Source: Photobacterium sanguinicancri (lineage in GTDB: Bacteria; Pseudomonadota; Gammaproteobacteria; Enterobacterales; Vibrionaceae). Taken from it: a stretch of DNA of 64,000 nucleotides. Position numbers and translations under genes: made by a program. The DNA is taken from the NCBI RefSeq assembly GCF_024346675.1, contig NZ_AP024851.1:1302001-1366000 (forward strand), in the 5' to 3' direction. Of this stretch, positions 1 to 64,000 are shown piece after piece (within the stretch, counting starts at the first letter, position 1; every line of letters starts with the position of its first letter). The notes beneath the pieces are model-generated. The model was not told the DNA's origin. It did not search any database and was given only the letters and a program-made list of their open reading frames with translations.

Positions 1-1
1 T

Positions 2-358
2 AGCGGTATGGATCTACTTGCTAGCCAGCCAGCCGACTTTGACCGCACTAAAGGCCTTAACGTAATGGAAAACATGCTAGCAGCGAACCCAGATGTTCAA
101 GCTGTATTTGCCCAAAACGATGAAATGGCATTAGGTGCGCTACGTGCAGCTCAAGCGTCAGGTAAAGACATACTGATTGTTGGCTTCGATGGCACTGAAG
201 ACGGTATTGCTGCTGTTAAACGTGGCATCCTAGGTGCGACTATCGCCCAACAGCCTGACCTAATCGGTGCACTAGGCGTAGAAACTGCCGTTAAAGTGCT
301 TAAAGGTGAAAAAGTGGATGCTTACATCCCTGTTGACCTGAAAGTTGTGACTAAATAA
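2..358 (+). CDS. rbsB: D-ribose-binding periplasmic protein, C-terminal part (5' truncated by window edge)
   Basis: Type 1 periplasmic binding protein fold, C-terminal lobe only (about 118 residues visible). It binds D-ribose in the periplasm and delivers it to the RbsAC importer. The visible text [11 protein letters not shown], then [15 protein letters not shown], then [11 protein letters not shown] is typical of RbsB. The reading frame is open to the first base, so the signal peptide and N-lobe lie outside the window. Ribokinase and a LacI-type regulator follow on the same strand, the usual rbs order. A hairpin between rbsB and rbsK probably lowers downstream expression relative to the abundant binding protein. 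Confidence 0.93.
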
Positions 359-375
359 TTCACTTAGTCATTATT

Positions 376-404
376 GGAGGAGCGCATAATGCGCTTCTCC
401 TTTC
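376..404 (+). terminator. rbsB-rbsK intergenic hairpin (partial terminator or mRNA-stabilising stem)
   Basis: Near-perfect 11-bp stem: GGAGGAGCGCA at 376-386 pairs with TGCGCTTCTCC at 390-400, followed by TTTC. The short T tract suggests partial termination or 3' end protection of the rbsB message, not a full stop, because rbsK follows on the same strand. Confidence 0.6.
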
Positions 405-495
405 TATCAAAGTTCATTGTTTAGCGCCTTCGTTAACCTATGCATTTTGACCGCCATAACACTATTGGCTCAGTAGATACAAAAAAGGTCTCGAT

Positions 496-1416
496 ATGAA
501 TAAGTTAGTAGTTCTAGGTAGCGTTAACGCTGATCATGTTCTTCAGGTGGCATCTTTTCCGCGCCCTGGCGAAACGCTACACGGCCACAGTTACTCTGTT
601 ATCCCTGGTGGTAAAGGCGCAAACCAAGCCGTTGCAGCTGCACGCTTAGGCGCTGACATTGCGTTTATTGCTTGTGTTGGCAACGATAGCTTTGGCATTA
701 ATATCCGTGAAGCCTTTGCCAATGATGGCATCAACACGGACGCCGTTTTGATTGAAGAAAATACCCCAACAGGGATCGCAATGATCCAAGTCGCAGCCAC
801 GGGTGAAAACAGCATTTGTATCTCAGCAGAGGCTAATGCTTGCTTAACCCCTGAGCGTCTTACACCACATCACACATTGATCACCCAAGCCGATACTTTG
901 TTGATGCAACTTGAAACACCCGTTGAAACTATTGAAGCGGCAGCTCGCATTGCGAAAGCAGCCAATACCAAAGTAGTACTAAATCCTGCACCAGCTCAGC
1001 CATTAAGTGATGACTTATTGCAACTTATTGATATGATTACGCCTAACGAAACGGAAGCGGAATTATTGACGGGTGTAAAAGTGGTTGATATGCCTTCTGC
1101 ACAACAAGCAGCAGATGTATTACACAGTAAAGGCATCCCAACAGTCATGATTACGCTTGGCAGCCAAGGTGTTTGGGTAAGTCAGCAAGGTCAAGGTGAG
1201 CAAGTAGCTGGTTTTCGTGTAGAAGCAACGGATACAACAGCAGCAGGTGATACCTTCAATGGTGCACTATTAACAGGCCTTCAAGAAGGTAAAAGTTTGA
1301 ATGATGCCATTCGCTTTGCCCATGCAGCAGCTGCTATTTCTGTAACACGTTTAGGCGCACAAACATCAATACCGCACCGCCATGAAGTAAAACGTTTCTT
1401 ACTTGAACACTGTTAA
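496..1416 (+). CDS. rbsK: ribokinase
   Basis: Phosphorylates D-ribose to ribose-5-phosphate with ATP in the cytoplasm, feeding the pentose phosphate pathway. 306 residues, the normal length for RbsK. PfkB/ribokinase signatures are visible: N-terminal LGSVNADH, the GGKGANQAVAAARLG stretch near residues 38-52, and the catalytic DTTAAGDTF motif around residues 246-254 with D252 as the expected base. The ATG is preceded by AAGG with a 7-base spacer. It lies 137 bp after rbsB and 55 bp before the regulator, as in other rbs operons. Confidence 0.95.
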   Translation: MNKLVVLGSVNADHVLQVASFPRPGETLHGHSYSVIPGGKGANQAVAAARLGADIAFIACVGNDSFGINIREAFANDGINTDAVLIEENTPTGIAMIQVAATGENSICISAEANACLTPERLTPHHTLITQADTLLMQLETPVETIEAAARIAKAANTKVVLNPAPAQPLSDDLLQLIDMITPNETEAELLTGVKVVDMPSAQQAADVLHSKGIPTVMITLGSQGVWVSQQGQGEQVAGFRVEATDTTAAGDTFNGALLTGLQEGKSLNDAIRFAHAAAAISVTRLGAQTSIPHRHEVKRFLLEHC

Positions 1417-1426
1417 TTCATTCCCC

Positions 1427-1450
1427 TAGTCCTGTGTCACAGCAGGACTA
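1427..1450 (+). other. hairpin in rbsK-rbsR gap
   Basis: TAGTCCTG at 1427-1434 pairs with CAGGACTA at 1443-1450. No T tract follows, so this is not a convincing terminator. It could separate rbsK and rbsR message stability. Confidence 0.35.
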
Positions 1451-1471
1451 AAATACTTACAGGGACATCGT

Positions 1472-2479
1472 ATGGCGACCATTAAAGATGTTGCAAAACA
1501 TGCAGGAGTATCAACCTCCACCGTCAGCCACGTACTCAATAAAACACGATTTGTCAGTGAAGATATCTCTACTCGCGTACGTGCCGCCGTAGAAGAACTC
1601 AGCTACGCCCCATCAGCATTAGCACGCAGCCTTAAAGTTAATCACACTCGTACCTTCGGCATGCTAGTCACAACATCGACCAACCCCTTCTTTGGTGAAG
1701 TCGTAAAAGGCGTCGAACGCCGCTGCTACGAACAAGGTTACAACCTTATATTATGCAACACCGAAGGCGACTTAGAACGTATGCATTCTAACCTCGACAT
1801 GCTATTACAAAAGCGTGTTGATGGTCTTTTATTGATGTGCAGTGAAGTCGAAACTAATGCCTTTGATTTATTTTCTCGTCACCAACCCGTACCAACTGTG
1901 GTGATGGACTGGGGCCCAATCGATTTTCCAAGTGACAAAATTCAAGATAATTCCCATCATGGCGGCTATTTAGCGACCAAGCATTTAATCGCACAAGGCC
2001 ATAGAGAGATTGGCTGTTTAACGGGGCCTCTTGATAAGTTACCTGCTCAACAACGCTTATCTGGCTTTGTTCAAGCAATGGAAGAGTCTGGCTTAACCAT
2101 CAACAAAAACTGGATTGCTTCAGGTAACTTCGAGTGTGAAGGAGGCGAACAAGCCTTTAATGCCATTTGCCAAAACGGAAAGCTACCGACAGCGCTATTC
2201 GTCTGTAATGATATGATGGCAATGGGTGTTATCAATACAGCACACAAGAAAGGTATCTCTGTACCGGAAGAACTCTCTATTGTGGGTTACGATGACATTA
2301 AACTCGCAAAATACATCACGCCATCGTTAACCACGATCCACCAACCTAAACACCGTTTAGGCCAACAAGCCGTTGATACTTTGTTAGATAAAATTAACAA
2401 CAAAACCACCTCAAATAAAGTGATCCAGCTAGAACCAACCTTAGTTGAACGCGATAGTGTCAAAAGCTTATTTAGCTAG
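1472..2479 (+). CDS. rbsR: LacI-family ribose operon repressor
   Basis: Transcription factor expected to repress the rbs operon and release its operator on binding ribose. 335 residues. The N-terminal LacI-type helix-turn-helix is clear (TIKDVAKHAGVSTSTVSHVLN, split here as residues 3-23), followed by the hinge helix and a periplasmic-binding-protein-like effector domain (GMLVTTSTNPFF onward; C-terminal PSLTTIHQPKHRLGQ). SD GGGA lies about 8 bases before the ATG. Position directly after rbsK supports RbsR over a purine or sugar regulator of another operon; its operator should lie upstream of the window. Confidence 0.9.
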   Translation: MATIKDVAKHAGVSTSTVSHVLNKTRFVSEDISTRVRAAVEELSYAPSALARSLKVNHTRTFGMLVTTSTNPFFGEVVKGVERRCYEQGYNLILCNTEGDLERMHSNLDMLLQKRVDGLLLMCSEVETNAFDLFSRHQPVPTVVMDWGPIDFPSDKIQDNSHHGGYLATKHLIAQGHREIGCLTGPLDKLPAQQRLSGFVQAMEESGLTINKNWIASGNFECEGGEQAFNAICQNGKLPTALFVCNDMMAMGVINTAHKKGISVPEELSIVGYDDIKLAKYITPSLTTIHQPKHRLGQQAVDTLLDKINNKTTSNKVIQLEPTLVERDSVKSLFS

Positions 2480-2503
2480 ACCTTTCAGAAATACCAAGCG
2501 AAC

Positions 2504-2538
2504 AAAAGAGCCCTCCTCATTGAAAGTAGGGCTCTTTT
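2504..2538. terminator. intrinsic terminator after rbsR, bidirectional
   Basis: AAAAGAGCCCT (2504-2514) pairs with AGGGCTCTTTT (2528-2538). The flanking A and T runs let it serve rbsR on plus and the POT transporter gene on minus. Confidence 0.85.
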
Positions 2539-2591
2539 AAATGCAGTGTGATCTTTCAATGAGACAAGATCAAATCAACGATTAAAGCATA

Positions 2592-4088
2592 TTAATTCGC
2601 CGCCTCAACCTGCTCTTTTTCCTCTGCGTCACTATCTGTAATCAAGTTATTCAATTTCTTCGCCGTGACTAACATCAACACAGCCATAGCAAGGGCACCA
2701 ATACCTATCTTCAGAAAGTAGCTCGCATACACAGGCAAGGTTTGCAACGAATCAACGCTACCTGATGACTCTGGTACCGCAATATACACCGCAAGGTTTG
2801 CTGCAATTATCGCCGAAATACCCAAGGTCAAGGTTCTAAAGCCAAGTGTAAAACCAATCATATGATTAGGAACTAACTGAGCCAGTACAGAGATACCCAA
2901 CGCACTGATCAGCAACTCCCCTAGTCCTTGGAATAAATGCGTTAAGATCAGCCAAAACGCTGAAACTCGACCCGCTTCATCAGCCATGAAGCTTGCGCCA
3001 TAAGATAGACACAAGAATGCCATCGAACAAAAGATCATCCCCATTGCAAACTTCAAGGGTAAGGACGCCCCATGGCCTTTGGCACTGGTTCTTTCATAAA
3101 AAATAGCAAGTAATGGGCTAAGAATAATAATCCAGAACGGATTGAGAGCTTGAGTGGATACAGGATCAAATGGAATACCTAAAAATTCATGGCGAGTATT
3201 ATGGATAGCAAAAAATGTCAGTGATGTTGGCATCTGTTTATAAAGTATAAAAAACACCACTGAAAAACCCAATAGCACTAAACTTGCCATCATTTTTTTC
3301 TGCTGAGCCTTGGATTCTTTTCGCATATAATTAATAAAAAATGCAAGCGCGATACCTAACGCAATAATTAAGAGTAGTTGCATTAGCTGATAATGCGTTA
3401 TTAGCCAACTGCCAAATAATGTTAAAGCTGTGAGGCCTAAAAACAATAACATATATGTTTTCAAACTAATGGTTTCAAAATCAGCTTGTGCACCAATATT
3501 TTTGACCAAGTTTCTTTTCCAAAGAAAAATAGAAATAGTAATGACATTCCACAAAGCTGCAATAGCAAACCCCGTTGCATAATCATATTTATGAGCAATA
3601 AGTGGTGTGATAACTAATGAAATACATGAACCGACATTAATCATCATATAATAAATGGTAAAAGCGCTATCGATTCTAATATCATCCTTTTTGTAAGCTT
3701 TAGATATTAAATTAGACGGACAGTTATTTGCTAATGCACGGCTAACCCCGCCCCCCGCAATGCCTATCATTGCCAGCGGAATACTACCAATTGCAGCAGC
3801 ATAGCTTAGAATCAACAAGGTGATAACTATACCTAAGTTACCGATAATCAATGATCTTTTAACACCAATGACCTTATCGGCCAAGTAGCCACCGATGGCA
3901 TAAATGATCGTTGAAAACGCAGAAGCTGCGCCGTTTATCAAAAAGGCATCCTTTTCTGACATACCCAAATCATTCACCATAAACACAGTGACAATAGCAA
4001 CAAGGCCATACATAGATAACATGGCGGGCATTATAATAATGCACATTAATTTAAAAGCAGAAGGCTGACGGGAAAACGCGATAGACAT
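2592..4088 (-). CDS. POT/PTR-family proton-coupled peptide transporter-like protein
   Basis: Inner-membrane major-facilitator protein, 498 residues, with about 12-14 hydrophobic segments. The N-terminal half has POT-like text: GGYLADKVIGVKRSLIIGN after the second helix, and a LTHLFQGLGELLISALGISVLAQLVP segment in the C-terminal half that resembles the PTR2 signature region. Family members import di- and tripeptides with protons. The family DQF-type motif after helix 5 is not recognisable here (text reads RALANNCPSNLIS), so the substrate may differ. The start is supported by GAGGAAG four bases before the ATG. Monocistronic; the terminator at 2504-2538 lies downstream. Confidence 0.75.
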   Translation of the reverse strand: MSIAFSRQPSAFKLMCIIIMPAMLSMYGLVAIVTVFMVNDLGMSEKDAFLINGAASAFSTIIYAIGGYLADKVIGVKRSLIIGNLGIVITLLILSYAAAIGSIPLAMIGIAGGGVSRALANNCPSNLISKAYKKDDIRIDSAFTIYYMMINVGSCISLVITPLIAHKYDYATGFAIAALWNVITISIFLWKRNLVKNIGAQADFETISLKTYMLLFLGLTALTLFGSWLITHYQLMQLLLIIALGIALAFFINYMRKESKAQQKKMMASLVLLGFSVVFFILYKQMPTSLTFFAIHNTRHEFLGIPFDPVSTQALNPFWIIILSPLLAIFYERTSAKGHGASLPLKFAMGMIFCSMAFLCLSYGASFMADEAGRVSAFWLILTHLFQGLGELLISALGISVLAQLVPNHMIGFTLGFRTLTLGISAIIAANLAVYIAVPESSGSVDSLQTLPVYASYFLKIGIGALAMAVLMLVTAKKLNNLITDSDAEEKEQVEAAN

Positions 4089-4659
4089 AAAACTTCCTCA
4101 TATTTCAGGCATAGAAGCCCGAAGTCCGTGATAATTAAAGACCTATATAAATATTCCTTTAGAAAGATGTACGTATTACTCAGTTTTCAATTAAATTATA
4201 AATCAGTTACTAACGACATTACTCCTAATTATATTTCTTTTATTAACCATTCAGAAGCATGTTATATCTTTTCATTAACAGCAATAGTGATGAAGATCTT
4301 ATGATAATTATAAAACACCTACCTTGATCGCATATTTCAACAACTAGATTAATTAACAACAATGTTAATAATTAACGACCATAAACAGCTCCTATATAAA
4401 TAGAACGGCTATTAAACTGCGTCTTTATAACATTAGTAGTTAGTAGCTTAATTAATTTAATAACTCATCGATAATCTTTTATTTAGAGTAAAACGATTCG
4501 GTGGTTTAAATCTGAATAGGGCGATATAGAGCAGTCACTAAATTACTAATGGGCTTTATGACACTTACGATTCATATAAATATTGAGGTAGTAGCCCCAT
4601 AGGTACTAGGGGCTGCTAGAAATGATTCACTCAGCGACCGACTCATCTTTAAGCTGGAT
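4089..4659. other. AT-rich intergenic region
   Basis: About 570 bases with no convincing ORF. It carries the upstream control region of the POT gene (high-coordinate side of 4088) and the 3' end of the nuclease cassette. AT-rich runs such as TTAATTAA recur around 4350-4460. No recognisable operator was found. Confidence 0.5.
4593..4614 (-). terminator. possible terminator of the PD-(D/E)XK cassette
   Basis: AGCCCC (4593-4598) and GGGGCT (4609-4614) can pair about 46 bases beyond the stop at 4660. There is no U run on the minus strand, so this may only be a 3' hairpin. Confidence 0.35.
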
Positions 4660-5283
4660 TCATGCTATAGCATGTTTAATTAATATCTTCTGCAACTTAT
4701 CAAACTCAGGCATAGCTGATTTCAACGCATCCATTGCGGCAACTAAAGGCAGCATCGCTTTCTCTAAATCGTGCGGGTAACCTTCTGCAATATCGGTATG
4801 ATTAAACTTAATCACGTACTCAACGTAGTACCCATCTGCCGATAACTTGAAGCCTTTTTCTATCAGTGAGGTGCTCTCAAATAACGCTTCTTTCAAGCGA
4901 GCTTTGAATGGGATCGCTTTCATACCTAAGGTTCGATAATTCGTACAGAAACGAAGCGCTAAGTAGTTGCTACTACCATTTAAGCCACAAATGTGAGAAA
5001 TCCACTCATCGTCATTATCTTCTGACGGTTGAACAGAAAAATAAACGGAGCGCTCATCCTGAATGAGCCAAGGCGCAAAACTAAAATCGATACAAGCATG
5101 CTCATACAAATCAAAATCACACTCAAAATCTAAAGAAGCTTGGAATTGCGTTAATAGCTCCTTTATCTCTTGCGAAATCCGTCCTAAAACAACCTCATCG
5201 ACTTCTGCAAGCACTTTCTTAGCGCGCTCGTGGTTTTCAATATTGGCGATAACTAGCTGAGCAAGATCTTGGCTATATTTCAT
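4660..5283 (-). CDS. hypothetical protein, third gene of nuclease-like cassette
   Basis: 207 residues, no family recognised. The start MKYSQDLAQL was chosen because GAGGT lies four bases upstream; a longer reading would run into the preceding gene. No signal peptide or membrane segment, so probably cytoplasmic. The N-terminal 50 residues look helical; the middle (CDFDLYEHACIDFSFAPWL) is rich in aromatic and acidic residues. It starts seven bases after the stop of the PD-(D/E)XK-like gene, implying co-transcription and probably a shared role. It could be a partner, inhibitor or target-recognition subunit, but nothing in the sequence decides this. Confidence 0.7.
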   Translation of the reverse strand: MKYSQDLAQLVIANIENHERAKKVLAEVDEVVLGRISQEIKELLTQFQASLDFECDFDLYEHACIDFSFAPWLIQDERSVYFSVQPSEDNDDEWISHICGLNGSSNYLALRFCTNYRTLGMKAIPFKARLKEALFESTSLIEKGFKLSADGYYVEYVIKFNHTDIAEGYPHDLEKAMLPLVAAMDALKSAMPEFDKLQKILIKHAIA

Positions 5284-5290
5284 ATTTACC

Positions 5291-6070
5291 TCAAAAATTA
5301 CGTATAAATTGGCAGTATTGGCCAAGTAGTTGGCGCGATTGCAGGTTTGAAGGAAGGTGCTCTAAAACGGTTAAAAAGCTTTTACGCAGCCCTTCCCATG
5401 TCACGCCATAGGTAAAAGGTGTTGTGTGGCACTTAATTTGTTTATCTGTCGTGAGATAAACCAATGCTTGGCTCGAATCCACCGCTAAGTGTCGACGCTT
5501 GGTTTGCAGCAATTGATGGTATCGTGCGAGTTGCTTCGCACCTTCTGGCGCATCAATTTTCACTTCCCAAAACATTAGCAACGAGTTTGAGAAAATCTCG
5601 ATATCGATTCTGTCTTGAATTTCAGCAAGAGGCAGGCTTTCAGGACAAACACTGTATGGCCCACGCTCTAGGTGTAAAACATCCACCCCAGGAAGATGAT
5701 CTTCAATAACTTGCTTGAGCAGCGCATAACCTAAAGCATGTGATGCATTCGCATCCAGCCACCAACTCAAGACAGCCGTATTTCGCACCTCGTCACGTTT
5801 TAAGCCACTGACCTCCCAGACATTAATCTCGCATCCTAGTGTAAACTCGTGCCGATACAAATGGCTCAGCGCGTCTGTATAACCTTGATATTGCGCTTTC
5901 CATCTTACGTCATTTACTTGCGATGCATGAGTGGGCTGTGGATACAGCTGAGAAACTCGTTGATAGTAAAGTGCTAGTTCGTCCAATTCAGTCTGCCGTT
6001 GAGCTTGCCTCTGCTCTCGTTCAAGCCTTGCAAACTCTGTAAAGTAATCGCTAAGCGTCATACATTGCAT
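5291..6070 (-). CDS. PD-(D/E)XK nuclease-like protein (PDDEXK_4-type)
   Basis: 259 residues. Features matching the PD-(D/E)XK_4 group: a DEVRNTAVLSWWLDANASHALG segment (split, residues 93-114) resembling the E-x-x-HS..WLLdP..sHglG signature, then D156 (DRIDIEIF) and the E169-V-K171 doublet in FWEVKID, with a downstream QLARY at 180-184. The D...ExK plus Q-x-x-x-Y arrangement is the catalytic pattern of this superfamily, so nuclease activity is plausible but not proven. The ATG is preceded by AGGAG that overlaps the stop of the upstream gene. The N-terminal 40 residues are strongly helical. It is the middle gene of a three-gene unit. Confidence 0.72.
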   Translation of the reverse strand: MQCMTLSDYFTEFARLEREQRQAQRQTELDELALYYQRVSQLYPQPTHASQVNDVRWKAQYQGYTDALSHLYRHEFTLGCEINVWEVSGLKRDEVRNTAVLSWWLDANASHALGYALLKQVIEDHLPGVDVLHLERGPYSVCPESLPLAEIQDRIDIEIFSNSLLMFWEVKIDAPEGAKQLARYHQLLQTKRRHLAVDSSQALVYLTTDKQIKCHTTPFTYGVTWEGLRKSFLTVLEHLPSNLQSRQLLGQYCQFIRNF

Positions 6071-6073
6071 TAC

Positions 6074-6367
6074 TCACTCCTGATATAAAGCCAATGCCGC
6101 ATAAACATGTAATGACAGATCCTCAGGGTTAGCATGCAATGGAGCCTCTCCTGCAGGAAAGCAAGGATAGAAAGAAATATTTTCAGTCATACTGCTTACC
6201 ATTGATTGAAGTGAGTCAAGAGAAAGACACGCTAGCCCAAGACTTGCGTCCATCGCTTCTAGCTGACATATAAAAGTGGCTCGCTGAGCCTTTGTCCAAT
6301 TCAATGACTTTACCGATGATAGGTAAGCAATGGCCTCATCAAAAGCGGTTTCTTGCAGTTTTTCCAT
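6074..6367 (-). CDS. small hypothetical protein, first gene of nuclease-like cassette
   Basis: 97 residues, predominantly helical by eye, no signal peptide and no recognised domain. Its TGA stop lies three bases before the ATG of the PD-(D/E)XK-like gene, and that gene's SD sits inside its last codons, so translation is probably coupled. The SD for this gene is weak (GAGTG about nine bases before the ATG). The tight coupling is the main support that it is real. Confidence 0.65.
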   Translation of the reverse strand: MEKLQETAFDEAIAYLSSVKSLNWTKAQRATFICQLEAMDASLGLACLSLDSLQSMVSSMTENISFYPCFPAGEAPLHANPEDLSLHVYAALALYQE

Positions 6368-6405
6368 TGTTTGTGCACTCGAACATCGTAAATACAGGAT
6401 GCCAT

Positions 6406-6434
6406 ACTATATTTAACTGTTAGACATTCCACAA
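6406..6434 (-). promoter_or_regulatory. candidate sigma-70 promoter of the nuclease-like cassette
   Basis: On the minus strand, TTGTGG (6434-6429) and TATAGT (6411-6406) are separated by 17 bases, upstream of the ATG at 6367. The -10 matches five of six positions; the -35 is weak. Confidence 0.4.
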
Positions 6435-6510
6435 AGATAAAATGTATTTGAATTCCAAGTAGGAAAACATAGCGGGGAAGTGTTGTAGACAAGTGCTCGC
6501 TAACAGCAAT

Positions 6511-6532
6511 TAAAAGAGCGCCGCAGCGCTCT
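6511..6532 (-). terminator. intrinsic terminator of the chemoreceptor gene
   Basis: AGAGCGC (6515-6521) and GCGCTCT (6526-6532) with a CGCA loop. Read on the minus strand it is followed by TTTTA, 55 bases past the stop at 6587. Confidence 0.8.
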
Positions 6533-6586
6533 ATCCAACAGTTTTTCATTAGTCGTACTGACGGCAACAGTCAGTAGCAAAAAATG

Positions 6587-7774
6587 TTAAGAAGTAGGGT
6601 TCTCTTGCGGGTTTGTTTTGAATGATCTTAGCTGCTCGACAATTTGCTCGGTAACCTGAGATAAACGCATGCCTTGTTGCTCTAATTCACTACAATCAAA
6701 GGCATTGGAACTCGACAACTGTTTCAGTTCATCAATCTCTGTCGCTACCTCTTTGACTAGCTGGCTTATGTACTTAACATCCACATTATCTTGTGCTCGA
6801 TCTCGCCCTAATAGCGTTAAGATCCCTTCTATATTATCGCAGGCCTCTCGGACTTCATTTTGACTGGTTTGAGAATATTCCGATAATGTAGAAAGCTCTG
6901 AAGACTGTGCCTGCATCTGTTCACCCGCCTCGTTCACCGCCGTTAAGATCCCGCCAATGATCTGATTGATCTGATCTAAACTACTCTGGGTCGACATAGC
7001 GAGTTGGCGCACTTCATCAGCTACCACAGCAAAGCCTCGCCCATGCTCCCCTGCTCTTGCTGCTTCAATCGCAGCATTCAGTGCCAGTAGATTTGTTTGA
7101 TCTGCGAGATTACCAATAACAGAGACAACACTTTCAATCGATTTAGTCTGATCAAGCAAAGATTTAAATTTCTCATCAAGGGCAATATTACTGTCCATGT
7201 AAGAACCAATGCTTTTTGCCATATCGCCCATAGCATCATTCGATTGCAATAAACCGGTACGTGTCTTCATGACCTGATGCTCTGTCGCTTCGGCTTTTGC
7301 TTGCAGTTCAGACGCAGTTTGATCAAGTTGATGAAATTGTGCCGTAACATTTTCGACTAAGACATCTTGAGCTTGAATACGTGCTGAGATATTACTTGTC
7401 TTGGTTGTTAATAAGTCAGCGACCTCGTCAGTTTTCGCCGCTTGCTGCTGAATACCAATCAACGCATTATTTACATTTTGGCGAAACGAGTTAATCACAG
7501 TTAACACAGCACCAAGCTCGCTGTTATAGCGGCTATCGACATCACAAGCTACCGAGAGATCTTTATTTTCAAAGCGATGCATGTATTCAGTCACACGCTT
7601 AAGTGACTCAACACCCCAGTATTTTTCATCAATATCATGGATAACCAAAACGGCGACAATAATGTATTGGAGAATTTGAGAAAATAATGCTTCAGTGAAG
7701 AATGTGGCATTGATAAAAAGCGCCAAAGCACCGACCCAGTGGATAAATCGCATTCTAAGAAAAAGAGAGCGCAT
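6587..7774 (-). CDS. methyl-accepting chemotaxis protein without a periplasmic sensor
   Basis: 395 residues. Two closely spaced hydrophobic segments (about residues 9-26 and 30-45) form a membrane hairpin with almost no periplasmic loop, so any signal is sensed in the membrane or cytoplasm. The rest is a cytoplasmic coiled coil carrying the MCP signalling tip: [22 protein letters not shown], then [15 protein letters not shown]. This tip is expected to contact CheA and CheW. A short linker at about residues 50-90 may be a degenerate HAMP. Monocistronic, with its own terminator at 6511-6532. Confidence 0.9.
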
Positions 7775-7910
7775 AGAAGACCTTACTTAAGTTGCATTTT
7801 AAATGCATGATATTTTATACCACATAAAAATACAATAACTTAAGCCAAGATCATCATCTTAACTTATTGATACACAAATAAAGACAAGGTGATTATCATC
7901 CTCGACGTAA

Positions 7911-7936
7911 CTAAAAAGAGCGCTGCCGCGCTCTTT
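7911..7936 (-). terminator. intrinsic terminator of the SDR gene
   Basis: AAAGAGCGC (7915-7923), loop TGCC, GCGCTCTTT (7928-7936). A T run follows on the minus strand. It lies 24 bases past the stop at 7960. Confidence 0.85.
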
Positions 7937-7959
7937 AATAAATACCTTTTTATTAATCG

Positions 7960-8694
7960 TTAAATGACCAATCCCCCATCTATCTTCAACGTTTGGCCTG
8001 TAATAAAGGAAGAGTTGTCACTCGCTAAGAAAAGTGCACCATTGGCAATATCTTGTGGCTTACCCATACGTTTTAGTGGTGTTTTTGCTGTCATAAAATC
8101 GAGCACCTTCTCAGGTAAATCGACCGTCATTGGGGTTTCTACAAAGCCAGGAGCAATACAGTTAGCACGGACTTGCGCACCTTTACGTGAAAACTCTTTT
8201 GCCCAACCTTTAGTCATCGCAATCACGCCACCCTTGGTTGCGGCGTAATTACTTTGGCCGATATTACCATCTGTGCCGACAACCGAGGACATGGTAATAA
8301 TAGATCCCTTACCCGATGCCATCATTAAAGGAGCGACAGCTTGTGTCATATTAAACACACCTTTAAGGTTTACATCGGCGACCATATCCCATTCATCTTC
8401 GGTCATTTTATCAATCAAATTATCACGCGTGATCCCTGCATTGTTAACGAGTACATCAACAGTGCCGAACTCTTCACTCACTTGTTCAATAAAGTGAGTT
8501 ATTGAGGGTCTATCACACACATTAAGTTCAACGATGCGAACATTCGTGTAAGTTTGCGCTAAGTCTTGCATCGCGCTGGCATTCATATCGCAGACAAACA
8601 CCATTTTTGCTTCGTGCTTGGCAAAAGTTTCAGCAATACAGCGGCCTATCCCCTGCGCAGCGCCTGTCACAATACACACTTTATTCGTCAGCAT
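7960..8694 (-). CDS. short-chain dehydrogenase/reductase, FabG/PhaB-like
   Basis: Cytoplasmic NAD(P)H-dependent oxidoreductase of the classical SDR family, 244 residues, the usual length for FabG. Motifs: cofactor loop TGAAQGIG at 10-17, NNAG at 84-87, catalytic tetrad N109, S137, Y150, K154, and C-terminal ITGQTLKIDGG. It is isolated from any fatty-acid gene cluster, so it is more likely a paralogue acting on a 3-oxoacyl thioester or another ketone than the housekeeping FabG. AAGGGA lies seven bases before the ATG. It is divergent from the LysR gene at 8991, which may control it. Confidence 0.88.
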   Translation of the reverse strand: MLTNKVCIVTGAAQGIGRCIAETFAKHEAKMVFVCDMNASAMQDLAQTYTNVRIVELNVCDRPSITHFIEQVSEEFGTVDVLVNNAGITRDNLIDKMTEDEWDMVADVNLKGVFNMTQAVAPLMMASGKGSIITMSSVVGTDGNIGQSNYAATKGGVIAMTKGWAKEFSRKGAQVRANCIAPGFVETPMTVDLPEKVLDFMTAKTPLKRMGKPQDIANGALFLASDNSSFITGQTLKIDGGLVI

Positions 8695-8794
8695 AACTCC
8701 ATCCCTTATACATAATTGAAAAACAAGTCGTTCAAAAACAATTAGTTCAAATGCAACAACGGCACATTTCTTATTACCTGATAATAGTTCAGTT

Positions 8795-8825
8795 ATGCAA
8801 TTTGATTACCAACATTGATGCAATT
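8795..8825. promoter_or_regulatory. direct repeat in divergent SDR/LysR region
   Basis: ATGCAATT occurs at 8795-8802 and again at 8818-8825, 23 bp apart (about two helical turns), midway between the divergent starts. This could be an operator for the adjacent LysR-type protein. No test of specificity is possible from sequence alone. Confidence 0.35.
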
Positions 8826-8990
8826 CAGATTTTCATATTTATTTCTATTGAAGTTGCTGCATATGTTCACAGAGCAGAGATGAAATATTTTTGCAATAAG
8901 ATGCATACTCATTTTTTGCTATAGTAGACCGTTGGCAAATTAAATTTACCGTTATTGTTCACAACAATCACATTAGCAATGGAAGGCAAC

Positions 8991-9947
8991 ATGTTAGACA
9001 AGGTGGTTTTTTTTCTTCATGTCATTAGAGCTGGCTCCCTCAGTGTTGCCGCTAAACAATATGGAATATCGCCCTCTGCAGGCAGCCGTTGGCTTAATGA
9101 GCTCGAAGAGAATATGGGGGTCAGTCTAGTCAAACGGACAACTCGTAAGATCAGTCCAACCCAAGCTGGGCAACGTTTATTTGATCGCTTTAATCAAATA
9201 CACGGTCAAATCAACGAGGTATTCGATGAAGTACAGAACCTCAGCCATGAAGATCGTGGGACCATCCGTATTGCCAGCACCCCGCTGTTTGCCAAACACT
9301 ATCTCGCGACTATCATAGGGGAATATGTTCAAATACATCCTGATATCAACTTCTTAGTCATAGAAACGGCTTTTGATGTTGATCACACTCATGAGGTTGA
9401 TTTTGCCGTTCGTGCCAATGCGACCTATCGCGGCTTTCAAGACAAAGATAGCTTATTGGTCAAACGTACTTTACTGCAAGAACCGCTTATTGCCTGCTGC
9501 TCCCCCAGCTATATAGAACAGTTTGGCGAGCCTATCTATCCATTAGATCTCAAACAACACCTTTGCTTGTATGCCACCACCTTGGTGGGCGGTAATAAAT
9601 GGATTTTTGAATTAAATGGTGAGTCTAGTTCTGTTGATATTCCGCAAACTGTTGAGGCTGACGATAGCGAGATCCTCCGTAATATCGCAATTGCAGGTGG
9701 AGGGATCGCCTACTTACCTTATTGCTTGATAGGAAAAGAGATCGCGCTCGGTAAATTAGTCCCTATTTTAACTAACTATGCTACCAGCAAGTTCGAGCTA
9801 AGTTTGTATTTCAAGCCACGCCGACACATGCCAACTCGATGCGCTAACTTCAAAGAATATTTGATTAAGCGGGCGCCTGAAATAGACTTAGAACGGAAAA
9901 AAGGAATTACGCATGCCGATGGCAAGCCACTTACGCAATTGGCTTAA
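8991..9947 (+). CDS. LysR-family transcriptional regulator
   Basis: 318 residues. N-terminal winged helix-turn-helix (MLDKVVFFLHVIRAGSLSVA, then SPSAGSRWLNELEENMGVSLVKRTTRKISPT) followed by a periplasmic-binding-like effector domain. The start at 8991 was chosen because GGAAGG lies four bases upstream and it aligns with typical LysR N-termini; an upstream in-frame start would add 12 residues. The hydrolase gene starts inside its 3' end, implying a coupled pair, and the SDR gene is divergent. By LysR custom it probably controls the divergent gene and itself. Confidence 0.9.
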   Translation: MLDKVVFFLHVIRAGSLSVAAKQYGISPSAGSRWLNELEENMGVSLVKRTTRKISPTQAGQRLFDRFNQIHGQINEVFDEVQNLSHEDRGTIRIASTPLFAKHYLATIIGEYVQIHPDINFLVIETAFDVDHTHEVDFAVRANATYRGFQDKDSLLVKRTLLQEPLIACCSPSYIEQFGEPIYPLDLKQHLCLYATTLVGGNKWIFELNGESSSVDIPQTVEADDSEILRNIAIAGGGIAYLPYCLIGKEIALGKLVPILTNYATSKFELSLYFKPRRHMPTRCANFKEYLIKRAPEIDLERKKGITHADGKPLTQLA

Positions 9948-10842
9948 GGCCACCCACCAGCAAGCCACTTCTTTACCCTTATCACCGAAAATCGTGCGTG
10001 ATGGATTAGCAACATTAACGAGGCAGTACACAAGCGACAATATTAATATGGCCGCTATCGTTAACTGTACTGTGGCTCAAAGCAATATTCACTGCCGCAT
10101 TTACCAACCAGAGCTGAAACCACCCCACCAAGCTAATGCGACCCACTTACCCGTTATTCTCTTTTTACACGGAGGGGGGCATCTATGCGGCAGCATTGAT
10201 ATTTACGATGCAATCAGCCGACAACTTGCCAGCTGCAGCCAAGCGATTGTCGTCACAATTGGCTACCGATTAGCCCCAGAGCACCCTTATCCTGCCGGTA
10301 TTGATGATGCTTTGCACAGCTTACTTCATATTCATGAAACGCTGACCACTATGGGGGTTCCATTTACGAACTCGCTATCGCTAGTTGGTGATTCTGCTGG
10401 AGCAGCTATGGCTGCGACACTCGTACAGCAGCTGCAATATCAGGAAAAAGAACTTATTCATAAATTAGTGCTAATTTACCCAAGCTTAGACTACACACTA
10501 AGTGCGCGATCATTAGGGGTACATGGGGAAGGTTACTTACTAGAAAGTAAGAAAATTGAATGGTATTTCGATCAGTATTTTACTGAAAATGATGATCGCC
10601 ATGGTGCCTCTCCTCTATTCGGGAAATTAACTCATGCTCACCCTGAGACCTTAGTGCTTACTGCGCAGTACTGTCCGATCAAAGACGATGGTCGGCGCTA
10701 TTATCACCGCTTGTTGGCGCATCATGTTAAGGCGTTTTATCTTGAACAACCAAACTCAATACATGCTTTTTTAAATTTACCCGATTTAATGCCAGAAGCC
10801 AGTTCACACACCTACTCGGCTATCGCTAAATTTCTGAGCTAG
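9913..10842 (+). CDS. alpha/beta hydrolase, hormone-sensitive-lipase-type carboxylesterase
   Basis: 309 residues. Diagnostic HSL/GDXG-group motifs: HGGG (oxyanion hole, residues about 85-88) and GDSAG containing the nucleophile serine, with a C-terminal SIHAFLNLPD that supplies the histidine. Hydrolyses short-chain esters; natural substrate unknown. No signal peptide, so cytoplasmic. It overlaps the end of the LysR gene by 35 bases, and AAGGA lies seven bases before the ATG. The overlap suggests translational coupling with the regulator. Confidence 0.88.
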   Translation: MPMASHLRNWLKATHQQATSLPLSPKIVRDGLATLTRQYTSDNINMAAIVNCTVAQSNIHCRIYQPELKPPHQANATHLPVILFLHGGGHLCGSIDIYDAISRQLASCSQAIVVTIGYRLAPEHPYPAGIDDALHSLLHIHETLTTMGVPFTNSLSLVGDSAGAAMAATLVQQLQYQEKELIHKLVLIYPSLDYTLSARSLGVHGEGYLLESKKIEWYFDQYFTENDDRHGASPLFGKLTHAHPETLVLTAQYCPIKDDGRRYYHRLLAHHVKAFYLEQPNSIHAFLNLPDLMPEASSHTYSAIAKFLS

Positions 10843-10940
10843 TACCATCACGAACAAACGGGGCGTGCTTACCCATAAATCAGACTTAATCAGCTAAACC
10901 ATATTGCTTATTATTTATTATATTTCGTAAATGACAGGCA

Positions 10941-10970
10941 ATAAAAAACCGGACTAAAAAGCCCGGTTTC
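10941..10970 (-). terminator. intrinsic terminator of deaD
   Basis: AAACCGG (10946-10952) pairs with CCGGTTT (10963-10969). On the minus strand six Ts follow. It lies 28 bases beyond the stop at 10998 and could also limit read-through from the hydrolase gene on plus. Confidence 0.85.
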
Positions 10971-10997
10971 ATTATGTAGTCTACTTAAGCGTTAAGC

Positions 10998-12950
10998 TTA
11001 TGCGTCGCTACGTGGTTTGCGGTCTGCATTGCTACGACGGTTGCCGCCTGCATTGCCACCAGCGTTGTTACCGTCACGGTTACCACGGTATCCACCACGG
11101 TTGTCGCCACCACGGTTACGGTCGAAACGACGCTCGCCGTTACCACCTTCACGACGCTCACCGTTGCCGCCTTCGCGACGACCACGATGACCATTGCCAC
11201 CGTTACCACGGTTACCGCCATCACGACGACCACCACCGTTACCACCACGGTGCTCGCGAAGTACTTCACCTTCAACAACAACAGCTTTCACATCGTTTTG
11301 ACGGATACGTAGCTTTTTAAGTTGCTCAGATACTTCAGCAGTCATCTTCTTAGGAAGTTGAACGTAAGTGTGCTCAGGAGCCAGTTTGATTGCGCCGATG
11401 AACTCTTTGCTTAGGCCTAGTTCGTTTGCGATTGCGCCAACGATATCTTTAACCTGAACACCTTGCTCACGACCAACCTGCAGCTGGTAAGTATCCCAGT
11501 CAGCATTGTTGTATGAACGACGTTCACGACGTTCGCCACGCTCACCGCCGCGTTCACCACGCTCACCGCGTTCGCTACCACGACGGTCACGACGTTGCTT
11601 TTCACGTTCGATAGCAGCAACCATTGGGTCTGGACCGTTGTAGAACAACGGACGGTTACCTTGTTGACGCTGAAGAAGCATTGCAGCAAGTGTTGCAGCA
11701 TCTACTTCGATAGATTCTTGTAGCTTCGCAACAAGCTCAACAAATGCATCAACATTTGTTTGCTCTTTTTGAGCAGCTAGTTCTTCACCTAAACGGTTCA
11801 GACGAGACGCAGCAACAAGATCGCGGTTAGGAAGTTGGATTTCTTCCATGCGAGACTTAGTTACACGCTCGATAGTGCGAAGCATACGGATTTGGTTAGT
11901 ACGAACAAGAAGGATCGCCTTACCGTTACGTCCAGCACGACCAGTACGGCCGATACGGTGGATGTATGATTCTACATCGAATGGGATATCGTAGTTGAAT
12001 ACGTGTGTGATACGCGGCACATCAAGGCCACGAGCAACAACGTCAGTTGCAACTAGGATATCGATAACACCACGTTTGATGTGATCAACAGTACGCTCAC
12101 GTAGAGACTGAGGAATATCACCGTGAAGTGCAGCAGCTTTAAAGCCACGAGATGATAACCAGTCAGCTAGGCGCTCGGTATCTTGACGAGTACGTACGAA
12201 TACGATTGACGCGTCTGTTTCTTCAGTTTCAAGAAGACGGCTCATTGCTTCGTCTTTCTCTACGCCTTTAACAACCCAGAACTGCTGCTCTACTTGAGAA
12301 ACAGTGCGGTTTTCACCAGCAACGTCAATGCGCTCAGGGTTACGTAGGAAACGGTCAACGATTTGCTTAACGATTGGAGGCATAGTTGCCGAGAACAATA
12401 CACGCTGAGCAGAAGCTGGCGCTTGTTCCATGATCCAAGTTACGTCGTCAACGAAGCCCATTTTCAACATTTCATCTGCTTCATCAAGTACAAACGTACT
12501 TACTTCATCAAGGTGCAGACGATCACGTGAAATAAGGTCTTTAACACGACCAGGAGTACCAACAACAATGTGAGCACCATTTTTAAGCGCACGCATTTGA
12601 TCAACGATAGATGCACCACCGTAGATTTCTAGTACTTTAAGGCCCTTGATGTTTTGACCAAGAACTTTAATTTCTGCAGCAACCTGAATTGCAAGCTCAC
12701 GAGTCGGAGCCATAACAATAGCTTGAGGCTTGTGCTGAGAAAGGTCTACTTTATTCAGAACAGGAAGTGAAAACGCAGCCGTTTTACCAGTACCTGTTTG
12801 TGCTTTACCTAGTGCATCAACACCAGTAAGAAGCAACGGAATAGATGCAGCTTGAATTGGCGTTGGTGAAACAAAGCCCATAGAGTCAAGTGCGGATAGT
12901 AGTGTGTCGGCCAGTTCTAACTGGCGAAATTCTGTAACAGATTCTTGCAT
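10998..12950 (-). CDS. deaD: ATP-dependent DEAD-box RNA helicase DeaD/CsdA
   Basis: 650 residues. Unwinds RNA during ribosome assembly and mRNA decay, especially in the cold. Domain order: Q motif (SPTPIQ, about 28-33), Walker A AQTGTGKT at 50-57, PTRELA, DEAD box (VLDEADEML, about 155), SAT, second RecA-like domain with VATDVVARGLD and HRIGRTGRAGR, then the DeaD-type RNA-binding domain (about 480-560), then a Gly/Arg/Asn-rich tail of some 80 residues. The long tail and DbpA-like domain distinguish it from RhlE or SrmB. It has a long structured leader, and its SD region falls in the palindrome TTGGGATCCCAA next to the ATG. Confidence 0.95.
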   Translation of the reverse strand: MQESVTEFRQLELADTLLSALDSMGFVSPTPIQAASIPLLLTGVDALGKAQTGTGKTAAFSLPVLNKVDLSQHKPQAIVMAPTRELAIQVAAEIKVLGQNIKGLKVLEIYGGASIVDQMRALKNGAHIVVGTPGRVKDLISRDRLHLDEVSTFVLDEADEMLKMGFVDDVTWIMEQAPASAQRVLFSATMPPIVKQIVDRFLRNPERIDVAGENRTVSQVEQQFWVVKGVEKDEAMSRLLETEETDASIVFVRTRQDTERLADWLSSRGFKAAALHGDIPQSLRERTVDHIKRGVIDILVATDVVARGLDVPRITHVFNYDIPFDVESYIHRIGRTGRAGRNGKAILLVRTNQIRMLRTIERVTKSRMEEIQLPNRDLVAASRLNRLGEELAAQKEQTNVDAFVELVAKLQESIEVDAATLAAMLLQRQQGNRPLFYNGPDPMVAAIEREKQRRDRRGSERGERGERGGERGERRERRSYNNADWDTYQLQVGREQGVQVKDIVGAIANELGLSKEFIGAIKLAPEHTYVQLPKKMTAEVSEQLKKLRIRQNDVKAVVVEGEVLREHRGGNGGGRRDGGNRGNGGNGHRGRREGGNGERREGGNGERRFDRNRGGDNRGGYRGNRDGNNAGGNAGGNRRSNADRKPRSDA

Positions 12951-13230
12951 TGGGATCCCAATAAATAATCTAACGTAAAACGGGGCCCCTTCTGCTTTAA
13001 GAGTTCTGCAACAGCAACCACAAGCATGGGCCTCGACGATAAGAGGCGCGTATTCTGCGCCATTACTTGATAAAAAGCCAGAAAAAATTGAACACTGTCA
13101 CAAATTGACTGTTAAATGCCCATTTTGAGACGATTAAGGCTATCAGTGCTGTAAAAGTAGCCTTGTTCTTGCTAGGAGCACGGGATAAACCAAGCTTTAA
13201 CAAACAATTATGCAGCGTGTAAGATCAAAA
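12951..13230 (-). promoter_or_regulatory. long leader region of deaD with alternative hairpins
   Basis: Non-coding stretch upstream of deaD. The dodecamer palindrome TTGGGATCCCAA (12950-12961) abuts the start codon and contains the only SD-like bases (GGGA). Farther upstream, GCCTC (13030-13034) can pair with GAGGC (13043-13047), while overlapping GGCGC (13045-13049) can pair with GCGCC (13057-13061); the two pairings exclude each other. Cold-induced helicase mRNAs commonly have such structured leaders; temperature control here is inference. Confidence 0.5.
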
Positions 13231-13262
13231 AAAACCTCCCTAATATACTTAGAAGAGGTTTT
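13231..13262 (-). terminator. intrinsic terminator between the GGDEF gene and deaD
   Basis: AAAACCTC (13231-13238) pairs with GAGGTTTT (13255-13262). On the minus strand eight Ts follow. It lies about 220 bases after the GGDEF stop and 270 bases before deaD. It may end the GGDEF message or mark premature termination in a deaD leader. Confidence 0.7.
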
Positions 13263-13479
13263 CTAAAATCAATCTGATTGATAACAGTGTAGCGCAGTAT
13301 ACATTAACAACACTTTTCTACTATCACAAACGCCTACTATTACGATTTAATCATTTCGTTACACGAACCAAATGCATATGACGCAAACCATAACCTTTAG
13401 TGCTCATTTGATTAAAAGCAGTCTGAGTCACGCTGGCTATACATAAAGCGAGTCACAAAGAGATATTAAATAGCCTCGG

Positions 13480-15177
13480 CTAATTACATACTTCTTTTTT
13501 ACCTTCCCACTGTACCGTGCAGTTTCGTCCTTTCGTTTTTGCTTTATATAGTGCTTTATCTGCCAAGGTCATTAGGGCTTCGCTCATACTAAACTCCCCC
13601 GCTGGCGTCACCGTATGGATTCCTACACTGACAGTCACGACATGGCTATTTGCTGTAAAATGAGGAATTGCCAAATCTACAATAGCCCGTCTAATATCTT
13701 CAGCTACCATAATAGCCATATTTTTATCTACGGTTGGTAATAAGCACGCAAACTCTTCGCCACCATAACGACAGACTACCGACTTTTTATGAACCTCCAA
13801 TTCACTTTCGATTCGCGACGCTATCATCTTAAGGCAGTGATCACCTTCTAAATGGCCATTCGTGTCATTGAATGACTTAAAGTTATCAACATCAATCATC
13901 AGTAACGTTAGCGGTACACGCTTGTCTTTTGCTATTTGCCAATAACGAGACAACCGAAGATCAAAAAAGCGCCTATTTGCAATCCCCGTTAAACCATCTT
14001 GCATCGATAACAGCTCAAGGCTGCGATTAGCCTCTTCCAGAGCGCGGTTAGTGGTTTGTAGTTCTTGTGTTCGCCTAATGACACGTTTTTCCAAATCAAT
14101 GTTTAATTCTTTTATCGAATCATAATGACGACGTATCACAATCTGCTGACCTATCGCCGCACCAAACAGTTTTAAAATTTCTTTTTGATGCTCAGACAAC
14201 GCACGTTGGTTAATTAGGTTATCAACAGCCACCCAACCAATGCATTCCGTACCGTTCCACATCGCAATCATCGCATTCCAACCAATGCCGACTTGCACCT
14301 TTCCAAAGTACAAAGGTGCATTTTCTTTTACAACAACATGGTTTTTATGACTCAGAGCTTCATTAACAAGTGGATGATCAGGGATCTGGCTATAAAAGCT
14401 CTTTCTATCCACCAAGTCTCCATCTGGTGATGTACCGTACGTACCTAACATTAAGTTCGATTCAAAGTCAGTCAGAAAAATAGCCATTCTATCTATGCCT
14501 AAATAAGCACGTCCAAGTTCAATCGCTTGGCGATAGAGGGTATCAAGTTGAGTCGCCTGCGATAATTTCAACGTGACTTCATGCAGATTACGCATTAGCC
14601 CCAAATAATCAGTTATCGATTGTTTCCGTACTTCTAACTCGGCTTCTATACTACGACGCGTAATATTATGGTGAATCACTTCCTGCTGTAGTACCCGAGC
14701 ACTAATGTCGGATGCCAACACCACTAACAATTTTTCAACATAGTGAATGCTAGCTTCAAAACGGGCTGAGTTAGCCGTTTCTGCATAGATATACGCTACA
14801 TTGCGCCCATGCATTTGAATGGGCAGTAAAATCTGACACCACAGGCTATCTTCAATATTCCATAATGCTTTATACGGCTTATTGACGTAGGCACGAACAA
14901 ACTCATGATTCTGCTTCGCCTGTTCAAACAGGCCAGTGGGTACACCATTATACTCGGTCATTAATAATGGCTGATTGTAGTACCTGTAATCAGATCGCCC
15001 GACCCAACTCGCAAACACATAGGTACGATCATCTTGTTCAACCAATAATGTAATTGAATCCAGTTTTAAATCTTTGTGCAGTGATGACATTAAGCAATAG
15101 CACCACCGCTCCATATTTGCTTGCCGTGCAAGCTGTTCGACTAAATCATTTAGCCCCGTAATATCACAGACAGTCAT
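13480..15177 (-). CDS. GAF-domain diguanylate cyclase
   Basis: 565 residues, no membrane segment. The N-terminal part (about 1-180) looks like a GAF-like domain, a second GAF-type domain spans about 200-350 (GIDRMAIFLTDFESNLMLGTYG, split; GIGWNAMIAMWNGTECIGWVA, split), then a coiled coil (VIRRTQELQTTNRALEEANR), then a GGDEF domain with active-site RYGGEEF. Converts two GTP to c-di-GMP. The four positions equivalent to the RxxD inhibitory site read HKKS, so product inhibition through that site is unlikely. The ligand of the GAF domains is unknown. AGGGTG lies six bases before the ATG. Confidence 0.9.
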   Translation of the reverse strand: MTVCDITGLNDLVEQLARQANMERWCYCLMSSLHKDLKLDSITLLVEQDDRTYVFASWVGRSDYRYYNQPLLMTEYNGVPTGLFEQAKQNHEFVRAYVNKPYKALWNIEDSLWCQILLPIQMHGRNVAYIYAETANSARFEASIHYVEKLLVVLASDISARVLQQEVIHHNITRRSIEAELEVRKQSITDYLGLMRNLHEVTLKLSQATQLDTLYRQAIELGRAYLGIDRMAIFLTDFESNLMLGTYGTSPDGDLVDRKSFYSQIPDHPLVNEALSHKNHVVVKENAPLYFGKVQVGIGWNAMIAMWNGTECIGWVAVDNLINQRALSEHQKEILKLFGAAIGQQIVIRRHYDSIKELNIDLEKRVIRRTQELQTTNRALEEANRSLELLSMQDGLTGIANRRFFDLRLSRYWQIAKDKRVPLTLLMIDVDNFKSFNDTNGHLEGDHCLKMIASRIESELEVHKKSVVCRYGGEEFACLLPTVDKNMAIMVAEDIRRAIVDLAIPHFTANSHVVTVSVGIHTVTPAGEFSMSEALMTLADKALYKAKTKGRNCTVQWEGKKEVCN

Positions 15178-15645
15178 AAATCACCCTAGCGCCAAAGCAT
15201 GCCAATCAACATAAACATGTCATCAGTTTCACGGCGACAACCACTGAGCTTATAGCTACAGGGCTCTCAGTGACACTTGTGTAATAACCTATTCAGATTG
15301 GCATTGTTTTTTAATTATTGCGGCTCTTATTGAGTCTTTACATCTGTATTAAATAATCAATAAAGACAGCGGCCTATGCAAAGTATTGCGGTTGCCTTTA
15401 GTATGAACTAGAAACTTTTGATTAGTTTGTGAAGTCAGAGCAAACGCTATGCCATAAAGACGATTGATACGACATAAATATGTCACCTGATGGCGGCATT
15501 TCCTTTCATTAGCGATAATTCACACCATGTCAGCAGGTATGTTCTTAATAATAGGTCGAATAATATTACTCAATCACTGCTGTAGTTTGTGCCGTTTACG
15601 ATAAATCCGTATAGTGTGATGGTTCACATTCTGAGACCAGGTAAA
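15178..15645. other. intergenic region between GGDEF gene and rnb
   Basis: About 470 bases between divergent genes, holding both promoters. The in-frame extension upstream of rnb (15589-15645) is not supported by family alignment. No operator or RNA gene recognised. Confidence 0.5.
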
Positions 15646-17655
15646 ATGTTTCAAGACAACCCACTACTAGCCCAGCTAAAGAAGCAAATTCAAGAAACCC
15701 TTCCAAAAAAAGAAGGGACTATCAAAGCCACTGATCGCGGTTTTGGCTTTTTGGAACTCGACAACAGTAAAGACAGTATTTTCATCCCGCCAACATACAT
15801 GAAGAATGTTATGCATGGCGATCGTGTAATTGCTGTTATCCGAACAGAAAAAGAGCGCGAAGTTGCTGAACCACAAGAGCTTGTAGAGCAATCGCTAACG
15901 CGCTTTATTGGCCGCGTTAAATTGATTCGTAGCCGCTTGCATATCATGCCTGATCACCCGCAATTAAAAGATGCTATCAAAGCGCGTGCAATCAAAGGCC
16001 TTAACCCAGAAAGCCTAAAAGAAGGCGATTGGGTTGTTGCAAACCTGAACAGTCACCCACTTGATACAGCGAATGACGCTAAGAATAAGGCGTTCTCTTG
16101 TGTAGTAAGTGAAAAAATCACAGACAGTAATGACAAAATTGCCCCTTGGTGGGTAACGCTTGCTCGTCATAACCTACCTAATGCAGAGCCTGCACCACAA
16201 GAGAGCTGGTCGATGCTAGATGAAGGTCTTGAACGTCAAGACCTGACTCATATTCCTTTCATCACTATTGATGGCGAATCAACCAAAGATATGGATGATG
16301 CGTTATATACTGAAATGAAAGAAGACGGTAGCTTCGACATTACTATTGCGATTGCCGATCCAACATCGTACATCGAAGTAGATAACAAGATGGATAAAGA
16401 AGCACGCGAGCGTGGTTTCACTATCTACTTACCGGGTCGTAATATTCCAATGTTACCGCGTGAACTAAGCGACGAGCTTTGTTCATTGATGGAAAATGAA
16501 AAACGCCCTGCTATTTGTTGTCGCGTTAATGTAAGCAAAGAAGGCGTGATCAGCGATGACATCACTTTCTTCGCGGCTTGGATTCAATCTCACGGTCGCC
16601 TTGCGTACGATAACATCTCAGATCTTATCGAAAACGGTGAATGTGAAGGCTTCACTCCAAGTGACGTTATTCGCCAGCAGATTGATGCACTACACACTTT
16701 CGCAAATGCGCGTAGTGACTGGCGTGCAAACAACGCTGTTGTATTCCCAGATCGTCCAGATTACCGCTTTGAACTAAGCGAAGATAACGATGTGATTGCG
16801 ATTCACACCGATCCTCGCCGCACTGCAAATCGCATGGTTGAAGAAGCGATGATCACCGCTAACATCTGTGCGGGTCGTATACTGCGTGATAAGTTTGGCT
16901 TAGGTGTCTTTAACACCCATGCTGGTTTCAATCCTGAGAAAATTGATACCGCAATGGAATTCCTAACCAAAGCAGAAGCACCATTTACTAAAGAAGAAAT
17001 TGAGACCTTACCCGGTTTCAGTGCACTTCGTCGTTGGTTGAATGAGCAAGACACGACTTACCTTGATAACCGACTACGCAAGTTCCAAGCATACAGTGAA
17101 GTGGGTAACCTACCTGCGCCTCACTATGCGATGGGACTGGATGTATACGCGACATGGACATCACCTATCCGTAAGTACGGTGACATGATTAACCATCGCC
17201 TATTAAAAGCCGTTATTACGGGTAACGAGTCAAGCCAAAAGCCTGACGATACCGTGGGTGATGAAATTGCCGCACACCGTCGTTTCCATCGAATGGCTGA
17301 GCGTGACGTTTCAGACTGGCTATATGTGCGTCTACTATCAAATGCAGTGAAGAAAGAAACCATCTTTACCGCTGAAATTTTTGATATTAACCGTGCTGGT
17401 ATGCGAGTTCGTTTACTTGAAAATGGTGCCGCAGCCTTTATCCCTGGCTCATTGATCGTTGATAATAAAGAACGTATCGAATGCAGTGGTGAGCTTGGCG
17501 TCATTAATATTGATAAAGTACGTGAATATCAACTTGGCGATAACTTTGAAGTGAAGTTAGCTGAAGTTCGTACTGCGACCCGTCAATTAGTTGCTCGCCC
17601 TGTTCAACAGTATCCAGCGCCTAAAACTGAAAGTTCGGTTGAAGAAAAAGCCTAA
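15646..17655 (+). CDS. rnb: exoribonuclease II
   Basis: Processive 3'-5' exoribonuclease that degrades single-stranded RNA in the cytoplasm. 669 residues, slightly longer than the E. coli enzyme owing to a short C-terminal tail. The start [16 protein letters not shown] matches the conserved RNase II N-terminus and has an AGACCAGG SD; an upstream in-frame start would add 19 unrelated residues. Order: cold-shock-like domains, RNB catalytic domain with [15 protein letters not shown] (the acidic metal-binding cluster) and [18 protein letters not shown], then C-terminal S1 domain. Followed by a strong terminator. Confidence 0.96.
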
Positions 17656-17675
17656 CCCCTTACAGTTATGAACAA

Positions 17676-17704
17676 AAAAACCGACACAATGTCGGTTTTT
17701 TTAT
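17676..17704 (+). terminator. intrinsic terminator of rnb
   Basis: AAAAACCGACA (17676-17686), loop CAA, TGTCGGTTTTT (17690-17700) and further Ts. Confidence 0.9.
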
Positions 17705-17868
17705 ACCTGCAACTTAGATAAAGACAGCGATTTACATAGCATTCAATATGCATCGTATTCTTCTGCATTGCTAAACGCGTTAAATCATCCCCCCAATAGG
17801 GATTATCTCGTCTCTACGCTGATTTGCTGTTACCCTTATCAAAAAACTTATAAGAGTTAATATCAGCC

Positions 17869-18411
17869 ATGTCAAACGTTGCTCAAGTCGTACAACAATG
17901 GTTGGAAGATGTCGTAATCGGCCTAAATCTATGCCCATTTGCAGCAAAACCCAATCGCAATAAACAAATCAAAATTCATGTCAGTGAGCATAGCGATGAA
18001 GCTGCACTGCTTGAAGACATTTATCAAGAACTACGTAACCTTGATGAAACACCTGTCGCTGAGTTAGAAACAACCCTAGTCGTTGCACCCAATATGCTGG
18101 CTGATTTTGACGACTACAACCAATTTCTCGATTTAGTCGAAGGCTTAGTGGTACAGCTTAATAAGCAAGGGACATATCAAATCGCGAGCTTCCATCCAGA
18201 CTACCAATTCTACGGAACAGAAGCTGATGATGCAGAGAACCTCACCAATCGTTCTCCTTACCCAATCTTCCACCTGATTCGTGAAGAAAGTATGGAGAAG
18301 GTACTCAAGCATTACCCTGATCCCGAAGGTATTCCAGAGCGCAATATTGAGTGTGTAGAAAATCTAACAGCAGAGCAAAAGCGTCAGCTGTTTCCTTACC
18401 TTATCAAGTAA
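17869..18411 (+). CDS. DUF1415 family protein
   Basis: 180 residues, cytoplasmic, function unknown. Recognised by the conserved text GLNLCPFA near residues 18-25, SFHPDYQFYGT in the middle, and NRSPYPIFHLIRE. The invariant Cys and the two His-containing motifs could bind metal or act catalytically, but no activity is established to my knowledge. The ATG is 15 bases after a GAG; SD weak. Stands alone between the rnb terminator and a GGDEF gene. Confidence 0.85.
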   Translation: MSNVAQVVQQWLEDVVIGLNLCPFAAKPNRNKQIKIHVSEHSDEAALLEDIYQELRNLDETPVAELETTLVVAPNMLADFDDYNQFLDLVEGLVVQLNKQGTYQIASFHPDYQFYGTEADDAENLTNRSPYPIFHLIREESMEKVLKHYPDPEGIPERNIECVENLTAEQKRQLFPYLIK

Positions 18412-18610
18412 TTCACCAATTTGCCGATAAACAACTAGCGAGGGAGATAACCCTCAACATTCTATCTTTTGATCATCTAACACTACTTTATTAGTCATCA
18501 ACTTAAAGAATATACACCAGGGGAATATTTCTAATATTTACTCGCTAGTGAACCGTACATAACGAGAAACATTATGATTTGGATAAATACCCGCTAGGGA
18601 ATACGATTGC

Positions 18611-19852
18611 ATGCTGCCACTATCGTTTGATGTATTTAGAAGCGCAGGGTTTCGATTTGGGTTACCAGTTTGTTTAGCACTGAGTACCCTTTTCCTACTA
18701 GAGTACGCACAATATACGCTTGTTACGTATCAGGCATTACTTTTCACGCTTCCCTATGTTTTGTTCGCACTCGTTGTTTTACTCAGCCAACCGTTTAATC
18801 AAGGCCGAACAGGACTAACCGCACTCTTGATGGGTGTGGCGTATTATTTCATTCAAAATTACTTACAAGCTCCACTTTCTAATAACGAAACTAAGCTTAT
18901 TTATGTATTACTGTCTGCATTGTTGCCACTGAACTTGCTACAAATACATATACTGCCAGACAAAAGGCTACATTCGCGGTTTGGAGGGTATTACCTGCTC
19001 TTTATTGTGATGCAAATTGCCTGGTCAGCCCTCGTCGTTAATCACTTTAGTCATAGTGATCTAGACTGGCTATGGGACAGTTACTTATTTGCAATCCCCA
19101 GCTTCTCTCCTATGCCTATCGTACTTTTTCTACTTTCGATAACCATCACACTGAGCAGCGCATCAACCATACTGAAACGTAACTTGGGGTCGGATCAAAC
19201 CGTATTCGTTAGTTTATTGTTCTCCTGCATGACATTTGTTCTATTTCAGTTTAGCTTCATATCAAGCACGGCATTCTCTATTGCGGCTCTGATTCTATTG
19301 CTCAACCTCGTTACTTGTAGCCATGAATTAGCCTTTGTAGACCAACTGACTGGCATACCTGGTAGACGTGCATTAGAAACAGAATTAAAGCACCTAGGAC
19401 GTACCTATACCCTTGCAATGCTTGATGTTGACCACTTTAAAAAATTCAACGATACCTATGGTCATAAAACAGGTGATGATGTTCTCAAGCTAGTCGCGCA
19501 AATAATGAAAAACACCAAAGGTGGTGCGCAAGTTTTCCGCTATGGTGGTGAAGAGTTCACCATTATGTATAAAGGAAAAGAAGCGAATGAATGTAAAGCT
19601 TTCTTAGATGATCTTCGCCAAGAAATTGCAGCCTATGACCTGATAATTCGCGATCACTCCACCCGCCCTGACAATGCAAAGAAGGGAGAGAAAATGCGGA
19701 AAAAAGAAGAAAAAAACAACTCAACCAATGTTACCGTCAGTATCGGCATCGCCGACAGCTTCCCAGATCATAACCCAGATAATGTCCTTAAAGCTGCTGA
19801 CCAAGCCTTGTATAAGGCCAAGCAGAAAGGGCGTAATCGTGTAATGTTATAA
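18611..19852 (+). CDS. membrane-bound diguanylate cyclase
   Basis: 413 residues. The N-terminal 240 residues hold about seven hydrophobic segments, an integral membrane sensor of unknown ligand, followed by a GGDEF domain (LAFVDQLTGIPGRRALETEL start; active site RYGGEEFTIMY). Synthesises c-di-GMP. The RxxD inhibitory-site positions read KGGA. A basic insertion of about 30 residues (RDHSTRPDNAKKGEKMRKKE onward) interrupts the domain before VTVSIGIAD; such inserts occur in some gammaproteobacterial GGDEF proteins. AGGGA lies about ten bases before the ATG. Confidence 0.9.
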   Translation: MLPLSFDVFRSAGFRFGLPVCLALSTLFLLEYAQYTLVTYQALLFTLPYVLFALVVLLSQPFNQGRTGLTALLMGVAYYFIQNYLQAPLSNNETKLIYVLLSALLPLNLLQIHILPDKRLHSRFGGYYLLFIVMQIAWSALVVNHFSHSDLDWLWDSYLFAIPSFSPMPIVLFLLSITITLSSASTILKRNLGSDQTVFVSLLFSCMTFVLFQFSFISSTAFSIAALILLLNLVTCSHELAFVDQLTGIPGRRALETELKHLGRTYTLAMLDVDHFKKFNDTYGHKTGDDVLKLVAQIMKNTKGGAQVFRYGGEEFTIMYKGKEANECKAFLDDLRQEIAAYDLIIRDHSTRPDNAKKGEKMRKKEEKNNSTNVTVSIGIADSFPDHNPDNVLKAADQALYKAKQKGRNRVML

Positions 19853-19857
19853 ATTAA

Positions 19858-19882
19858 TTAAGGCAAAGGAGTGCCTTAAAAA
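19858..19882 (+). terminator. possible terminator after GGDEF gene
   Basis: TTAAGGCA (19858-19865) and TGCCTTAA (19872-19879) form a stem, but AAA instead of Ts follows on plus, so termination is doubtful. Confidence 0.35.
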
Positions 19883-20088
19883 CGACAATAGTCATCCAGA
19901 TAATACGCCGACTCCCTCATACCAAATCCGCTGGCTTTTCATACAGAAAAAAACACACCACATCCCTTCATACCGATGACATAAGCATGAGTGAACGAAG
20001 TAAAAACCAATCGCACTTTACTGCTGGCAAATAGTTTTCACTCACCACATACTGCGTGTTTTGTTTATAGTGGTTCGAGATTTTACGG

Positions 20089-20694
20089 ATGAAAAAGTTA
20101 CTTCTTATCTCCCTTTTTGCAGCCCCAACTTTTGCTTCAAGCAACATCAACGACAACTTCAGCCACATTGGTTTTGGTTATAAACATACGCGTTATGCGA
20201 CAGACGCAATGGCGCCCTACTATAACGATAAATACCAAAATGAAGAGTGGAAAAACCTTGGTGGTTTTTACCTAGATATTAAAGCTGAGATTATTGCTGG
20301 CGTCTATTTTGAAGGTTATGCTGACGCTACTACACGATTCAGCTCTGATATCGATCAGTGGCAAGCAGGCTTGGGCTTTGCCCCTTACAGAAGTCCATTC
20401 TTTAGTATTCCGATGAGCTGCGGCGTGGTGAACTACAGCGCGTCTCGTGACAATACGACAAGCAACTCAGAACTTGCACCATACTGCCAAGTGGGTGTGC
20501 GAACACAAATTGCCAACCACTGGAACCTCAGCGTTGATGTACAGCAGCAGATGTTTAAACAATCACGCCAAAGTATCTCTTTTGATAACACCTTCCAATT
20601 TGGTCGAGTCTTTGGTTTAGTCGCAGGCCTTGAGCTCGCAAACCGCCATAAAACAGAGATCGGCTACAAATTTGGTATGCAATTTTCATTTTAG
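20089..20694 (+). CDS. putative outer-membrane beta-barrel protein
   Basis: 201 residues. Signal peptide MKKLLLISLFAAPTFAS with cleavage after FAS or nearby. The mature part alternates aromatic/hydrophobic with polar residues in short stretches (HIGFGYKHTRYA, GGFYLDIKAEIIAGVYFEG, GLVAGLELANRHKTEIGYKF) and ends in phenylalanine (FGMQFSF), a hallmark of outer-membrane barrel assembly. Eight strands would fit the length. Two Cys residues (in SCGVV and PYCQV) may form a disulphide. Family not recognised. SD weak. Followed by a strong terminator. Confidence 0.75.
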   Translation: MKKLLLISLFAAPTFASSNINDNFSHIGFGYKHTRYATDAMAPYYNDKYQNEEWKNLGGFYLDIKAEIIAGVYFEGYADATTRFSSDIDQWQAGLGFAPYRSPFFSIPMSCGVVNYSASRDNTTSNSELAPYCQVGVRTQIANHWNLSVDVQQQMFKQSRQSISFDNTFQFGRVFGLVAGLELANRHKTEIGYKFGMQFSF

Positions 20695-20720
20695 CTTTCG
20701 TTGTTATAAACCGTACGCAT

Positions 20721-20749
20721 AAAAAAACCCGATGAAAACATCGGGTTTT
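20721..20749. terminator. bidirectional intrinsic terminator
   Basis: AAAACCCGATG (20724-20734), loop AAAA, CATCGGGTTTT (20739-20749), with A7 on the left giving a good T run on the minus strand too. Ends the barrel gene message. Confidence 0.88.
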
Positions 20750-21300
20750 GGTTACCAATAAAACCTATCTTATCTTAGTTAACTAAGAAAGCATCAGTCC
20801 AGCTATGCAGCAACGCCAATATAAAGGTAAGTACGGTATCTTAACAGATCGGCGACCAAACCATTAGTTAAGCCCTATACTTGGGAGTGGCTTCCCTCTA
20901 AGTGAAAAAGGTCAGCCTTATTATTATTCGAACCATATGCAACTATTCCGCAAGGCCATTAATTTATAAAATCAATGAGTTAGCAGGCTAGAATAAATAC
21001 TGTCTAAGAATTATAGTAGCAGTCTAATCGACTATATAAAACAAAATAATTCAGATTAACCGATGCTTTTATCATCACTTAGTTAGTGTGTTATCGCTGC
21101 GATAAGTTCCCAACCAGTACCATAAACCAATAAAAAAAACCTACGCTTACTCTTTAAAATACACCCAATATGTTCGCTTCATGCCATCCCTTGCGCCATC
21201 AAAGAGACAAACAAGCTGTGAGCACCACCTCCTTTCTGAGTAGCGAAAACATGCTACCATTGCCAATTAAAATACATCGTTCATTACAAAAGGAAGTTGA
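20750..21300. other. intergenic region without recognised gene
   Basis: About 550 bases. I find no ORF with an SD, no intrinsic terminator and no RNA gene. The last 60 bases carry the promoter and SD of the acidic exported protein. Confidence 0.45.
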
Positions 21301-21549
21301 ATGAAGTTCACCTTTTTCTCAGTATTTACATTGCTAACAGTTTGCGCATCTGTTGGTGCTGAAGAAGTCTACAACCCTATTTTCACTGACAATGAATATG
21401 CTGATATCGTTATTATCGATGACGACTTTGATGCGTTTTCTGAAGTTAGTATGATCGAAGATGACTACCCAGAAACTATTTTTATTAAAGATGACGGCAT
21501 ACTTATCGATTGCAGCGTTATAGAGGATGAGTGCATTGTGTATGAGTGA
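21301..21549 (+). CDS. small acidic exported protein
   Basis: 82 residues. A clear signal peptide (MKFTFFSVFTLLTVCASVGA, then EEVYNP) and an excellent SD (AGGAAG four bases before the ATG) make it a real gene despite its size. The mature part of about 62 residues is very rich in Asp and Glu with IDDDFDAF, IEDDYPETIFIKDDG and IDCSVIEDECIVYE, plus two Cys that could form a disulphide. Such composition could bind cations, but no family is recognised and the role is unknown. A bidirectional terminator lies downstream. Confidence 0.7.
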   Translation: MKFTFFSVFTLLTVCASVGAEEVYNPIFTDNEYADIVIIDDDFDAFSEVSMIEDDYPETIFIKDDGILIDCSVIEDECIVYE

Positions 21550-21675
21550 GCATGTCAACAAAGCCATGCTAAATGAAGATTTTTGAAAATAAATAATGGT
21601 GTATTAATAAGAGTGCCGAGACCTGCTATGAAGGTGAGCTACAACAAGTATTATCGCCACTGTTTTTCCAAAACA

Positions 21676-21701
21676 AAAAACCCGCTAGATAGCGGGTTTT
21701 T
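21676..21701. terminator. bidirectional intrinsic terminator between the acidic protein gene and malG
   Basis: AAAAACCCGCTA (21676-21687), GA, TAGCGGGTTTTT (21690-21701). It serves the malEFG operon on minus (malG stops at 21722) and the small gene on plus. Confidence 0.9.
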
Positions 21702-21721
21702 ATCTACTGTTTACTGCCTAA

Positions 21722-22612
21722 TTATCCTTTCACGCCACCAGCTGTTAAGCCACCAACAAGGAACTTCTGAGCCATCAAGAACACAAGGGTAATTGGGAGC
21801 GCAGAAAGTACTGCTGCTGCTGCAAAGTCACCCCACAGGTAGTTCTGAGGGTACAAATATTGCTGCATACCAACGGCAAGAGTGTAAGAACCCACATCAC
21901 GTAGTAGCAGTGATGCAACCGGTACTTCTGTTACCGCTGCGATGAACGACAGAATGAATACAACAGCAAGAATTGGCACAGACAATGGTAATAGAACCAT
22001 GCGGAATGCTTGCCACGGTGTTGCGCCATCCAAAGCGGCCGCTTCTTCTAATGAGCTATCGATAGACTCGAAGTACCCTTTGATTGTCCATACGTGTAGC
22101 GCTATACCGCCCATGTAAGCAAATACAACACCACCATGTGTATTCATACCAAGGAACGGAACGTAAGCACCTAAACGGTCAAACAATGCGTACAGTGCGA
22201 CAAGCGCCAGTACTGCTGGGAACATTTGGAAAATAAGCATTGCACGAAGAATCAATGTTTTTCCTACAAACTTCATACGCGCGAAAGCATAAGCACAGGT
22301 TGTTGACAGTGTTACGATACCAATCGCTGTTAGGCCAGCGACTTTTACCGAGTTCCACAGCCAAGTCAGTACAGGGAACGGTGGTGGTGTCACAGTGCCA
22401 TCTGCATGCTCAACTGTAATACCTAATGCCAATTTCCAGTGTTCTAACGATGGGTTACTTGGAATTAACTCACCTGAAGCATAGTTACCTTCACGGAATG
22501 AAATCGCGATAACCATTAGCAGCGGAAACATCATAATGCCAAGGAAGATCCACATGCCAATGTGCGTTGCCCACAATCTGTATTTCAATGATTTCGGTTG
22601 AACCATAGCCAT
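21722..22612 (-). CDS. malG: maltose/maltodextrin ABC transporter permease MalG
   Basis: 296 residues, six membrane segments. Pairs with MalF to form the channel of the MalFGK2 importer. The cytoplasmic coupling loop [21 protein letters not shown] (split: EEAAALDGA then TPWQAF) is the EAA motif that docks on MalK. The C-terminus ending [13 protein letters not shown] is typical of MalG and reaches toward the substrate site. Start 12 bases downstream of the malF stop; last gene of malEFG, followed by a terminator. Confidence 0.96.
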
Positions 22613-22624
22613 ATTCTGTATCCC

Positions 22625-24214
22625 TTACTCAGATTCAAGCTTAGTGAATTTCATGTTCAGTAACGACAGACCACCAACCAATAAGAAGATGATTGTAGCG
22701 ATTGCACCTGCTAAACCAAAGTCTTGACCACCAGCGCCTTCAAACGCAATACGGTAGGTGTAACTTACTAGCAAGTCGGTATGACCAGCAGGCACACTGG
22801 TACCAATCATATCTGGCGCACCGTTGGTCAATAACTGAATCAATACGAAGTTGTTAAAGTTAAACGCGAAGCTAGCAATCAACAGCGGGATCATCGGTTT
22901 AACAAGCAATGGCATTGTAATATTAAAGAAATTATCAATCGGACCTGCACCATCCATTGCGGATGCTTCATACAAATCTTCTGGAATTGCCTTTAGTAGA
23001 CCCATAGCTAGGATCATCATGTACGGATAACCCAACCAAGTGTTCACAATGATAATCATGGTTTTCGCTAAGAACGGGTCGGTAAACCATGCTGGGCTTA
23101 ATCCAAATAGCCCTTCTAATACTTGGTTTATTTCACCAAAACTTTGGTTAAACAAACCTTTGAATATCAATATTGAAATAAAGGCTGGTACAGCATAAGG
23201 CAAAATCAGTAATACACGATAAACACCACGGCCTTTTAATGCTTCCCAAGAAACAATTTGAGCAAGCACTACACCCACAGCAAGTGTCAGTATCACTGTC
23301 AACGCCGAGAATAAAATTGTCCAAATAAAGATTTTAAAGAATGGGCCTTGGATACCTGGGTCGGTGAATATACGGGTAAAGTTATCCATACCAATATTAA
23401 CAATGAAACCCGGTGATAGCGCTTCACCAACGAACTCACCATTTGCATCAATTTGTTGATAATGACCAATATCCCAATTAGGTTTTAATGTGATGTTCTC
23501 ACGTTGGTTAACCAGTGTTTCGCCATCATCTTGTAACAGATAGAGAGGGGTAATTTCAGCGAAGGTACGCAAGCCAGACATTTTAAGCTCTGAACCTTCA
23601 GCGGTTGCTAATGTAATCTCAGAAAGTGCAGCCCTGTTACTAATAACCGTTTTCAGCGGCGCTTTCTTACCTTCTGGTACTTCACTAGGAGCCAATAAAA
23701 CATCGTCTGTAGGCAACTGAGCAAGGTCAATATCGCCCGTCACATACCACTGGCCATCATCTTCAACCGCAATGCTGTATTTGCCATCTTGCTCATACAT
23801 AGTGAACTTGTAACTGTCACCACTTTGGAAGCTTTGTTGAAGTAATACACTCTGAGCACGATCAAAATTGAGTTGGTTAGTACCACTGTAGTTAGTAAAT
23901 GCTAACCCAATGGTATAAAGCAAAGGGAAAATAATAAATAAAATCATCCCAGCCACACCCGGGAAAATATAACGGTGGGCATAGGTTTCTTTACGCGCAA
24001 AAACATATACGCCTAGCGCGGTAACAAAAAGTGTTAATAATGCAAAAGCGTATTCGCTGCGAGCATACATTAGAATCGTGGCGTAGCCGTTGATTAGACT
24101 GACTAATCCTAACGAGGCCCACTTCAACCATTTTTTATGGTCAAGGCTAGTTTTTTTTGAATTTTCCATATCGGAAGCGTCTATCGCCATGTCGGCAGTT
24201 TGATGAGACTGCAT
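22625..24214 (-). CDS. malF: maltose/maltodextrin ABC transporter permease MalF
   Basis: 529 residues, the usual MalF length. Eight membrane segments with the large periplasmic P2 loop characteristic of MalF between about residues 110 and 280, which contacts MalE. EAA coupling loop: EASAMDGAGPIDNFFNITMP. SD GAGGA lies seven bases before the ATG. Co-transcribed with malE, from which it is separated by a strong hairpin that probably reduces malF relative to malE expression. Confidence 0.96.
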   Translation of the reverse strand: MQSHQTADMAIDASDMENSKKTSLDHKKWLKWASLGLVSLINGYATILMYARSEYAFALLTLFVTALGVYVFARKETYAHRYIFPGVAGMILFIIFPLLYTIGLAFTNYSGTNQLNFDRAQSVLLQQSFQSGDSYKFTMYEQDGKYSIAVEDDGQWYVTGDIDLAQLPTDDVLLAPSEVPEGKKAPLKTVISNRAALSEITLATAEGSELKMSGLRTFAEITPLYLLQDDGETLVNQRENITLKPNWDIGHYQQIDANGEFVGEALSPGFIVNIGMDNFTRIFTDPGIQGPFFKIFIWTILFSALTVILTLAVGVVLAQIVSWEALKGRGVYRVLLILPYAVPAFISILIFKGLFNQSFGEINQVLEGLFGLSPAWFTDPFLAKTMIIIVNTWLGYPYMMILAMGLLKAIPEDLYEASAMDGAGPIDNFFNITMPLLVKPMIPLLIASFAFNFNNFVLIQLLTNGAPDMIGTSVPAGHTDLLVSYTYRIAFEGAGGQDFGLAGAIATIIFLLVGGLSLLNMKFTKLESE

Positions 24215-24238
24215 TAGTGATCCTCACAGTACTTCTTT

Positions 24239-24262
24239 CGAGGGGAAGCACGCTTCCCCTCG
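24239..24262 (-). other. malE-malF intergenic hairpin
   Basis: CGAGGGGAAGC (24239-24249) and GCTTCCCCTCG (24252-24262) form an uninterrupted 11-bp stem without a T run, just after the malE stop. Probably a 3' stabiliser of malE mRNA, the role played by REP elements at the same place in enteric bacteria (analogy, not homology). Confidence 0.75.
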
Positions 24263-24274
24263 GGATGGGTGGTG

Positions 24275-25456
24275 TTACTTGGTAATACGTTCTGCAACAG
24301 TATTTAGTGCGTCATCAACAGATTGACGACCCGTTACTACGTTACCGATAGCCGCTTTTTCTGCGTACCAGAATGCTGACATTTGAGGAATGTTCGGCAT
24401 GATTTCACCATTCATCGCATTGTCCATTGTTGCGGCAATACGTGCATCTTCGCTTAGCTCAGATTGGAATGATTTCAAGGCAACAGCACCGAGTGGCGTG
24501 TCGTCATTTACTTTACGTAAACCATCGTTAGTTAGCAGGTAGTTTTCAATAAACTCGACAGCTAAATCTTGGTTAGGTGATGCAGTACTGATACCCGCGG
24601 TTAGTACACCAACGAAAGGCTTAGAAGGGTTACCATTTAGTTTAGGTAGAACAGCGACACCATAGTCGATACCCGCTTTATCAATGTTGCCCCAAGACCA
24701 AGGGCCATTGATAGTCATTGCCACTTCGCCTTTGTTAAAGCCAGATTCTGCAATTGAGTAATCAACGTCTGGTGCAATCACACCGCCATCAACCAGTTTT
24801 TTCACGAAGGTCATCGCGCGTTTTGCGCCATCGTTGTTCACACCCACATCTTTTGCATCGTAGCCGTTAGCTGTGAATTTGAATGCGTAACCGCCATCAG
24901 CCGCAAGTACAGGCCATGTGAAGAAGGGTTCTTGTAGGTTCCACATGATGGCTTTCTTACCATCTTTTTGTAGTTCCTTATCAAGCGCAGCCATTTCTTC
25001 CCAGTTTTTAGGTGGCGTTTTGATCAAGGCTTTGTTGTAAATAAGAGAAAGAGCTTCTACTGCAACAGGGTAACCAACGTATTGACCGTTGTAAGAAACA
25101 GCATCCCATGTGAAATCAACAAACTTCTTCTTAAAGTTAGCTGATGGCTTCACTTCTGCTAAAAGACCCGCTTGTGCATAACCACCAAAGCGATCGTGGG
25201 CCCAGAAAATGATATCTGGACCATCGCCAGTAGAAGCTTGCTGTGGGAACTTCTCTTCTAGTTTGTCAGGATGAGAAACAGTCACCTTAATACCTGTTTC
25301 TGCTTCAAATTGTTTACCGACTTCAGCTAAACCGTTGTAGCCCTTGTCACCATTGATCCAGATGGTCAATTGACCTTCTTCAATTGCTGCATGCGCATTG
25401 ATTGAACCAAGAGCAGCTAGGGTACAAAGCGCTACAGTACTGAGGACTTTCTTCAT
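24275..25456 (-). CDS. malE: maltose/maltodextrin-binding periplasmic protein
   Basis: 393 residues. Signal peptide [20 protein letters not shown] ending AHA, then a mature N-terminus [20 protein letters not shown] that closely resembles MalE. Captures maltodextrins in the periplasm for MalFGK2. Family segments include [30 protein letters not shown], and [15 protein letters not shown]. The start at 25456 was chosen because AAGGA lies eight bases upstream; the in-frame ATG three codons earlier abuts the SD. First gene of malEFG, with CRP- and MalT-like sites upstream. Confidence 0.97.
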
Positions 25457-25648
25457 TTTAAACATCCTTCGTGATTGTTATTTTTTATAGGTATGACAGA
25501 CCTGTTCACACCGTAATTTCAGTCTTCATCTTCCATTACTCACCAGCAAGTCACATCCTCCTATCTACTACGCCCCCGAAGGCTAAGAAGCAAAAGCGTG
25601 ATCACTGTCGATATGAGTCCGTGACAGAGATCTAATAACCTCTGTTTT

Positions 25649-25666
25649 TTGTGATAGAAAGCACAT
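25649..25666. promoter_or_regulatory. CRP-like site in the malE-malK control region
   Basis: TGTGA (25650-25654), six bases, GCACA (25661-25665): nine of ten half-site positions match TGTGA-N6-TCACA. It lies between malE and the MalT-like boxes. Confidence 0.65.
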
Positions 25667-25687
25667 GTTATTGGGGTATAAAAAAAA

Positions 25688-25769
25688 CCTCACCCCTTTA
25701 GTTTTTAAACTGTGATCTAGGCACTCCTCCCCCTTTGTCACCCTATTTTAATTTCTAGCAAGGAGGATG
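25688..25769. promoter_or_regulatory. MalT-type boxes of the divergent malE/malK region
   Basis: Three matches to the MalT box GGGGA(T/G)GAGG. On minus: AGGGGTGAGG (25697-25688; 8/10) and GGGGGAGGAG (25733-25724). On plus: AAGGAGGATG (25760-25769; 7/10). The opposite orientations suit divergent transcription. TGTGATCTAGGCACTCCTCC (25711-25730) is nearly repeated upstream of lamB (31787-31806). Confidence 0.65.
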
Positions 25770-25895
25770 TTATTGATTGCTATCTTAATGAAAATGGCTC
25801 CATACCCAACAGGGTTGTTGAAGATGTTTAACCGCATTGACAGTTATTGTTTTTTGACCGATGTAATTCTGGTGTCGACATACCGCTGGAATTAA
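25767..25895 (+). CDS. candidate small ORF in the malK leader
   Basis: An open frame of 42 codons from ATG 25767, with later in-frame ATGs at 25788, 25794 and 25824, ending TAA at 25893-25895. The best-supported start is 25824, with AGGG (25811-25814) nine bases upstream; it gives a 23-residue peptide MFNRIDSYCFLTDVILVSTY, then RWN. The ORF ends five bases before a stem-loop and 46 bases before an intrinsic terminator. It may encode a small regulatory peptide or a leader peptide; coding is unproven and no homology is claimed. Confidence 0.35.
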   Translation: MLLIAILMKMAPYPTGLLKMFNRIDSYCFLTDVILVSTYRWN

Positions 25896-25987
25896 ATACC
25901 ACATAGCTTCTTGGGGAAGTAAGCTATGTGAGATTGGTAAGGTAGCGGACTGATAGCCGTTAGGTGAAAGCCGCTACCGTTTTTTCT
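25793..25987 (+). ncRNA. candidate small RNA or attenuated malK leader
   Basis: Boundaries: 3' end from the terminator; 5' end estimated as 25793-25802 from the plus-strand MalT-like box (25760-25769) by analogy with MalT-dependent promoters. The RNA would be about 190 nt: short ORF, stem-loop 25900-25930 (CACATAGCTT pairing with AAGCTATGTG, with a GGGG-containing loop), then a terminator. It could be a discrete CRP/MalT-controlled RNA, possibly dual-function with a peptide, or the terminated form of the malK mRNA. Confidence 0.5.
25941..25987 (+). terminator. intrinsic terminator 90 bp upstream of malK
   Basis: GGTAGCGG (25941-25948) pairs with CCGCTACC (25971-25978), followed by GTTTTTTC. 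It points at malK and lies between malK and all the visible MalT-like boxes. Confidence 0.8.
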
Positions 25988-26011
25988 TCAACATACTCAT
26001 AAAATTCTTTA

Positions 26012-26049
26012 CCTGTAAGCATATGAATGAATACCATAATGCTTACAGG
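26012..26049 (+). other. inverted repeat in malK 5' region
   Basis: Perfect 11-bp arms, CCTGTAAGCAT (26012-26022) and ATGCTTACAGG (26039-26049), 16-base loop, ending 28 bases before the malK ATG. No T run. Could be an mRNA stem-loop or an operator for a dimeric protein. Confidence 0.6.
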
Positions 26050-26077
26050 CGACAACAAAACTTAGAGGAATGGCTCG

Positions 26078-27187
26078 ATGACGAGTGTCACTTTACGAAA
26101 TGTATGTAAAGCATATGGAGATAACCTGATTTCCAAGAATGTCGATCTCGACATCGCTGAAGGAGAGTTCGTTGTATTCGTTGGGCCATCAGGTTGTGGT
26201 AAATCAACGCTACTACGCTGTATTGCTGGCTTAGAAGAGATCACATCAGGTGACCTATTCATTGGTGATAAGCGAATGAATGATGTCCCACCATCTGAAC
26301 GTGGTGTTGGTATGGTATTCCAATCCTATGCACTGTATCCGCACTTGAATCTTTTTGACAACATGTCATTTGGCATGAAGATCGCCAAAGCCGATAAAGC
26401 TGAAACTAAAAAACGCGTTGACCATGCTGCTGATATTCTACAGCTCGGTCACCTGCTAGAGCGTAAGCCAAAAGCCCTTTCTGGTGGCCAACGTCAACGT
26501 GTTGCTATCGGCCGTACGCTTGTTGCTCAACCCGATGTATTCCTATTAGATGAACCACTGTCTAACCTAGATGCTGCACTGCGTGTTCAAATGCGTATCG
26601 AGCTATCTAAGCTGCACAAACAACTTGGCAGCACCATGATTTACGTTACCCACGACCAAATTGAAGCCATGACAATGGCTGATAAAATCGTCGTGCTTGA
26701 TGATGGTTTTGTATCGCAAGTGGGTAAACCATTAGAACTCTACCACTACCCTCAAAACCGCTTTGTTGCTGGGTTTATTGGTTCGCCAAAAATGAACTTT
26801 ATGAGCGTGTTCATTGAACAGGCAGAAAAAGACCGCGTCATGGTACAACTCGCCAATGGAAAAGCGTTCTGGATCCCAGTTGATGGAACAACTGTCACCC
26901 GTGGTGAGCGTATGTCACTGGGTATTCGCCCTGAACATTTAGTGCCTTGCGCTGAAGGTGATGCGTGTATCGAAGGTAAAGTACAAGTGGTAGAGAAACT
27001 AGGCCATGAAACACAAGTATACCTAAGCCTAAGTGGCGTCGATGCTAACTTCATTTACCGTGAAACCGATACCCTGAACATCGATGCGGGAGATACCTTC
27101 GAGATTGGTATCCCAGCTAACCGTTGTCACCTATTCCACAGTGATGGTAAAGCGTGTCAACGTCTGCATAAAGAAGACGGTGTATAA
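26078..27187 (+). CDS. malK: maltose/maltodextrin ABC transporter ATPase MalK
   Basis: 369 residues. Drives the MalFG channel and, in the enteric paradigm, sequesters MalT when substrate is absent. Walker [10 protein letters not shown] at 36-44, signature [15 protein letters not shown], Walker [15 protein letters not shown]-loop [10 protein letters not shown], then the C-terminal regulatory OB-type domain (GIRPEHLVP near residue 285). SD AGAGGA lies eight bases before the ATG. It is alone on plus, divergent from malEFG, whereas in E. coli it is joined to lamB and malM. A terminator-bearing leader precedes it. Confidence 0.95.
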
Positions 27188-27253
27188 CGTTTACTGATTT
27201 TTGCTCGCATTTCACCTTATCCCCTGTGGTGCTAGCATGGTTTAGTCTATAGA

Positions 27254-27289
27254 AAAAAGGCTGGTAGTTTAGTCACTACCAGCCTTTTT
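27254..27289. terminator. intrinsic terminator between malK and the Usp gene, bidirectional
   Basis: AAAAAGGCTGGTAGT (27254-27268), loop TTAGTC, ACTACCAGCCTTTTT (27275-27289): a 15-bp perfect stem. Confidence 0.92.
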
Positions 27290-27367
27290 GTATCTATTCC
27301 ATGAATTCACTACACAGACGCTCCTAAGCCAAAAGAACCATTGGGTCATGGATAGAATGGGTCGTCA

Positions 27368-28312
27368 TTATTCACTCTCTGACAGTACTGGTGATTTAAA
27401 AGAATCTGGCTTTAATGTAACCACCGAGCAGTCTAACTGATTCAAAATAGATTCTGCGGTATTGCCCATCAGAAAACCGGCAATTCCTTCCCGCGAAAGT
27501 GAGCCAAGAATCACTAAATCAATATCACTATTTACGACATACTCAGGTAAAACTTCACGCGTCTCGCCCTCAAGTAATTCAACGTTCGTAGTGATGGCAC
27601 TATTCTTATAAGGTTCAAGCAAAGACTGTAACCGAGCCATACGATCATCTCGCATACTTTTAGAAAGCAAAGCGATATCAATATCTTCATATCGGTTCCA
27701 CTTTCTCAAAAAACCCTCTGACTCTAATCGCCAAGCGTGGCAAAGGATCAGCTCTGCGCCAAACACAGAACAAACATCTGACGCTAGTGCTATGATTTTA
27801 TGATTAAAGTTCTGATAATCTTGATTGGTAAGATCAATCGCAGCAACGACTCGCTGAACTAATGTCGCATTTGTACTGATCGACCAAATTGGTACTTCAG
27901 ACTTTCTCATCAAATTCAGCGTATTACTCCCTCTCTGACAAGCGACTGTTTTATCAGCACGGTGAGAGTCAATCGCCACCATAGTTGCATTTAATTCTTT
28001 GGCCTCCTTAATAATTTCAATATAAGGAACACCAATACGGATCTTGGTATGAAACTTAATATTAGCGTATTGGCTTTTCAATAATTGAGCCTGTTGAGTG
28101 AGTGCCTGCTCATAAACCTTTGTCGCTTCATCTAAAATATTAAGTGTGGTACCCGAGTAGCGATAAATTTCTTTAAACTCAGCAAGATCCTCAATCACAG
28201 TCAGTAAAGTGACATGTGAAGAACATTGATCAGCGAGCTTCAACGCTTGGTGGAGGGAGTCATTGATGGATTGGTCTGGCACAATGGGGAACAATAGTTG
28301 AATACATTTCAT
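27368..28312 (-). CDS. tandem universal stress protein, UspE-like
   Basis: 314 residues made of two Usp domains in tandem, as in UspE. The second domain has the nucleotide-binding signature near its end: LGSLSREGIAGFLMGNTAES. The first domain's equivalent (IDSHRADKTVACQRGSNTLN) lacks the canonical G-2x-G-9x-G pattern. Expected cytoplasmic stress-resilience protein. Start at 28312 chosen because AGGAG lies five bases before this ATG. It lies 218 bp after the BCCT transporter gene, same strand; they are separated by a hairpin. Confidence 0.85.
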   Translation of the reverse strand: MKCIQLLFPIVPDQSINDSLHQALKLADQCSSHVTLLTVIEDLAEFKEIYRYSGTTLNILDEATKVYEQALTQQAQLLKSQYANIKFHTKIRIGVPYIEIIKEAKELNATMVAIDSHRADKTVACQRGSNTLNLMRKSEVPIWSISTNATLVQRVVAAIDLTNQDYQNFNHKIIALASDVCSVFGAELILCHAWRLESEGFLRKWNRYEDIDIALLSKSMRDDRMARLQSLLEPYKNSAITTNVELLEGETREVLPEYVVNSDIDLVILGSLSREGIAGFLMGNTAESILNQLDCSVVTLKPDSFKSPVLSESE

Positions 28313-28442
28313 ACAAGCTCCTGATCGCAATTTATGGTACTGGCATTGCTTGTTAGCCTACCGTGCAGAAATATTTATTAGCATAGATAAACAGTCGCAA
28401 TAAGTCATTAAACGCAAAGCAGTTGTATGTAACGAAAATAGG

Positions 28443-28483
28443 AAAGCCCCACCATCACTAATTAAAGCAATAAATGGGGCTTT
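28443..28483 (-). terminator. probable terminator after BCCT gene
   Basis: AAAGCCCCA (28443-28451) pairs with TGGGGCTTT (28475-28483) with a 23-base loop. The minus-strand tail is TTTCC, so termination may be partial. Confidence 0.55.
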
Positions 28484-28530
28484 GATATTAAGCTAAAACA
28501 AGCCTCAGCAGTGATTCTTATTCAATACGA

Positions 28531-30456
28531 TTAAGCAGATACTGCGGCTTCTTCTGTTTCATCTAACTCGCGTTGTTTCACTAAGTCGTTAAACTCAATA
28601 CGTGCAGCTTGTGCTAGCTCAGATGCTTCAATTTTATCTTCTTTCGCTAGCATTGCTTCATTGGTTAAACGATCCAATTCATCAATCAAATCTTGTGGAA
28701 TAGCATCGTCTTCACTTTCATGAACACCTTTTTCAAGAGCAGCAACACGAATAGCCTTCTTAATTTTCCAGATTGCATTCAAGGCCGCTCTTTCATTCAC
28801 TGCAGCTTCGATTGCAACATCTTTCAGCTGTTCAAACTTAGAAAGTGCCATGCCTTCTTTAGACCAAGGATCAACATCCGGTAATTCTTCAATGTTAATC
28901 ACTGGATCTTCATAGCCATCCTGATGCGTTAGATCGAGTGTCGCCGCTTTCACCGCCGATATCATCAACATCACCGCAATCACAAGCAATGGTAAACCAC
29001 CGACAATCGCCGCCGTTTGTAAGGTTGATAAGCCCCCCATGAACAGCAGAACTGCAGGCATGAATGACAACGCAAATGCCCAGAACAGGCGATTCCAACG
29101 TAGTGGGTCTCCTGTTACATTCGTTTGTACAACAGATGCAAGAATATAAGAAATTGAATCAAATGTTGTCGCCGTGAAAATCAAACAAAGCAGCGTAAAT
29201 ACCGCAATCACAAACGTGCTGAATGGCAATTGTTGTAAAATAGAGAAGATCGCTTTATTTGCACCTTCAGTATTTAGGATACCCACAACATCTAGCGCAC
29301 CAGATAGCTGTAACGATAAGCCATAGTTACCTAAAATCATGAAGAAAAGGAAACAACCCATCGATCCAAAAAAGATCGAACCAGTTACCATTTGCTTGAT
29401 AGTACGCCCACGTGAAATACGCGTAATAAATAAACCCATACTTGGCGCAAACACTAACCACCAAGCCCAGTAGAAGATTGTCCAATCTTGTGGGAAGTGA
29501 GTATTTTCAAATGAGCCATAACCACCAAAAGGTTCAGCCCATGTCGCCATCACAAAGAAATTAGACAGCATGCGGCCTAATGAATCTAAGCCTGTTTCCA
29601 ACATGAAAATGGTTGGGCCAGCAATAAGAATAAACGCAAGTAAGCCGATCGCACCCCAAAAGTTAATGTTACTCAGTAACTTAATACCTTTTTCCATACC
29701 AGCATAAGCAGAGTAACCAAAAATTGCGGTACAAACGAAGAGTACACCAATCTGTGTCATCATCGTTTTTGGTATACCAAATAAGTAGTTCACACCTTCG
29801 GTAATCAAAGGGGCTGCTAAGCCTAGGGTAGTTGCACCACCACCTAACAAACCAAAAATGAACAATACATCAATAACTTTACCAATCCAGCCATGGCTAC
29901 GTGCTTCACCAAGCACAGGCATCAGTGCTGCAGAAACTTTCAGTACAGGCTGCTTACGTACATAGAAGAAGTAAGCCATTGGAATCGCAGGTACTAAATA
30001 AATAGACCAAGCAATCGGACCCCAGTGGAAAATACCGTAAGTAGCCGCCCAACGAACGGCTTCTTCACTGCCCGCTTCTAACTGAAACGGGGGATTTTGA
30101 TAGTAATACGCCCATTCAATTGCGCCCCAGAATAAAATACTGGCCCCGATACCACCACAGAAAAGCATGGCAGCCCAAGACGCAGTTTTAAATTCGGGTT
30201 CTTCATCGCTGTCACCCAGTTTAATCTGACCAATATCCGAAAAAACGATATAAATCATAAAGAAGAAAGATGCAAGACCAAGACCTAAATATAAGAAACC
30301 TAGCTTATCTGTCATGAATGTTTTAGCAACGCTAATCCATTCTGCACCTTCAGTTGGAAAAATAAGTAGTGGTAGCACAACCGCTATCAGCATGCCTAAC
30401 GCACCGAAAAAAGTGGGTTTATCTATTAGCTCAAAGTGTTTATTACGAGTATTCAC
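28531..30456 (-). CDS. BCCT-family betaine/choline/carnitine-type transporter
   Basis: 641 residues, twelve membrane segments. The family signature WAWWLVFAPSMGLFITRISR is present around residues 335-355. BCCT proteins import quaternary ammonium compounds such as glycine betaine or choline, usually with sodium or protons, for osmoprotection. The C-terminal 110 residues (after the last helix) are charged and coiled-coil-like and could sense osmolarity, as in BetP-type proteins (inference). It begins with GTG; AAGGAG lies five bases upstream. Exact substrate cannot be told from sequence. Confidence 0.9.
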   Translation of the reverse strand: MNTRNKHFELIDKPTFFGALGMLIAVVLPLLIFPTEGAEWISVAKTFMTDKLGFLYLGLGLASFFFMIYIVFSDIGQIKLGDSDEEPEFKTASWAAMLFCGGIGASILFWGAIEWAYYYQNPPFQLEAGSEEAVRWAATYGIFHWGPIAWSIYLVPAIPMAYFFYVRKQPVLKVSAALMPVLGEARSHGWIGKVIDVLFIFGLLGGGATTLGLAAPLITEGVNYLFGIPKTMMTQIGVLFVCTAIFGYSAYAGMEKGIKLLSNINFWGAIGLLAFILIAGPTIFMLETGLDSLGRMLSNFFVMATWAEPFGGYGSFENTHFPQDWTIFYWAWWLVFAPSMGLFITRISRGRTIKQMVTGSIFFGSMGCFLFFMILGNYGLSLQLSGALDVVGILNTEGANKAIFSILQQLPFSTFVIAVFTLLCLIFTATTFDSISYILASVVQTNVTGDPLRWNRLFWAFALSFMPAVLLFMGGLSTLQTAAIVGGLPLLVIAVMLMISAVKAATLDLTHQDGYEDPVINIEELPDVDPWSKEGMALSKFEQLKDVAIEAAVNERAALNAIWKIKKAIRVAALEKGVHESEDDAIPQDLIDELDRLTNEAMLAKEDKIEASELAQAARIEFNDLVKQRELDETEEAAVSA

Positions 30457-30733
30457 TGTGTCTCCTTACAGCGATGAATCCAATCTGGATACCGCGATAA
30501 TCAAGACTTCTCACTACGATGACAAACGAACTATTTTATCGTGTTCATTAATAATTTTATTTAATCTTTTATATGGCAACAAACATCAAAAAAAAACTTT
30601 AATAAGTATTGCGTACGATTTATAAAACCTCTTTTTACTTTCTTTTATGCACAGGAAAAAAGCCTCAAAGTGGCATAAACTGATCATGAAAATCCATTTA
30701 TTTATGTAGATGAAAATCATGGGAGGATTTCTA

Positions 30734-30913
30734 ATGCACAATAGAGAGAGACTCGAAGATATCGAACTTCGTATTGCGATGGCATATGAAGAGGGTAACT
30801 ACCACGAAGCTGCATTACTTGAGCAAAAGCTAACTCACTTTCGTGGTAAAGCAAATCTCTACGAGAGTAATGAGCCATACTCCATTGAAGGGCGTACATT
30901 TTTAGATGAATAA
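30734..30913 (+). CDS. small hypothetical protein
   Basis: 59 residues. GGGAGGA six bases before the ATG is one of the strongest SDs in the window and supports a real gene. The sequence is a probable helical hairpin (RERLEDIELRIAMAYEEGNY, then HEAALLEQKLTHFRGKANLY) without signal peptide or membrane segment. No family recognised. It is divergent from the BCCT gene; a repeat-containing stem-loop follows it. Confidence 0.65.
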   Translation: MHNRERLEDIELRIAMAYEEGNYHEAALLEQKLTHFRGKANLYESNEPYSIEGRTFLDE

Positions 30914-30944
30914 CAGCGTCCATTTCAACTACATGTAAAACACT

Positions 30945-31007
30945 AAACGCCTTCGGCCCTTTTATACGAAGTGACAAGGGCTTTTATACGCAGTGCCAAA
31001 GGCGTTT
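30945..31007 (+). repeat. nested stem-loop containing two copies of a 22-bp repeat
   Basis: Outer stem AAACGCCTT (30945-30953) with AAGGCGTTT (30999-31007). Inside, two adjacent 22-bp units at 30959-30980 and 30981-31002 share 19 positions, both starting CTTTTATACG. The first unit with flanking bases can also form GCCCTT/AAGGGC (30956-30961, 30976-30981). Lies 32 bases after the 59-residue gene and may act as its terminator. Confidence 0.65.
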
Positions 31008-31081
31008 GTGATTTTGAATAGTGAAAGAAAGCGAAGTAAAAGCGGTCTGTTTTTCTGAGTCACTTCATCCGAGGATTCAGT

Positions 31082-31423
31082 ATGTTTATCAAAACCGCAC
31101 TTGCAGTGCTGACATTAGCTTGCAGTTTTATAGCCGAAGCAGACTTACAGAATATAGGTCATTTTAATGCTAATGGTATCTACCAGCCCGGCTACACCAA
31201 CTACAACCACGCCCGTGAAAGATCGACGGATACCGCAAGCAAACCGCTATCCATTAACCACCAAGCGAGAACAGGTGCCATAGAACCCAACTATGTGAAC
31301 TACCCGATAGATACACGCACACATCGCACAGCATCGACTGGCGATCAACTCTCTAAAATTGGGAATTATAAAAATGGTATTTATGAGCCTGGTTATTTGA
31401 ATCATCAACACATCAGAAATTAA
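31082..31423 (+). CDS. small secreted protein with internal repeats
   Basis: 113 residues. Signal peptide MFIKTALAVLTLACSFIAEA. The mature region repeats a motif: NIGHFNANGIYQPGYTNYNH near its start, KIGNYKNGIYEPGYLNHQH at its end, and a degenerate GAIEPNYVNYP between. The consensus IG-x(2-3)-NGIY-(Q/E)-PGY-x-N suggests a small exported repeat protein; the role is unknown. GAGG lies eight bases before the ATG. Own terminator downstream. Confidence 0.72.
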   Translation: MFIKTALAVLTLACSFIAEADLQNIGHFNANGIYQPGYTNYNHARERSTDTASKPLSINHQARTGAIEPNYVNYPIDTRTHRTASTGDQLSKIGNYKNGIYEPGYLNHQHIRN

Positions 31424-31431
31424 ATTCAATT

Positions 31432-31465
31432 AAAGGCATTTGTTTTCATACCCAAATGCCTTTTT
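31432..31465 (+). terminator. intrinsic terminator of the small repeat protein gene
   Basis: AAAGGCATTTG (31432-31442) pairs with CAAATGCCTTT (31453-31463), followed by TT. Confidence 0.85.
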
Positions 31466-31786
31466 AATATTCAGCAGCCTGCATTCAGTTATGAGTATAA
31501 AACCGTGACCAAAATCTTATTATCAACACTAAATAGAAAATAGATTGTGAATTGATCACAGTTATAATTTCACGTTATTCATTAACAAACACTGTCTTGT
31601 CACAATTTTTATTCATAATAAAAAGCAAAACGTTTAATAAGCCTCACTCATCCCCCTAGGGCATTACTTATTACGTGATTAAGTTCAAATTAATTACATG
31701 ACGACGATCACACCTTTTTTATTAAAGTGATCTTCAACACATAAAATTCGCCATTTAGCTCAATTTTCCTTTATGAAATAACAAAG
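31466..31786. promoter_or_regulatory. upstream part of the lamB control region with CRP-like sites
   Basis: AT-rich, no ORF. AGTGA-N6-ACACA at 31726-31741 matches CRP half-sites at eight of ten positions. TGTGA-N5-TCACA at 31546-31560 has perfect half-sites but a spacer one base short, so its function is doubtful. Confidence 0.45.
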
Positions 31787-31859
31787 TGTGACCTACGCAC
31801 TCCTCCTCCCTACTCCTCCTAAAATTAATATCAAGGAGGAGGATGCTGTTAATTAACAG
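31787..31859 (+). promoter_or_regulatory. MalT-type control element and palindrome of lamB
   Basis: TGTGACCTACGCACTCCTCC (31787-31806), a further ACTCCTCCT, then AAGGAGGAGGATG (31833-31845), the arrangement seen at malE/malK. It is followed by the perfect 14-bp palindrome CTGTTAATTAACAG (31846-31859). Spacing from TGTGA to AAGGAGGA is 46 here and 49 at malE. Confidence 0.65.
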
Positions 31860-31955
31860 CAAGAGCACAATGAGTTCATCCAAATACGGATAAGAGTTTT
31901 ATTGCTGAGTTCACTCTTTTTCTCACATGCACATTTGAGATTTGACCAAACGGTC

Positions 31956-32029
31956 GGCGGGAGGAAAACCCTGATTCCCGCCAATTCTTTGCAAAGCTTT
32001 ATTGTCATAAGCAATGGCTTTGCAAAGAA
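31956..32029 (+). promoter_or_regulatory. two stem-loops in the lamB mRNA leader
   Basis: First: GGCGGGA (31956-31962) with TCCCGCC (31976-31982). Second: perfect 13-bp arms TTCTTTGCAAAGC (31985-31997) and GCTTTGCAAAGAA (32017-32029), with an inner ATTG/CAAT pair. They end 82 bases before the lamB ATG. Likely message-stabilising or regulatory structures. Confidence 0.6.
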
Positions 32030-32111
32030 CTATAAAAAGGGCGGTTTCATCAGCCTAATTGTTATAACGGAAAAACAACAAGAACATAATGTTTCACTTA
32101 AGGAGTTACAA

Positions 32112-33440
32112 ATGAAGATGAGCAAAATCTGCCTAACAGCAGCTGCTGTCTCTGCAGCTTTAGTATCAGCATCTGCAATGGCATCTGATGGCGTTGATTT
32201 CCATGGTTACATGCGTGCTGGTGCAGGTATCAGCGGCGACAATGGCGGCATGATCTCTGAAGCGAAAAACGGTATCGGTCGTTTAGGTAACGAAAATGAC
32301 GCTTACGGTGAAATCGGTTTAGGTAAAGAAGTTTACAACCAAGACGGTAAGTCATTCTACCTAGATTCAATGCTTGCAGGCGGTTCAACTTCAGACAAGC
32401 TATGGAGTGGTCAAAACCCACAAATCGTTCAATTTAACGCACAAGCGAAAGGCCTAATTGAGTCTGACGCTGATGCCGTTATCTGGGCTGGTAAGCGTTA
32501 CTACCAACGTCACGACATCCACATCACAGATTTCTACTACTGGAACACATCTGGTGCTGGTGGTGGTGTTGAAAACCTAACTGCAGGCCCAGGTAAACTA
32601 TCTCTTGCTTGGATCCGTGATGACGTAGATGTTAAGACTATCGGTGAAAAAACAGAGCTTAAAGTAAACCCTGATGGCACTGTTAAAGAAGTTAAAACAC
32701 CAGCTCAAGAAACTGCTTCTGTTAACAACAACATCATAGATGTTCGTTACGCAGGCCTAGGTCTTTGGGAAAATGGTTCACTAGAACTGGGTGTGAATGC
32801 ATTCATTCCTAACGAAACCAAATCTCAAAGCGATTCAGACCTTAAGTCTAAAAGCAGCTACATGTTCACGGCTGAGTTAACTCAAGGTGACCTATTTGGT
32901 GGCTTCAACAAAACTGTTCTTCAATACGGTACTAACGGTAGTGCAGAACAAATGACGACTTACGGCGCAGGTATGGGTGTGAAAGCCGTTACTAACGCTG
33001 ACCAAGGTTACCGCTTGATCAACTGGGGTGTTGCTGCACCATCAGAGAAAATTGAAATCGGCCACCAGCTAATGTACGCAAACACTAGCTTCAAAGAAAA
33101 CCAAGATGACCACAGCGTGTACAGCATTGTTGTTCGCCCTATGTACAAGTGGAACGACACTATGCGTACCATCGTAGAAGCGGGTTACACCGCTGAGAAA
33201 AACGGTGATCTACGCGATGGTAATGCAATCACTAGCGATTACCTACCAAACACTGAAACTGGTGATAAAGCACTGAGCAAGTTCACTGTTGCACAGGCAT
33301 GGTCTGCGGGCTCTAGCTTCTGGGCACGTCCTGAAATCCGTGTATTTGCAAGCTACATCACAGATCACGAAAACGACAATGCATTCGGCGACAGCAAATC
33401 TGAATACAATGTTGGTATCCAAGCTGAAGCTTGGTGGTAA
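32112..33440 (+). CDS. lamB: maltoporin
   Basis: 442 residues. Trimeric outer-membrane channel for maltodextrins. Signal peptide MKMSKICLTAAAVSAALVSA ending AMA, mature start SDGVDFHGYMRAGAGISGDN typical of LamB; barrel-type alternation throughout and C-terminal YNVGIQAEAWW ending in an aromatic residue. The start at 32112 was chosen for AAGGAG six bases upstream and the signal peptide; the frame stays open for 70 codons upstream through the structured leader, which is not credible as coding. The gene for periplasmic MalM follows. Confidence 0.95.
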   Translation: MKMSKICLTAAAVSAALVSASAMASDGVDFHGYMRAGAGISGDNGGMISEAKNGIGRLGNENDAYGEIGLGKEVYNQDGKSFYLDSMLAGGSTSDKLWSGQNPQIVQFNAQAKGLIESDADAVIWAGKRYYQRHDIHITDFYYWNTSGAGGGVENLTAGPGKLSLAWIRDDVDVKTIGEKTELKVNPDGTVKEVKTPAQETASVNNNIIDVRYAGLGLWENGSLELGVNAFIPNETKSQSDSDLKSKSSYMFTAELTQGDLFGGFNKTVLQYGTNGSAEQMTTYGAGMGVKAVTNADQGYRLINWGVAAPSEKIEIGHQLMYANTSFKENQDDHSVYSIVVRPMYKWNDTMRTIVEAGYTAEKNGDLRDGNAITSDYLPNTETGDKALSKFTVAQAWSAGSSFWARPEIRVFASYITDHENDNAFGDSKSEYNVGIQAEAWW

Positions 33441-33470
33441 GCACTGCGCTCACCCAATAAGTTAATGTAT

Positions 33471-33544
33471 CAGCCAGTCTCAATGACTGGCTGTATTTGG
33501 TTTAGCCTATCGCTATTTTCTTAGTAGATTAAACCAAATACAGC
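33471..33544 (+). promoter_or_regulatory. overlapping alternative hairpins between lamB and malM
   Basis: Hairpin A: CAGCCAGTC (33471-33479), loop TCAAT, GACTGGCTG (33485-33493), followed by TATTT. Hairpin B: perfect 15-bp arms GCTGTATTTGGTTTA (33490-33504) and TAAACCAAATACAGC (33530-33544). They share GCTG at 33490-33493, so both cannot form fully. A resembles a weak terminator, B a competing structure. Confidence 0.7.
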
Positions 33545-33566
33545 TCATAAAAAGGTGGAAGACATA

Positions 33567-34382
33567 ATGAAAAAAACACTCTCCATGCTCATCGTTGCCG
33601 CGTTACTCGGTGGTTGTGTCACAAACACTGAAACCGTCACTACCCAAGCGCCAACCAATGCTGTGAACACCGTCAATACATCATTAGCGAACCTACAATG
33701 GCTCCCTCTTAGTGCCCCAAGCAGCAGTAAATTCACTATTGATGCTAATAGCCAAAAATTGGTTGATAACATCAGTGCGGGAAACATCGCCGCCTTTACT
33801 TTACCAGCTGACCAAGGGGCCTTAACCATTAAACTGGATAGCTTCGCTAAAAAAACAGTTTATGCCCCTGTCGTGTCTGTTTATAACGAAAAAAATGCAC
33901 TGATCGCGACCATTCCTGCAGAAAACTTCAATTATGTACCTGCAGCCATGTTAATGGATGATCACCTATCTGGCGCAATCACTTTCATGCCGCCAAAAGA
34001 CACCAAAGAAATACGTGTTTTGATTTCAACTACACGCGATGCACTGACAGAAACAACAACCTTATTGCACCCAGCCAAAGCCTCCGCCATTGCCCGTAAT
34101 ACCCAGCCGCCCGCAATTGCAGATCCAATCGCAACTCACACCGATATGGGTCGACTCGAATTGACAGTGATGACAGTCGCAGATGACAAGCAATATCAAG
34201 CTGAACGCACTGACTATGCACCAAGCCCTGAAGAAAGATCATCTTACTACTTGAATTCCATTGAGAATGCTGTAAATAATGGTGATCTTAATAAAGCTAT
34301 GAAACTACTTGATGAAGCAGAAAAACTGGGGATTGCCGATGCACGACCAACCTTCATCAACGCCGTTGAAGCTAAGAAATAA
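33567..34382 (+). CDS. malM: maltose operon periplasmic protein MalM, lipoprotein form
   Basis: 271 residues. Resembles MalM in the NVNT..LQWLPLSAP region, IADPIATHTDMGRLEL and the C-terminal SYYLNSIENAVNNGDLNKAM, LLDEAEKLG segment. Its exact role in maltose utilisation is unsettled. Unlike the soluble enteric protein it has a lipobox, LLGGC with Cys17, so it should be lipid-anchored. Start at 33567 chosen for AAGGTGG upstream and because the lipobox then lies at the right distance. It lies 126 bp after lamB behind the alternative hairpins. Confidence 0.88.
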   Translation: MKKTLSMLIVAALLGGCVTNTETVTTQAPTNAVNTVNTSLANLQWLPLSAPSSSKFTIDANSQKLVDNISAGNIAAFTLPADQGALTIKLDSFAKKTVYAPVVSVYNEKNALIATIPAENFNYVPAAMLMDDHLSGAITFMPPKDTKEIRVLISTTRDALTETTTLLHPAKASAIARNTQPPAIADPIATHTDMGRLELTVMTVADDKQYQAERTDYAPSPEERSSYYLNSIENAVNNGDLNKAMKLLDEAEKLGIADARPTFINAVEAKK

Positions 34383-34457
34383 TGACAATCAGGACATTTA
34401 TTCAATTACCATTATAAATATTTTGCAGTTTTCTGCTGATTATTGGTTTGAATAGAC

Positions 34458-34480
34458 AAAGGCTGCCTTGGCAGCCTTTA
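34458..34480 (+). terminator. hairpin between malM and glgX
   Basis: AAAGGCTGCC (34458-34467), TT, GGCAGCCTTT (34470-34479). The T tract is only three bases, so it is a weak terminator. It sits just before the glgX SD (GAGG at 34490). Confidence 0.6.
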
Positions 34481-34498
34481 TTGCGTATTGAGGATCCC

Positions 34499-36424
34499 AT
34501 GGACTGGCAAGTAACCAAAGGCACCGCAGCCCCACTTGGTGCAACTATCACAGCGACAGGGTGTAATTTTGCAATTCACGCCCCACATGCAAAAGGGCTC
34601 ACTCTTGTTATTTTTGATGACAAAAATGATCATCACTCTATTGCGCTACATAAAAATCATAGCCATATCTATTCAGCCCATGTCAGCGGTATTCAAGCAG
34701 GTACTCGCTACGCTTATAGTGTTGTATCATCGAAAAAAACACAGTGGCTGATCGACCCTTATGCTTATAAGCTGGGTCTAAATCCACTGTCAGAAACAGT
34801 ACCCGTCGCGATTACTGTGCAACATGCATTTGATTGGCAAAGCACAGAAAAACCACATATCGAGCAGGCTAATACGCTTGTCTACGAACTGCATGTCAAA
34901 GGCTTTACCCAGCTCCACCCCGATATTCCTACGGAACTTCAGGGTAAATACCTTGGCCTTTGTCACCCTGCATGTATTGAACATTTTAAATCGTTAGGTA
35001 TCACAACTCTTCAGCTGATGCCTATCGCAACCAGCTTAGATGAAGAACATCTTCACGATAAAAAACTCACGAATTTTTGGGGCTATAACCCACTCAGCTG
35101 GTTTGCTCCGGACAAAAAATTTGCAGTTTGTGACCCGGTTACTGAACTAAAAACCATGGTACGTACCCTGCATCAGCATGGTATAGAAGTGATTTTAGAC
35201 GTTGTTTATAACCACACAGCCGAAAGTGGTGATGGCGGGTTAATCTTTAACTTTAAGCAACTGGCGCCAAAAACCTACCTAATGAATGGCCAAGGCCAAT
35301 TTGAGAATTACTCAGGCTGCGGCAATACCGTTGATCTTAACTACCCACCCGCGCTAAGAACCGTGATGGACTCTTTGCGTCATTGGGTTGAAGAATATCA
35401 AATTGATGGCTTTCGTTTTGATTTAGCGGCAACTTTAGGTCGCCGAGGGCCTCTGTTCGATCGCAGAGCTGCCTTTTTCCAAAGTATCCACCAAGATCCC
35501 GCCTTGCAGTCCACCAAACTCATTGCTGAACCGTGGGATATTGGCCCAAATGGTTATCAACTGGGTGGCTTCCCAATGCGCTGGAATGAGTGCAATGATA
35601 AATTCCGCGACATAACGCGGAGCTTTTGGAACCACAAATCAAGCTTGGGTGATTTTGCCACCCGCTTAATGGGATCTCGTGACTTGTTTAGCGCCTCAAA
35701 ATGGCCCGATAAACTCAGTGTTAATTACATTAGTTACCACGATGGTTTTACTTTGCAAGACCTGGTGTCTTATAACAACAAACACAACGAAGCGAACAAA
35801 GAAAATAACCGAGATGGTCATGGTGATAATCGCTCCTTTAACCACGGTGTCGAAGGACCTACCGATACAGCAACCATTGTTACACTACGAGAAAGACAGA
35901 AGCGTAACCTGATCACTAGCTTATTATTTAGCTTTGGTATCCCGCACCTACTGGCTGTTGATAGCCTATCACATACCCAAAAAGGCAATAACAATGCCTA
36001 CTGCCAAGACTCAGACATTAGCTGGGCAAACTGGCAATTAGACAATGAGCAAGCCCGTTTCTATCAGTGGCTACAGCAAATTATTACTGCCCGCAGTAAA
36101 TACATGGTGCCTTTTATTGAAGGATTTTCTGGGGAGAGCCGGGGTGAGCACCGCATTAACTGGATGAAGCCCAATAGCCAACGCTTAAACGTAGATGACT
36201 GGCATCAGCATTCGCCAATCATTTTACATTTGGGGTTATATCACTGCGGTTCTGAATTACTGTATCTGATCAATCCAGACAAAATCCCAACGCGCTTTCG
36301 TCTACCAAAAGGCAGCCCGTGGGAGATTATTTGTGATACATCAGATCTAAATCCAAGTCAGCCAACAGTGTGTACCACTTACATGCAGTCTGCACATTCA
36401 ATGACAATTCTGCACCGAAGATAA
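34499..36424 (+). CDS. glgX: glycogen debranching enzyme GlgX-type isoamylase
   Basis: 641 residues. Hydrolyses alpha-1,6 branches of limit dextrins from glycogen. N-terminal carbohydrate-binding Ig-like domain (PLGATITATGCNFAIHAPHA) then a GH13 barrel with VIYELHVKGFT-like text (LVYELHVKGFTQLHPDIP), DVVYNHTAE, GFRFDLAATLGR (nucleophile Asp), LIAEPWDIGPNGYQLGGFP (acid Glu), and SYHDGFTLQDLVSYNNKHNE. Start at 34499 chosen for the GAGG SD and family N-terminus, rather than an upstream TTG that would run through a hairpin. Its position after malM links glycogen debranching to maltodextrin metabolism. Confidence 0.93.
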   Translation: MDWQVTKGTAAPLGATITATGCNFAIHAPHAKGLTLVIFDDKNDHHSIALHKNHSHIYSAHVSGIQAGTRYAYSVVSSKKTQWLIDPYAYKLGLNPLSETVPVAITVQHAFDWQSTEKPHIEQANTLVYELHVKGFTQLHPDIPTELQGKYLGLCHPACIEHFKSLGITTLQLMPIATSLDEEHLHDKKLTNFWGYNPLSWFAPDKKFAVCDPVTELKTMVRTLHQHGIEVILDVVYNHTAESGDGGLIFNFKQLAPKTYLMNGQGQFENYSGCGNTVDLNYPPALRTVMDSLRHWVEEYQIDGFRFDLAATLGRRGPLFDRRAAFFQSIHQDPALQSTKLIAEPWDIGPNGYQLGGFPMRWNECNDKFRDITRSFWNHKSSLGDFATRLMGSRDLFSASKWPDKLSVNYISYHDGFTLQDLVSYNNKHNEANKENNRDGHGDNRSFNHGVEGPTDTATIVTLRERQKRNLITSLLFSFGIPHLLAVDSLSHTQKGNNNAYCQDSDISWANWQLDNEQARFYQWLQQIITARSKYMVPFIEGFSGESRGEHRINWMKPNSQRLNVDDWHQHSPIILHLGLYHCGSELLYLINPDKIPTRFRLPKGSPWEIICDTSDLNPSQPTVCTTYMQSAHSMTILHRR

Positions 36425-36451
36425 GTATTCCTACATTATAAATACCAAACA

Positions 36452-36484
36452 AAACGCCCGCTCTGATTACCAGAACGGGCGTTT
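36452..36484. terminator. bidirectional intrinsic terminator between glgX and chemoreceptor gene
   Basis: AAACGCCCG (36452-36460) pairs with CGGGCGTTT (36476-36484), extended inside by TCTG/CAGA. Confidence 0.85.
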
Positions 36485-36557
36485 ACTTATCAACTTTATA
36501 GTTTGGTGCTAAACCCTGTGTACAAAATAGCAATACAACTTAGTTCTGCAATTCTAA

Positions 36558-38441
36558 TCAGACAACAAAAGCCGCGACTTTATCATTCAAATCTGATGCT
36601 TGGCTGCTTAATCTTTGTGCTTGTCCACGAGATGATTGTGCATCCACCGCGAGCTGATCAGTCACATCTTTGATCGTCGTAGTATTTTGCGTAATCTCAT
36701 CGGTTACGTGCGTTTGCTCTTCAGCAGCGGTCGCAATCTGAGTCGCCATATCACTAATCAATGCCACAGAACTACTGATCTGATCCAGTGCTGCCGTCGC
36801 CTGATCGGCATCATCTACCGAACATTGCGCAAGCTGCGTACTGGTTTCCATCAAACCGACCGCTTTCGACGTTGTTGTTTGCAGTGTGGCAATCATGCTT
36901 TGAATTTCTTCAGTCGAAGTATGCGTACGCTGAGAAAGTACACGTACTTCATCTGCAACAACTGCAAAGCCACGACCCTGTTCACCCGCACGCGCCGCCT
37001 CTATCGCCGCATTCAATGCCAGCAGGTTCGTTTGCTCTGCAATACCTTGAATCGTCGATAGAATACTATTGATGCCTTGTGCATGGCTGTTTAACTCACC
37101 AATCACTTGAGTCGCTTCATTCACTTCCGTTGCAAGGTTATTAATAGATGCACGGCTTTGTGTCACAAGTGCATGACCACTGCTGGTATGGGAAGTTGAA
37201 TCTTGTGCCGCCCGCGCAGTTTGCTCTGCATGAGAAGCGATCTCTTGGGTCGCAGAGGCCATTTCGGTGACAGCTGTCGCAACAAGAGTGATTTCATCTT
37301 GCTGACGGTTTAATTCAAGCGCCGATTGTTCAGCACGTCTTTCGGCTTCTGCAGATGTTTGATTTAGCTCTACACCTTGCGCACGAATATGGCTAATCAA
37401 GGTCTGAAGGCTAGCCACAAAGCGGTTAAAGTTGCGGGCAAGGTCACCCACTTCATCTTTAGTATCAATATCAATTCGCTGTGTTAAATCTCCGCCGCCT
37501 TGTGCTATTAGCGCAAGAGCATCCGAGACTTGCTGTAGTGGCTTGAACAAATAAGCGCATAGCATATTAAATAAGAACACACAGACAATAACAGCTAATA
37601 GTGTGGTAAATAGCTGCTCATACAAGGAAGTATAAAGTGGCGAAACAACCGAATCGTAATCAATCACTATCACGGTATTAAGGTTAGTACCTTGAATCGG
37701 CGCCACAAAAACATAACTCTCATTGCCAGTAATGTCTTGCTGAGAAACCTTACCAGTACGGGCAAGACGCTGTAATAAATCAAAGGTTAAATCATGGTCT
37801 TTAGCATTCACTGGCTTATTAAGTAAAGAGGTATCAGCATGCGCAAAAATATTGCCTTTATCGTTGGCAATAAACATATAACCTTTACCCGGTAAGATAA
37901 CCTCATCGAGCTGCTTAATAATATCAACCATCTCAACATCGGCCCCCAATACAGCCTGCTGTCCAAAGATATTGATCGCCTTGCCCATAGATACAACACT
38001 CGCACCTGTCGCTGCTGCAACTGTTGGGTTTTCGACAGTAACTTTACCGTTTAGCTTGATCGCATTTTGAAACCAACCCCACTGGCGAGGATCATCATTT
38101 CCTGGTGGTAAAGCCACCTTATTTGCGTTGTCTTGCGAACCATCGCTATACGCAAGGAAGACATTGTCAAACTTGCCAGAATCACGAACTTGCTCTAGAT
38201 GCTGTTGTGTCGAATTTGGTGAAATAGCTGTTGGCATTGCTGATAACGCCGTTCCCTTTGCATCTAACCAATCAATTACATAATGGTTATATGCCGACGC
38301 AACCCCTTTTAAGCGCGTACTTAAATCTTGATCTAATCGCCCCAAAGAAGAAACAAAAGATAAGGCTGTTACTACTAATCCGCCTAAAATAATGGCAATA
38401 CTTGCCGACATTGCCAGTTTTTGCCTAAGTGTTAAATTCAT
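36558..38441 (-). CDS. methyl-accepting chemotaxis protein with Cache-type sensor
   Basis: 627 residues. Membrane segment at about 10-30, a periplasmic region of about 240 residues resembling a double Cache domain ([52 protein letters not shown]), second membrane segment near 275-300, HAMP ([20 protein letters not shown]), then the signalling coiled coil with [20 protein letters not shown] and [15 protein letters not shown]. Senses a small molecule, often an amino or organic acid for this class, and signals to CheA/CheW. Start at 38441 chosen for AAGG upstream and the membrane anchor; it adds none of the 30 doubtful upstream residues. Confidence 0.92.
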
Positions 38442-38638
38442 TATGTTTAACCTTAACGTTATAATTGTGTGTGAATACTTTAAATAAACAATCAAAACCT
38501 GTATTTTTTTCACAGGTTGAAATAAATACAATTATTACATTTTAAGTACAAAAAATAAATCGCCAAAGGAATAAGTGAAATATCCAATACCACATGCGAC
38601 ATTTATACGCACCACTTATGTATTGGAGGTATGCAGGC

Positions 38639-38667
38639 GCAAAAAAGCCCCCATTACTGGAGGCTTT
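38639..38667 (-). terminator. intrinsic terminator of glgCA
   Basis: On minus: AAAGCCTCC, loop, GGGGGCTTT with one mismatch, followed by TTT. It lies 25 bases past the glgA stop at 38692. Confidence 0.75.
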
Positions 38668-38691
38668 GGTATATACAATGAAAAACTAGAT

Positions 38692-40221
38692 TTACGGCGA
38701 AATAGACTCAGAACTGATTGCAGCTTGGTTACTATCAAGTACATCGCTCATATACATTTCAACGTATCGCTCTGCAGATTCTTGCCAAGAGAACTTACAC
38801 GCCATTGCATTTTGCTGCATACGTTTAAATTCTTGGGGTTGCTGGCAATACAATAGCAAGCTGCGTTGCAATGTAATTAGCAGTCCTTCCGCTGTTGGTG
38901 CGTCAAACATAAAGCCTGTTGCCACTTGTGGCGTCTGATCGTAATCAATCACCGTATCTTTCAAGCCGCCAACACTACGTACAATCGGCAATGTGCCATA
39001 CGCTAAACTATACATCTGGTTCAAACCACAGGGTTCAAACTCTGACGGCATTAAGAAGAAGTCAGATCCCGCTTCCACACAGTGTGCGAGTGGGTTGCTG
39101 TAAGTTTCAACAAATGCGAGTTTTTCAGAGTTTGCTTTTACCAAGTCATGCAGTTGTTCAGCAAGGCGTGGGTCACCAGTGCCAACAATCGCGACCTGCA
39201 CATCGTGTACAAGGAATTGTTGTAAGATTGGCAGTAAGTAATGAATACCTTTCTGCTCAGTCAAGCGACATACCATACCGTACAAGGGCACATCTTTAAC
39301 TGGTAAATGGACTTGCTGTTGCAAATCACGCTTACACGCTTTTTTACCGCGCGTCATGCTGATCTTATTCGCTTTGAAATGTTGCTTAATGAATGGATCC
39401 GTTTCAGGGTTCCAATCATCGTAATCACAACCGTTCACAATACCGAATAGGTCACTGGCACGTTGATTAAAGTCAAAATCCATCCCATGCGCACCCAATG
39501 GAGTGAGTAATTCAGACGCATAGTTTGGACTTACAGCATTGATTTTATTCGCATAAGCAACACCCGCTTTTAACATGCTAATGTGTGCAGCATCCATTTC
39601 TAAATGCATATAACGGTGCTGAATAAGCTCTGGGATCAAACTAAATTGATCGTAGTTATATACACCTTTAAATACGGCGTTATGGACAGTTAATACACTC
39701 TTTGTCTCAGCAAAGAAATGGCTGCCTGCATAACGAGTGCGTAATAAAAATGGAACTAAACCTGTGTGCCAATCATTACAGTGGATAAAATCAGGCTGGA
39801 AGCCCACTTTTTCACATAAATCGAGCGAAGCTGCACTGAAAAATGAAAAGCGTTCACCATTATCAACGTAGGCTTCATTATTTTCAGCATAGAGCTCTGC
39901 ACGATCAAAATACTGTGGTGCATCAATCGCATATACAGATACATCACCGCTACGTAACGGCATGACCTGATAAGGTACTGCTGTAGGCTGCGAAGCAACC
40001 TTCAACTCAGTACTTAGACAAGGTTCAAGCTGTTCGCGCTGTGCAAGAACACGATAATAAGGCATCGCAATGCGCACATCGTGCCCCATCGCTTTCAGTG
40101 CCGCAGGTAGAGACTTCGCCACATCGGCAAGCCCTCCTGTTTTCACTAAGCCTTCAACCTCAGAAGATACAAATAAGATTTTTAACGGCTTATTCGTTAC
40201 CACTTTTTTCTTAGTAACCAA
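38692..40221 (-). CDS. glgA: glycogen synthase, ADP-glucose dependent
   Basis: 509 residues. Transfers glucose from ADP-glucose to glycogen. GT5 features: ILFVSSEVEGLVKTGGLADV (KTGGL is the ADP-glucose loop), CNDWHTGLVPFLLR, VNAVSPNYA-type segment (KINAVSPNYASELL), and SEFEPCGLNQMYSLAYGTLP near the C-terminus. The start is a TTG: AAGGAG lies six bases upstream and no ATG is available before the conserved ILFVSSE. It overlaps the end of glgC by 11 bases, so the pair is translationally coupled. Confidence 0.94.
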   Translation of the reverse strand: MVTKKKVVTNKPLKILFVSSEVEGLVKTGGLADVAKSLPAALKAMGHDVRIAMPYYRVLAQREQLEPCLSTELKVASQPTAVPYQVMPLRSGDVSVYAIDAPQYFDRAELYAENNEAYVDNGERFSFFSAASLDLCEKVGFQPDFIHCNDWHTGLVPFLLRTRYAGSHFFAETKSVLTVHNAVFKGVYNYDQFSLIPELIQHRYMHLEMDAAHISMLKAGVAYANKINAVSPNYASELLTPLGAHGMDFDFNQRASDLFGIVNGCDYDDWNPETDPFIKQHFKANKISMTRGKKACKRDLQQQVHLPVKDVPLYGMVCRLTEQKGIHYLLPILQQFLVHDVQVAIVGTGDPRLAEQLHDLVKANSEKLAFVETYSNPLAHCVEAGSDFFLMPSEFEPCGLNQMYSLAYGTLPIVRSVGGLKDTVIDYDQTPQVATGFMFDAPTAEGLLITLQRSLLLYCQQPQEFKRMQQNAMACKFSWQESAERYVEMYMSDVLDSNQAAISSESISP

Positions 40222-41428
40222 TTTTTGCTCCTTTAGGGATAACGACGATTCCTTCGTCTGAAACGTGATATTTCTTACGATCTTCCTCTAGGTTTTCACC
40301 TATCACAGTCCCTGGTGCAATCATGACATTTTTATCAATAATTGTGCGGCGGATTGAACAGTTGGCACCAATTTTTACATCACCCAAAAGGATAGATTCT
40401 GAAATTGTGCTACAGCAGTCCACATTGGTACGGAAGCCAAGTACTGACTTATGAATGCGCGCACCGCGGATATAGCTGCCTGCTGAAATCATACAGTTAT
40501 TAATATCAACTTTACATTCTTCGCTATCAAGCACAGTTGCTGGTGGTAGCGGTGGGTAGAAAGTATGCAGTTGCCATTGACGGTTATAAAGCGAGAATGG
40601 GGCATCTTCCGACAATAAATCCATGTGTGCCTGCCAGTACGATTCAATCGTACCTACATCACGCCAGTAACCGTTATTTTGTTCGCCAGGGATAACATTG
40701 GTGTTGAAGTCGTAAACAAACACCTTACCTTGAGGAACCAGTTTTGGAATGATGTCTTTGCCGAAGTCATGGCTTGAATTTTCATTCTCAGCATCTTCTT
40801 CAAGCTCTTTGCACAATACGCCTGTTTCAAAGACGTAGTTACCCATAGACACAAGTGCGTGCTCTGGATCACCAGGGATCGATTTTGGATTAGCTGGTTT
40901 TTCTTCAAAACCCACCATGCGCCCTTCTGCATCCACTTCAATTACACCGAATGCGCTTGCTTCATGCAGTGGCATACGGATAGCTGAAACAGTAAGTTGT
41001 GCTTCTTTTTCCTTGTGGTAGTCAAGCATTTGCTTTACATCCATTTTATAGATGTGGTCACTACCAAAAATACACACTTGCTCTGGCTCTGCGAGTTCGA
41101 TAAATCGAATATTTTGATAAATGGCGTCAGCCGTACCGTCATACCAGCGTTTACCCATACGCATCTGAGCAGGAATAGGATCGATGAAACGATCTGTGAT
41201 ACCTGTGATGTTCCAGCCTTTTTTCATATGAACGTAAAGAGACTGAGATTTGAACTGAGTAAGAACGTAGATTTTCATTAAGTCTGCATTAACAAAATTG
41301 TTTAACGCAAAATCAACCAGTCGGTAACTGCCACCAAATGGCACTGCAGGTTTTGTACGTGAATCCGTTAACGGACGAAGACGAGATCCTTCTCCGCCTG
41401 CCAAAATCATTCCTAAAACGCCAGCCAT
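40211..41428 (-). CDS. glgC: glucose-1-phosphate adenylyltransferase
   Basis: 405 residues. Makes ADP-glucose from ATP and glucose-1-phosphate, the committed step of glycogen synthesis. Nucleotidyltransferase signature LGMILAGGEGSRLRPLTDSR, then PAVPFGGSYRLVDFALNN; VCIFGSDHIYKMD; C-terminal left-handed beta-helix (hexapeptide-like SILLGDVKIGANCSIRRTII). Start at 41428 chosen because GGAGGT lies five bases before this ATG. Followed by overlapping glgA; phosphoglucomutase lies 2.3 kb away. Confidence 0.95.
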   Translation of the reverse strand: MAGVLGMILAGGEGSRLRPLTDSRTKPAVPFGGSYRLVDFALNNFVNADLMKIYVLTQFKSQSLYVHMKKGWNITGITDRFIDPIPAQMRMGKRWYDGTADAIYQNIRFIELAEPEQVCIFGSDHIYKMDVKQMLDYHKEKEAQLTVSAIRMPLHEASAFGVIEVDAEGRMVGFEEKPANPKSIPGDPEHALVSMGNYVFETGVLCKELEEDAENENSSHDFGKDIIPKLVPQGKVFVYDFNTNVIPGEQNNGYWRDVGTIESYWQAHMDLLSEDAPFSLYNRQWQLHTFYPPLPPATVLDSEECKVDINNCMISAGSYIRGARIHKSVLGFRTNVDCCSTISESILLGDVKIGANCSIRRTIIDKNVMIAPGTVIGENLEEDRKKYHVSDEGIVVIPKGAKIGY

Positions 41429-42081
41429 GGTGTACCTCCGTGTTATTAATTTAAGCAATCGCTGTCATATATATCACACTCTGTAGGTGGTTGAGAATAT
41501 CCTTGCAGTGAATACTGGTGAATATTTCCCAAAAGTGCGACATTAACTGCCAGTACAAAAAACCAAAAGCAAACGAAAAAACCCGCCATAACACCTTATG
41601 ATACACTGAAATACCAGCAGTTAAAGCTAAAAATTAAATAAAAAATAGATAATTAATCTAACAAATAAAGAGGAAGTAATTTAATTTTTCTGTAATAATA
41701 ATTACAACATTACTTAACCGCACAGATACAGAGAAGGCATCATAACCGTAATTATGTGAAGAGTGATGATGAAAACATGACATATTTATTACGCATAAAA
41801 GAAACCAGCCGACTTAAAACTTGGGATGTAGTATGAATAATGAGTCATTCGCTATTGTTCAAATCAGTTACAAATAGCAGCCACCGAAAATGGTACTAGA
41901 TTGTTAATTTACAACATAAAACAAACAACAACTGAAGAGTAATTCAGAAAAGGGATATTGTAGTGGAGTTAATTTGCAATGAAAAATCAGCTATAGGCAT
42001 ACAAAGTAACAACATTTTAGCGCATCGCGTTAGTGTTGTTACTCGTTAAAAGCATGAAAAAACATATGCCAATTTTTGTCG
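41429..42081. other. AT-rich intergenic region upstream of glgC
   Basis: About 650 bases with no convincing ORF, RNA gene or terminator. It must hold the glgCA promoter. The PepSY gene ends at its far side on the same strand. Confidence 0.45.
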
Positions 42082-42360
42082 CTAGTCGTGATCAATCGTC
42101 ATGATTTGTCCCGTATAAAGATCTAGTTCAATCTCAACTTTATTACCTATTTTATTACGTGCTTCCACCTCAATCTCTCTGTCATCTTGCTCGAGCTTGA
42201 TCTTCCTAAAATCGTAATAGCCTTGGTCTTGCAATATACGTAATGCTTTTTGCACGGTCAGTGCATTACTAGGAGCTGTATGGATAGGATCTGCAATACA
42301 AGTAACAGGGGCTATTGCTAATGTTAAAGTCAATAAGCTGGCTGCTATAAACAACTTCAT
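42082..42360 (-). CDS. exported PepSY-domain protein
   Basis: 92 residues. Signal peptide MKLFIAASLLTLTLAIAPVT ending near IADP, then one PepSY-like domain: a helix (TVQKALRILQDQGYYDFRKI) and beta strands ending VEIELDLYTGQIMTIDHD. PepSY domains are small periplasmic or surface modules thought to inhibit or modulate proteases or signalling proteins. Start at 42360 chosen for GGAG eight bases upstream. No partner sensor kinase is adjacent, although such pairs are common. Confidence 0.78.
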   Translation of the reverse strand: MKLFIAASLLTLTLAIAPVTCIADPIHTAPSNALTVQKALRILQDQGYYDFRKIKLEQDDREIEVEARNKIGNKVEIELDLYTGQIMTIDHD

Positions 42361-42509
42361 CTTTATATCTCCAAATGTGGTCGCAAGCATCATAACAAAG
42401 CTAAACCTCTCTCGAATAGCGATGTATCTGCCACCTCGTGAATCGGATCACACATTCATTTCATTGTGCTCGTTACAGTAGTCTCCTATTGATTAACCAT
42501 GAAGTTGTT

Positions 42510-43661
42510 ATGTCTACTCATCTAACTGGCGTATTTGACCCTATTCGCTTTCGCCACCATTTACACCGTTATCCCGAGCTTTCATTACAAGAACAAAAGA
42601 CCGCATCGGTCATTATTGATCAGCTTTTAAAGTTTGGGCTATCCCCTCATACCAATATAGGTGGCTTCGGCATTGTCGTTGACATCAATAGTGGGAATCC
42701 AGGAAAGGAAACATTATTACGAGCTGATTTTGATGCCTTGCCAATCAGTGAACAAGCAGAGCATGACCATACATCTCGACATGGAGGCTGTATGCATGCA
42801 TGTGGCCATGATGGCCATACTGCAAGTTTATTAAGTGTCGCTGAGCATCTCAGCCTGCACCCTCCCGTTAATGGCCGTATTATTTTACTGTTTCAGCCTG
42901 CTGAAGAGATTGGGCTTGGCGCAAAAATGATGCTGGCGGATCCAAGGCTGCAACAGTTTAATCCTGACGCCGTCTACGCCTATCATAATTTGCCGGGCTA
43001 TCCGCTTGGCACTGTGGTCGTCAAAGAAGGGGCATTTGCATGCGCATCCACCGGTGTGAGTATTTCGCTAAAAGGTAAAACATCGCACGCAGCTAAACCT
43101 GAAAATGGTCGTAGCCCAGCCACCGCAGTCAGCCGAATTATGGCCTATTTAGAAGATCTTCCAGACAGCATTGAGAATGCATTCTGCTTAGTCACTTTAG
43201 TGCACGTCAAAATTGGTAATCCAGGATTTGGTACCTCTCCAGGCAGAGCGGATGTAATGGCAACAATACGCAGCGATAGTGACCATGCACTTGCCAGCAT
43301 GCAAAAACAGTTACAGGCTTTTGTTGATACACAAGCAATTGAACAGGGATTAACCTCAACCATTGAATGGGTTGAACCTTTCTCTGCAACTCATAACCAT
43401 CCAGCTTGTACCCAGCAACTGATTTCAGCAGCAAGAGAATTGGGATACCCAATTGAAATCCCATCGAAACCTATGCGATGGTCTGAAGACGTTGGCGAAT
43501 TTTTAAGCCACTGGCAAGGAACACTATTTTGCCTTGGCAGCGGTGAAACACACCCTGAATTACATAACCCTGATTTTGATTTCCCCGATGAACTTATCGG
43601 TATTGCATCTCGCTTATTCATCAAGCTACTAGAAGAACGTCATACCCATTCAGGTAAGTAA
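42510..43661 (+). CDS. M20-family amidohydrolase/peptidase
   Basis: 383 residues. Dinuclear metal hydrolase of the hippurate hydrolase/AbgA-like group that removes acyl groups from amino acids or small amides. Motifs: FRHHLHRYPELSLQE, LLRADFDALPISE, CMHACGHDGHTASLL (metal-binding Cys and His), FQPAEEIGLGAKMM, SHAAKPENG, and SGETHPELHNPDF. Start uncertain: ATG 42510 gives the usual N-terminus but lacks a good SD; an in-frame start 24 codons upstream has no family support. Substrate unknown. Confidence 0.88.
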   Translation: MSTHLTGVFDPIRFRHHLHRYPELSLQEQKTASVIIDQLLKFGLSPHTNIGGFGIVVDINSGNPGKETLLRADFDALPISEQAEHDHTSRHGGCMHACGHDGHTASLLSVAEHLSLHPPVNGRIILLFQPAEEIGLGAKMMLADPRLQQFNPDAVYAYHNLPGYPLGTVVVKEGAFACASTGVSISLKGKTSHAAKPENGRSPATAVSRIMAYLEDLPDSIENAFCLVTLVHVKIGNPGFGTSPGRADVMATIRSDSDHALASMQKQLQAFVDTQAIEQGLTSTIEWVEPFSATHNHPACTQQLISAARELGYPIEIPSKPMRWSEDVGEFLSHWQGTLFCLGSGETHPELHNPDFDFPDELIGIASRLFIKLLEERHTHSGK

Positions 43662-43670
43662 GTGTTCATA

Positions 43671-43702
43671 AAAAAGCGCGCTTTAGATAAGGCGCGCTTT
43701 AA
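43671..43702. terminator. bidirectional intrinsic terminator
   Basis: AAAGCGCGC (43673-43681) pairs with GCGCGCTTT (43692-43700). The A run on the left gives six Ts on minus, serving the phosphoglucomutase gene; it also ends the amidohydrolase gene. Confidence 0.85.
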
Positions 43703-43731
43703 TCACTCAACGTAGAGCGAGTGTTTTCTCT

Positions 43732-45450
43732 TTACAGCGATGACTGATGCTCACTAATTAGTGCTGCCATTTGTACTTCCGCACGCTGTTTTGCATCTTC
43801 GTAGCTCTCATCTTCAAGCATCTGCTCGACAACTTCGTAATAGCACTTCACTTTAGGTTCGGTACCAGATGGACGTACCACCACCCGTGCGCCATTCTCA
43901 AGATGATAAATCAACACATCACTGGCTGGTAAATCTATCGACTCTGTAGGCTTCGCAGCAAGAGAGCCAGAGAAGGTGCGTTGGGCAATTTGCAAGTCAT
44001 CTGTTTGTACAATATCGACGCCAGCAATACGCGATGGTGGCGATGCACGTAAAACACTCCCAATGGCAGGAGAATCGGGTATCAAAGCGATACTGCGCTG
44101 TGCATTCAAATAAAAGCCGTGCTGACGGTAAATAGCTTCAAGCTGAGACCAAATCGACTGACCTTTTGCTGTAAGTTCGGCTGTCATTTGGGCAAAAGCA
44201 ACCAAAGCGGTTAAACCATCTTTGTCCCACACTTTGCTACCCACGGTGTAACCCAAAGCTTCCTCATAAGCGAACAAGAATTGGCTCGTTTCAGTCTGCT
44301 TTTGCATCGCAACGTTCGTCAGCCATTTAAACCCAGTCAGAGTTTGAAAGAAATTCGCCTGATGTGCGTGGGCAATTTTTTCAAGCAAACTCGAAGACAC
44401 TATCGTTGTCCCCACTAGATTCTCACAACTGCCACTCGCCACATTCAGCAAATAATGTCCAAATAAAATACCAACCTGATCCCCTGTTAGCATTTTATAC
44501 TCGCCATGCAAGTCACGAACAGCAACCGCAAAGCGGTCTGCATCTGGGTCGTTGGCGCACGCTAAGGTCGCATTATGCTTTTTGGCTTCTGCAATGACTA
44601 AATCCATAGCCCCTGCTTCTTCAGGGTTGGGAAAATTAACAGTAGGGAAAGTACCATCAGGTTCGCGCTGGGCAGCCACACTATAAACATGTTCAAAACC
44701 AACGCGTTTAAGCATAGTTTCTGCCATATCAGCCCCCACACCATGCATGGCGGTGTACGCAATCGAAACGGCTTCTGGTTGGTGGTGATTCTGCAACAGC
44801 GGGTTCACTAACTGTGCATCTAAATACGCTTGATAAAAATCATCTTCTAACCACACAAGCAAGCCTTGGTGCTCTGCTTGCTCAAGATCCATCAAGTGCA
44901 AAGGTTGGGCTGCGGCTTTATCAATTTCAGCGGCAATGCCTGAATCATGTGGGGCGATAATTTGTGCACCATTCTCCCAGTACACTTTAAAGCCATTGTA
45001 CTCAGGGGGATTATGGCTTGCCGTTACCACTATACCTGCCGCTGTTCCCAGCTGTTTTACACCAAAAGCCACTAGCGGTGTCGCAGCCACTTTACTTGTT
45101 AGGTATACCTTAATGCCCATGGCTGTTAGCGCCGCAGCAGCATCTTGAGCAAATTGTTTCGAATCTAATCGGCCGTCATAACCAATAACGACACCACGAT
45201 GATCGGCCTCTTCAATTTGCAACAGCAAGTACTGCCCTAAGCCCGTTGCTGTTTCTTGAATCACGAGGCGGTTCATACGATTCGGACCGGCACCAACTAC
45301 ACCACGTAACCCTGCGGTTCCAAATTCAAGGCGTCCCGAAAAACGAGCTTGCAGTTCAGCCTCATTACCTGCGTCGATCAAACCTTTAAGTTCTTGCTGA
45401 GTTTTAGGGTCTGGATCTCGAGTAATCCACTGAGAGATGATTGTATTCAT
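43732..45450 (-). CDS. alpha-phosphoglucomutase/phosphomannomutase family enzyme
   Basis: 572 residues, of the longer PGM2-like phospho-sugar mutase group. Interconverts glucose-1-phosphate and glucose-6-phosphate (or the mannose equivalents). Motifs: FGTAGLRGVVGAGPNRMN, active serine loop VTASHNPPEYNG, metal loop CANDPDADRFAV, sugar loop EEALGYTVG, phosphate-binding VVRPSGTEPKVKCYY. AGGA lies eight bases before the ATG. With glgC, glgA and glgX nearby it likely supplies or drains glucose-1-phosphate for glycogen and maltodextrin metabolism. Confidence 0.92.
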   Translation of the reverse strand: MNTIISQWITRDPDPKTQQELKGLIDAGNEAELQARFSGRLEFGTAGLRGVVGAGPNRMNRLVIQETATGLGQYLLLQIEEADHRGVVIGYDGRLDSKQFAQDAAAALTAMGIKVYLTSKVAATPLVAFGVKQLGTAAGIVVTASHNPPEYNGFKVYWENGAQIIAPHDSGIAAEIDKAAAQPLHLMDLEQAEHQGLLVWLEDDFYQAYLDAQLVNPLLQNHHQPEAVSIAYTAMHGVGADMAETMLKRVGFEHVYSVAAQREPDGTFPTVNFPNPEEAGAMDLVIAEAKKHNATLACANDPDADRFAVAVRDLHGEYKMLTGDQVGILFGHYLLNVASGSCENLVGTTIVSSSLLEKIAHAHQANFFQTLTGFKWLTNVAMQKQTETSQFLFAYEEALGYTVGSKVWDKDGLTALVAFAQMTAELTAKGQSIWSQLEAIYRQHGFYLNAQRSIALIPDSPAIGSVLRASPPSRIAGVDIVQTDDLQIAQRTFSGSLAAKPTESIDLPASDVLIYHLENGARVVVRPSGTEPKVKCYYEVVEQMLEDESYEDAKQRAEVQMAALISEHQSSL

Positions 45451-45652
45451 GATTAGATTCCTGCGGCTTTGTTTTAACTGAAACTACAGCAAATGATATT
45501 TATTCTCATTAAGTTTATTGAAGTAGAATCAATTTTGAGGACGGTATCGATTTCGTCCTATGTTCATTAAGGTGATTTATTGAATGAAGTATAGATATAA
45601 GAAAGTGATAACCCTGAATAATAGAGTGTGACCCTGTCGGCATTATGAGAGA

Positions 45653-45672
45653 AAGAGGCGAAACCACCTCTT
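45653..45672 (-). terminator. possible terminator of astB
   Basis: AAGAGG (45653-45658) with CCTCTT (45667-45672); on minus it is followed by TCTCTC. It lies 63 bases past the astB stop. Weak U run. Confidence 0.45.
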
Positions 45673-45734
45673 ATCTCACACACGACCATTAAACCACTAT
45701 CACTCTGGGATGCAGGCTAGTTTAGCGGAGCAGT

Positions 45735-47072
45735 TTAGTCTCTTTGGAATGGATAGACCGAGCCTAATTGAAGAATTTGAGTCAACTCATCCAGCGCGGT
45801 GCGTGACTCAATCAATAATTGCGGATCGGCTAAGTCTGATTCTTGTAGTTCATCACGATAATGAAAATCAACCCAAGTATTTAAGCGTTCAAATAATTCC
45901 TCATTCATCAAGGTAGATGCATTCACTGCTTTTAATTCATCATCATTTAATACAACTCTTAAACGTAAACATGCAGGCCCACCGCCATTAGCCATACTCT
46001 GTTTAAGATCGAAGACTTCAACCCTATCTATACCTTGCTGCTGAGCTAACATCGACTCTACATAGGCCCATACGTTTTTATTTTGACGGCATTCATCTGG
46101 CAAGACCAATACAGTTTCACCATTTGGCATGCTCAATAACTGAGAGTTAAATAAATAACTATTTACCGCATCATTAATTGATACCGCACTTGTCGGCACT
46201 TCAATCACTTTAAAAGATTCGCCCACTTTAGCCGTTAGTTCATCATAAACCCCTTGTTGATCTAAAAAAGCTTGTTGATGGCAAAATAATAAATTTCGAT
46301 TACCCACCGCAATTACATCGTTATGGAATACGCCTTGATCAATAACCGCTGGGTTTTGTTGTGCCATAACCGTATGAGTTCCATCTAACTGGTGTAACCG
46401 AGCAATGGCTTCACAAGCTTCATAGGTATGCCTTGCAGGAAATGTAGTTGGCGCAGGATGACGACTATCAAACGCATGACGGCCATAGACAAAAAATTCG
46501 ACGCCCTTGTCACCATATTGCTGACAAAAACGGGTATGGTTTGCGGCACCTTCATCACCATAATGCTCAACACTGGGTAACGCGGCATGGTGGGCAAAGT
46601 AACGCTCATCAGCAAAGGTCGCCTGTAATATTCGCCCTGTTGTTTCATGTTCTATTGAACGATGGAATTTATTGGTAAGGTTTGCAGGTGTGAAATGTAC
46701 GCGACCATCAGCAGTATCGGCCGAAGGGGAAACAGTAGAAGCATTTGCCGTCCACATACTGGACGCAGAACAACACGCAGCCAACACTTTAGGCGCTTGC
46801 TTCGCAGCTTGGGCAATAACATCACTGTCTGAGCCACTAAAACCAAGTCGGCGTAAGGTGAAAACATCAGGCCGTTCTTGTGGTGCTAATACGCCTTGCA
46901 CTAATCCCATATCAGCCAAGGCCTTCATTTTGGCAAGCCCTTGTTTGGCTGCTTGTTTAGGTTTTGAAGGCGCAGCTTGGTTTTTAGCTGAAGCGACATT
47001 GCCAAAAGATAAACCACTGTAGTTATGCGTTGGGCCCACTAACCCATCAAAATTTGCTTCATACGCTTTCAT
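45735..47072 (-). CDS. astB: N-succinylarginine dihydrolase
   Basis: 445 residues, normal length. Second enzyme of the arginine succinyltransferase (AST) pathway: hydrolyses N2-succinylarginine to N2-succinylornithine with release of ammonia and CO2. Conserved text: [84 protein letters not shown] (with the catalytic Cys). Start at 47072 matches family N-termini. It stands alone; astCAD are not in the window, as in other bacteria where astB is unlinked. Confidence 0.95.
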
Positions 47073-47407
47073 AAACATTCCATGTTGATAAATCACCCAT
47101 TAAACATAACAAAGTATTTACATTTTAAGCAAGTGCCGAGCAAACACACACAAAACACCTAAAAAGAAGATACTCATTCTGCTTTGACACATAAAGATTC
47201 ACCGACACTTTCAGAACAAAACCAAGAAATCAACAAGGAAATAGTACCGCCATCTGTTGCAACTCACTGTTATAGAGAGCGATAGCTCACTTATTCTTTA
47301 TCAATTAGTGTACTAATCAAGCACGGTAAATTGTCAAAAAAGGCATACGTAGTTTAATACTTATATAACTGTCGAATAAAAATTGAGCGGATATTTTTCT
47401 AAAAAAA
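47073..47407. other. divergent intergenic region between astB and the lap-type operon
   Basis: 335 bases with no ORF. It should contain both promoters. The HlyD ATG lacks a clear SD, so its start is less certain than others. Confidence 0.45.
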
Positions 47408-48826
47408 ATGACAAATAAACAGAAAAGCCCTTCGAAAAAGGCAGACAATTCGTTAACAACTGAGCAACTTGATTATATTGATGATCAAAGCGCAGCCTTG
47501 TTATTAAACACCCCCAAAAGTGCACGTCGTATGCTGTGGGTGATTGTATTGTTTTTCGTTATTGCTTTCGTATGGGCTTCACAAGCGCAGCTTGATCAGG
47601 TCACTGTAGGTAGCGGCAAAGTTATTGCCTCTTCACAACTACAAGTAGTTCAAAACCTTGAGGGAGGCATAGTCAAATCCTTGCTCGTTACCGAAGGCGA
47701 TGCTGTCGTGAAAGGGCAAGAACTACTAATAATTGATGACACTCAATTTCAGTCTGATTTCAACGAACAGAGTCAATCTCTGGTAGGGACACAAGCCGAT
47801 AGTGTTCGCCTTAATACCTTGCTCGCCAGTATTCACATTGATAAGTCACAAGCGAAAAAAAATTGGCAAAAAAGCATAGTGATCAAGCAGCAAACTTTGA
47901 CGTTTCCTAATGAACTAACCCAGAATCAAGTTCGCTTAGTTCAGCGCCAGAAAAATGAGTTTGCCGACCAATTGTCGCAACTCGAAGGCCAACTTGCCGT
48001 AGTTGAACAACAGATCAACCAAAAAGCACGCGAACGAATAGAGACCCAATCACGCGTAGGCAGCTTACGTAACAGCTATGGCATTGCCAGCAAAGAATTA
48101 GCAATCACCAAACCGCTTGCCGATGAAGGGGTGGTGCCAGAAATAGAACTACTTAAACTGCGACGCCAGCTTAACGATATCCGCCGAGAGCTTAAATCTG
48201 CCGAATTACAGCTGCCTATCATCAAAGCTGCAATTCAAGAGGCAATATTAAAACGTATCGACATCGCGCAAAATTTTCGTTCTGATTTGCAGCGTGAGCT
48301 CAACGAAATAAGCGATCAACTTGCCAGTTTATCGGCCTCACAGATAGGGCTTCAAGATCGAGTAAACCGAACGACCATTACCTCACCTGTGGCAGGCATC
48401 ATACAAACACTACATACCAACACGGTTGGTGGTGTCATTCAACCCGGCATGGATGTCATCACCATAGTCCCCACCGACGATAACTTGCTGATTGAAGCGC
48501 AAATCGCGCCAAAAGATATTGCCTTCCTGAGACCAAAACTTCGCGCAATGATCAAATTCAGCGCCTATGATTTTACTGTCTTTGGTGGATTAGAAGGCAC
48601 ACTAGAAACTATCAGTGCCGATACCATTAAAGACGATGAAGGCAATAGCTTTTACCAAATCAGGATCCGCACCGCTCAAAATTATTTACTCAGCGGCAGT
48701 GGTGAAATCTTGCCTATCATCCCAGGAATGACGGCATCTGCCGACATCATCACAGGGAAGCGCACGGTACTCGATTATTTGTTAAAGCCCGTGATATCCG
48801 CTCAACGAAATGCGCTAAGAGAGTGA
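47408..48826 (+). CDS. HlyD-family membrane fusion protein (LapC-like) of a type I secretion system
   Basis: 472 residues. Periplasmic adaptor linking an ABC exporter to a TolC channel. N-terminal cytoplasmic stretch of about 40 residues, one membrane segment (MLWVIVLFFVIAFVWAS), biotinyl-lipoyl-like half motifs (VQNLEGGIVKSLLVTEGD), long coiled coil (about 110-300), then RTTITSPVAGIIQTLHTNTV and a C-terminal beta-barrel. The final IPGMTASADIITGKRTVLDY matches the HlyD C-terminus. First gene of an operon that includes tolC-, lapG-, lapD- and lapB-like genes. Compare Shewanella rtxC/bpf locus (from memory). Confidence 0.9.
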   Translation: MTNKQKSPSKKADNSLTTEQLDYIDDQSAALLLNTPKSARRMLWVIVLFFVIAFVWASQAQLDQVTVGSGKVIASSQLQVVQNLEGGIVKSLLVTEGDAVVKGQELLIIDDTQFQSDFNEQSQSLVGTQADSVRLNTLLASIHIDKSQAKKNWQKSIVIKQQTLTFPNELTQNQVRLVQRQKNEFADQLSQLEGQLAVVEQQINQKARERIETQSRVGSLRNSYGIASKELAITKPLADEGVVPEIELLKLRRQLNDIRRELKSAELQLPIIKAAIQEAILKRIDIAQNFRSDLQRELNEISDQLASLSASQIGLQDRVNRTTITSPVAGIIQTLHTNTVGGVIQPGMDVITIVPTDDNLLIEAQIAPKDIAFLRPKLRAMIKFSAYDFTVFGGLEGTLETISADTIKDDEGNSFYQIRIRTAQNYLLSGSGEILPIIPGMTASADIITGKRTVLDYLLKPVISAQRNALRE

Positions 48827-48828
48827 AT

Positions 48829-50142
48829 ATGAAGAGAAATGCTTTTATCGTCACTTTGGCTTGCATGGGGTACAGCCTAATTAACTCCCCAAGTGTATTA
48901 GGGCAATCGTTAGAACAAGCTATTGCCCAAACACTCGCCAGTAACCCAGATATACGCCATGCTTATCATGAGTTTATGATCCGCAACGAGCAAATACGTG
49001 CTTCGCAAGGTGATTACTTGCCAGATGTTAACCTTGACGCAGGCGCTGGGTACGAAAACTACAATAACGAAAGAGGCAGCAAAGGGGACTTTCAACCCCG
49101 TGAAGTACGATTAAGCGTCCAGCAATTATTATGGGATGGTGCCATTACCTACAACGATATCACACGGAATAAATCTGAAACTGAAGCGCAACGCTATCAA
49201 CTGCTTGCTGACGCGCAAGATAATGCACTGCGCACCACACTAGCCTACTTAGATGTCCTACAAGCTCAAGAAGTCTTGTCGCTTTCACAGGCCAATTTCG
49301 ATGTCCACCAGCGCATTTATAGCGACATTAAAAAGCGCGCCGATTCAGGCATAGGTTCAACCGCTGATTTAGCACAAGTTGAAGGGCGTTTAGCACGCTC
49401 AAACACCAATTTAATTTCGGCGCAAAGTAACTTAAATGACCAAATTACCGAATTTGTCCGTATTGTTGGTCAGTACCCTACCGCACTTGAAAAGCCAGAA
49501 GTCGACATCAATTTCATTGCAACATCACTTGACGATGCAATGGCTAAAGCCAAGGAAAACAATCCAATCGTCAAAGTCGCGCTCAATGACATTGATGCCG
49601 CGCATTCCCAATATGATCAAGCAACTGGGACTTTCTACCCAACCTTCTATGTCGAAGCGTCACAGCAATGGGGCGAAGAATTGGATGGCGTACCAGGCAG
49701 TAATGATGAATTTAAGGCCATGCTCAGAATGCGCTATAACTTGTACAACGGTGGGAGCGATCAGGCCAAAAGCCGCCGTGCTGCGTATCAAGTAAACCAG
49801 TCTAAAGACGTGCGCGATAGAGCATTACGTCAACTCGAAGAAGGAACCCGTCTCGCATGGAGTGCTATGGCTCTCGCCAATGATCAGACCGAATTTTTAC
49901 AGCGCCATGTCGATGCATCTGCCCGTACCGTCATTGCTTATGAAAAACAATTTAAGATCAGTAAACGCACCCTACTTGATGTGCTAAACACCGAAAATGA
50001 GCTGTTCGAAGCGCGTAAAGCCTATCTGGATGCTCATTACAATGGCATTTATTCTAAATACCGCTTACTCAATGCCACGGGGTTATTATTGTCTGAATTA
50101 CGCGTTGATGTACCTGAACAGTGGCTCACTTCTGTTAAGTAA
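48829..50142 (+). CDS. TolC-family outer-membrane channel (LapE/AggA-like)
   Basis: 437 residues. Signal peptide ending near SVLGQ; helical-barrel repeats of the TolC family, for example SLEQAIAQTLASNPDIRHAY and, in the second half, VKVALNDIDAAHSQYDQATG with LRMRYNLYNGGSDQAK. Forms the outer-membrane exit duct. Start at 48829 chosen for GAGAG six bases upstream; its ATG lies two bases after the HlyD stop. Second gene of the operon. Confidence 0.9.
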   Translation: MKRNAFIVTLACMGYSLINSPSVLGQSLEQAIAQTLASNPDIRHAYHEFMIRNEQIRASQGDYLPDVNLDAGAGYENYNNERGSKGDFQPREVRLSVQQLLWDGAITYNDITRNKSETEAQRYQLLADAQDNALRTTLAYLDVLQAQEVLSLSQANFDVHQRIYSDIKKRADSGIGSTADLAQVEGRLARSNTNLISAQSNLNDQITEFVRIVGQYPTALEKPEVDINFIATSLDDAMAKAKENNPIVKVALNDIDAAHSQYDQATGTFYPTFYVEASQQWGEELDGVPGSNDEFKAMLRMRYNLYNGGSDQAKSRRAAYQVNQSKDVRDRALRQLEEGTRLAWSAMALANDQTEFLQRHVDASARTVIAYEKQFKISKRTLLDVLNTENELFEARKAYLDAHYNGIYSKYRLLNATGLLLSELRVDVPEQWLTSVK

Positions 50143-50159
50143 TACAAGGAGGTATTACG

Positions 50160-50750
50160 ATGAGATATCTACTTTTTCCGTTCCTACTACTGCTCGCAGC
50201 GTGTGCAACCTCAGTGCCCAATGACATGCCGCTGGCGGAACAATCAAAAGATTTACGTGACGACGACGACGATGGCGTCATCAATGCTCGCGACAAATGT
50301 GCTAACACACCGCACACTGCGATTGTCGATAATGATGGTTGCCCTACCTACGTCGCGAATCCAGAGGAAGGACGAATTCATATCTTATTTGCTAATGACT
50401 CCACCCAAATCACAACAGAGTACCAAAGCCAAATCAGCGAAATGAGCCAATTTCTTAAAATGCACCCGTCCACCTATATCGAGCTAAAAGGCTATGCGAG
50501 CCCAGTAGGCAGCAGCGACTACAATGTCGGGTTATCACAGCGTCGCGCTCAAGCTGTTAAGCAATCTCTGCTTGGTGCTGGTATTACGCAAAACCGCATC
50601 ATGACAGTCGGATTCGGTGATACAGAGCCCGTTAGTGCTGAAAGCCAAGAAGTCACCAATACATTGAGCCGCAGAGTCACTGCGCAAGTCAAAACCGCTT
50701 TCAATAAGGTTGTTGAAGAATGGACTATCTTTACTCTTCGCCAAAATTAG
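50160..50750 (+). CDS. OmpA-family lipoprotein of the lap-type operon
   Basis: 196 residues. Lipobox LLAACATS with Cys16, then a calcium-binding thrombospondin-3-like repeat (DDDDDGVINARDKCANTP), then an OmpA C-terminal peptidoglycan-binding domain (YIELKGYASPVGSSDYNVGL, then SQRRAQAVKQSLL). Probably anchored in the outer membrane and bound to peptidoglycan. A similar gene lies between the TolC and LapG genes in Bpf-type loci. Excellent SD (AAGGAGG). It might help anchor or position the secretion channel (inference). Confidence 0.88.
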   Translation: MRYLLFPFLLLLAACATSVPNDMPLAEQSKDLRDDDDDGVINARDKCANTPHTAIVDNDGCPTYVANPEEGRIHILFANDSTQITTEYQSQISEMSQFLKMHPSTYIELKGYASPVGSSDYNVGLSQRRAQAVKQSLLGAGITQNRIMTVGFGDTEPVSAESQEVTNTLSRRVTAQVKTAFNKVVEEWTIFTLRQN

Positions 50751-50771
50751 ATTTCATCAACAGCGCTCACA

Positions 50772-51506
50772 ATGGCTAGTTTTTTCAATGTTTTATGCTA
50801 TTCGTTAATAGTATGCGCGTTGTTAACGCAGCACTTGGTCGCCAGTGATGAAAGACGCGAGCCGTTAACAGCCATTAATCGACAAAATATTGATTTAATC
50901 CGCCAGTTTTACGGTGAGAGAGCAGGAAAACGTGCGACAGCGTGGCGACAGCTTTTGCACCAATTAACGAACACGCACAATGAAACTCGGACGGATAAAA
51001 CATCGATTTCTGAGTCTACTCGGCTAGAAGGCATCAACCGATTTTTTAACCAGTTACAGTTTATTGATGACGATAAACTATGGGGTGAGACAGACTACTG
51101 GGCCACCCCGAATGAGTTTATTGGTGCTGGTGGTGGTGATTGTGAAGACTTCAGTATCGCTAAGTATTTTTCGTTGCTGTCACTGGGTATCGATGACGAA
51201 AAGTTACGATTAGTGTACGTGAAAGCCCTGACGCTGAATCAGTTTCACATGGTTGTCGCTTACTACCCGCACCCCGCAGCGGTACCGCTCTTGTTAGACA
51301 ACCTTGATGGTGAGATTAAACCGGCAACAGAGCGCGTAGATTTGCTGCCGATATACAGCTTTAACGGTAGCCAGCTGTGGCTCATGAAACAAAAAGGGCA
51401 AGGTCAACTAGCTGGCGATGCCGCTAAGCTCAGTGCATGGAACGATGTGCGTCTCCGCAATACCGAACAAGAATTGCGCCGCCCAGCTATCAACTTGGAT
51501 GAGTAA
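50772..51506 (+). CDS. lapG: LapG-type periplasmic cysteine protease
   Basis: 244 residues. Bacterial transglutaminase-like cysteine protease that cleaves the N-terminus of LapA-type adhesins and releases them. Signal peptide of about 25 residues. Triad visible: C124 in GGGDCEDFSIAKY, H159 in NQFHMVVAYY, D176 in LLLDNLDG; the spacing (35 and 17) fits LapG. The calcium-binding acidic residues expected near the active site (GETDYWATP region) are present. Cytoplasmic c-di-GMP controls it through LapD, encoded next. Six bases separate the two genes. Confidence 0.92.
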   Translation: MASFFNVLCYSLIVCALLTQHLVASDERREPLTAINRQNIDLIRQFYGERAGKRATAWRQLLHQLTNTHNETRTDKTSISESTRLEGINRFFNQLQFIDDDKLWGETDYWATPNEFIGAGGGDCEDFSIAKYFSLLSLGIDDEKLRLVYVKALTLNQFHMVVAYYPHPAAVPLLLDNLDGEIKPATERVDLLPIYSFNGSQLWLMKQKGQGQLAGDAAKLSAWNDVRLRNTEQELRRPAINLDE

Positions 51507-51511
51507 CGACC

Positions 51512-53434
51512 ATGACTTTATACCGACAACTGCTTAGTGGAATGCTGTTACTGCTAATCGTCCTGATCTTTGGCGTATTCGTGGTGCAGTTCCAAACCAC
51601 CAAAGACTTTTTACAGCTGCAACAAGAAAATGAACTCGACAACACCATTAACTCTGTCGGTATGGCACTCACCCCCTACCTTGATAAAAAAGACATGGTC
51701 GCGACAGAGTCACTTATCAATGCGACATTTGACGGTGGCTTTTATCAAACAGTGACACTGTCACTCATTGATAGTGATCACACCATCGAGCGTCAATATC
51801 CCAGTCAAATCCAAGGCGTACCACAACTCTTTACCTACCTCATTAATTTAGAGCCTCTCAGCGAAAGCCGCGTTCTGACTAGCGGCTGGATGCAAGTCGC
51901 CAAACTCACAGTGACGACCAACCCAACTTTTGCTTATCTCAAACTGTGGCAAGCCAGTGTGCAACTCTTTCTTGGGTTTATCGCCACCAGCTTATTGGGA
52001 GTCGTCATGGTTTCTGTATTTCTTCGCCGCGTGCTCACACCACTAACAGCGATTCAGAACAGTGCCAAAGCCATGTCTAATAATGAATTTAAGCAGCCCT
52101 TGCTGGTACCCGAGATCCGCGAATTAAAAGATGTGGTTACAGCATTTAACCACATGAGCCTACAACTTAAATCGCACATAGATCATCAAGCGCAAGAAGC
52201 CGATAAGCTCAGGGTGCGGGCATATCAAGATCCCGTGTCTGGCCTAGCCAATCGCCACTATTTAATCACCAAATTAGATACGATAATTACGCACAAAACC
52301 TTTGGTGGGGTCATTTTATTACGAGCTGATTTCATTGCCGATAGCTATGAAAAAGAAGGCTATGAAGCAGGTGATAAACTAACCGTGAAACTGGCTCACA
52401 GCCTACAAGATTTAGCCAACGATGAAATCACAATAGCTCGACTCAACCATGCTGAATTTATGTTGCTTGTCCCTCATTGCAGCAGTGGTGAATTAACGCT
52501 GCTTGGTCGCGCTGTATTGCAAAAGTCAGCCGCCCTACAAAGCGATCCACTGAATATTGCACCCTTACATGCTGCTGTTGGGCTGGTTATTGCCAGTGAT
52601 AGCGATACCAGTGGTAGTCTACTGGCGCAAGCTGATAATGCAGTTAACCAAGCACGCCAACAAGCGACTGAACACTTATTCCTCATCGACAGCATGGATC
52701 AAACACTGCGGCTGGGTAAGCAACAATGGAAGCGCCTTGTCGATAATGCGATCAGCCACGATCAACTCTCACTGACCTTTCAACCCGCAACAGATGAAAA
52801 CAATAAGGTGCTTCACCAAGAAGCGTTCAGTACCATTTACGACGGACAAAAAAGTTATAGTGCAGGTCAATTCCTTGGCGCGATCGAGCAGCTCAACGCA
52901 GGGCCTGAATTTGATCGTTACGTGATCGCCAAGATCACCGCCATGCTGGTCGATAATCCAGATCTTGACCCAATCGCCGTCAATATTACTCAGAGCAGTA
53001 TCAGTGATGCGGGCTTCATGCGCTGGCTAGGGACACTATTAAAAACCAACCCTCAGTATCGCGGCCGCCTACTATTTGAATTACCTGAGATCAGCTTTTT
53101 AAATCAACTCGATAACATCGAACTTTTGTGTGACATCATTCATCGTAACGGCTTTCAGTTCGGTATTGATAACTACGGCCATAACTTTAGCTCGGTCAGC
53201 TACCTTAATCGTTTTAAACCCGCTTATGTCAAACTCGACTTTGCCTATACACAGCACATCGATGATGCCTTAAAAGCCGATGTTTTATCTTCTATCACCC
53301 GTAATGCACAAGCATTAGGGATCATCGCTATTGCATCACGCATTGAAACCCAAGACCAACGAGAAAAGCTATCTGCGTTAATGATCAATGGCTTCCAAGG
53401 CTATGTCACCCAACAGCCTGAGCAAGAGGATTAG
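51512..53434 (+). CDS. lapD: LapD-type c-di-GMP receptor (degenerate GGDEF-EAL)
   Basis: 640 residues. Membrane segment (LLSGMLLLLIVLIFGVFVVQ), periplasmic LapD/MoxY-type domain (about 30-150), second membrane segment, HAMP, GGDEF-like and EAL-like domains. GGDEF site reads RLNHAEF and the EAL entry reads HQEAFST, so neither cyclase nor phosphodiesterase activity is expected. At high c-di-GMP the EAL-like domain binds the nucleotide and the periplasmic domain sequesters LapG, protecting the adhesin. Gene order lapG-lapD-lapB supports the assignment. Confidence 0.92.
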   Translation: MTLYRQLLSGMLLLLIVLIFGVFVVQFQTTKDFLQLQQENELDNTINSVGMALTPYLDKKDMVATESLINATFDGGFYQTVTLSLIDSDHTIERQYPSQIQGVPQLFTYLINLEPLSESRVLTSGWMQVAKLTVTTNPTFAYLKLWQASVQLFLGFIATSLLGVVMVSVFLRRVLTPLTAIQNSAKAMSNNEFKQPLLVPEIRELKDVVTAFNHMSLQLKSHIDHQAQEADKLRVRAYQDPVSGLANRHYLITKLDTIITHKTFGGVILLRADFIADSYEKEGYEAGDKLTVKLAHSLQDLANDEITIARLNHAEFMLLVPHCSSGELTLLGRAVLQKSAALQSDPLNIAPLHAAVGLVIASDSDTSGSLLAQADNAVNQARQQATEHLFLIDSMDQTLRLGKQQWKRLVDNAISHDQLSLTFQPATDENNKVLHQEAFSTIYDGQKSYSAGQFLGAIEQLNAGPEFDRYVIAKITAMLVDNPDLDPIAVNITQSSISDAGFMRWLGTLLKTNPQYRGRLLFELPEISFLNQLDNIELLCDIIHRNGFQFGIDNYGHNFSSVSYLNRFKPAYVKLDFAYTQHIDDALKADVLSSITRNAQALGIIAIASRIETQDQREKLSALMINGFQGYVTQQPEQED

Positions 53435-53436
53435 CA

Positions 53437-55626
53437 ATGAAAGATCCTCTGCTTCATAGCCTAACCTACCTTTGCCGCTATTACGGTCAAGGCAATTCAC
53501 CTGATGCCTTAATCGCAGGTTTACCGCTCAACGATGGCTGGCTTAGCCCCCATTTATTGCCACGAGCCGCTGAACAAGGCGGGCTTCACGCCAAGCTAAA
53601 CCAAGTGTCACTGGACGCTCTCTCGCCCTTATTATTACCCGTGATCTTAGTGCTTAACCACAATGATGCCTGTGTCTTACTCAGCATTAACACTGATACC
53701 CAAGAAGCCGATATTGTTCACCCACATCTGCAGCTTGAACCACAAACCGTCTCGCTTGATTCACTGAGCACCAATTACAGTGGTCAGCTTTTCCTGATCA
53801 AAAAACAGTTTCGCTACGATGAGCGCTCACCTGAGTTATTAAAAACACGTAAAGGGCATTGGTTTTGGAGTACTTTATGGGAATCGAGATCCATCTACCG
53901 TGACGTATTAATAGCTTCGATATTGATAAACATTTTTGCTATCGCAACTCCCCTTTTTACGCGTTTGGTTTACGACAAAGTTGTACCTAATTTAGCATTC
54001 GATTCACTTTGGGTACTGGCCAGTGGCATGGCAATCATCTTCATCTTCGATCTTGTTTTGAAACTCATGCGCAGCTTCTTTATCGACATCGCAGGTAAGA
54101 AGTCGGACTTATTGCTGTCCGCTAAAATTTTTAGCAAGGTGCTCGGTATCAAAATGGAAGCTCGCCCCCCCTCAGTGGGGGCCTTTGCTCGCCATCTACA
54201 AGAATTTGAATCCATCAGAGAGTTCTTCACTTCAGCCACGGTTTCAACCTTGATCGACCTCCCCTTTGCACTCCTTTTTCTACTAGTGATTGCCCTAGTC
54301 GCAGGGCCTCTCGCTTATGTACCTCTGGCGGCGGTCATTCTATTAGCGCTATACAGCTGGCTCATCCAAAAACCACTCAAAGAGAGCATCGAAGAAGGTT
54401 CTCGCTTAGCTTCGCAAAAACACGCCAATTTAATTGAAAGCCTGCATGGCTTAGAAACCGTTAAATTATTTGGCGCACAGCATCAGTTTCAATACCGCTG
54501 GGAAGAAGCGGTCGCACACTTGGCAAATTGGGGTATTAAGTCTCGTCGGCTTACCGATTCGGTCCAAAACAGTGCTGGGTTCTTACAACAGTTTGTCTCG
54601 GTGGCCATGATCGTTTTTGGGGTCTACCTGATTGCTGCAGGACAATTAACCATGGGCGGATTAATTGCCGCGACGATGTTAAGTAGCCGTGCTGTCGGCC
54701 CTTTAGTACAGCTGTCATTACTCTCGACTCGTTATAACCAAGCCAAATCAGCCATGACCATTTTAGAGCAGTTAATGGCAATGCCTTCGGAACAAGATAA
54801 TGATAAACGCTACATCCACCGCCCTGTATTACAAGGTAAAATCGCCTTTGATAATGTCAGTTTTGCTTACCCCAATAACAGTGCGACAGAGGAAACTAAA
54901 ACGGCACAACCCGCATTGCGTAACGTGAGTTTCACTATAAACCCCGGGGAAAAAGTGGCAATAATCGGTCGGATTGGATCAGGAAAAACCACCATCGAAC
55001 GTTTAATTATGGGGCTGTATCAAGCGCAAGAAGGTTCTGTACTTATAGACGATACTGACATAAACCAACTCCATCATATTGATGTCAGAAAAAACATCGG
55101 CTGCGTCCCCCAAGAAAACTTACTGTTTTTCGGCTCGATTCGCGACAACATCACCTTAGGTCGACCACTTGCAAGTGACAGTGATATTTTGCGTGCAGCG
55201 CAGCGTGCGGGGGTGACCCAGTTTAGTCAGAACGACAGTGCTGGGCTGGAAAAACAAGTGGGTGAAGGCGGTAATGCGTTATCAGGTGGACAACGCCAAG
55301 CCATTACCATCGCTCGCGCCTTGTTAGGCGAACCACCTGTGCTATTGATGGATGAACCCACCAGCAGCATGGATAACCGCTCCGAAAGTGGCATCAAAGC
55401 ACAACTCGCTAACCTTCAAGATCACGAGACACTCATTTTAATCACCCATAAAACCAGCATGCTTGATGTGGTCGATCGCATTATTATTTTAGAGCAAGGA
55501 CAATTAATCGCAGATGGTGAGAAAAAACAAGTACTAAAGCAACTCAAAGAGGGACTGGCCTTTACTGCAGGCTCCCACACTATGAACGCCACCAATATAA
55601 AGACTCGCCCAGCAAAGAAAGCGTAA
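53437..55626 (+). CDS. type I secretion ABC exporter (LapB-like) with degenerate C39 domain
   Basis: 729 residues. N-terminal C39-like domain (about 1-130) with a Cys in LTYLCRYYG but no recognisable catalytic His at the expected NDACVLLSI position, so probably a non-cleaving chaperone-type domain. Then a six-helix transmembrane region and an ATPase domain: Walker A GRIGSGKTT, signature [16 protein letters not shown], Walker B VLLMDEPTSSMD. Exports a large RTX adhesin via the HlyD and TolC partners. AGAGGA precedes the ATG; only two bases follow the lapD stop. No adhesin gene is adjacent. Confidence 0.92.
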   Translation: MKDPLLHSLTYLCRYYGQGNSPDALIAGLPLNDGWLSPHLLPRAAEQGGLHAKLNQVSLDALSPLLLPVILVLNHNDACVLLSINTDTQEADIVHPHLQLEPQTVSLDSLSTNYSGQLFLIKKQFRYDERSPELLKTRKGHWFWSTLWESRSIYRDVLIASILINIFAIATPLFTRLVYDKVVPNLAFDSLWVLASGMAIIFIFDLVLKLMRSFFIDIAGKKSDLLLSAKIFSKVLGIKMEARPPSVGAFARHLQEFESIREFFTSATVSTLIDLPFALLFLLVIALVAGPLAYVPLAAVILLALYSWLIQKPLKESIEEGSRLASQKHANLIESLHGLETVKLFGAQHQFQYRWEEAVAHLANWGIKSRRLTDSVQNSAGFLQQFVSVAMIVFGVYLIAAGQLTMGGLIAATMLSSRAVGPLVQLSLLSTRYNQAKSAMTILEQLMAMPSEQDNDKRYIHRPVLQGKIAFDNVSFAYPNNSATEETKTAQPALRNVSFTINPGEKVAIIGRIGSGKTTIERLIMGLYQAQEGSVLIDDTDINQLHHIDVRKNIGCVPQENLLFFGSIRDNITLGRPLASDSDILRAAQRAGVTQFSQNDSAGLEKQVGEGGNALSGGQRQAITIARALLGEPPVLLMDEPTSSMDNRSESGIKAQLANLQDHETLILITHKTSMLDVVDRIIILEQGQLIADGEKKQVLKQLKEGLAFTAGSHTMNATNIKTRPAKKA

Positions 55627-56038
55627 TAATGGAAACTTATATTTCTTGATATAAATAAAATGCATTTATTCTTGCGCTTGTTAATTATGTTTTTATAACA
55701 CTATAAAATACGTTATAAGACTATAATTTTCATATACATTTATAATTACCACTTGAATGGAATCATCCTTATATACACATTCAAACGGATGCAAATAGAA
55801 ATTAACACACTTGTCATTAGTAGCATTAAAATGTATCGTTTATTAACTTTAACGAAAAGAAAATCCAAATAGGATTAATTATTATTTTGGCAGGTCAATA
55901 CTAACCATATATAAATATTTTATAAACACTATGACTAATATGTAACTTAACTCTAAATATACTTAGTGCGTGATAATCATGCTTTATAAAATCTAATAAA
56001 ATAATATGGAAATTAAATAAATTAATACAGGGTTATAA
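55627..56038. other. AT-rich gap between lapB and the Ig-like lipoprotein gene
   Basis: About 410 bases, markedly AT-rich and without ORF or terminator-like hairpin that I can recognise. Should contain the promoter of the lipoprotein gene; AGGG precedes that ATG. Confidence 0.45.
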
Positions 56039-57517
56039 ATGACAAATTATCTCAAAAAGCTTACCGTTATAGTTAGCTTAACATGCACACTTCTATTGTT
56101 TGGGTGTAATTCAGGAAGCTCTAGTGATGGACCGTCATCAGAACCATCATTAACGAGTATTCAGATAGCACCAACTAACACGATTGTTAAAGGCATTTCA
56201 GCGCTCAGCTTTCATAAAGGCACAACAATGAAATTCGTAGCTATCGGATATTATTCTGATGGCACCAATCAAAATATAGACTCTAGTGTCGATTGGAATG
56301 TTAACAATCTATATACTGCTTACAATGTAGGTTCTGGCTACCTGAACGGCTTAAATAAGGGTTCATTTAAAGTTTCAGCGTCATTAAAGGGCATCACAAG
56401 CAATACGTTAGACGTTGCCGTGAGTGAAGCTGCGGTGACGGACGTGCATGTCACACCACTTATTGCCACATTCCCCAAAGGTACCCGTGAGCATTTAACA
56501 GCTACGGCCTCATACAGTGACGAGACCTCGCAAGATGTTACCTCTTCAGTGACATGGAACTCGTATGACACTAATGTCGCAACCATTTCGAAAGATGGTG
56601 TACTAAGTGCGGTTAGCCCAGGATACGCAGATATCACTGCTACGATTGAAGGTATCGAAAGTCGTTCAATCTTGGCACATGTCACAAGCGCCGAAGCCAA
56701 AAGTATCACTTTAAATTCAAACTCTGAAACTATTATTAGTGGTCAAACTATAGCATTAAAAGTCACAGCGCATTTTGGTGACGGTTCAACACGAGATATT
56801 AGCCAAGCGATTACTTGGATATCTCAAGATGACACCATAGTGAAAAATACAGAGCAGTTATTACTTAAAGGATTAAAACCCGGTAATACGAGCGTAGAAG
56901 CAAAATGGGGCACCTTACTAAGTAAACCGGTTAATATTACAGTCAGTGGTGCCATTTTAACAGATATTGAAATCTCACCGCCTTATATTGCAAGACTCAT
57001 CAAAGGGAATAATGCTCAACTTAAGGCTACGGGTACCTATAGCGACGGGAAAAAATATGACATTACCCAGCTCGTACAATGGAGTATGAGTGATGCCAAT
57101 AATAAGGGAATACCTCTCGTTGTTTGGGTTGATAATCAGGATAAGGTCCATGGTGCCAAAGAAGGTAATACCGAAGTGAGCGCTATACTTGGTGGTGTTA
57201 CAAGCGCAAAAGCGGTGCCAATTACAGTAACACGGGCTGTAATTACTGATCTGACAATCGCTCATGCACCAATAAAAATGAAAGCTGATCAAGAAAAACA
57301 ACTGTTATTAAAATCAGTAGCAACGTACAGTGATAACTCAACGGGTTATGCTGATTATATTAATTATAGATCTTCTAACCCTGAGATTCTAAGCCTCTCA
57401 TTTTTAAATGATCATACAATTTTAACTGCTCATCAAGCAGGTACTGCAACCATTATCGCAACCAGCGTACAAGACCATGTAAACAGCGATCCTTTAAAAG
57501 TAACAGTATCTAATTAG
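56039..57517 (+). CDS. lipoprotein with five bacterial Ig-like (group 2) repeats
   Basis: 492 residues. Lipobox LLLFGCNSGSSS with Cys23, then a Ser-rich spacer and about five Big_2-type repeats of 85-90 residues. Repeats begin at SLTSIQIAPTNTI, VTDVHVTPLIATF, AKSITLNSNSET, LTDIEISPPYIAR and ITDLTIAHAPIKM, each with a D-G-T/S-type strand and closing T..A...G. Such chains stick out from the outer membrane. The downstream T1SS operon suggests adhesion, but this protein has a Sec/lipoprotein signal and no RTX C-terminus, so it is probably not the exported substrate. Function unknown. Confidence 0.85.
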   Translation: MTNYLKKLTVIVSLTCTLLLFGCNSGSSSDGPSSEPSLTSIQIAPTNTIVKGISALSFHKGTTMKFVAIGYYSDGTNQNIDSSVDWNVNNLYTAYNVGSGYLNGLNKGSFKVSASLKGITSNTLDVAVSEAAVTDVHVTPLIATFPKGTREHLTATASYSDETSQDVTSSVTWNSYDTNVATISKDGVLSAVSPGYADITATIEGIESRSILAHVTSAEAKSITLNSNSETIISGQTIALKVTAHFGDGSTRDISQAITWISQDDTIVKNTEQLLLKGLKPGNTSVEAKWGTLLSKPVNITVSGAILTDIEISPPYIARLIKGNNAQLKATGTYSDGKKYDITQLVQWSMSDANNKGIPLVVWVDNQDKVHGAKEGNTEVSAILGGVTSAKAVPITVTRAVITDLTIAHAPIKMKADQEKQLLLKSVATYSDNSTGYADYINYRSSNPEILSLSFLNDHTILTAHQAGTATIIATSVQDHVNSDPLKVTVSN

Positions 57518-57555
57518 TTTAGAGCACGGTAATCATTCTAACTAATGCATATCCA

Positions 57556-57592
57556 AGTCCGAATTTATCTCATAAATTCGGACTATAATTTT
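57556..57592 (+). terminator. intrinsic terminator of the Ig-like lipoprotein gene
   Basis: Perfect 13-bp stem AGTCCGAATTTAT (57556-57568) and ATAAATTCGGACT (57572-57584), loop CTC, followed by ATAATTTT. Confidence 0.8.
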
Positions 57593-57713
57593 AATCATAT
57601 CTCTATGCCAGACAGTGAATTCAGACCGTAAACGAGTGCATTCACGACTGTTTTGCTACCCTCCCGATCCCGCTATTGCTATAATTCTCCGCTCACTTTT
57701 TCAGGGTCAAACA

Positions 57714-58208
57714 ATGAACAAATACGCGCTGCTAGAACAGATAATTACACAGCTGACTATCACTCACCAAACAGCATTGGATGCAGCTAAACGCGCCCAT
57801 GAAACGGCGACTAATGAAGAAAATGCCCCTGAGAATGAATACGATACGCTATCGCTAGAAGCGGCATACCTTGCCCATGGGCAATCACAACGTGTTGCTG
57901 AATGTGCTGCAGACATTCAAGCCTTTAAAGCACTTGATCATAGCAATCCACGTACCTTACAACAGGTGATTTTAGGAAGTTTGGTCGAACTCGTTGACGA
58001 AAACGATCATACTAAATGGGTTTTCTTTGGTCCCGGCGCTGGTGGTTTAAAGTTACAGATGAGCACCTCTAGCGAGAATATTGAAATCACTGTTGTGACT
58101 CCAAGTTCACCGTTAGGACAAGAGCTACTTAACCGAAAAGTTGATGATGAGGTCGAATTAGTGATTGGTGGTAAAAAGACATTTTTCGATATTATCGCTT
58201 TATACTAA
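57714..58208 (+). CDS. GreA/GreB-family C-terminal domain protein
   Basis: 164 residues. The C-terminal 80 residues match the FKBP-like domain of GreA/GreB/Rnk: GSLVELVDENDHTKWVFFGP, then VTPSSPLGQELLNRKVDDEV. The N-terminal helices (LEQIITQLTITHQTALDAAK, then RAHETATNEENAPENEYDTL) differ from classical GreA, so binding to the secondary channel of RNA polymerase is possible but not shown. Start at 57714 chosen for AGGG eight bases upstream. Probably a DksA/Gre-like accessory factor; could also act elsewhere. Confidence 0.8.
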   Translation: MNKYALLEQIITQLTITHQTALDAAKRAHETATNEENAPENEYDTLSLEAAYLAHGQSQRVAECAADIQAFKALDHSNPRTLQQVILGSLVELVDENDHTKWVFFGPGAGGLKLQMSTSSENIEITVVTPSSPLGQELLNRKVDDEVELVIGGKKTFFDIIALY

Positions 58209-58245
58209 ACAAAACCTCTTACATTGCTCTAACACACCCCACTTC

Positions 58246-58284
58246 CAGCAAGGCCGCTGAAACCAGCCACCTTGCTGCCTGTTT
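58246..58284 (+). terminator. possible terminator of the Gre-like gene
   Basis: CAGCAAGG (58246-58253) pairs with CCTTGCTG (58270-58277), followed by CCTGTTTT. It also lies in the 3' region of the convergent ABC ATPase gene. Confidence 0.4.
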
Positions 58285-58298
58285 TGATGAACGCCTCG

Positions 58299-59435
58299 CT
58301 AATCCACCAGCAATGACACTTCGGTTTCAATATCAAACAAATGACAATGCGACATATCAAAATGCAGCGGTTTGATATCACCGTGCTGAATGGCTTGGTC
58401 AGCTTGGTAAGACACGCGGGCGATGAGTTGGTCATCCCCCACACTAAAATACAAATACACTTCATTTCCCATCGACTCAACCACATTAATAAGTGACATT
58501 TCGATGTCTTGCAGTGTTGGCGTTGGCGGCTCAAGATCAACCATACTGATGTGCTCAGGACGCAAACCAAACCACACTTCTTGTCCTACTTTATTTGCCA
58601 CTTGGCGTGCTTTTTCTACAGGTAATAAGAATCGAGATCCGCTGTTAGTCACAACGAAATACTGTCCATCTTCAAACACTACCATCGCTTTAATTAAGTT
58701 CATCGCTGGTGAGCCTATAAAGCCAGCGACAAACTTATTAGCTGGACGCTGATACAAGTTCATCGGTGTGTCAACTTGCATGATCTGCCCTTGATTCAGT
58801 ACGCAAATGCGATCGCCCAATGTCATGGCTTCAACCTGATCGTGCGTCACGTAAATCATGGTCGCATTTTGCCCTTCGTCTTTCAGCTCATTATGTAATT
58901 GAGCAATACTGACACGGGTCGACACTCGTAACTTGGCATCCAAATTAGACAAAGGTTCATCAAACAAGAACACATCAGGTTTGCGCACCATAGCACGGCC
59001 CAGCGCCACACGCTGACGCTGTCCACCCGACATCTCGCCAGGTTTAGACGCTAATAAGTGGCTAATTTCTAATGTTTCTGCAGCATCACGAATGCGACGA
59101 TCTATCTTATGCTGATCCAACTTTTGCTGACGTAGCCCAAACGCCATGTTTTCGTACACACTCATGTGTGGATACAAGGCATAGTTTTGGAACACCATAG
59201 AAATACCACGATCTTTCGGCGGTAAATCATTCACCCGTTTGTCACCAATATAGATATCGCCACCCGACACCTCTTCCAAGCCCGCTATCATGCGTAACGT
59301 GGTTGACTTGGCGCAGCCAGACGGACCAACAAAGACCATGAACTCACCTTCTTTGATAGTCAAATCCACACCTTGTACCGCTTTAAATCCGTTGGGATAC
59401 ACTTTTTCTACTTGTCGAAGTACTACTTCAGCCAT
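58299..59435 (-). CDS. ABC transporter ATPase, UgpC/MalK-type, with altered P-loop
   Basis: 378 residues. Energises a carbohydrate-class importer. Walker A reads GPSGCAKST at 37-45, with Ala42 where the third P-loop Gly is usual. Signature [15 protein letters not shown], Walker [15 protein letters not shown]-loop VTHDQVEAMT and C-terminal regulatory OB-fold (GLRPEHISM) are otherwise normal. Its ATG lies four bases after the HAD gene stop. Last gene of the operon with the permease and binding protein that run off the right edge. Not MalK of the maltose system, which is at 26078. Confidence 0.92.
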   Translation of the reverse strand: MAEVVLRQVEKVYPNGFKAVQGVDLTIKEGEFMVFVGPSGCAKSTTLRMIAGLEEVSGGDIYIGDKRVNDLPPKDRGISMVFQNYALYPHMSVYENMAFGLRQQKLDQHKIDRRIRDAAETLEISHLLASKPGEMSGGQRQRVALGRAMVRKPDVFLFDEPLSNLDAKLRVSTRVSIAQLHNELKDEGQNATMIYVTHDQVEAMTLGDRICVLNQGQIMQVDTPMNLYQRPANKFVAGFIGSPAMNLIKAMVVFEDGQYFVVTNSGSRFLLPVEKARQVANKVGQEVWFGLRPEHISMVDLEPPTPTLQDIEMSLINVVESMGNEVYLYFSVGDDQLIARVSYQADQAIQHGDIKPLHFDMSHCHLFDIETEVSLLVD

Positions 59436-59439
59436 TGCT

Positions 59440-60168
59440 TTATCTCGCTAAACATTCAGGTTCAAAATCAGCCACTGAGGCCAAGATGAAGTCGGCGTGA
59501 GGGGCTAGTTCATCCTGCGTTGCAGTGCCGGTCAATACACCGACTTTCCCTGCGCCCGCATTCAAGCCAAACGCCATATCAGAAACGGTGTCACCAAACA
59601 TCACCACTTGAGCAGGCGTTAAATCGCAACGTTCACAAAAGCCTTGCAACAATGCAGGGGCAGGCTTAGGGGCTATATCGCCATCTGAATAACCGAGGTA
59701 ATCAAACAAATCAATCAACCCTGCTTTCTCTAAGCTATAAATCGTTGAGTCTTTGGTATCTGCCGTTGCTATGCCGAGTCTAAAACCTTTTTGTTTCAGT
59801 TTAATGAGGGTGTCTTTAACCCCTGGCAATGGTTGAATCAAAGATGGATTATCTTCAACCTGTTGATTGAAAAGCGCTTTAACTTGAGCGGTAAAAACTG
59901 CCAACTCACAGCTTGGTGTAAGCATTTTAAACCAAGCCTCCGCTGTATCTTCGACAGGGTTTGCGGCCAATAAACCATGGTTATCCACATATTCGCCGTG
60001 GATCCCAATCGCTTCTAATAGGTGATCTTCCGTCAGTAAATGCCTCTGCATTTCAGTGCAGTAACGGTGCGAAAGTGCAGTAACAACGCCTTGAGACACC
60101 TTCAGCCACATTTGATGAAACTCTAATAAGGTGCCATCTTTATCAAACAATAAGCCTTTAATATCCAT
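59440..60168 (-). CDS. HAD-family phosphatase, Gph-like
   Basis: 242 residues. Cytoplasmic haloacid-dehalogenase phosphatase with motif I LLFDKDGTLLEF, a helical cap, motif II IATAD, motif III lysine in IAPKPAP and motif IV MFGDTVSDMAFGLNAG. Removes phosphate from a small metabolite, possibly glycerol-3-phosphate or a sugar phosphate produced by the upstream operon genes (inference). Start at 60168 chosen over an ATG five codons upstream because it gives the canonical N-terminus; the SD is weak in either case. Confidence 0.85.
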   Translation of the reverse strand: MDIKGLLFDKDGTLLEFHQMWLKVSQGVVTALSHRYCTEMQRHLLTEDHLLEAIGIHGEYVDNHGLLAANPVEDTAEAWFKMLTPSCELAVFTAQVKALFNQQVEDNPSLIQPLPGVKDTLIKLKQKGFRLGIATADTKDSTIYSLEKAGLIDLFDYLGYSDGDIAPKPAPALLQGFCERCDLTPAQVVMFGDTVSDMAFGLNAGAGKVGVLTGTATQDELAPHADFILASVADFEPECLAR

Positions 60169-60195
60169 TACTTTACGGTCCATTTATTTTGAATC

Positions 60196-60255
60196 ATGTT
60201 TTTAGGGGTGATGTTTTTAGGAGTCATGTTTTTAGGGGTTATGCTTTTTTGAATT
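60196..60255 (-). repeat. 15-bp tandem repeat between PHP and HAD genes
   Basis: Three near-identical units, ATGTTTTTAGGGGTG (60196-60210), ATGTTTTTAGGAGTC (60211-60225), ATGTTTTTAGGGGTT (60226-60240), and a degenerate fourth (60241-60255) that reaches the PHP stop codon. Transcribed as CACCCCTAAAAACAT on minus. May affect spacing or translation of the HAD gene. Confidence 0.75.
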
Positions 60256-61773
60256 CTATTTTTTTAAATTCTGGATATTCAATGTGTCTACCAACTCACC
60301 CCATGTTGCTAAGGTCGGGTTTGAAAACTGAGGGAAAGAAGGATTGAAAACAGGGTTAATTAAACCAATAAATTCCCTATCATTTTGCTGTCGGCCCGCA
60401 CGGCGGATATCAAGGCGAAGCCAAGCATGATCTGTCATATCAAGACTAAACTCAGTAACACCATCACAATGGGCTTTCAGTGGGTAACTACCAACGACCT
60501 TGCCATCCGCGATTAGCTCAACGAAATAGTCATGGAACTCATCCTCAACCGACAAGCGGTATGTCACTATAGGGCTAGTAATGGCTTGACCGGGTAGCAT
60601 GTCTCCCTGATTGATCTCAAACGCCAATCCACAGCCTCGTTCAACATAGACTTGCCCTGCACGAAGCCCTGCCAGAATACTTTCTCCGCTTAGGCCATGC
60701 GCATACACATAGGTCGTTGGATCACCATATAACGAAGGCTCGTGTGCTTGGGGATTACGTTCGTGCGGTGCTAAATGTGCGTCGCTCCCCCCCACTCCCG
60801 CAATCCGATGACCAGCATTCCACATGGCGCTTAACACGGTTAACGCTTCTTCCGTCGCTTGGGGAGAAGTTGCCCATGTAGGGTCACAGCAGACTTCAAG
60901 GGTATTCACCTTTGCCAGCTCCATGTCGTTATAGTGCCAATGCCACGGCTTCATCATGGGGTGATTAATGCTTATTGAACCTTGTGCTCCGCCCGCTTTT
61001 TGCTCATCATCCATTAAGCTAAGCCCTTGCTGGATCAAGGCTGCACTTGAATAATCAGCATCACGCATATCAAGACCGCGCTTAGGCCCATGCACATTGA
61101 AATGGCCTTTATCTGTCGTGACTTCTACGGCGGGTAACATCAGCACTTCGTCAAGATCAGGTAGCTGTGGATGGCAGATGTTATGTTCAGTCAAAAAGAA
61201 GAAATCGAGCCCTTGCTGCTTAATGATCTCCGTCGCAGCAGCAAGGCTATTATGACCATCAGATAAACAGGTATGGGCATGCAAGTCCCCGCTATACCAA
61301 GCCGACTCCATTCGTTTCACCTTGCTGTAATCAAACGCAATGATATTGTCCGCCGTTAACGAGGGTGTTAACGATTCTAGCCCCATCAAATCATTCGGCT
61401 CAGGTTGCGGCTCGAAAGCTCCTTCACATTCCACTTCGCACTCTACTTCGCATTCGACTTCACACCGGTACTGCATGGCTTTAGGCGTTCTTTCTTCACC
61501 TTCTAGATTATAAATATGGAGTTGCCATTCACCTGCTGGCAGCTCACCGACAATACCACCGAGTGACGCCTTGTGCGTTGTGAGTGTTAAATGCTTTGGC
61601 GCTTTTTGCCATAACTGACAGCCGCGTAAACGCTGGTTCGCATCAAACAAATACGCGTACATAAAGCCTTTTTTGACTGTTGTACCCGATAAGGTCATCG
61701 CTTGAGTATTCTCAGGCACATCAATCACTAACTTTCGGTGACCAAAGGTTAGTTCACCATTCAATTTCAACAT
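60256..61773 (-). CDS. PHP-domain metallohydrolase (CehA/McbA type)
   Basis: 505 residues. N-terminal beta-sandwich-like region (about 1-160), then a PHP domain with SGDLHAHTCLSDGHNSLAAA, FFLTEHNICHPQL, and SINHPMMKPWHW supplying metal-binding His, Asp and Glu. The PHP fold serves phosphoesterases and other hydrolases, so a phosphodiester or phosphoester substrate is a reasonable guess. No signal peptide recognised. A CEVE repeat (residues about 108-119) is inserted in the N-terminal region. Start at 61773 chosen for GAGA six bases upstream rather than the GTG six codons earlier. Confidence 0.82.
   Translation of the reverse strand: MLKLNGELTFGHRKLVIDVPENTQAMTLSGTTVKKGFMYAYLFDANQRLRGCQLWQKAPKHLTLTTHKASLGGIVGELPAGEWQLHIYNLEGEERTPKAMQYRCEVECEVECEVECEGAFEPQPEPNDLMGLESLTPSLTADNIIAFDYSKVKRMESAWYSGDLHAHTCLSDGHNSLAAATEIIKQQGLDFFFLTEHNICHPQLPDLDEVLMLPAVEVTTDKGHFNVHGPKRGLDMRDADYSSAALIQQGLSLMDDEQKAGGAQGSISINHPMMKPWHWHYNDMELAKVNTLEVCCDPTWATSPQATEEALTVLSAMWNAGHRIAGVGGSDAHLAPHERNPQAHEPSLYGDPTTYVYAHGLSGESILAGLRAGQVYVERGCGLAFEINQGDMLPGQAITSPIVTYRLSVEDEFHDYFVELIADGKVVGSYPLKAHCDGVTEFSLDMTDHAWLRLDIRRAGRQQNDREFIGLINPVFNPSFPQFSNPTLATWGELVDTLNIQNLKK
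61423..61464 (-). repeat. 12-bp coding tandem repeat (CEVE)n
   Basis: Three consecutive 12-bp units begin at 61423, 61435 and 61447 (TTCACATTCCAC, TTCGCACTCTAC, TTCGCATTCGAC), encoding Cys-Glu-Val-Glu three times plus a partial fourth. Length change by whole units would stay in frame. Confidence 0.75.
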
Positions 61774-61809
61774 CTTGTTTCTCAATCTCACTCGTACAAA
61801 TTAACCCAA

Positions 61810-61831
61810 GTACGCCAAATTCAAGGCGTAC
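61810..61831 (-). other. hairpin between the binding-protein and PHP genes
   Basis: GTACGCC (61810-61816) pairs with GGCGTAC (61825-61831), no U run. Lies just past the binding protein stop and may stabilise that message relative to downstream genes. Confidence 0.45.
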
Positions 61832-61871
61832 CTGAGTATGTTATTGCTGAGTTGTTAACTACAGTTGTTAG

Positions 61872-63146
61872 TTACGAACGATTAGCACGGTCTAACGCAC
61901 GCTGGGCGCGTTTCGCCGCTTGTTTCAGGGCTTTTTCCGCAGGAATATTTTCGATTTGTACTTGGTCTGCCGCAATCGCTAGCGCATCCATGATCTTACC
62001 GTTGGTTGGGTCAAAGAAATTCATTTGTGCAAAGCCCGCTTGCTGCAATGGAATAAGCGCGTGAGGGTTTTCTTTGGTATAAGCTTGGTATTCTTCGACG
62101 TCTTCTACGCTCTTACGAACAGGGATATAACCCGTAAACATTGACCAACGCGCTGTATTCTTGGCGTTGGTGTAAAAGCGCATAAACTCAAATGCACCTT
62201 GCGCCGCTTTGTTATCTGTCCCTGTCGGCATCACGAAGATCTGTGCCGCCGCTTGAGGCTTGGAAGGGTTCGCCCCCCAACCTGGCTGTGTCGTTGCCGC
62301 TAAACGGGTGAAGTCGAGATCACCTTGGTCACCCGATGAACCTGTGTAGCCCAATGCTCGGTTTTTCATGACATCGTCAATAGTCTTGTACCAGTATTCC
62401 CAACCTTGGCCACCGTGGTGAATACGCATCACATCATCATCGTGGATCCATTGACGGAAACCGTCCCACACCTCGACCCACTCTTTCGAGTCGACCATGA
62501 CTGTCTTGCCATCATCGCTTAGCACTTTGGCGCCGTTAGAGAAGGCGGCATCAATGAGGTTATCTTTGCCCCACATCGGCTCCCAACCGTAAAATGAAAC
62601 GTTGCCGTTCACATCGGTTTTACGTACCGCTTTCGATACTTTCGCCACGCCTTGCCAGGTTTTTAGATCATCAGCCGTAAAGCCATGCTCCGCTAACACC
62701 TGCTTGTTGTAGTAGAACACCTGTGTTGTACCGTACGCAGGTAGGCCATAAACCTCACCATTAGTTTTGGTCACTTGCTGACGGAAAGCACCTAGAAAGT
62801 CATTAAAGTTAAAAGCATCGTCCATGTACACCGACATATCACGCACTAAGTTACGCTTTGACATGGCAGAGGCTTGCTCGGCTTTTAGCAATACAAACTC
62901 AGGTGCAGTACGCGAGGCCATACCCGCTTGCAACTTCTGATAAGTTTCGGCGTAGTTACCTTGAAGCGCACCTTTGATCTGGTACTCATCTTGGCTCGCA
63001 TTAAACTCATCAATCAGTTTGGTCATCATTTTTTGGGGCTTCACGCCACCTGAATACCAAAAATCTACTTCTGTTTTCGCCAACACGTTACCTGTGAAAG
63101 CCAATGACGAACATATAACTGCTAAGGTTTTTAGTTTCATATCCAT
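61872..63146 (-). CDS. ABC transporter solute-binding protein, family 1 (UgpB-like)
   Basis: 424 residues. Signal peptide MKLKTLAVICSSLAFTGNVL ending AKA-type (VLAKTEV), then a mature protein with VDFWYSGG, YQKLQAGMASRTAPEFVLLK and a C-terminal lobe (YIPVRKSVEDVEEYQAYTKE). Resembles binding proteins for glycerol-3-phosphate or oligosaccharides; text such as WYSGG and QAGMASRTAPEF recalls UgpB, but the ligand cannot be fixed. Start at 63146 chosen (AAAGAG five bases upstream, one base after the permease stop); an ATG two codons later is also possible. Confidence 0.9.
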   Translation of the reverse strand: MDMKLKTLAVICSSLAFTGNVLAKTEVDFWYSGGVKPQKMMTKLIDEFNASQDEYQIKGALQGNYAETYQKLQAGMASRTAPEFVLLKAEQASAMSKRNLVRDMSVYMDDAFNFNDFLGAFRQQVTKTNGEVYGLPAYGTTQVFYYNKQVLAEHGFTADDLKTWQGVAKVSKAVRKTDVNGNVSFYGWEPMWGKDNLIDAAFSNGAKVLSDDGKTVMVDSKEWVEVWDGFRQWIHDDDVMRIHHGGQGWEYWYKTIDDVMKNRALGYTGSSGDQGDLDFTRLAATTQPGWGANPSKPQAAAQIFVMPTGTDNKAAQGAFEFMRFYTNAKNTARWSMFTGYIPVRKSVEDVEEYQAYTKENPHALIPLQQAGFAQMNFFDPTNGKIMDALAIAADQVQIENIPAEKALKQAAKRAQRALDRANRS

Positions 63147-63147
63147 A

Positions 63148-63984
63148 TTACTCTTTAACACCGTTATCGTTGGTGATTCCCGTTAGAATCGTTTTCTGAC
63201 ATAAGATGAACAACACAAGCAGGGGTAAGACAGCAATCGTGCTGGCTGCCATAATCTGTGACCAATTCAGGCCATAGTTACCTTCTGCGATAAAAAATTG
63301 ACGTATACCTGTGGCGATAAGGTTCAGCTCTTGTGAGGTGATCACCAAGCTCGGCCACATATAACTGTTGTAGTTAGTAATGAAAGTGATCAGAAATAAG
63401 GTCGCCAAGGCGGCTTTACACTGAGGGAGAATGATCTTCCAAAGAATTTTCAACTCACCCGCGCCATCAATACGCGCGGCTTCGATTAACGATGGGTGAA
63501 TTTTCAAAAAAACCTGACGTAAATAAAACACCCCGAATACACTGGCCGCATTAGACAAAATCAAACCCATGTGCGAATCCAATAAACCAAATCGTGCCAA
63601 AGTGATATAAGAAGGAATGTAAGTCACCGCCCCTGGCAGCATGTAACAGCCCATCACCACAAAATATAAAAAGGTTTTAGATTTAAATTTCAGCTGCGTT
63701 ATGGCGTAAGCAAACATGGCTGAATTAATAATCACTAACAAAGTGGTAAACAAAGCCACGCTAAAACTGTTAATGATGTACAAGCCAAACGGCGCACTAT
63801 TAAAAGCATCGACAAAACTTTGCCAATTAAAGGTGCTAGGAATAATCATTAATGGATTAGCAAAAATCTCATCATTTGATTTCAACGAACCTGATAACAT
63901 CCAAATAAATGGAAAGACCATTAATAAGCCTGACATCAGCAAGAAGCCATGTTTCAACGTATTCTTAAAACCACGTTCAAGCAC
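63148..63984 (-). CDS. ABC transporter permease, UgpE-like (5' end may lie beyond window)
   Basis: 278 visible residues, six membrane segments, MalFG-type fold. EAA coupling loop EAARIDGAGELKILWKIILP. Partner of an UgpA-like permease expected to its right, outside the window, and of the ATPase at 58299. The GTG at 63984 gives LERGFKNTLKHGFLLMSGLL, but the frame stays open to the window edge, so the true start may be farther right. One base separates it from the binding protein gene. Confidence 0.88.
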   Translation of the reverse strand: MLERGFKNTLKHGFLLMSGLLMVFPFIWMLSGSLKSNDEIFANPLMIIPSTFNWQSFVDAFNSAPFGLYIINSFSVALFTTLLVIINSAMFAYAITQLKFKSKTFLYFVVMGCYMLPGAVTYIPSYITLARFGLLDSHMGLILSNAASVFGVFYLRQVFLKIHPSLIEAARIDGAGELKILWKIILPQCKAALATLFLITFITNYNSYMWPSLVITSQELNLIATGIRQFFIAEGNYGLNWSQIMAASTIAVLPLLVLFILCQKTILTGITNDNGVKE

Positions 63985-64000
63985 TCGATCTCGCTGAGTC

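Follow-up and report, generated by a model that had tools for sequence, protein, structure and literature searches.

The divergent maltose genes of Photobacterium sanguinicancri raise the question of what is made from the leader of malK: a peptide, a switch in front of malK, or an RNA with a function of its own. The window, which is the whole 64,000-nt stretch of DNA analysed, belongs to the second contig of a two-contig, 5.55-Mb P. sanguinicancri genome, and its MalE is 100% identical to that of P. sanguinicancri CAIM 1827. In the ORF list, malE (24275-25465, minus strand; homologues found) is divergent from malK (26078-27187, plus strand; identified through its resemblance to the malK locus in relatives), and the two genes flank the gap as a previous sequence-only reading had assumed. 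In our view, the most likely product of the malK leader is a small regulatory RNA related to one described in Vibrio. Specifically, 25802-25986 would be a MalT-activated, terminated, fbp-lowering noncoding sRNA, the Photobacterium counterpart of Vsr217/CtrR, to which we give a probability of roughly 0.75. The basis is the anatomy of the leader, its conservation and covariation, its homologous position, and a C-run upstream of fbp. Rfam gave no match in the window at the gathering score, and the seven matches at a low threshold (E 3.4-9.2) look like chance.

In 2021, Luo et al. (PMC8265627) described Vsr217, an sRNA that Vibrio tasmaniensis (LGP32) makes from its malK leader. According to the main text of that paper, maltose induces Vsr217 through MalT, the sRNA is needed in cis for full malK expression, and it represses fbp in trans in an Hfq-dependent manner (PMC8265627). 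CtrR (ncRNA586) is its V. cholerae homologue, also in the malK leader, with manA, malE, and lamB as predicted targets via nucleotides 152-161 (PMC10370196). The main text of this preprint, citing Luo et al., states that CtrR is conserved across Vibrionaceae, and an extension to Photobacterium is therefore expected rather than startling. The word Photobacterium is in neither main text (PMC8265627, PMC10370196), and no report of a malK-leader sRNA in Photobacterium was found in the literature searched. The window leader has the position of Vsr217 and CtrR, 5' of malK and opposite malE. The previous proposal that this leader yields a distinct MalT-type RNA ending at its own terminator is supported, as such an RNA is published for Vibrio and the sequence features carry over. 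A described Vibrio sRNA is hereby carried into a second genus.

For the comparison of leaders, we used malE loci whose organisms are named, taking the best 80 of 206 relatives. A divergent malK was present in 76 of the 80 loci, and L051, L059, L066, and L072 were dropped for want of one. The MalT-like box AAGGAGGATG that had been claimed is present at 25760-25769 (plus strand), and the promoter-proximal MalT box GGAGGATG (25762..25769, plus strand) lies about 40 nt upstream of the putative start. The anchor rule located GGA(G/T)GA in 72 of the 76 leaders (from the best 80 of 206 relatives), and the four that it missed (L070, L073, L075, and L083) carry GGA(G/T)GA and sRNA features by eye. Further upstream is CTCCTCCCCC (GGGGGAGGAG on the minus strand; 25724..25733, minus), which would be an inverted MalT-box-like stretch. 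The stretch TGTGATCTAGGCAC (25711..25724, plus strand), picked by eye, is a candidate CRP-like half-site. TGTGATC..CAC-like stretches upstream of the MalT box were seen by eye in many relatives' leaders. GAAAAT at 25790..25795 (plus strand; AAGAAT or similar in relatives) is likely the -10 of the promoter P1, judged from its position relative to the putative start.

The ends of the sRNA were transferred from the Vibrio work. By its deletion primers, the 5' end of Vsr217 is at the CATCCAAGAGTGGATG hairpin (PMC8265627). In Vibrio leaders, CATCCAAGAGTGGATG follows after 39 nt counted from the first base of GGAGGATG. The window also has 39 nt from the MalT box to CATACCCAACAGGG, as in Vibrio and in the primer-matching leader L260. 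By this box-hairpin spacing and the transferred ends, the sRNA would cover about 25802-25986 on the plus strand. Its 5' hairpin, ACCC-AACA-GGGT (25804..25815, plus strand; AUCC...GGAU in Vibrio), is weak by itself (25802-25820, -4.7 kcal/mol, 46 of 200 shuffles as good) and is kept in alignments A1 and A2.

The sequence-only reading had suggested that this sRNA may also encode a peptide of 23 or 42 residues, like SgrS/SgrT and VcdRP, carbon-related regulatory RNAs that encode a peptide. As had been stated, the frame that begins with ATG 25767 and whose stop ends at 25895 (plus strand) is open in the window, and ATG 25824 does have AGGG (25811-25814) nine bases upstream. The frame has 42 codons in the window, 42 in the same species (L032), and 40 in L003, whose DNA is 88% identical to the window. 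In the other 20 of 23 Photobacterium rows it has only 3-17 codons, so that it is open in three rows, all close kin. At the place of codon 25824, six of these 20 rows have ATG (giving 1-16 codons), 12 have a different codon, and two lack the motif. As a start, ATG 25767 was rejected, being inside the MalT box and about 35 nt upstream of the putative transcription start; AGGG is within the 3' arm of the 5' hairpin. On these comparisons, the chance that the RNA encodes a peptide appears negligible, and we would reject the short ORF as a gene and drop the peptide reading.

The structure of the leader is better conserved than the frame. As a whole, the plus strand of 25740-25990 gives a more stable fold than shuffled sequence (z -3.27; 2 of 200 shuffles equal it). 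The stem-loop with a GGGG loop lies exactly where it had been predicted, at 25900-25930 (plus strand), with the form CACATAGCTTCTT-GGGG-AAG-T-AAGCTATGTG and the loop, our proposed pairing site, at 25913-25916. Folded alone, it gave -14.8 kcal/mol, which none of 200 shuffles reached. GGGGAAGT is invariant in alignments A1 and A3 (18 of 23 sequences in A3, the near-duplicates L038, L050, L054, L057, and L058 being left out). GGGGA is present in 21/21 Photobacterium and 42/42 Vibrio sRNA bodies, and GGGGG in 42/42 Vibrio. Covariation was measured in a model-based alignment of 23 Photobacterium sequences (17 distinct), which was fitted to the structure and leans to it; 88.5% of cells pair, double changes occur in 9 of 20 pairs, and the score is 0.340 versus 0.168 in shuffles, with 0 of 500 shuffles as high. 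In this alignment the GGGG-loop hairpin has double changes in 8 of 13 pairs, and the terminator in 1 of 7 (80.7% of cells paired). In the Vibrio-type alignment A2 (35 of 38 prepared sequences, without L091, L107, and L110), nine of ten terminator pairs have double changes. RNAalifold did not find the Photobacterium terminator on A1, because MAFFT misaligns its two arms, and the terminator was instead scored in each sequence singly and in the model alignment. The conservation check favours the structures, which are kept and covary, including compensatory double changes in the Photobacterium loop hairpin and the Vibrio terminator.

A model, R1, built from 18 Photobacterium sequences matches 33 of 52 Photobacterium genomes. 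MalE (E <= 1e-80) is present in 37 of the 52, including all 33 R1 genomes; the four with MalE and no R1 match are G008, G012, G042, and G046. When R1 was run on 55 loci from Vibrio, other genera, and P. damselae, it gave six matches, none significant (E 0.38-5.7), all at the 3' end of malK leaders.

That 3' end carries the GC-rich terminator with six Ts that had been noted before malK, and sequence, fold, and conservation agree on it. It has the form GGTAGCGG...CCGCTACC-G-TTTTTT-C (25941-25986, plus strand), with the stem at 25941-25948/25971-25978 and the T-tract at 25980-25985. Folded alone, 25941-25987 gave -21.8 kcal/mol and 0 of 200 shuffles were as good. A simple terminator scan of the window stretch found none, because it allows loops of 3-8 only. 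The published 3' end of Vsr217 is a TTTTC motif (PMC8265627), to which TTTTTTC at 25980-25986 corresponds. Relatives were scored by a rule that takes a stem of at least 6 pairs with at least 4 G-C, followed by a T-tract. Of 72 leaders (from the best 80 of 206 relatives), 59 have a stem directly before a T-tract, 56 of them at the expected place; the best hairpins of L100, L101, and L106 lie elsewhere. The four leaders without the anchor (L070, L073, L075, and L083) were left out of this count (72 of 76 kept), and 42 of 1440 shuffles match the real leader. Nine of the 13 misses are leaders without the sRNA, from P. damselae (L036), the V. rumoiensis group (L039-L043), Psychromonas (L077 and L088), and Moritella (L092), and the other four are Vibrio with weak ends (L078, L089, L094, and L104).

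The Vibrio leader itself was also reached through the published primers. A 26-base pattern from these primers (PMC8265627) has matches in 31 of 329 Vibrionaceae genomes, two of them mismatch-free. In leader L260, from a mismatch-free genome, more of the published primer sequences can be recognised by eye; its TTTTTTC is immediately preceded by a 12-pair stem with a single bulge (fold energy -24.1 kcal/mol). Ten of the 11 other V. tasmaniensis-kind leaders (L258-L269) fold like L260, and L265 prefers a rival fold.

The Vibrio authors favour another origin of the 3' end, in which an RNase cuts the same sRNA from the malK mRNA and the 3' hairpin and T-tract only protect it. The main text reports vsr217-malK co-transcripts, FindTerm found no Rho-independent terminator for Vsr217, and a 13-nt deletion at the 3' end lowered the sRNA 100-fold and left malK mRNA unchanged (PMC8265627). 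Judged from the primers, and this is our own rereading, that deletion removes the base of the 3' arm and the T-tract. It would therefore abolish termination, which fits the 100-fold loss of the sRNA; the unchanged malK mRNA does not fit a simple terminator. The stem before the T-tract in most leaders, and in the primer-carrying L260, speaks against cutting, which we consider unlikely. On the sequences compared, a hairpin before the T-tract, kept in Photobacterium and in Vibrio including the leader with the V. tasmaniensis primers, is new relative to the published picture. It suggests how the sRNA 3' end may be made, a question left open in the Vibrio work: by an intrinsic terminator unreported by the predictor used there.

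Positions 157-158 of CtrR were altered in the preprint to test target pairing (PMC10370196). If numbered from the conserved ATCC, they fall in the 5' arm of the terminator stem in L064, L065, and L106 (V. metoecus, V. mimicus, and Vibrio sp. HDW18).

A real terminator means that malK transcribed from P1 needs read-through. The sequence-only reading had offered attenuation of malK as an explanation. Its terminator stood, and premature termination is plausible; neither antiterminator nor leader-peptide logic was found by eye, and we find no support for regulated attenuation. In such an attenuator, a signal sensed by the leader would control read-through into malK, and the short RNA would be a by-product. 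The terminator between promoter and malK agrees with this, and by eye the ACCC/GGGT of the 5' hairpin could partly pair with the terminator arms. However, there is no conserved frame for a leader peptide, and competing hairpins, looked for by eye only, were not found. In L037 and L038 the 5' hairpin is altered and the terminator shows no corresponding change, and the Vibrio RNA acts in trans on fbp (PMC8265627, main text). We regard a regulated attenuator as improbable, and read the RNA as a terminated sRNA in its own right.

Downstream of the terminator, an inverted repeat CCTGTAAGCAT/ATGCTTACAGG (26012..26049, plus strand) has 11-bp arms and ends 28 nt before the malK start codon (-16.8 kcal/mol, 0 of 200 shuffles as good). 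Of the 72 leaders compared (from the best 80 of 206 relatives), 55 have a repeat of this kind, counted if it has at least 7 pairs and ends 24-36 nt before ATG; the arms differ between leaders, and some of the 55 lack the sRNA (e.g. L039). In many Vibrio the loop of the repeat holds CATATAATGA, which resembles the -10 of the published P2.

The sRNA was next compared with its possible target. The fbp gene of the same genome (L120) has CCCCCC at -32 to -27 from the start codon. A C-run was defined as at least 4 C at -60 to -19, with one fbp copy counted per genome. Among Photobacterium genomes it lies upstream of fbp in 32 of 33 with the sRNA versus 2 of 19 without it. For sRNA-bearing Vibrio the figure is 36 of 41, versus 2 of 8 in a set without the sRNA made up of five genomes from the V. 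rumoiensis group, Moritella, and two Psychromonas. Eight added genomes of the V. tasmaniensis kind all have it, giving 44 of 49 Vibrio. As background, such a run precedes 49 of 400 ORF starts; within the window it precedes 4 of 52. The sRNA without a C-run was seen in G049 and five Vibrio, and a C-run without the sRNA in four genomes. The most frequent 4-mer in Vibrio fbp leaders, counted without alignment at -60 to -20, is CCCC (44 of 49); Photobacterium fbp leaders are too alike between species for a footprint to single out the C-run. On the sRNA side, GGGGA is present in 41/41 Vibrio leaders behind the fbp count and in 0/9 leaders without the sRNA. The published Vsr217-fbp pairing ends 29 nt before the start codon (PMC8265627), and the C-run of L272, at -34 to -30, fits this.

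Four sRNA-bearing genomes with two fbp copies (G016, G022, G029, and G037) have the C-run in one copy only. The copy with the genus-typical upstream sequence was counted, and the second copies (L192, L205, L132, and L206), with another upstream sequence and no C-run, were left out, as was L148, one of two fbp loci of G013, which has no start motif. In G140 (V. sonorensis) the fbp match is split (L256/L257) with a stop codon inside, indicating a disrupted gene or an assembly error.

On the fbp tree, the C-run changes ten times and sRNA presence only twice. Therefore, the co-occurrence of the two is not independent evidence, and the Fisher tests (1.3e-10 and 7.5e-4) were not counted as evidence. 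The loop-fbp duplex in the P. sanguinicancri genome has -11.0 kcal/mol, which is reached by 10 of 51 window ORF starts and is not discriminating; an unconstrained duplex of the whole sRNA is uninformative, as it ignores folding within each strand. The exact 10-base loop complement has 8 matches in the genome versus 21 for a backwards-read control pattern; one is the antisense of the sRNA itself, and six are inside or opposite longer frames. With traits that are not independent and an unremarkable pairing energy, control of fbp in P. sanguinicancri is likely but unproven. The match of an invariant sRNA G-run by an fbp C-run, as far as sequence can tell, is new relative to the published picture, and it replaces the unsupported peptide with a testable pairing of the GGGG loop with the fbp C-run. 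At L117 (C2:1135490-1135499), the loop complement falls in codons 4-7 of a 48-codon frame (MESTSPKHPM...), a possible extra target or chance.

GGA is the CsrA motif. The G-rich loops might bind CsrA and not mRNA, which would make the RNA a small CsrA sponge, and GGGGA is indeed kept in both genera, in or beside the hairpin loop. However, in Photobacterium the A is paired and the loop consists of GGGG, a sponge would be expected to hold more than one or two sites, and the fbp C-run is kept in most sRNA-bearing genomes. A sponge is thus very unlikely in our opinion, and pairing with fbp is the reading we keep.

We propose the following course of events. Transcription from the MalT-dependent P1 would start near 25802, and most transcripts would stop at the intrinsic terminator at 25941-25986, giving a noncoding RNA with a 3' U-tail, from which no peptide would be made. 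malK would be supplied by read-through transcripts and by a second promoter nearer the gene. Through its exposed GGGG loop the RNA would pair with the fbp C-run, which lies 27-32 nt ahead of the start codon, and would lower fructose-1,6-bisphosphatase during maltose use. MalT dependence, the sRNA and malK transcripts, the second promoter, and Hfq-dependent fbp repression are taken from the main text on Vibrio (PMC8265627); for the window genome, we infer the start site, termination in cells, and fbp control. A wider proposal is tentative and has clearly less than even odds: one MalT promoter may feed both the sRNA and malK through a conserved leaky terminator across Vibrionaceae, the G-run and C-run having been kept together since before the split of Photobacterium and Vibrio, and read-through, with the conserved hairpin before malK, may be regulated. 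If true, this would be an old, hard-wired link that turns gluconeogenesis down on maltose import.

Several known RNAs can be set beside this one. MicX of V. cholerae and MalH of E. coli are also sRNAs of maltose operons, but come from the malG end. In the window, a hairpin AACCCGCTATCTAGCGGGTT followed by TTTT (21675-21700, minus strand) lies past the end of malG and is likely the operon terminator; this malG side is the one that yields MicX/MalH-like sRNAs in other species. Unlike SgrS/SgrT and VcdRP, the malK-leader RNA has no conserved frame. With Vsr217, as its main text describes it, the Photobacterium RNA has in common the malK leader, the MalT box, the 5' hairpin at the same distance, the G-run in a loop, the 3' T-tract motif, and the fbp C-run. 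The two differ in that the Photobacterium RNA has one GGGG loop whereas Vibrio Vsr217 has two G-rich stretches, and the middle part of the Photobacterium RNA is not alignable to Vsr217. In addition, no terminator is predicted in the Vsr217 paper (PMC8265627), whereas the Photobacterium leader has one.
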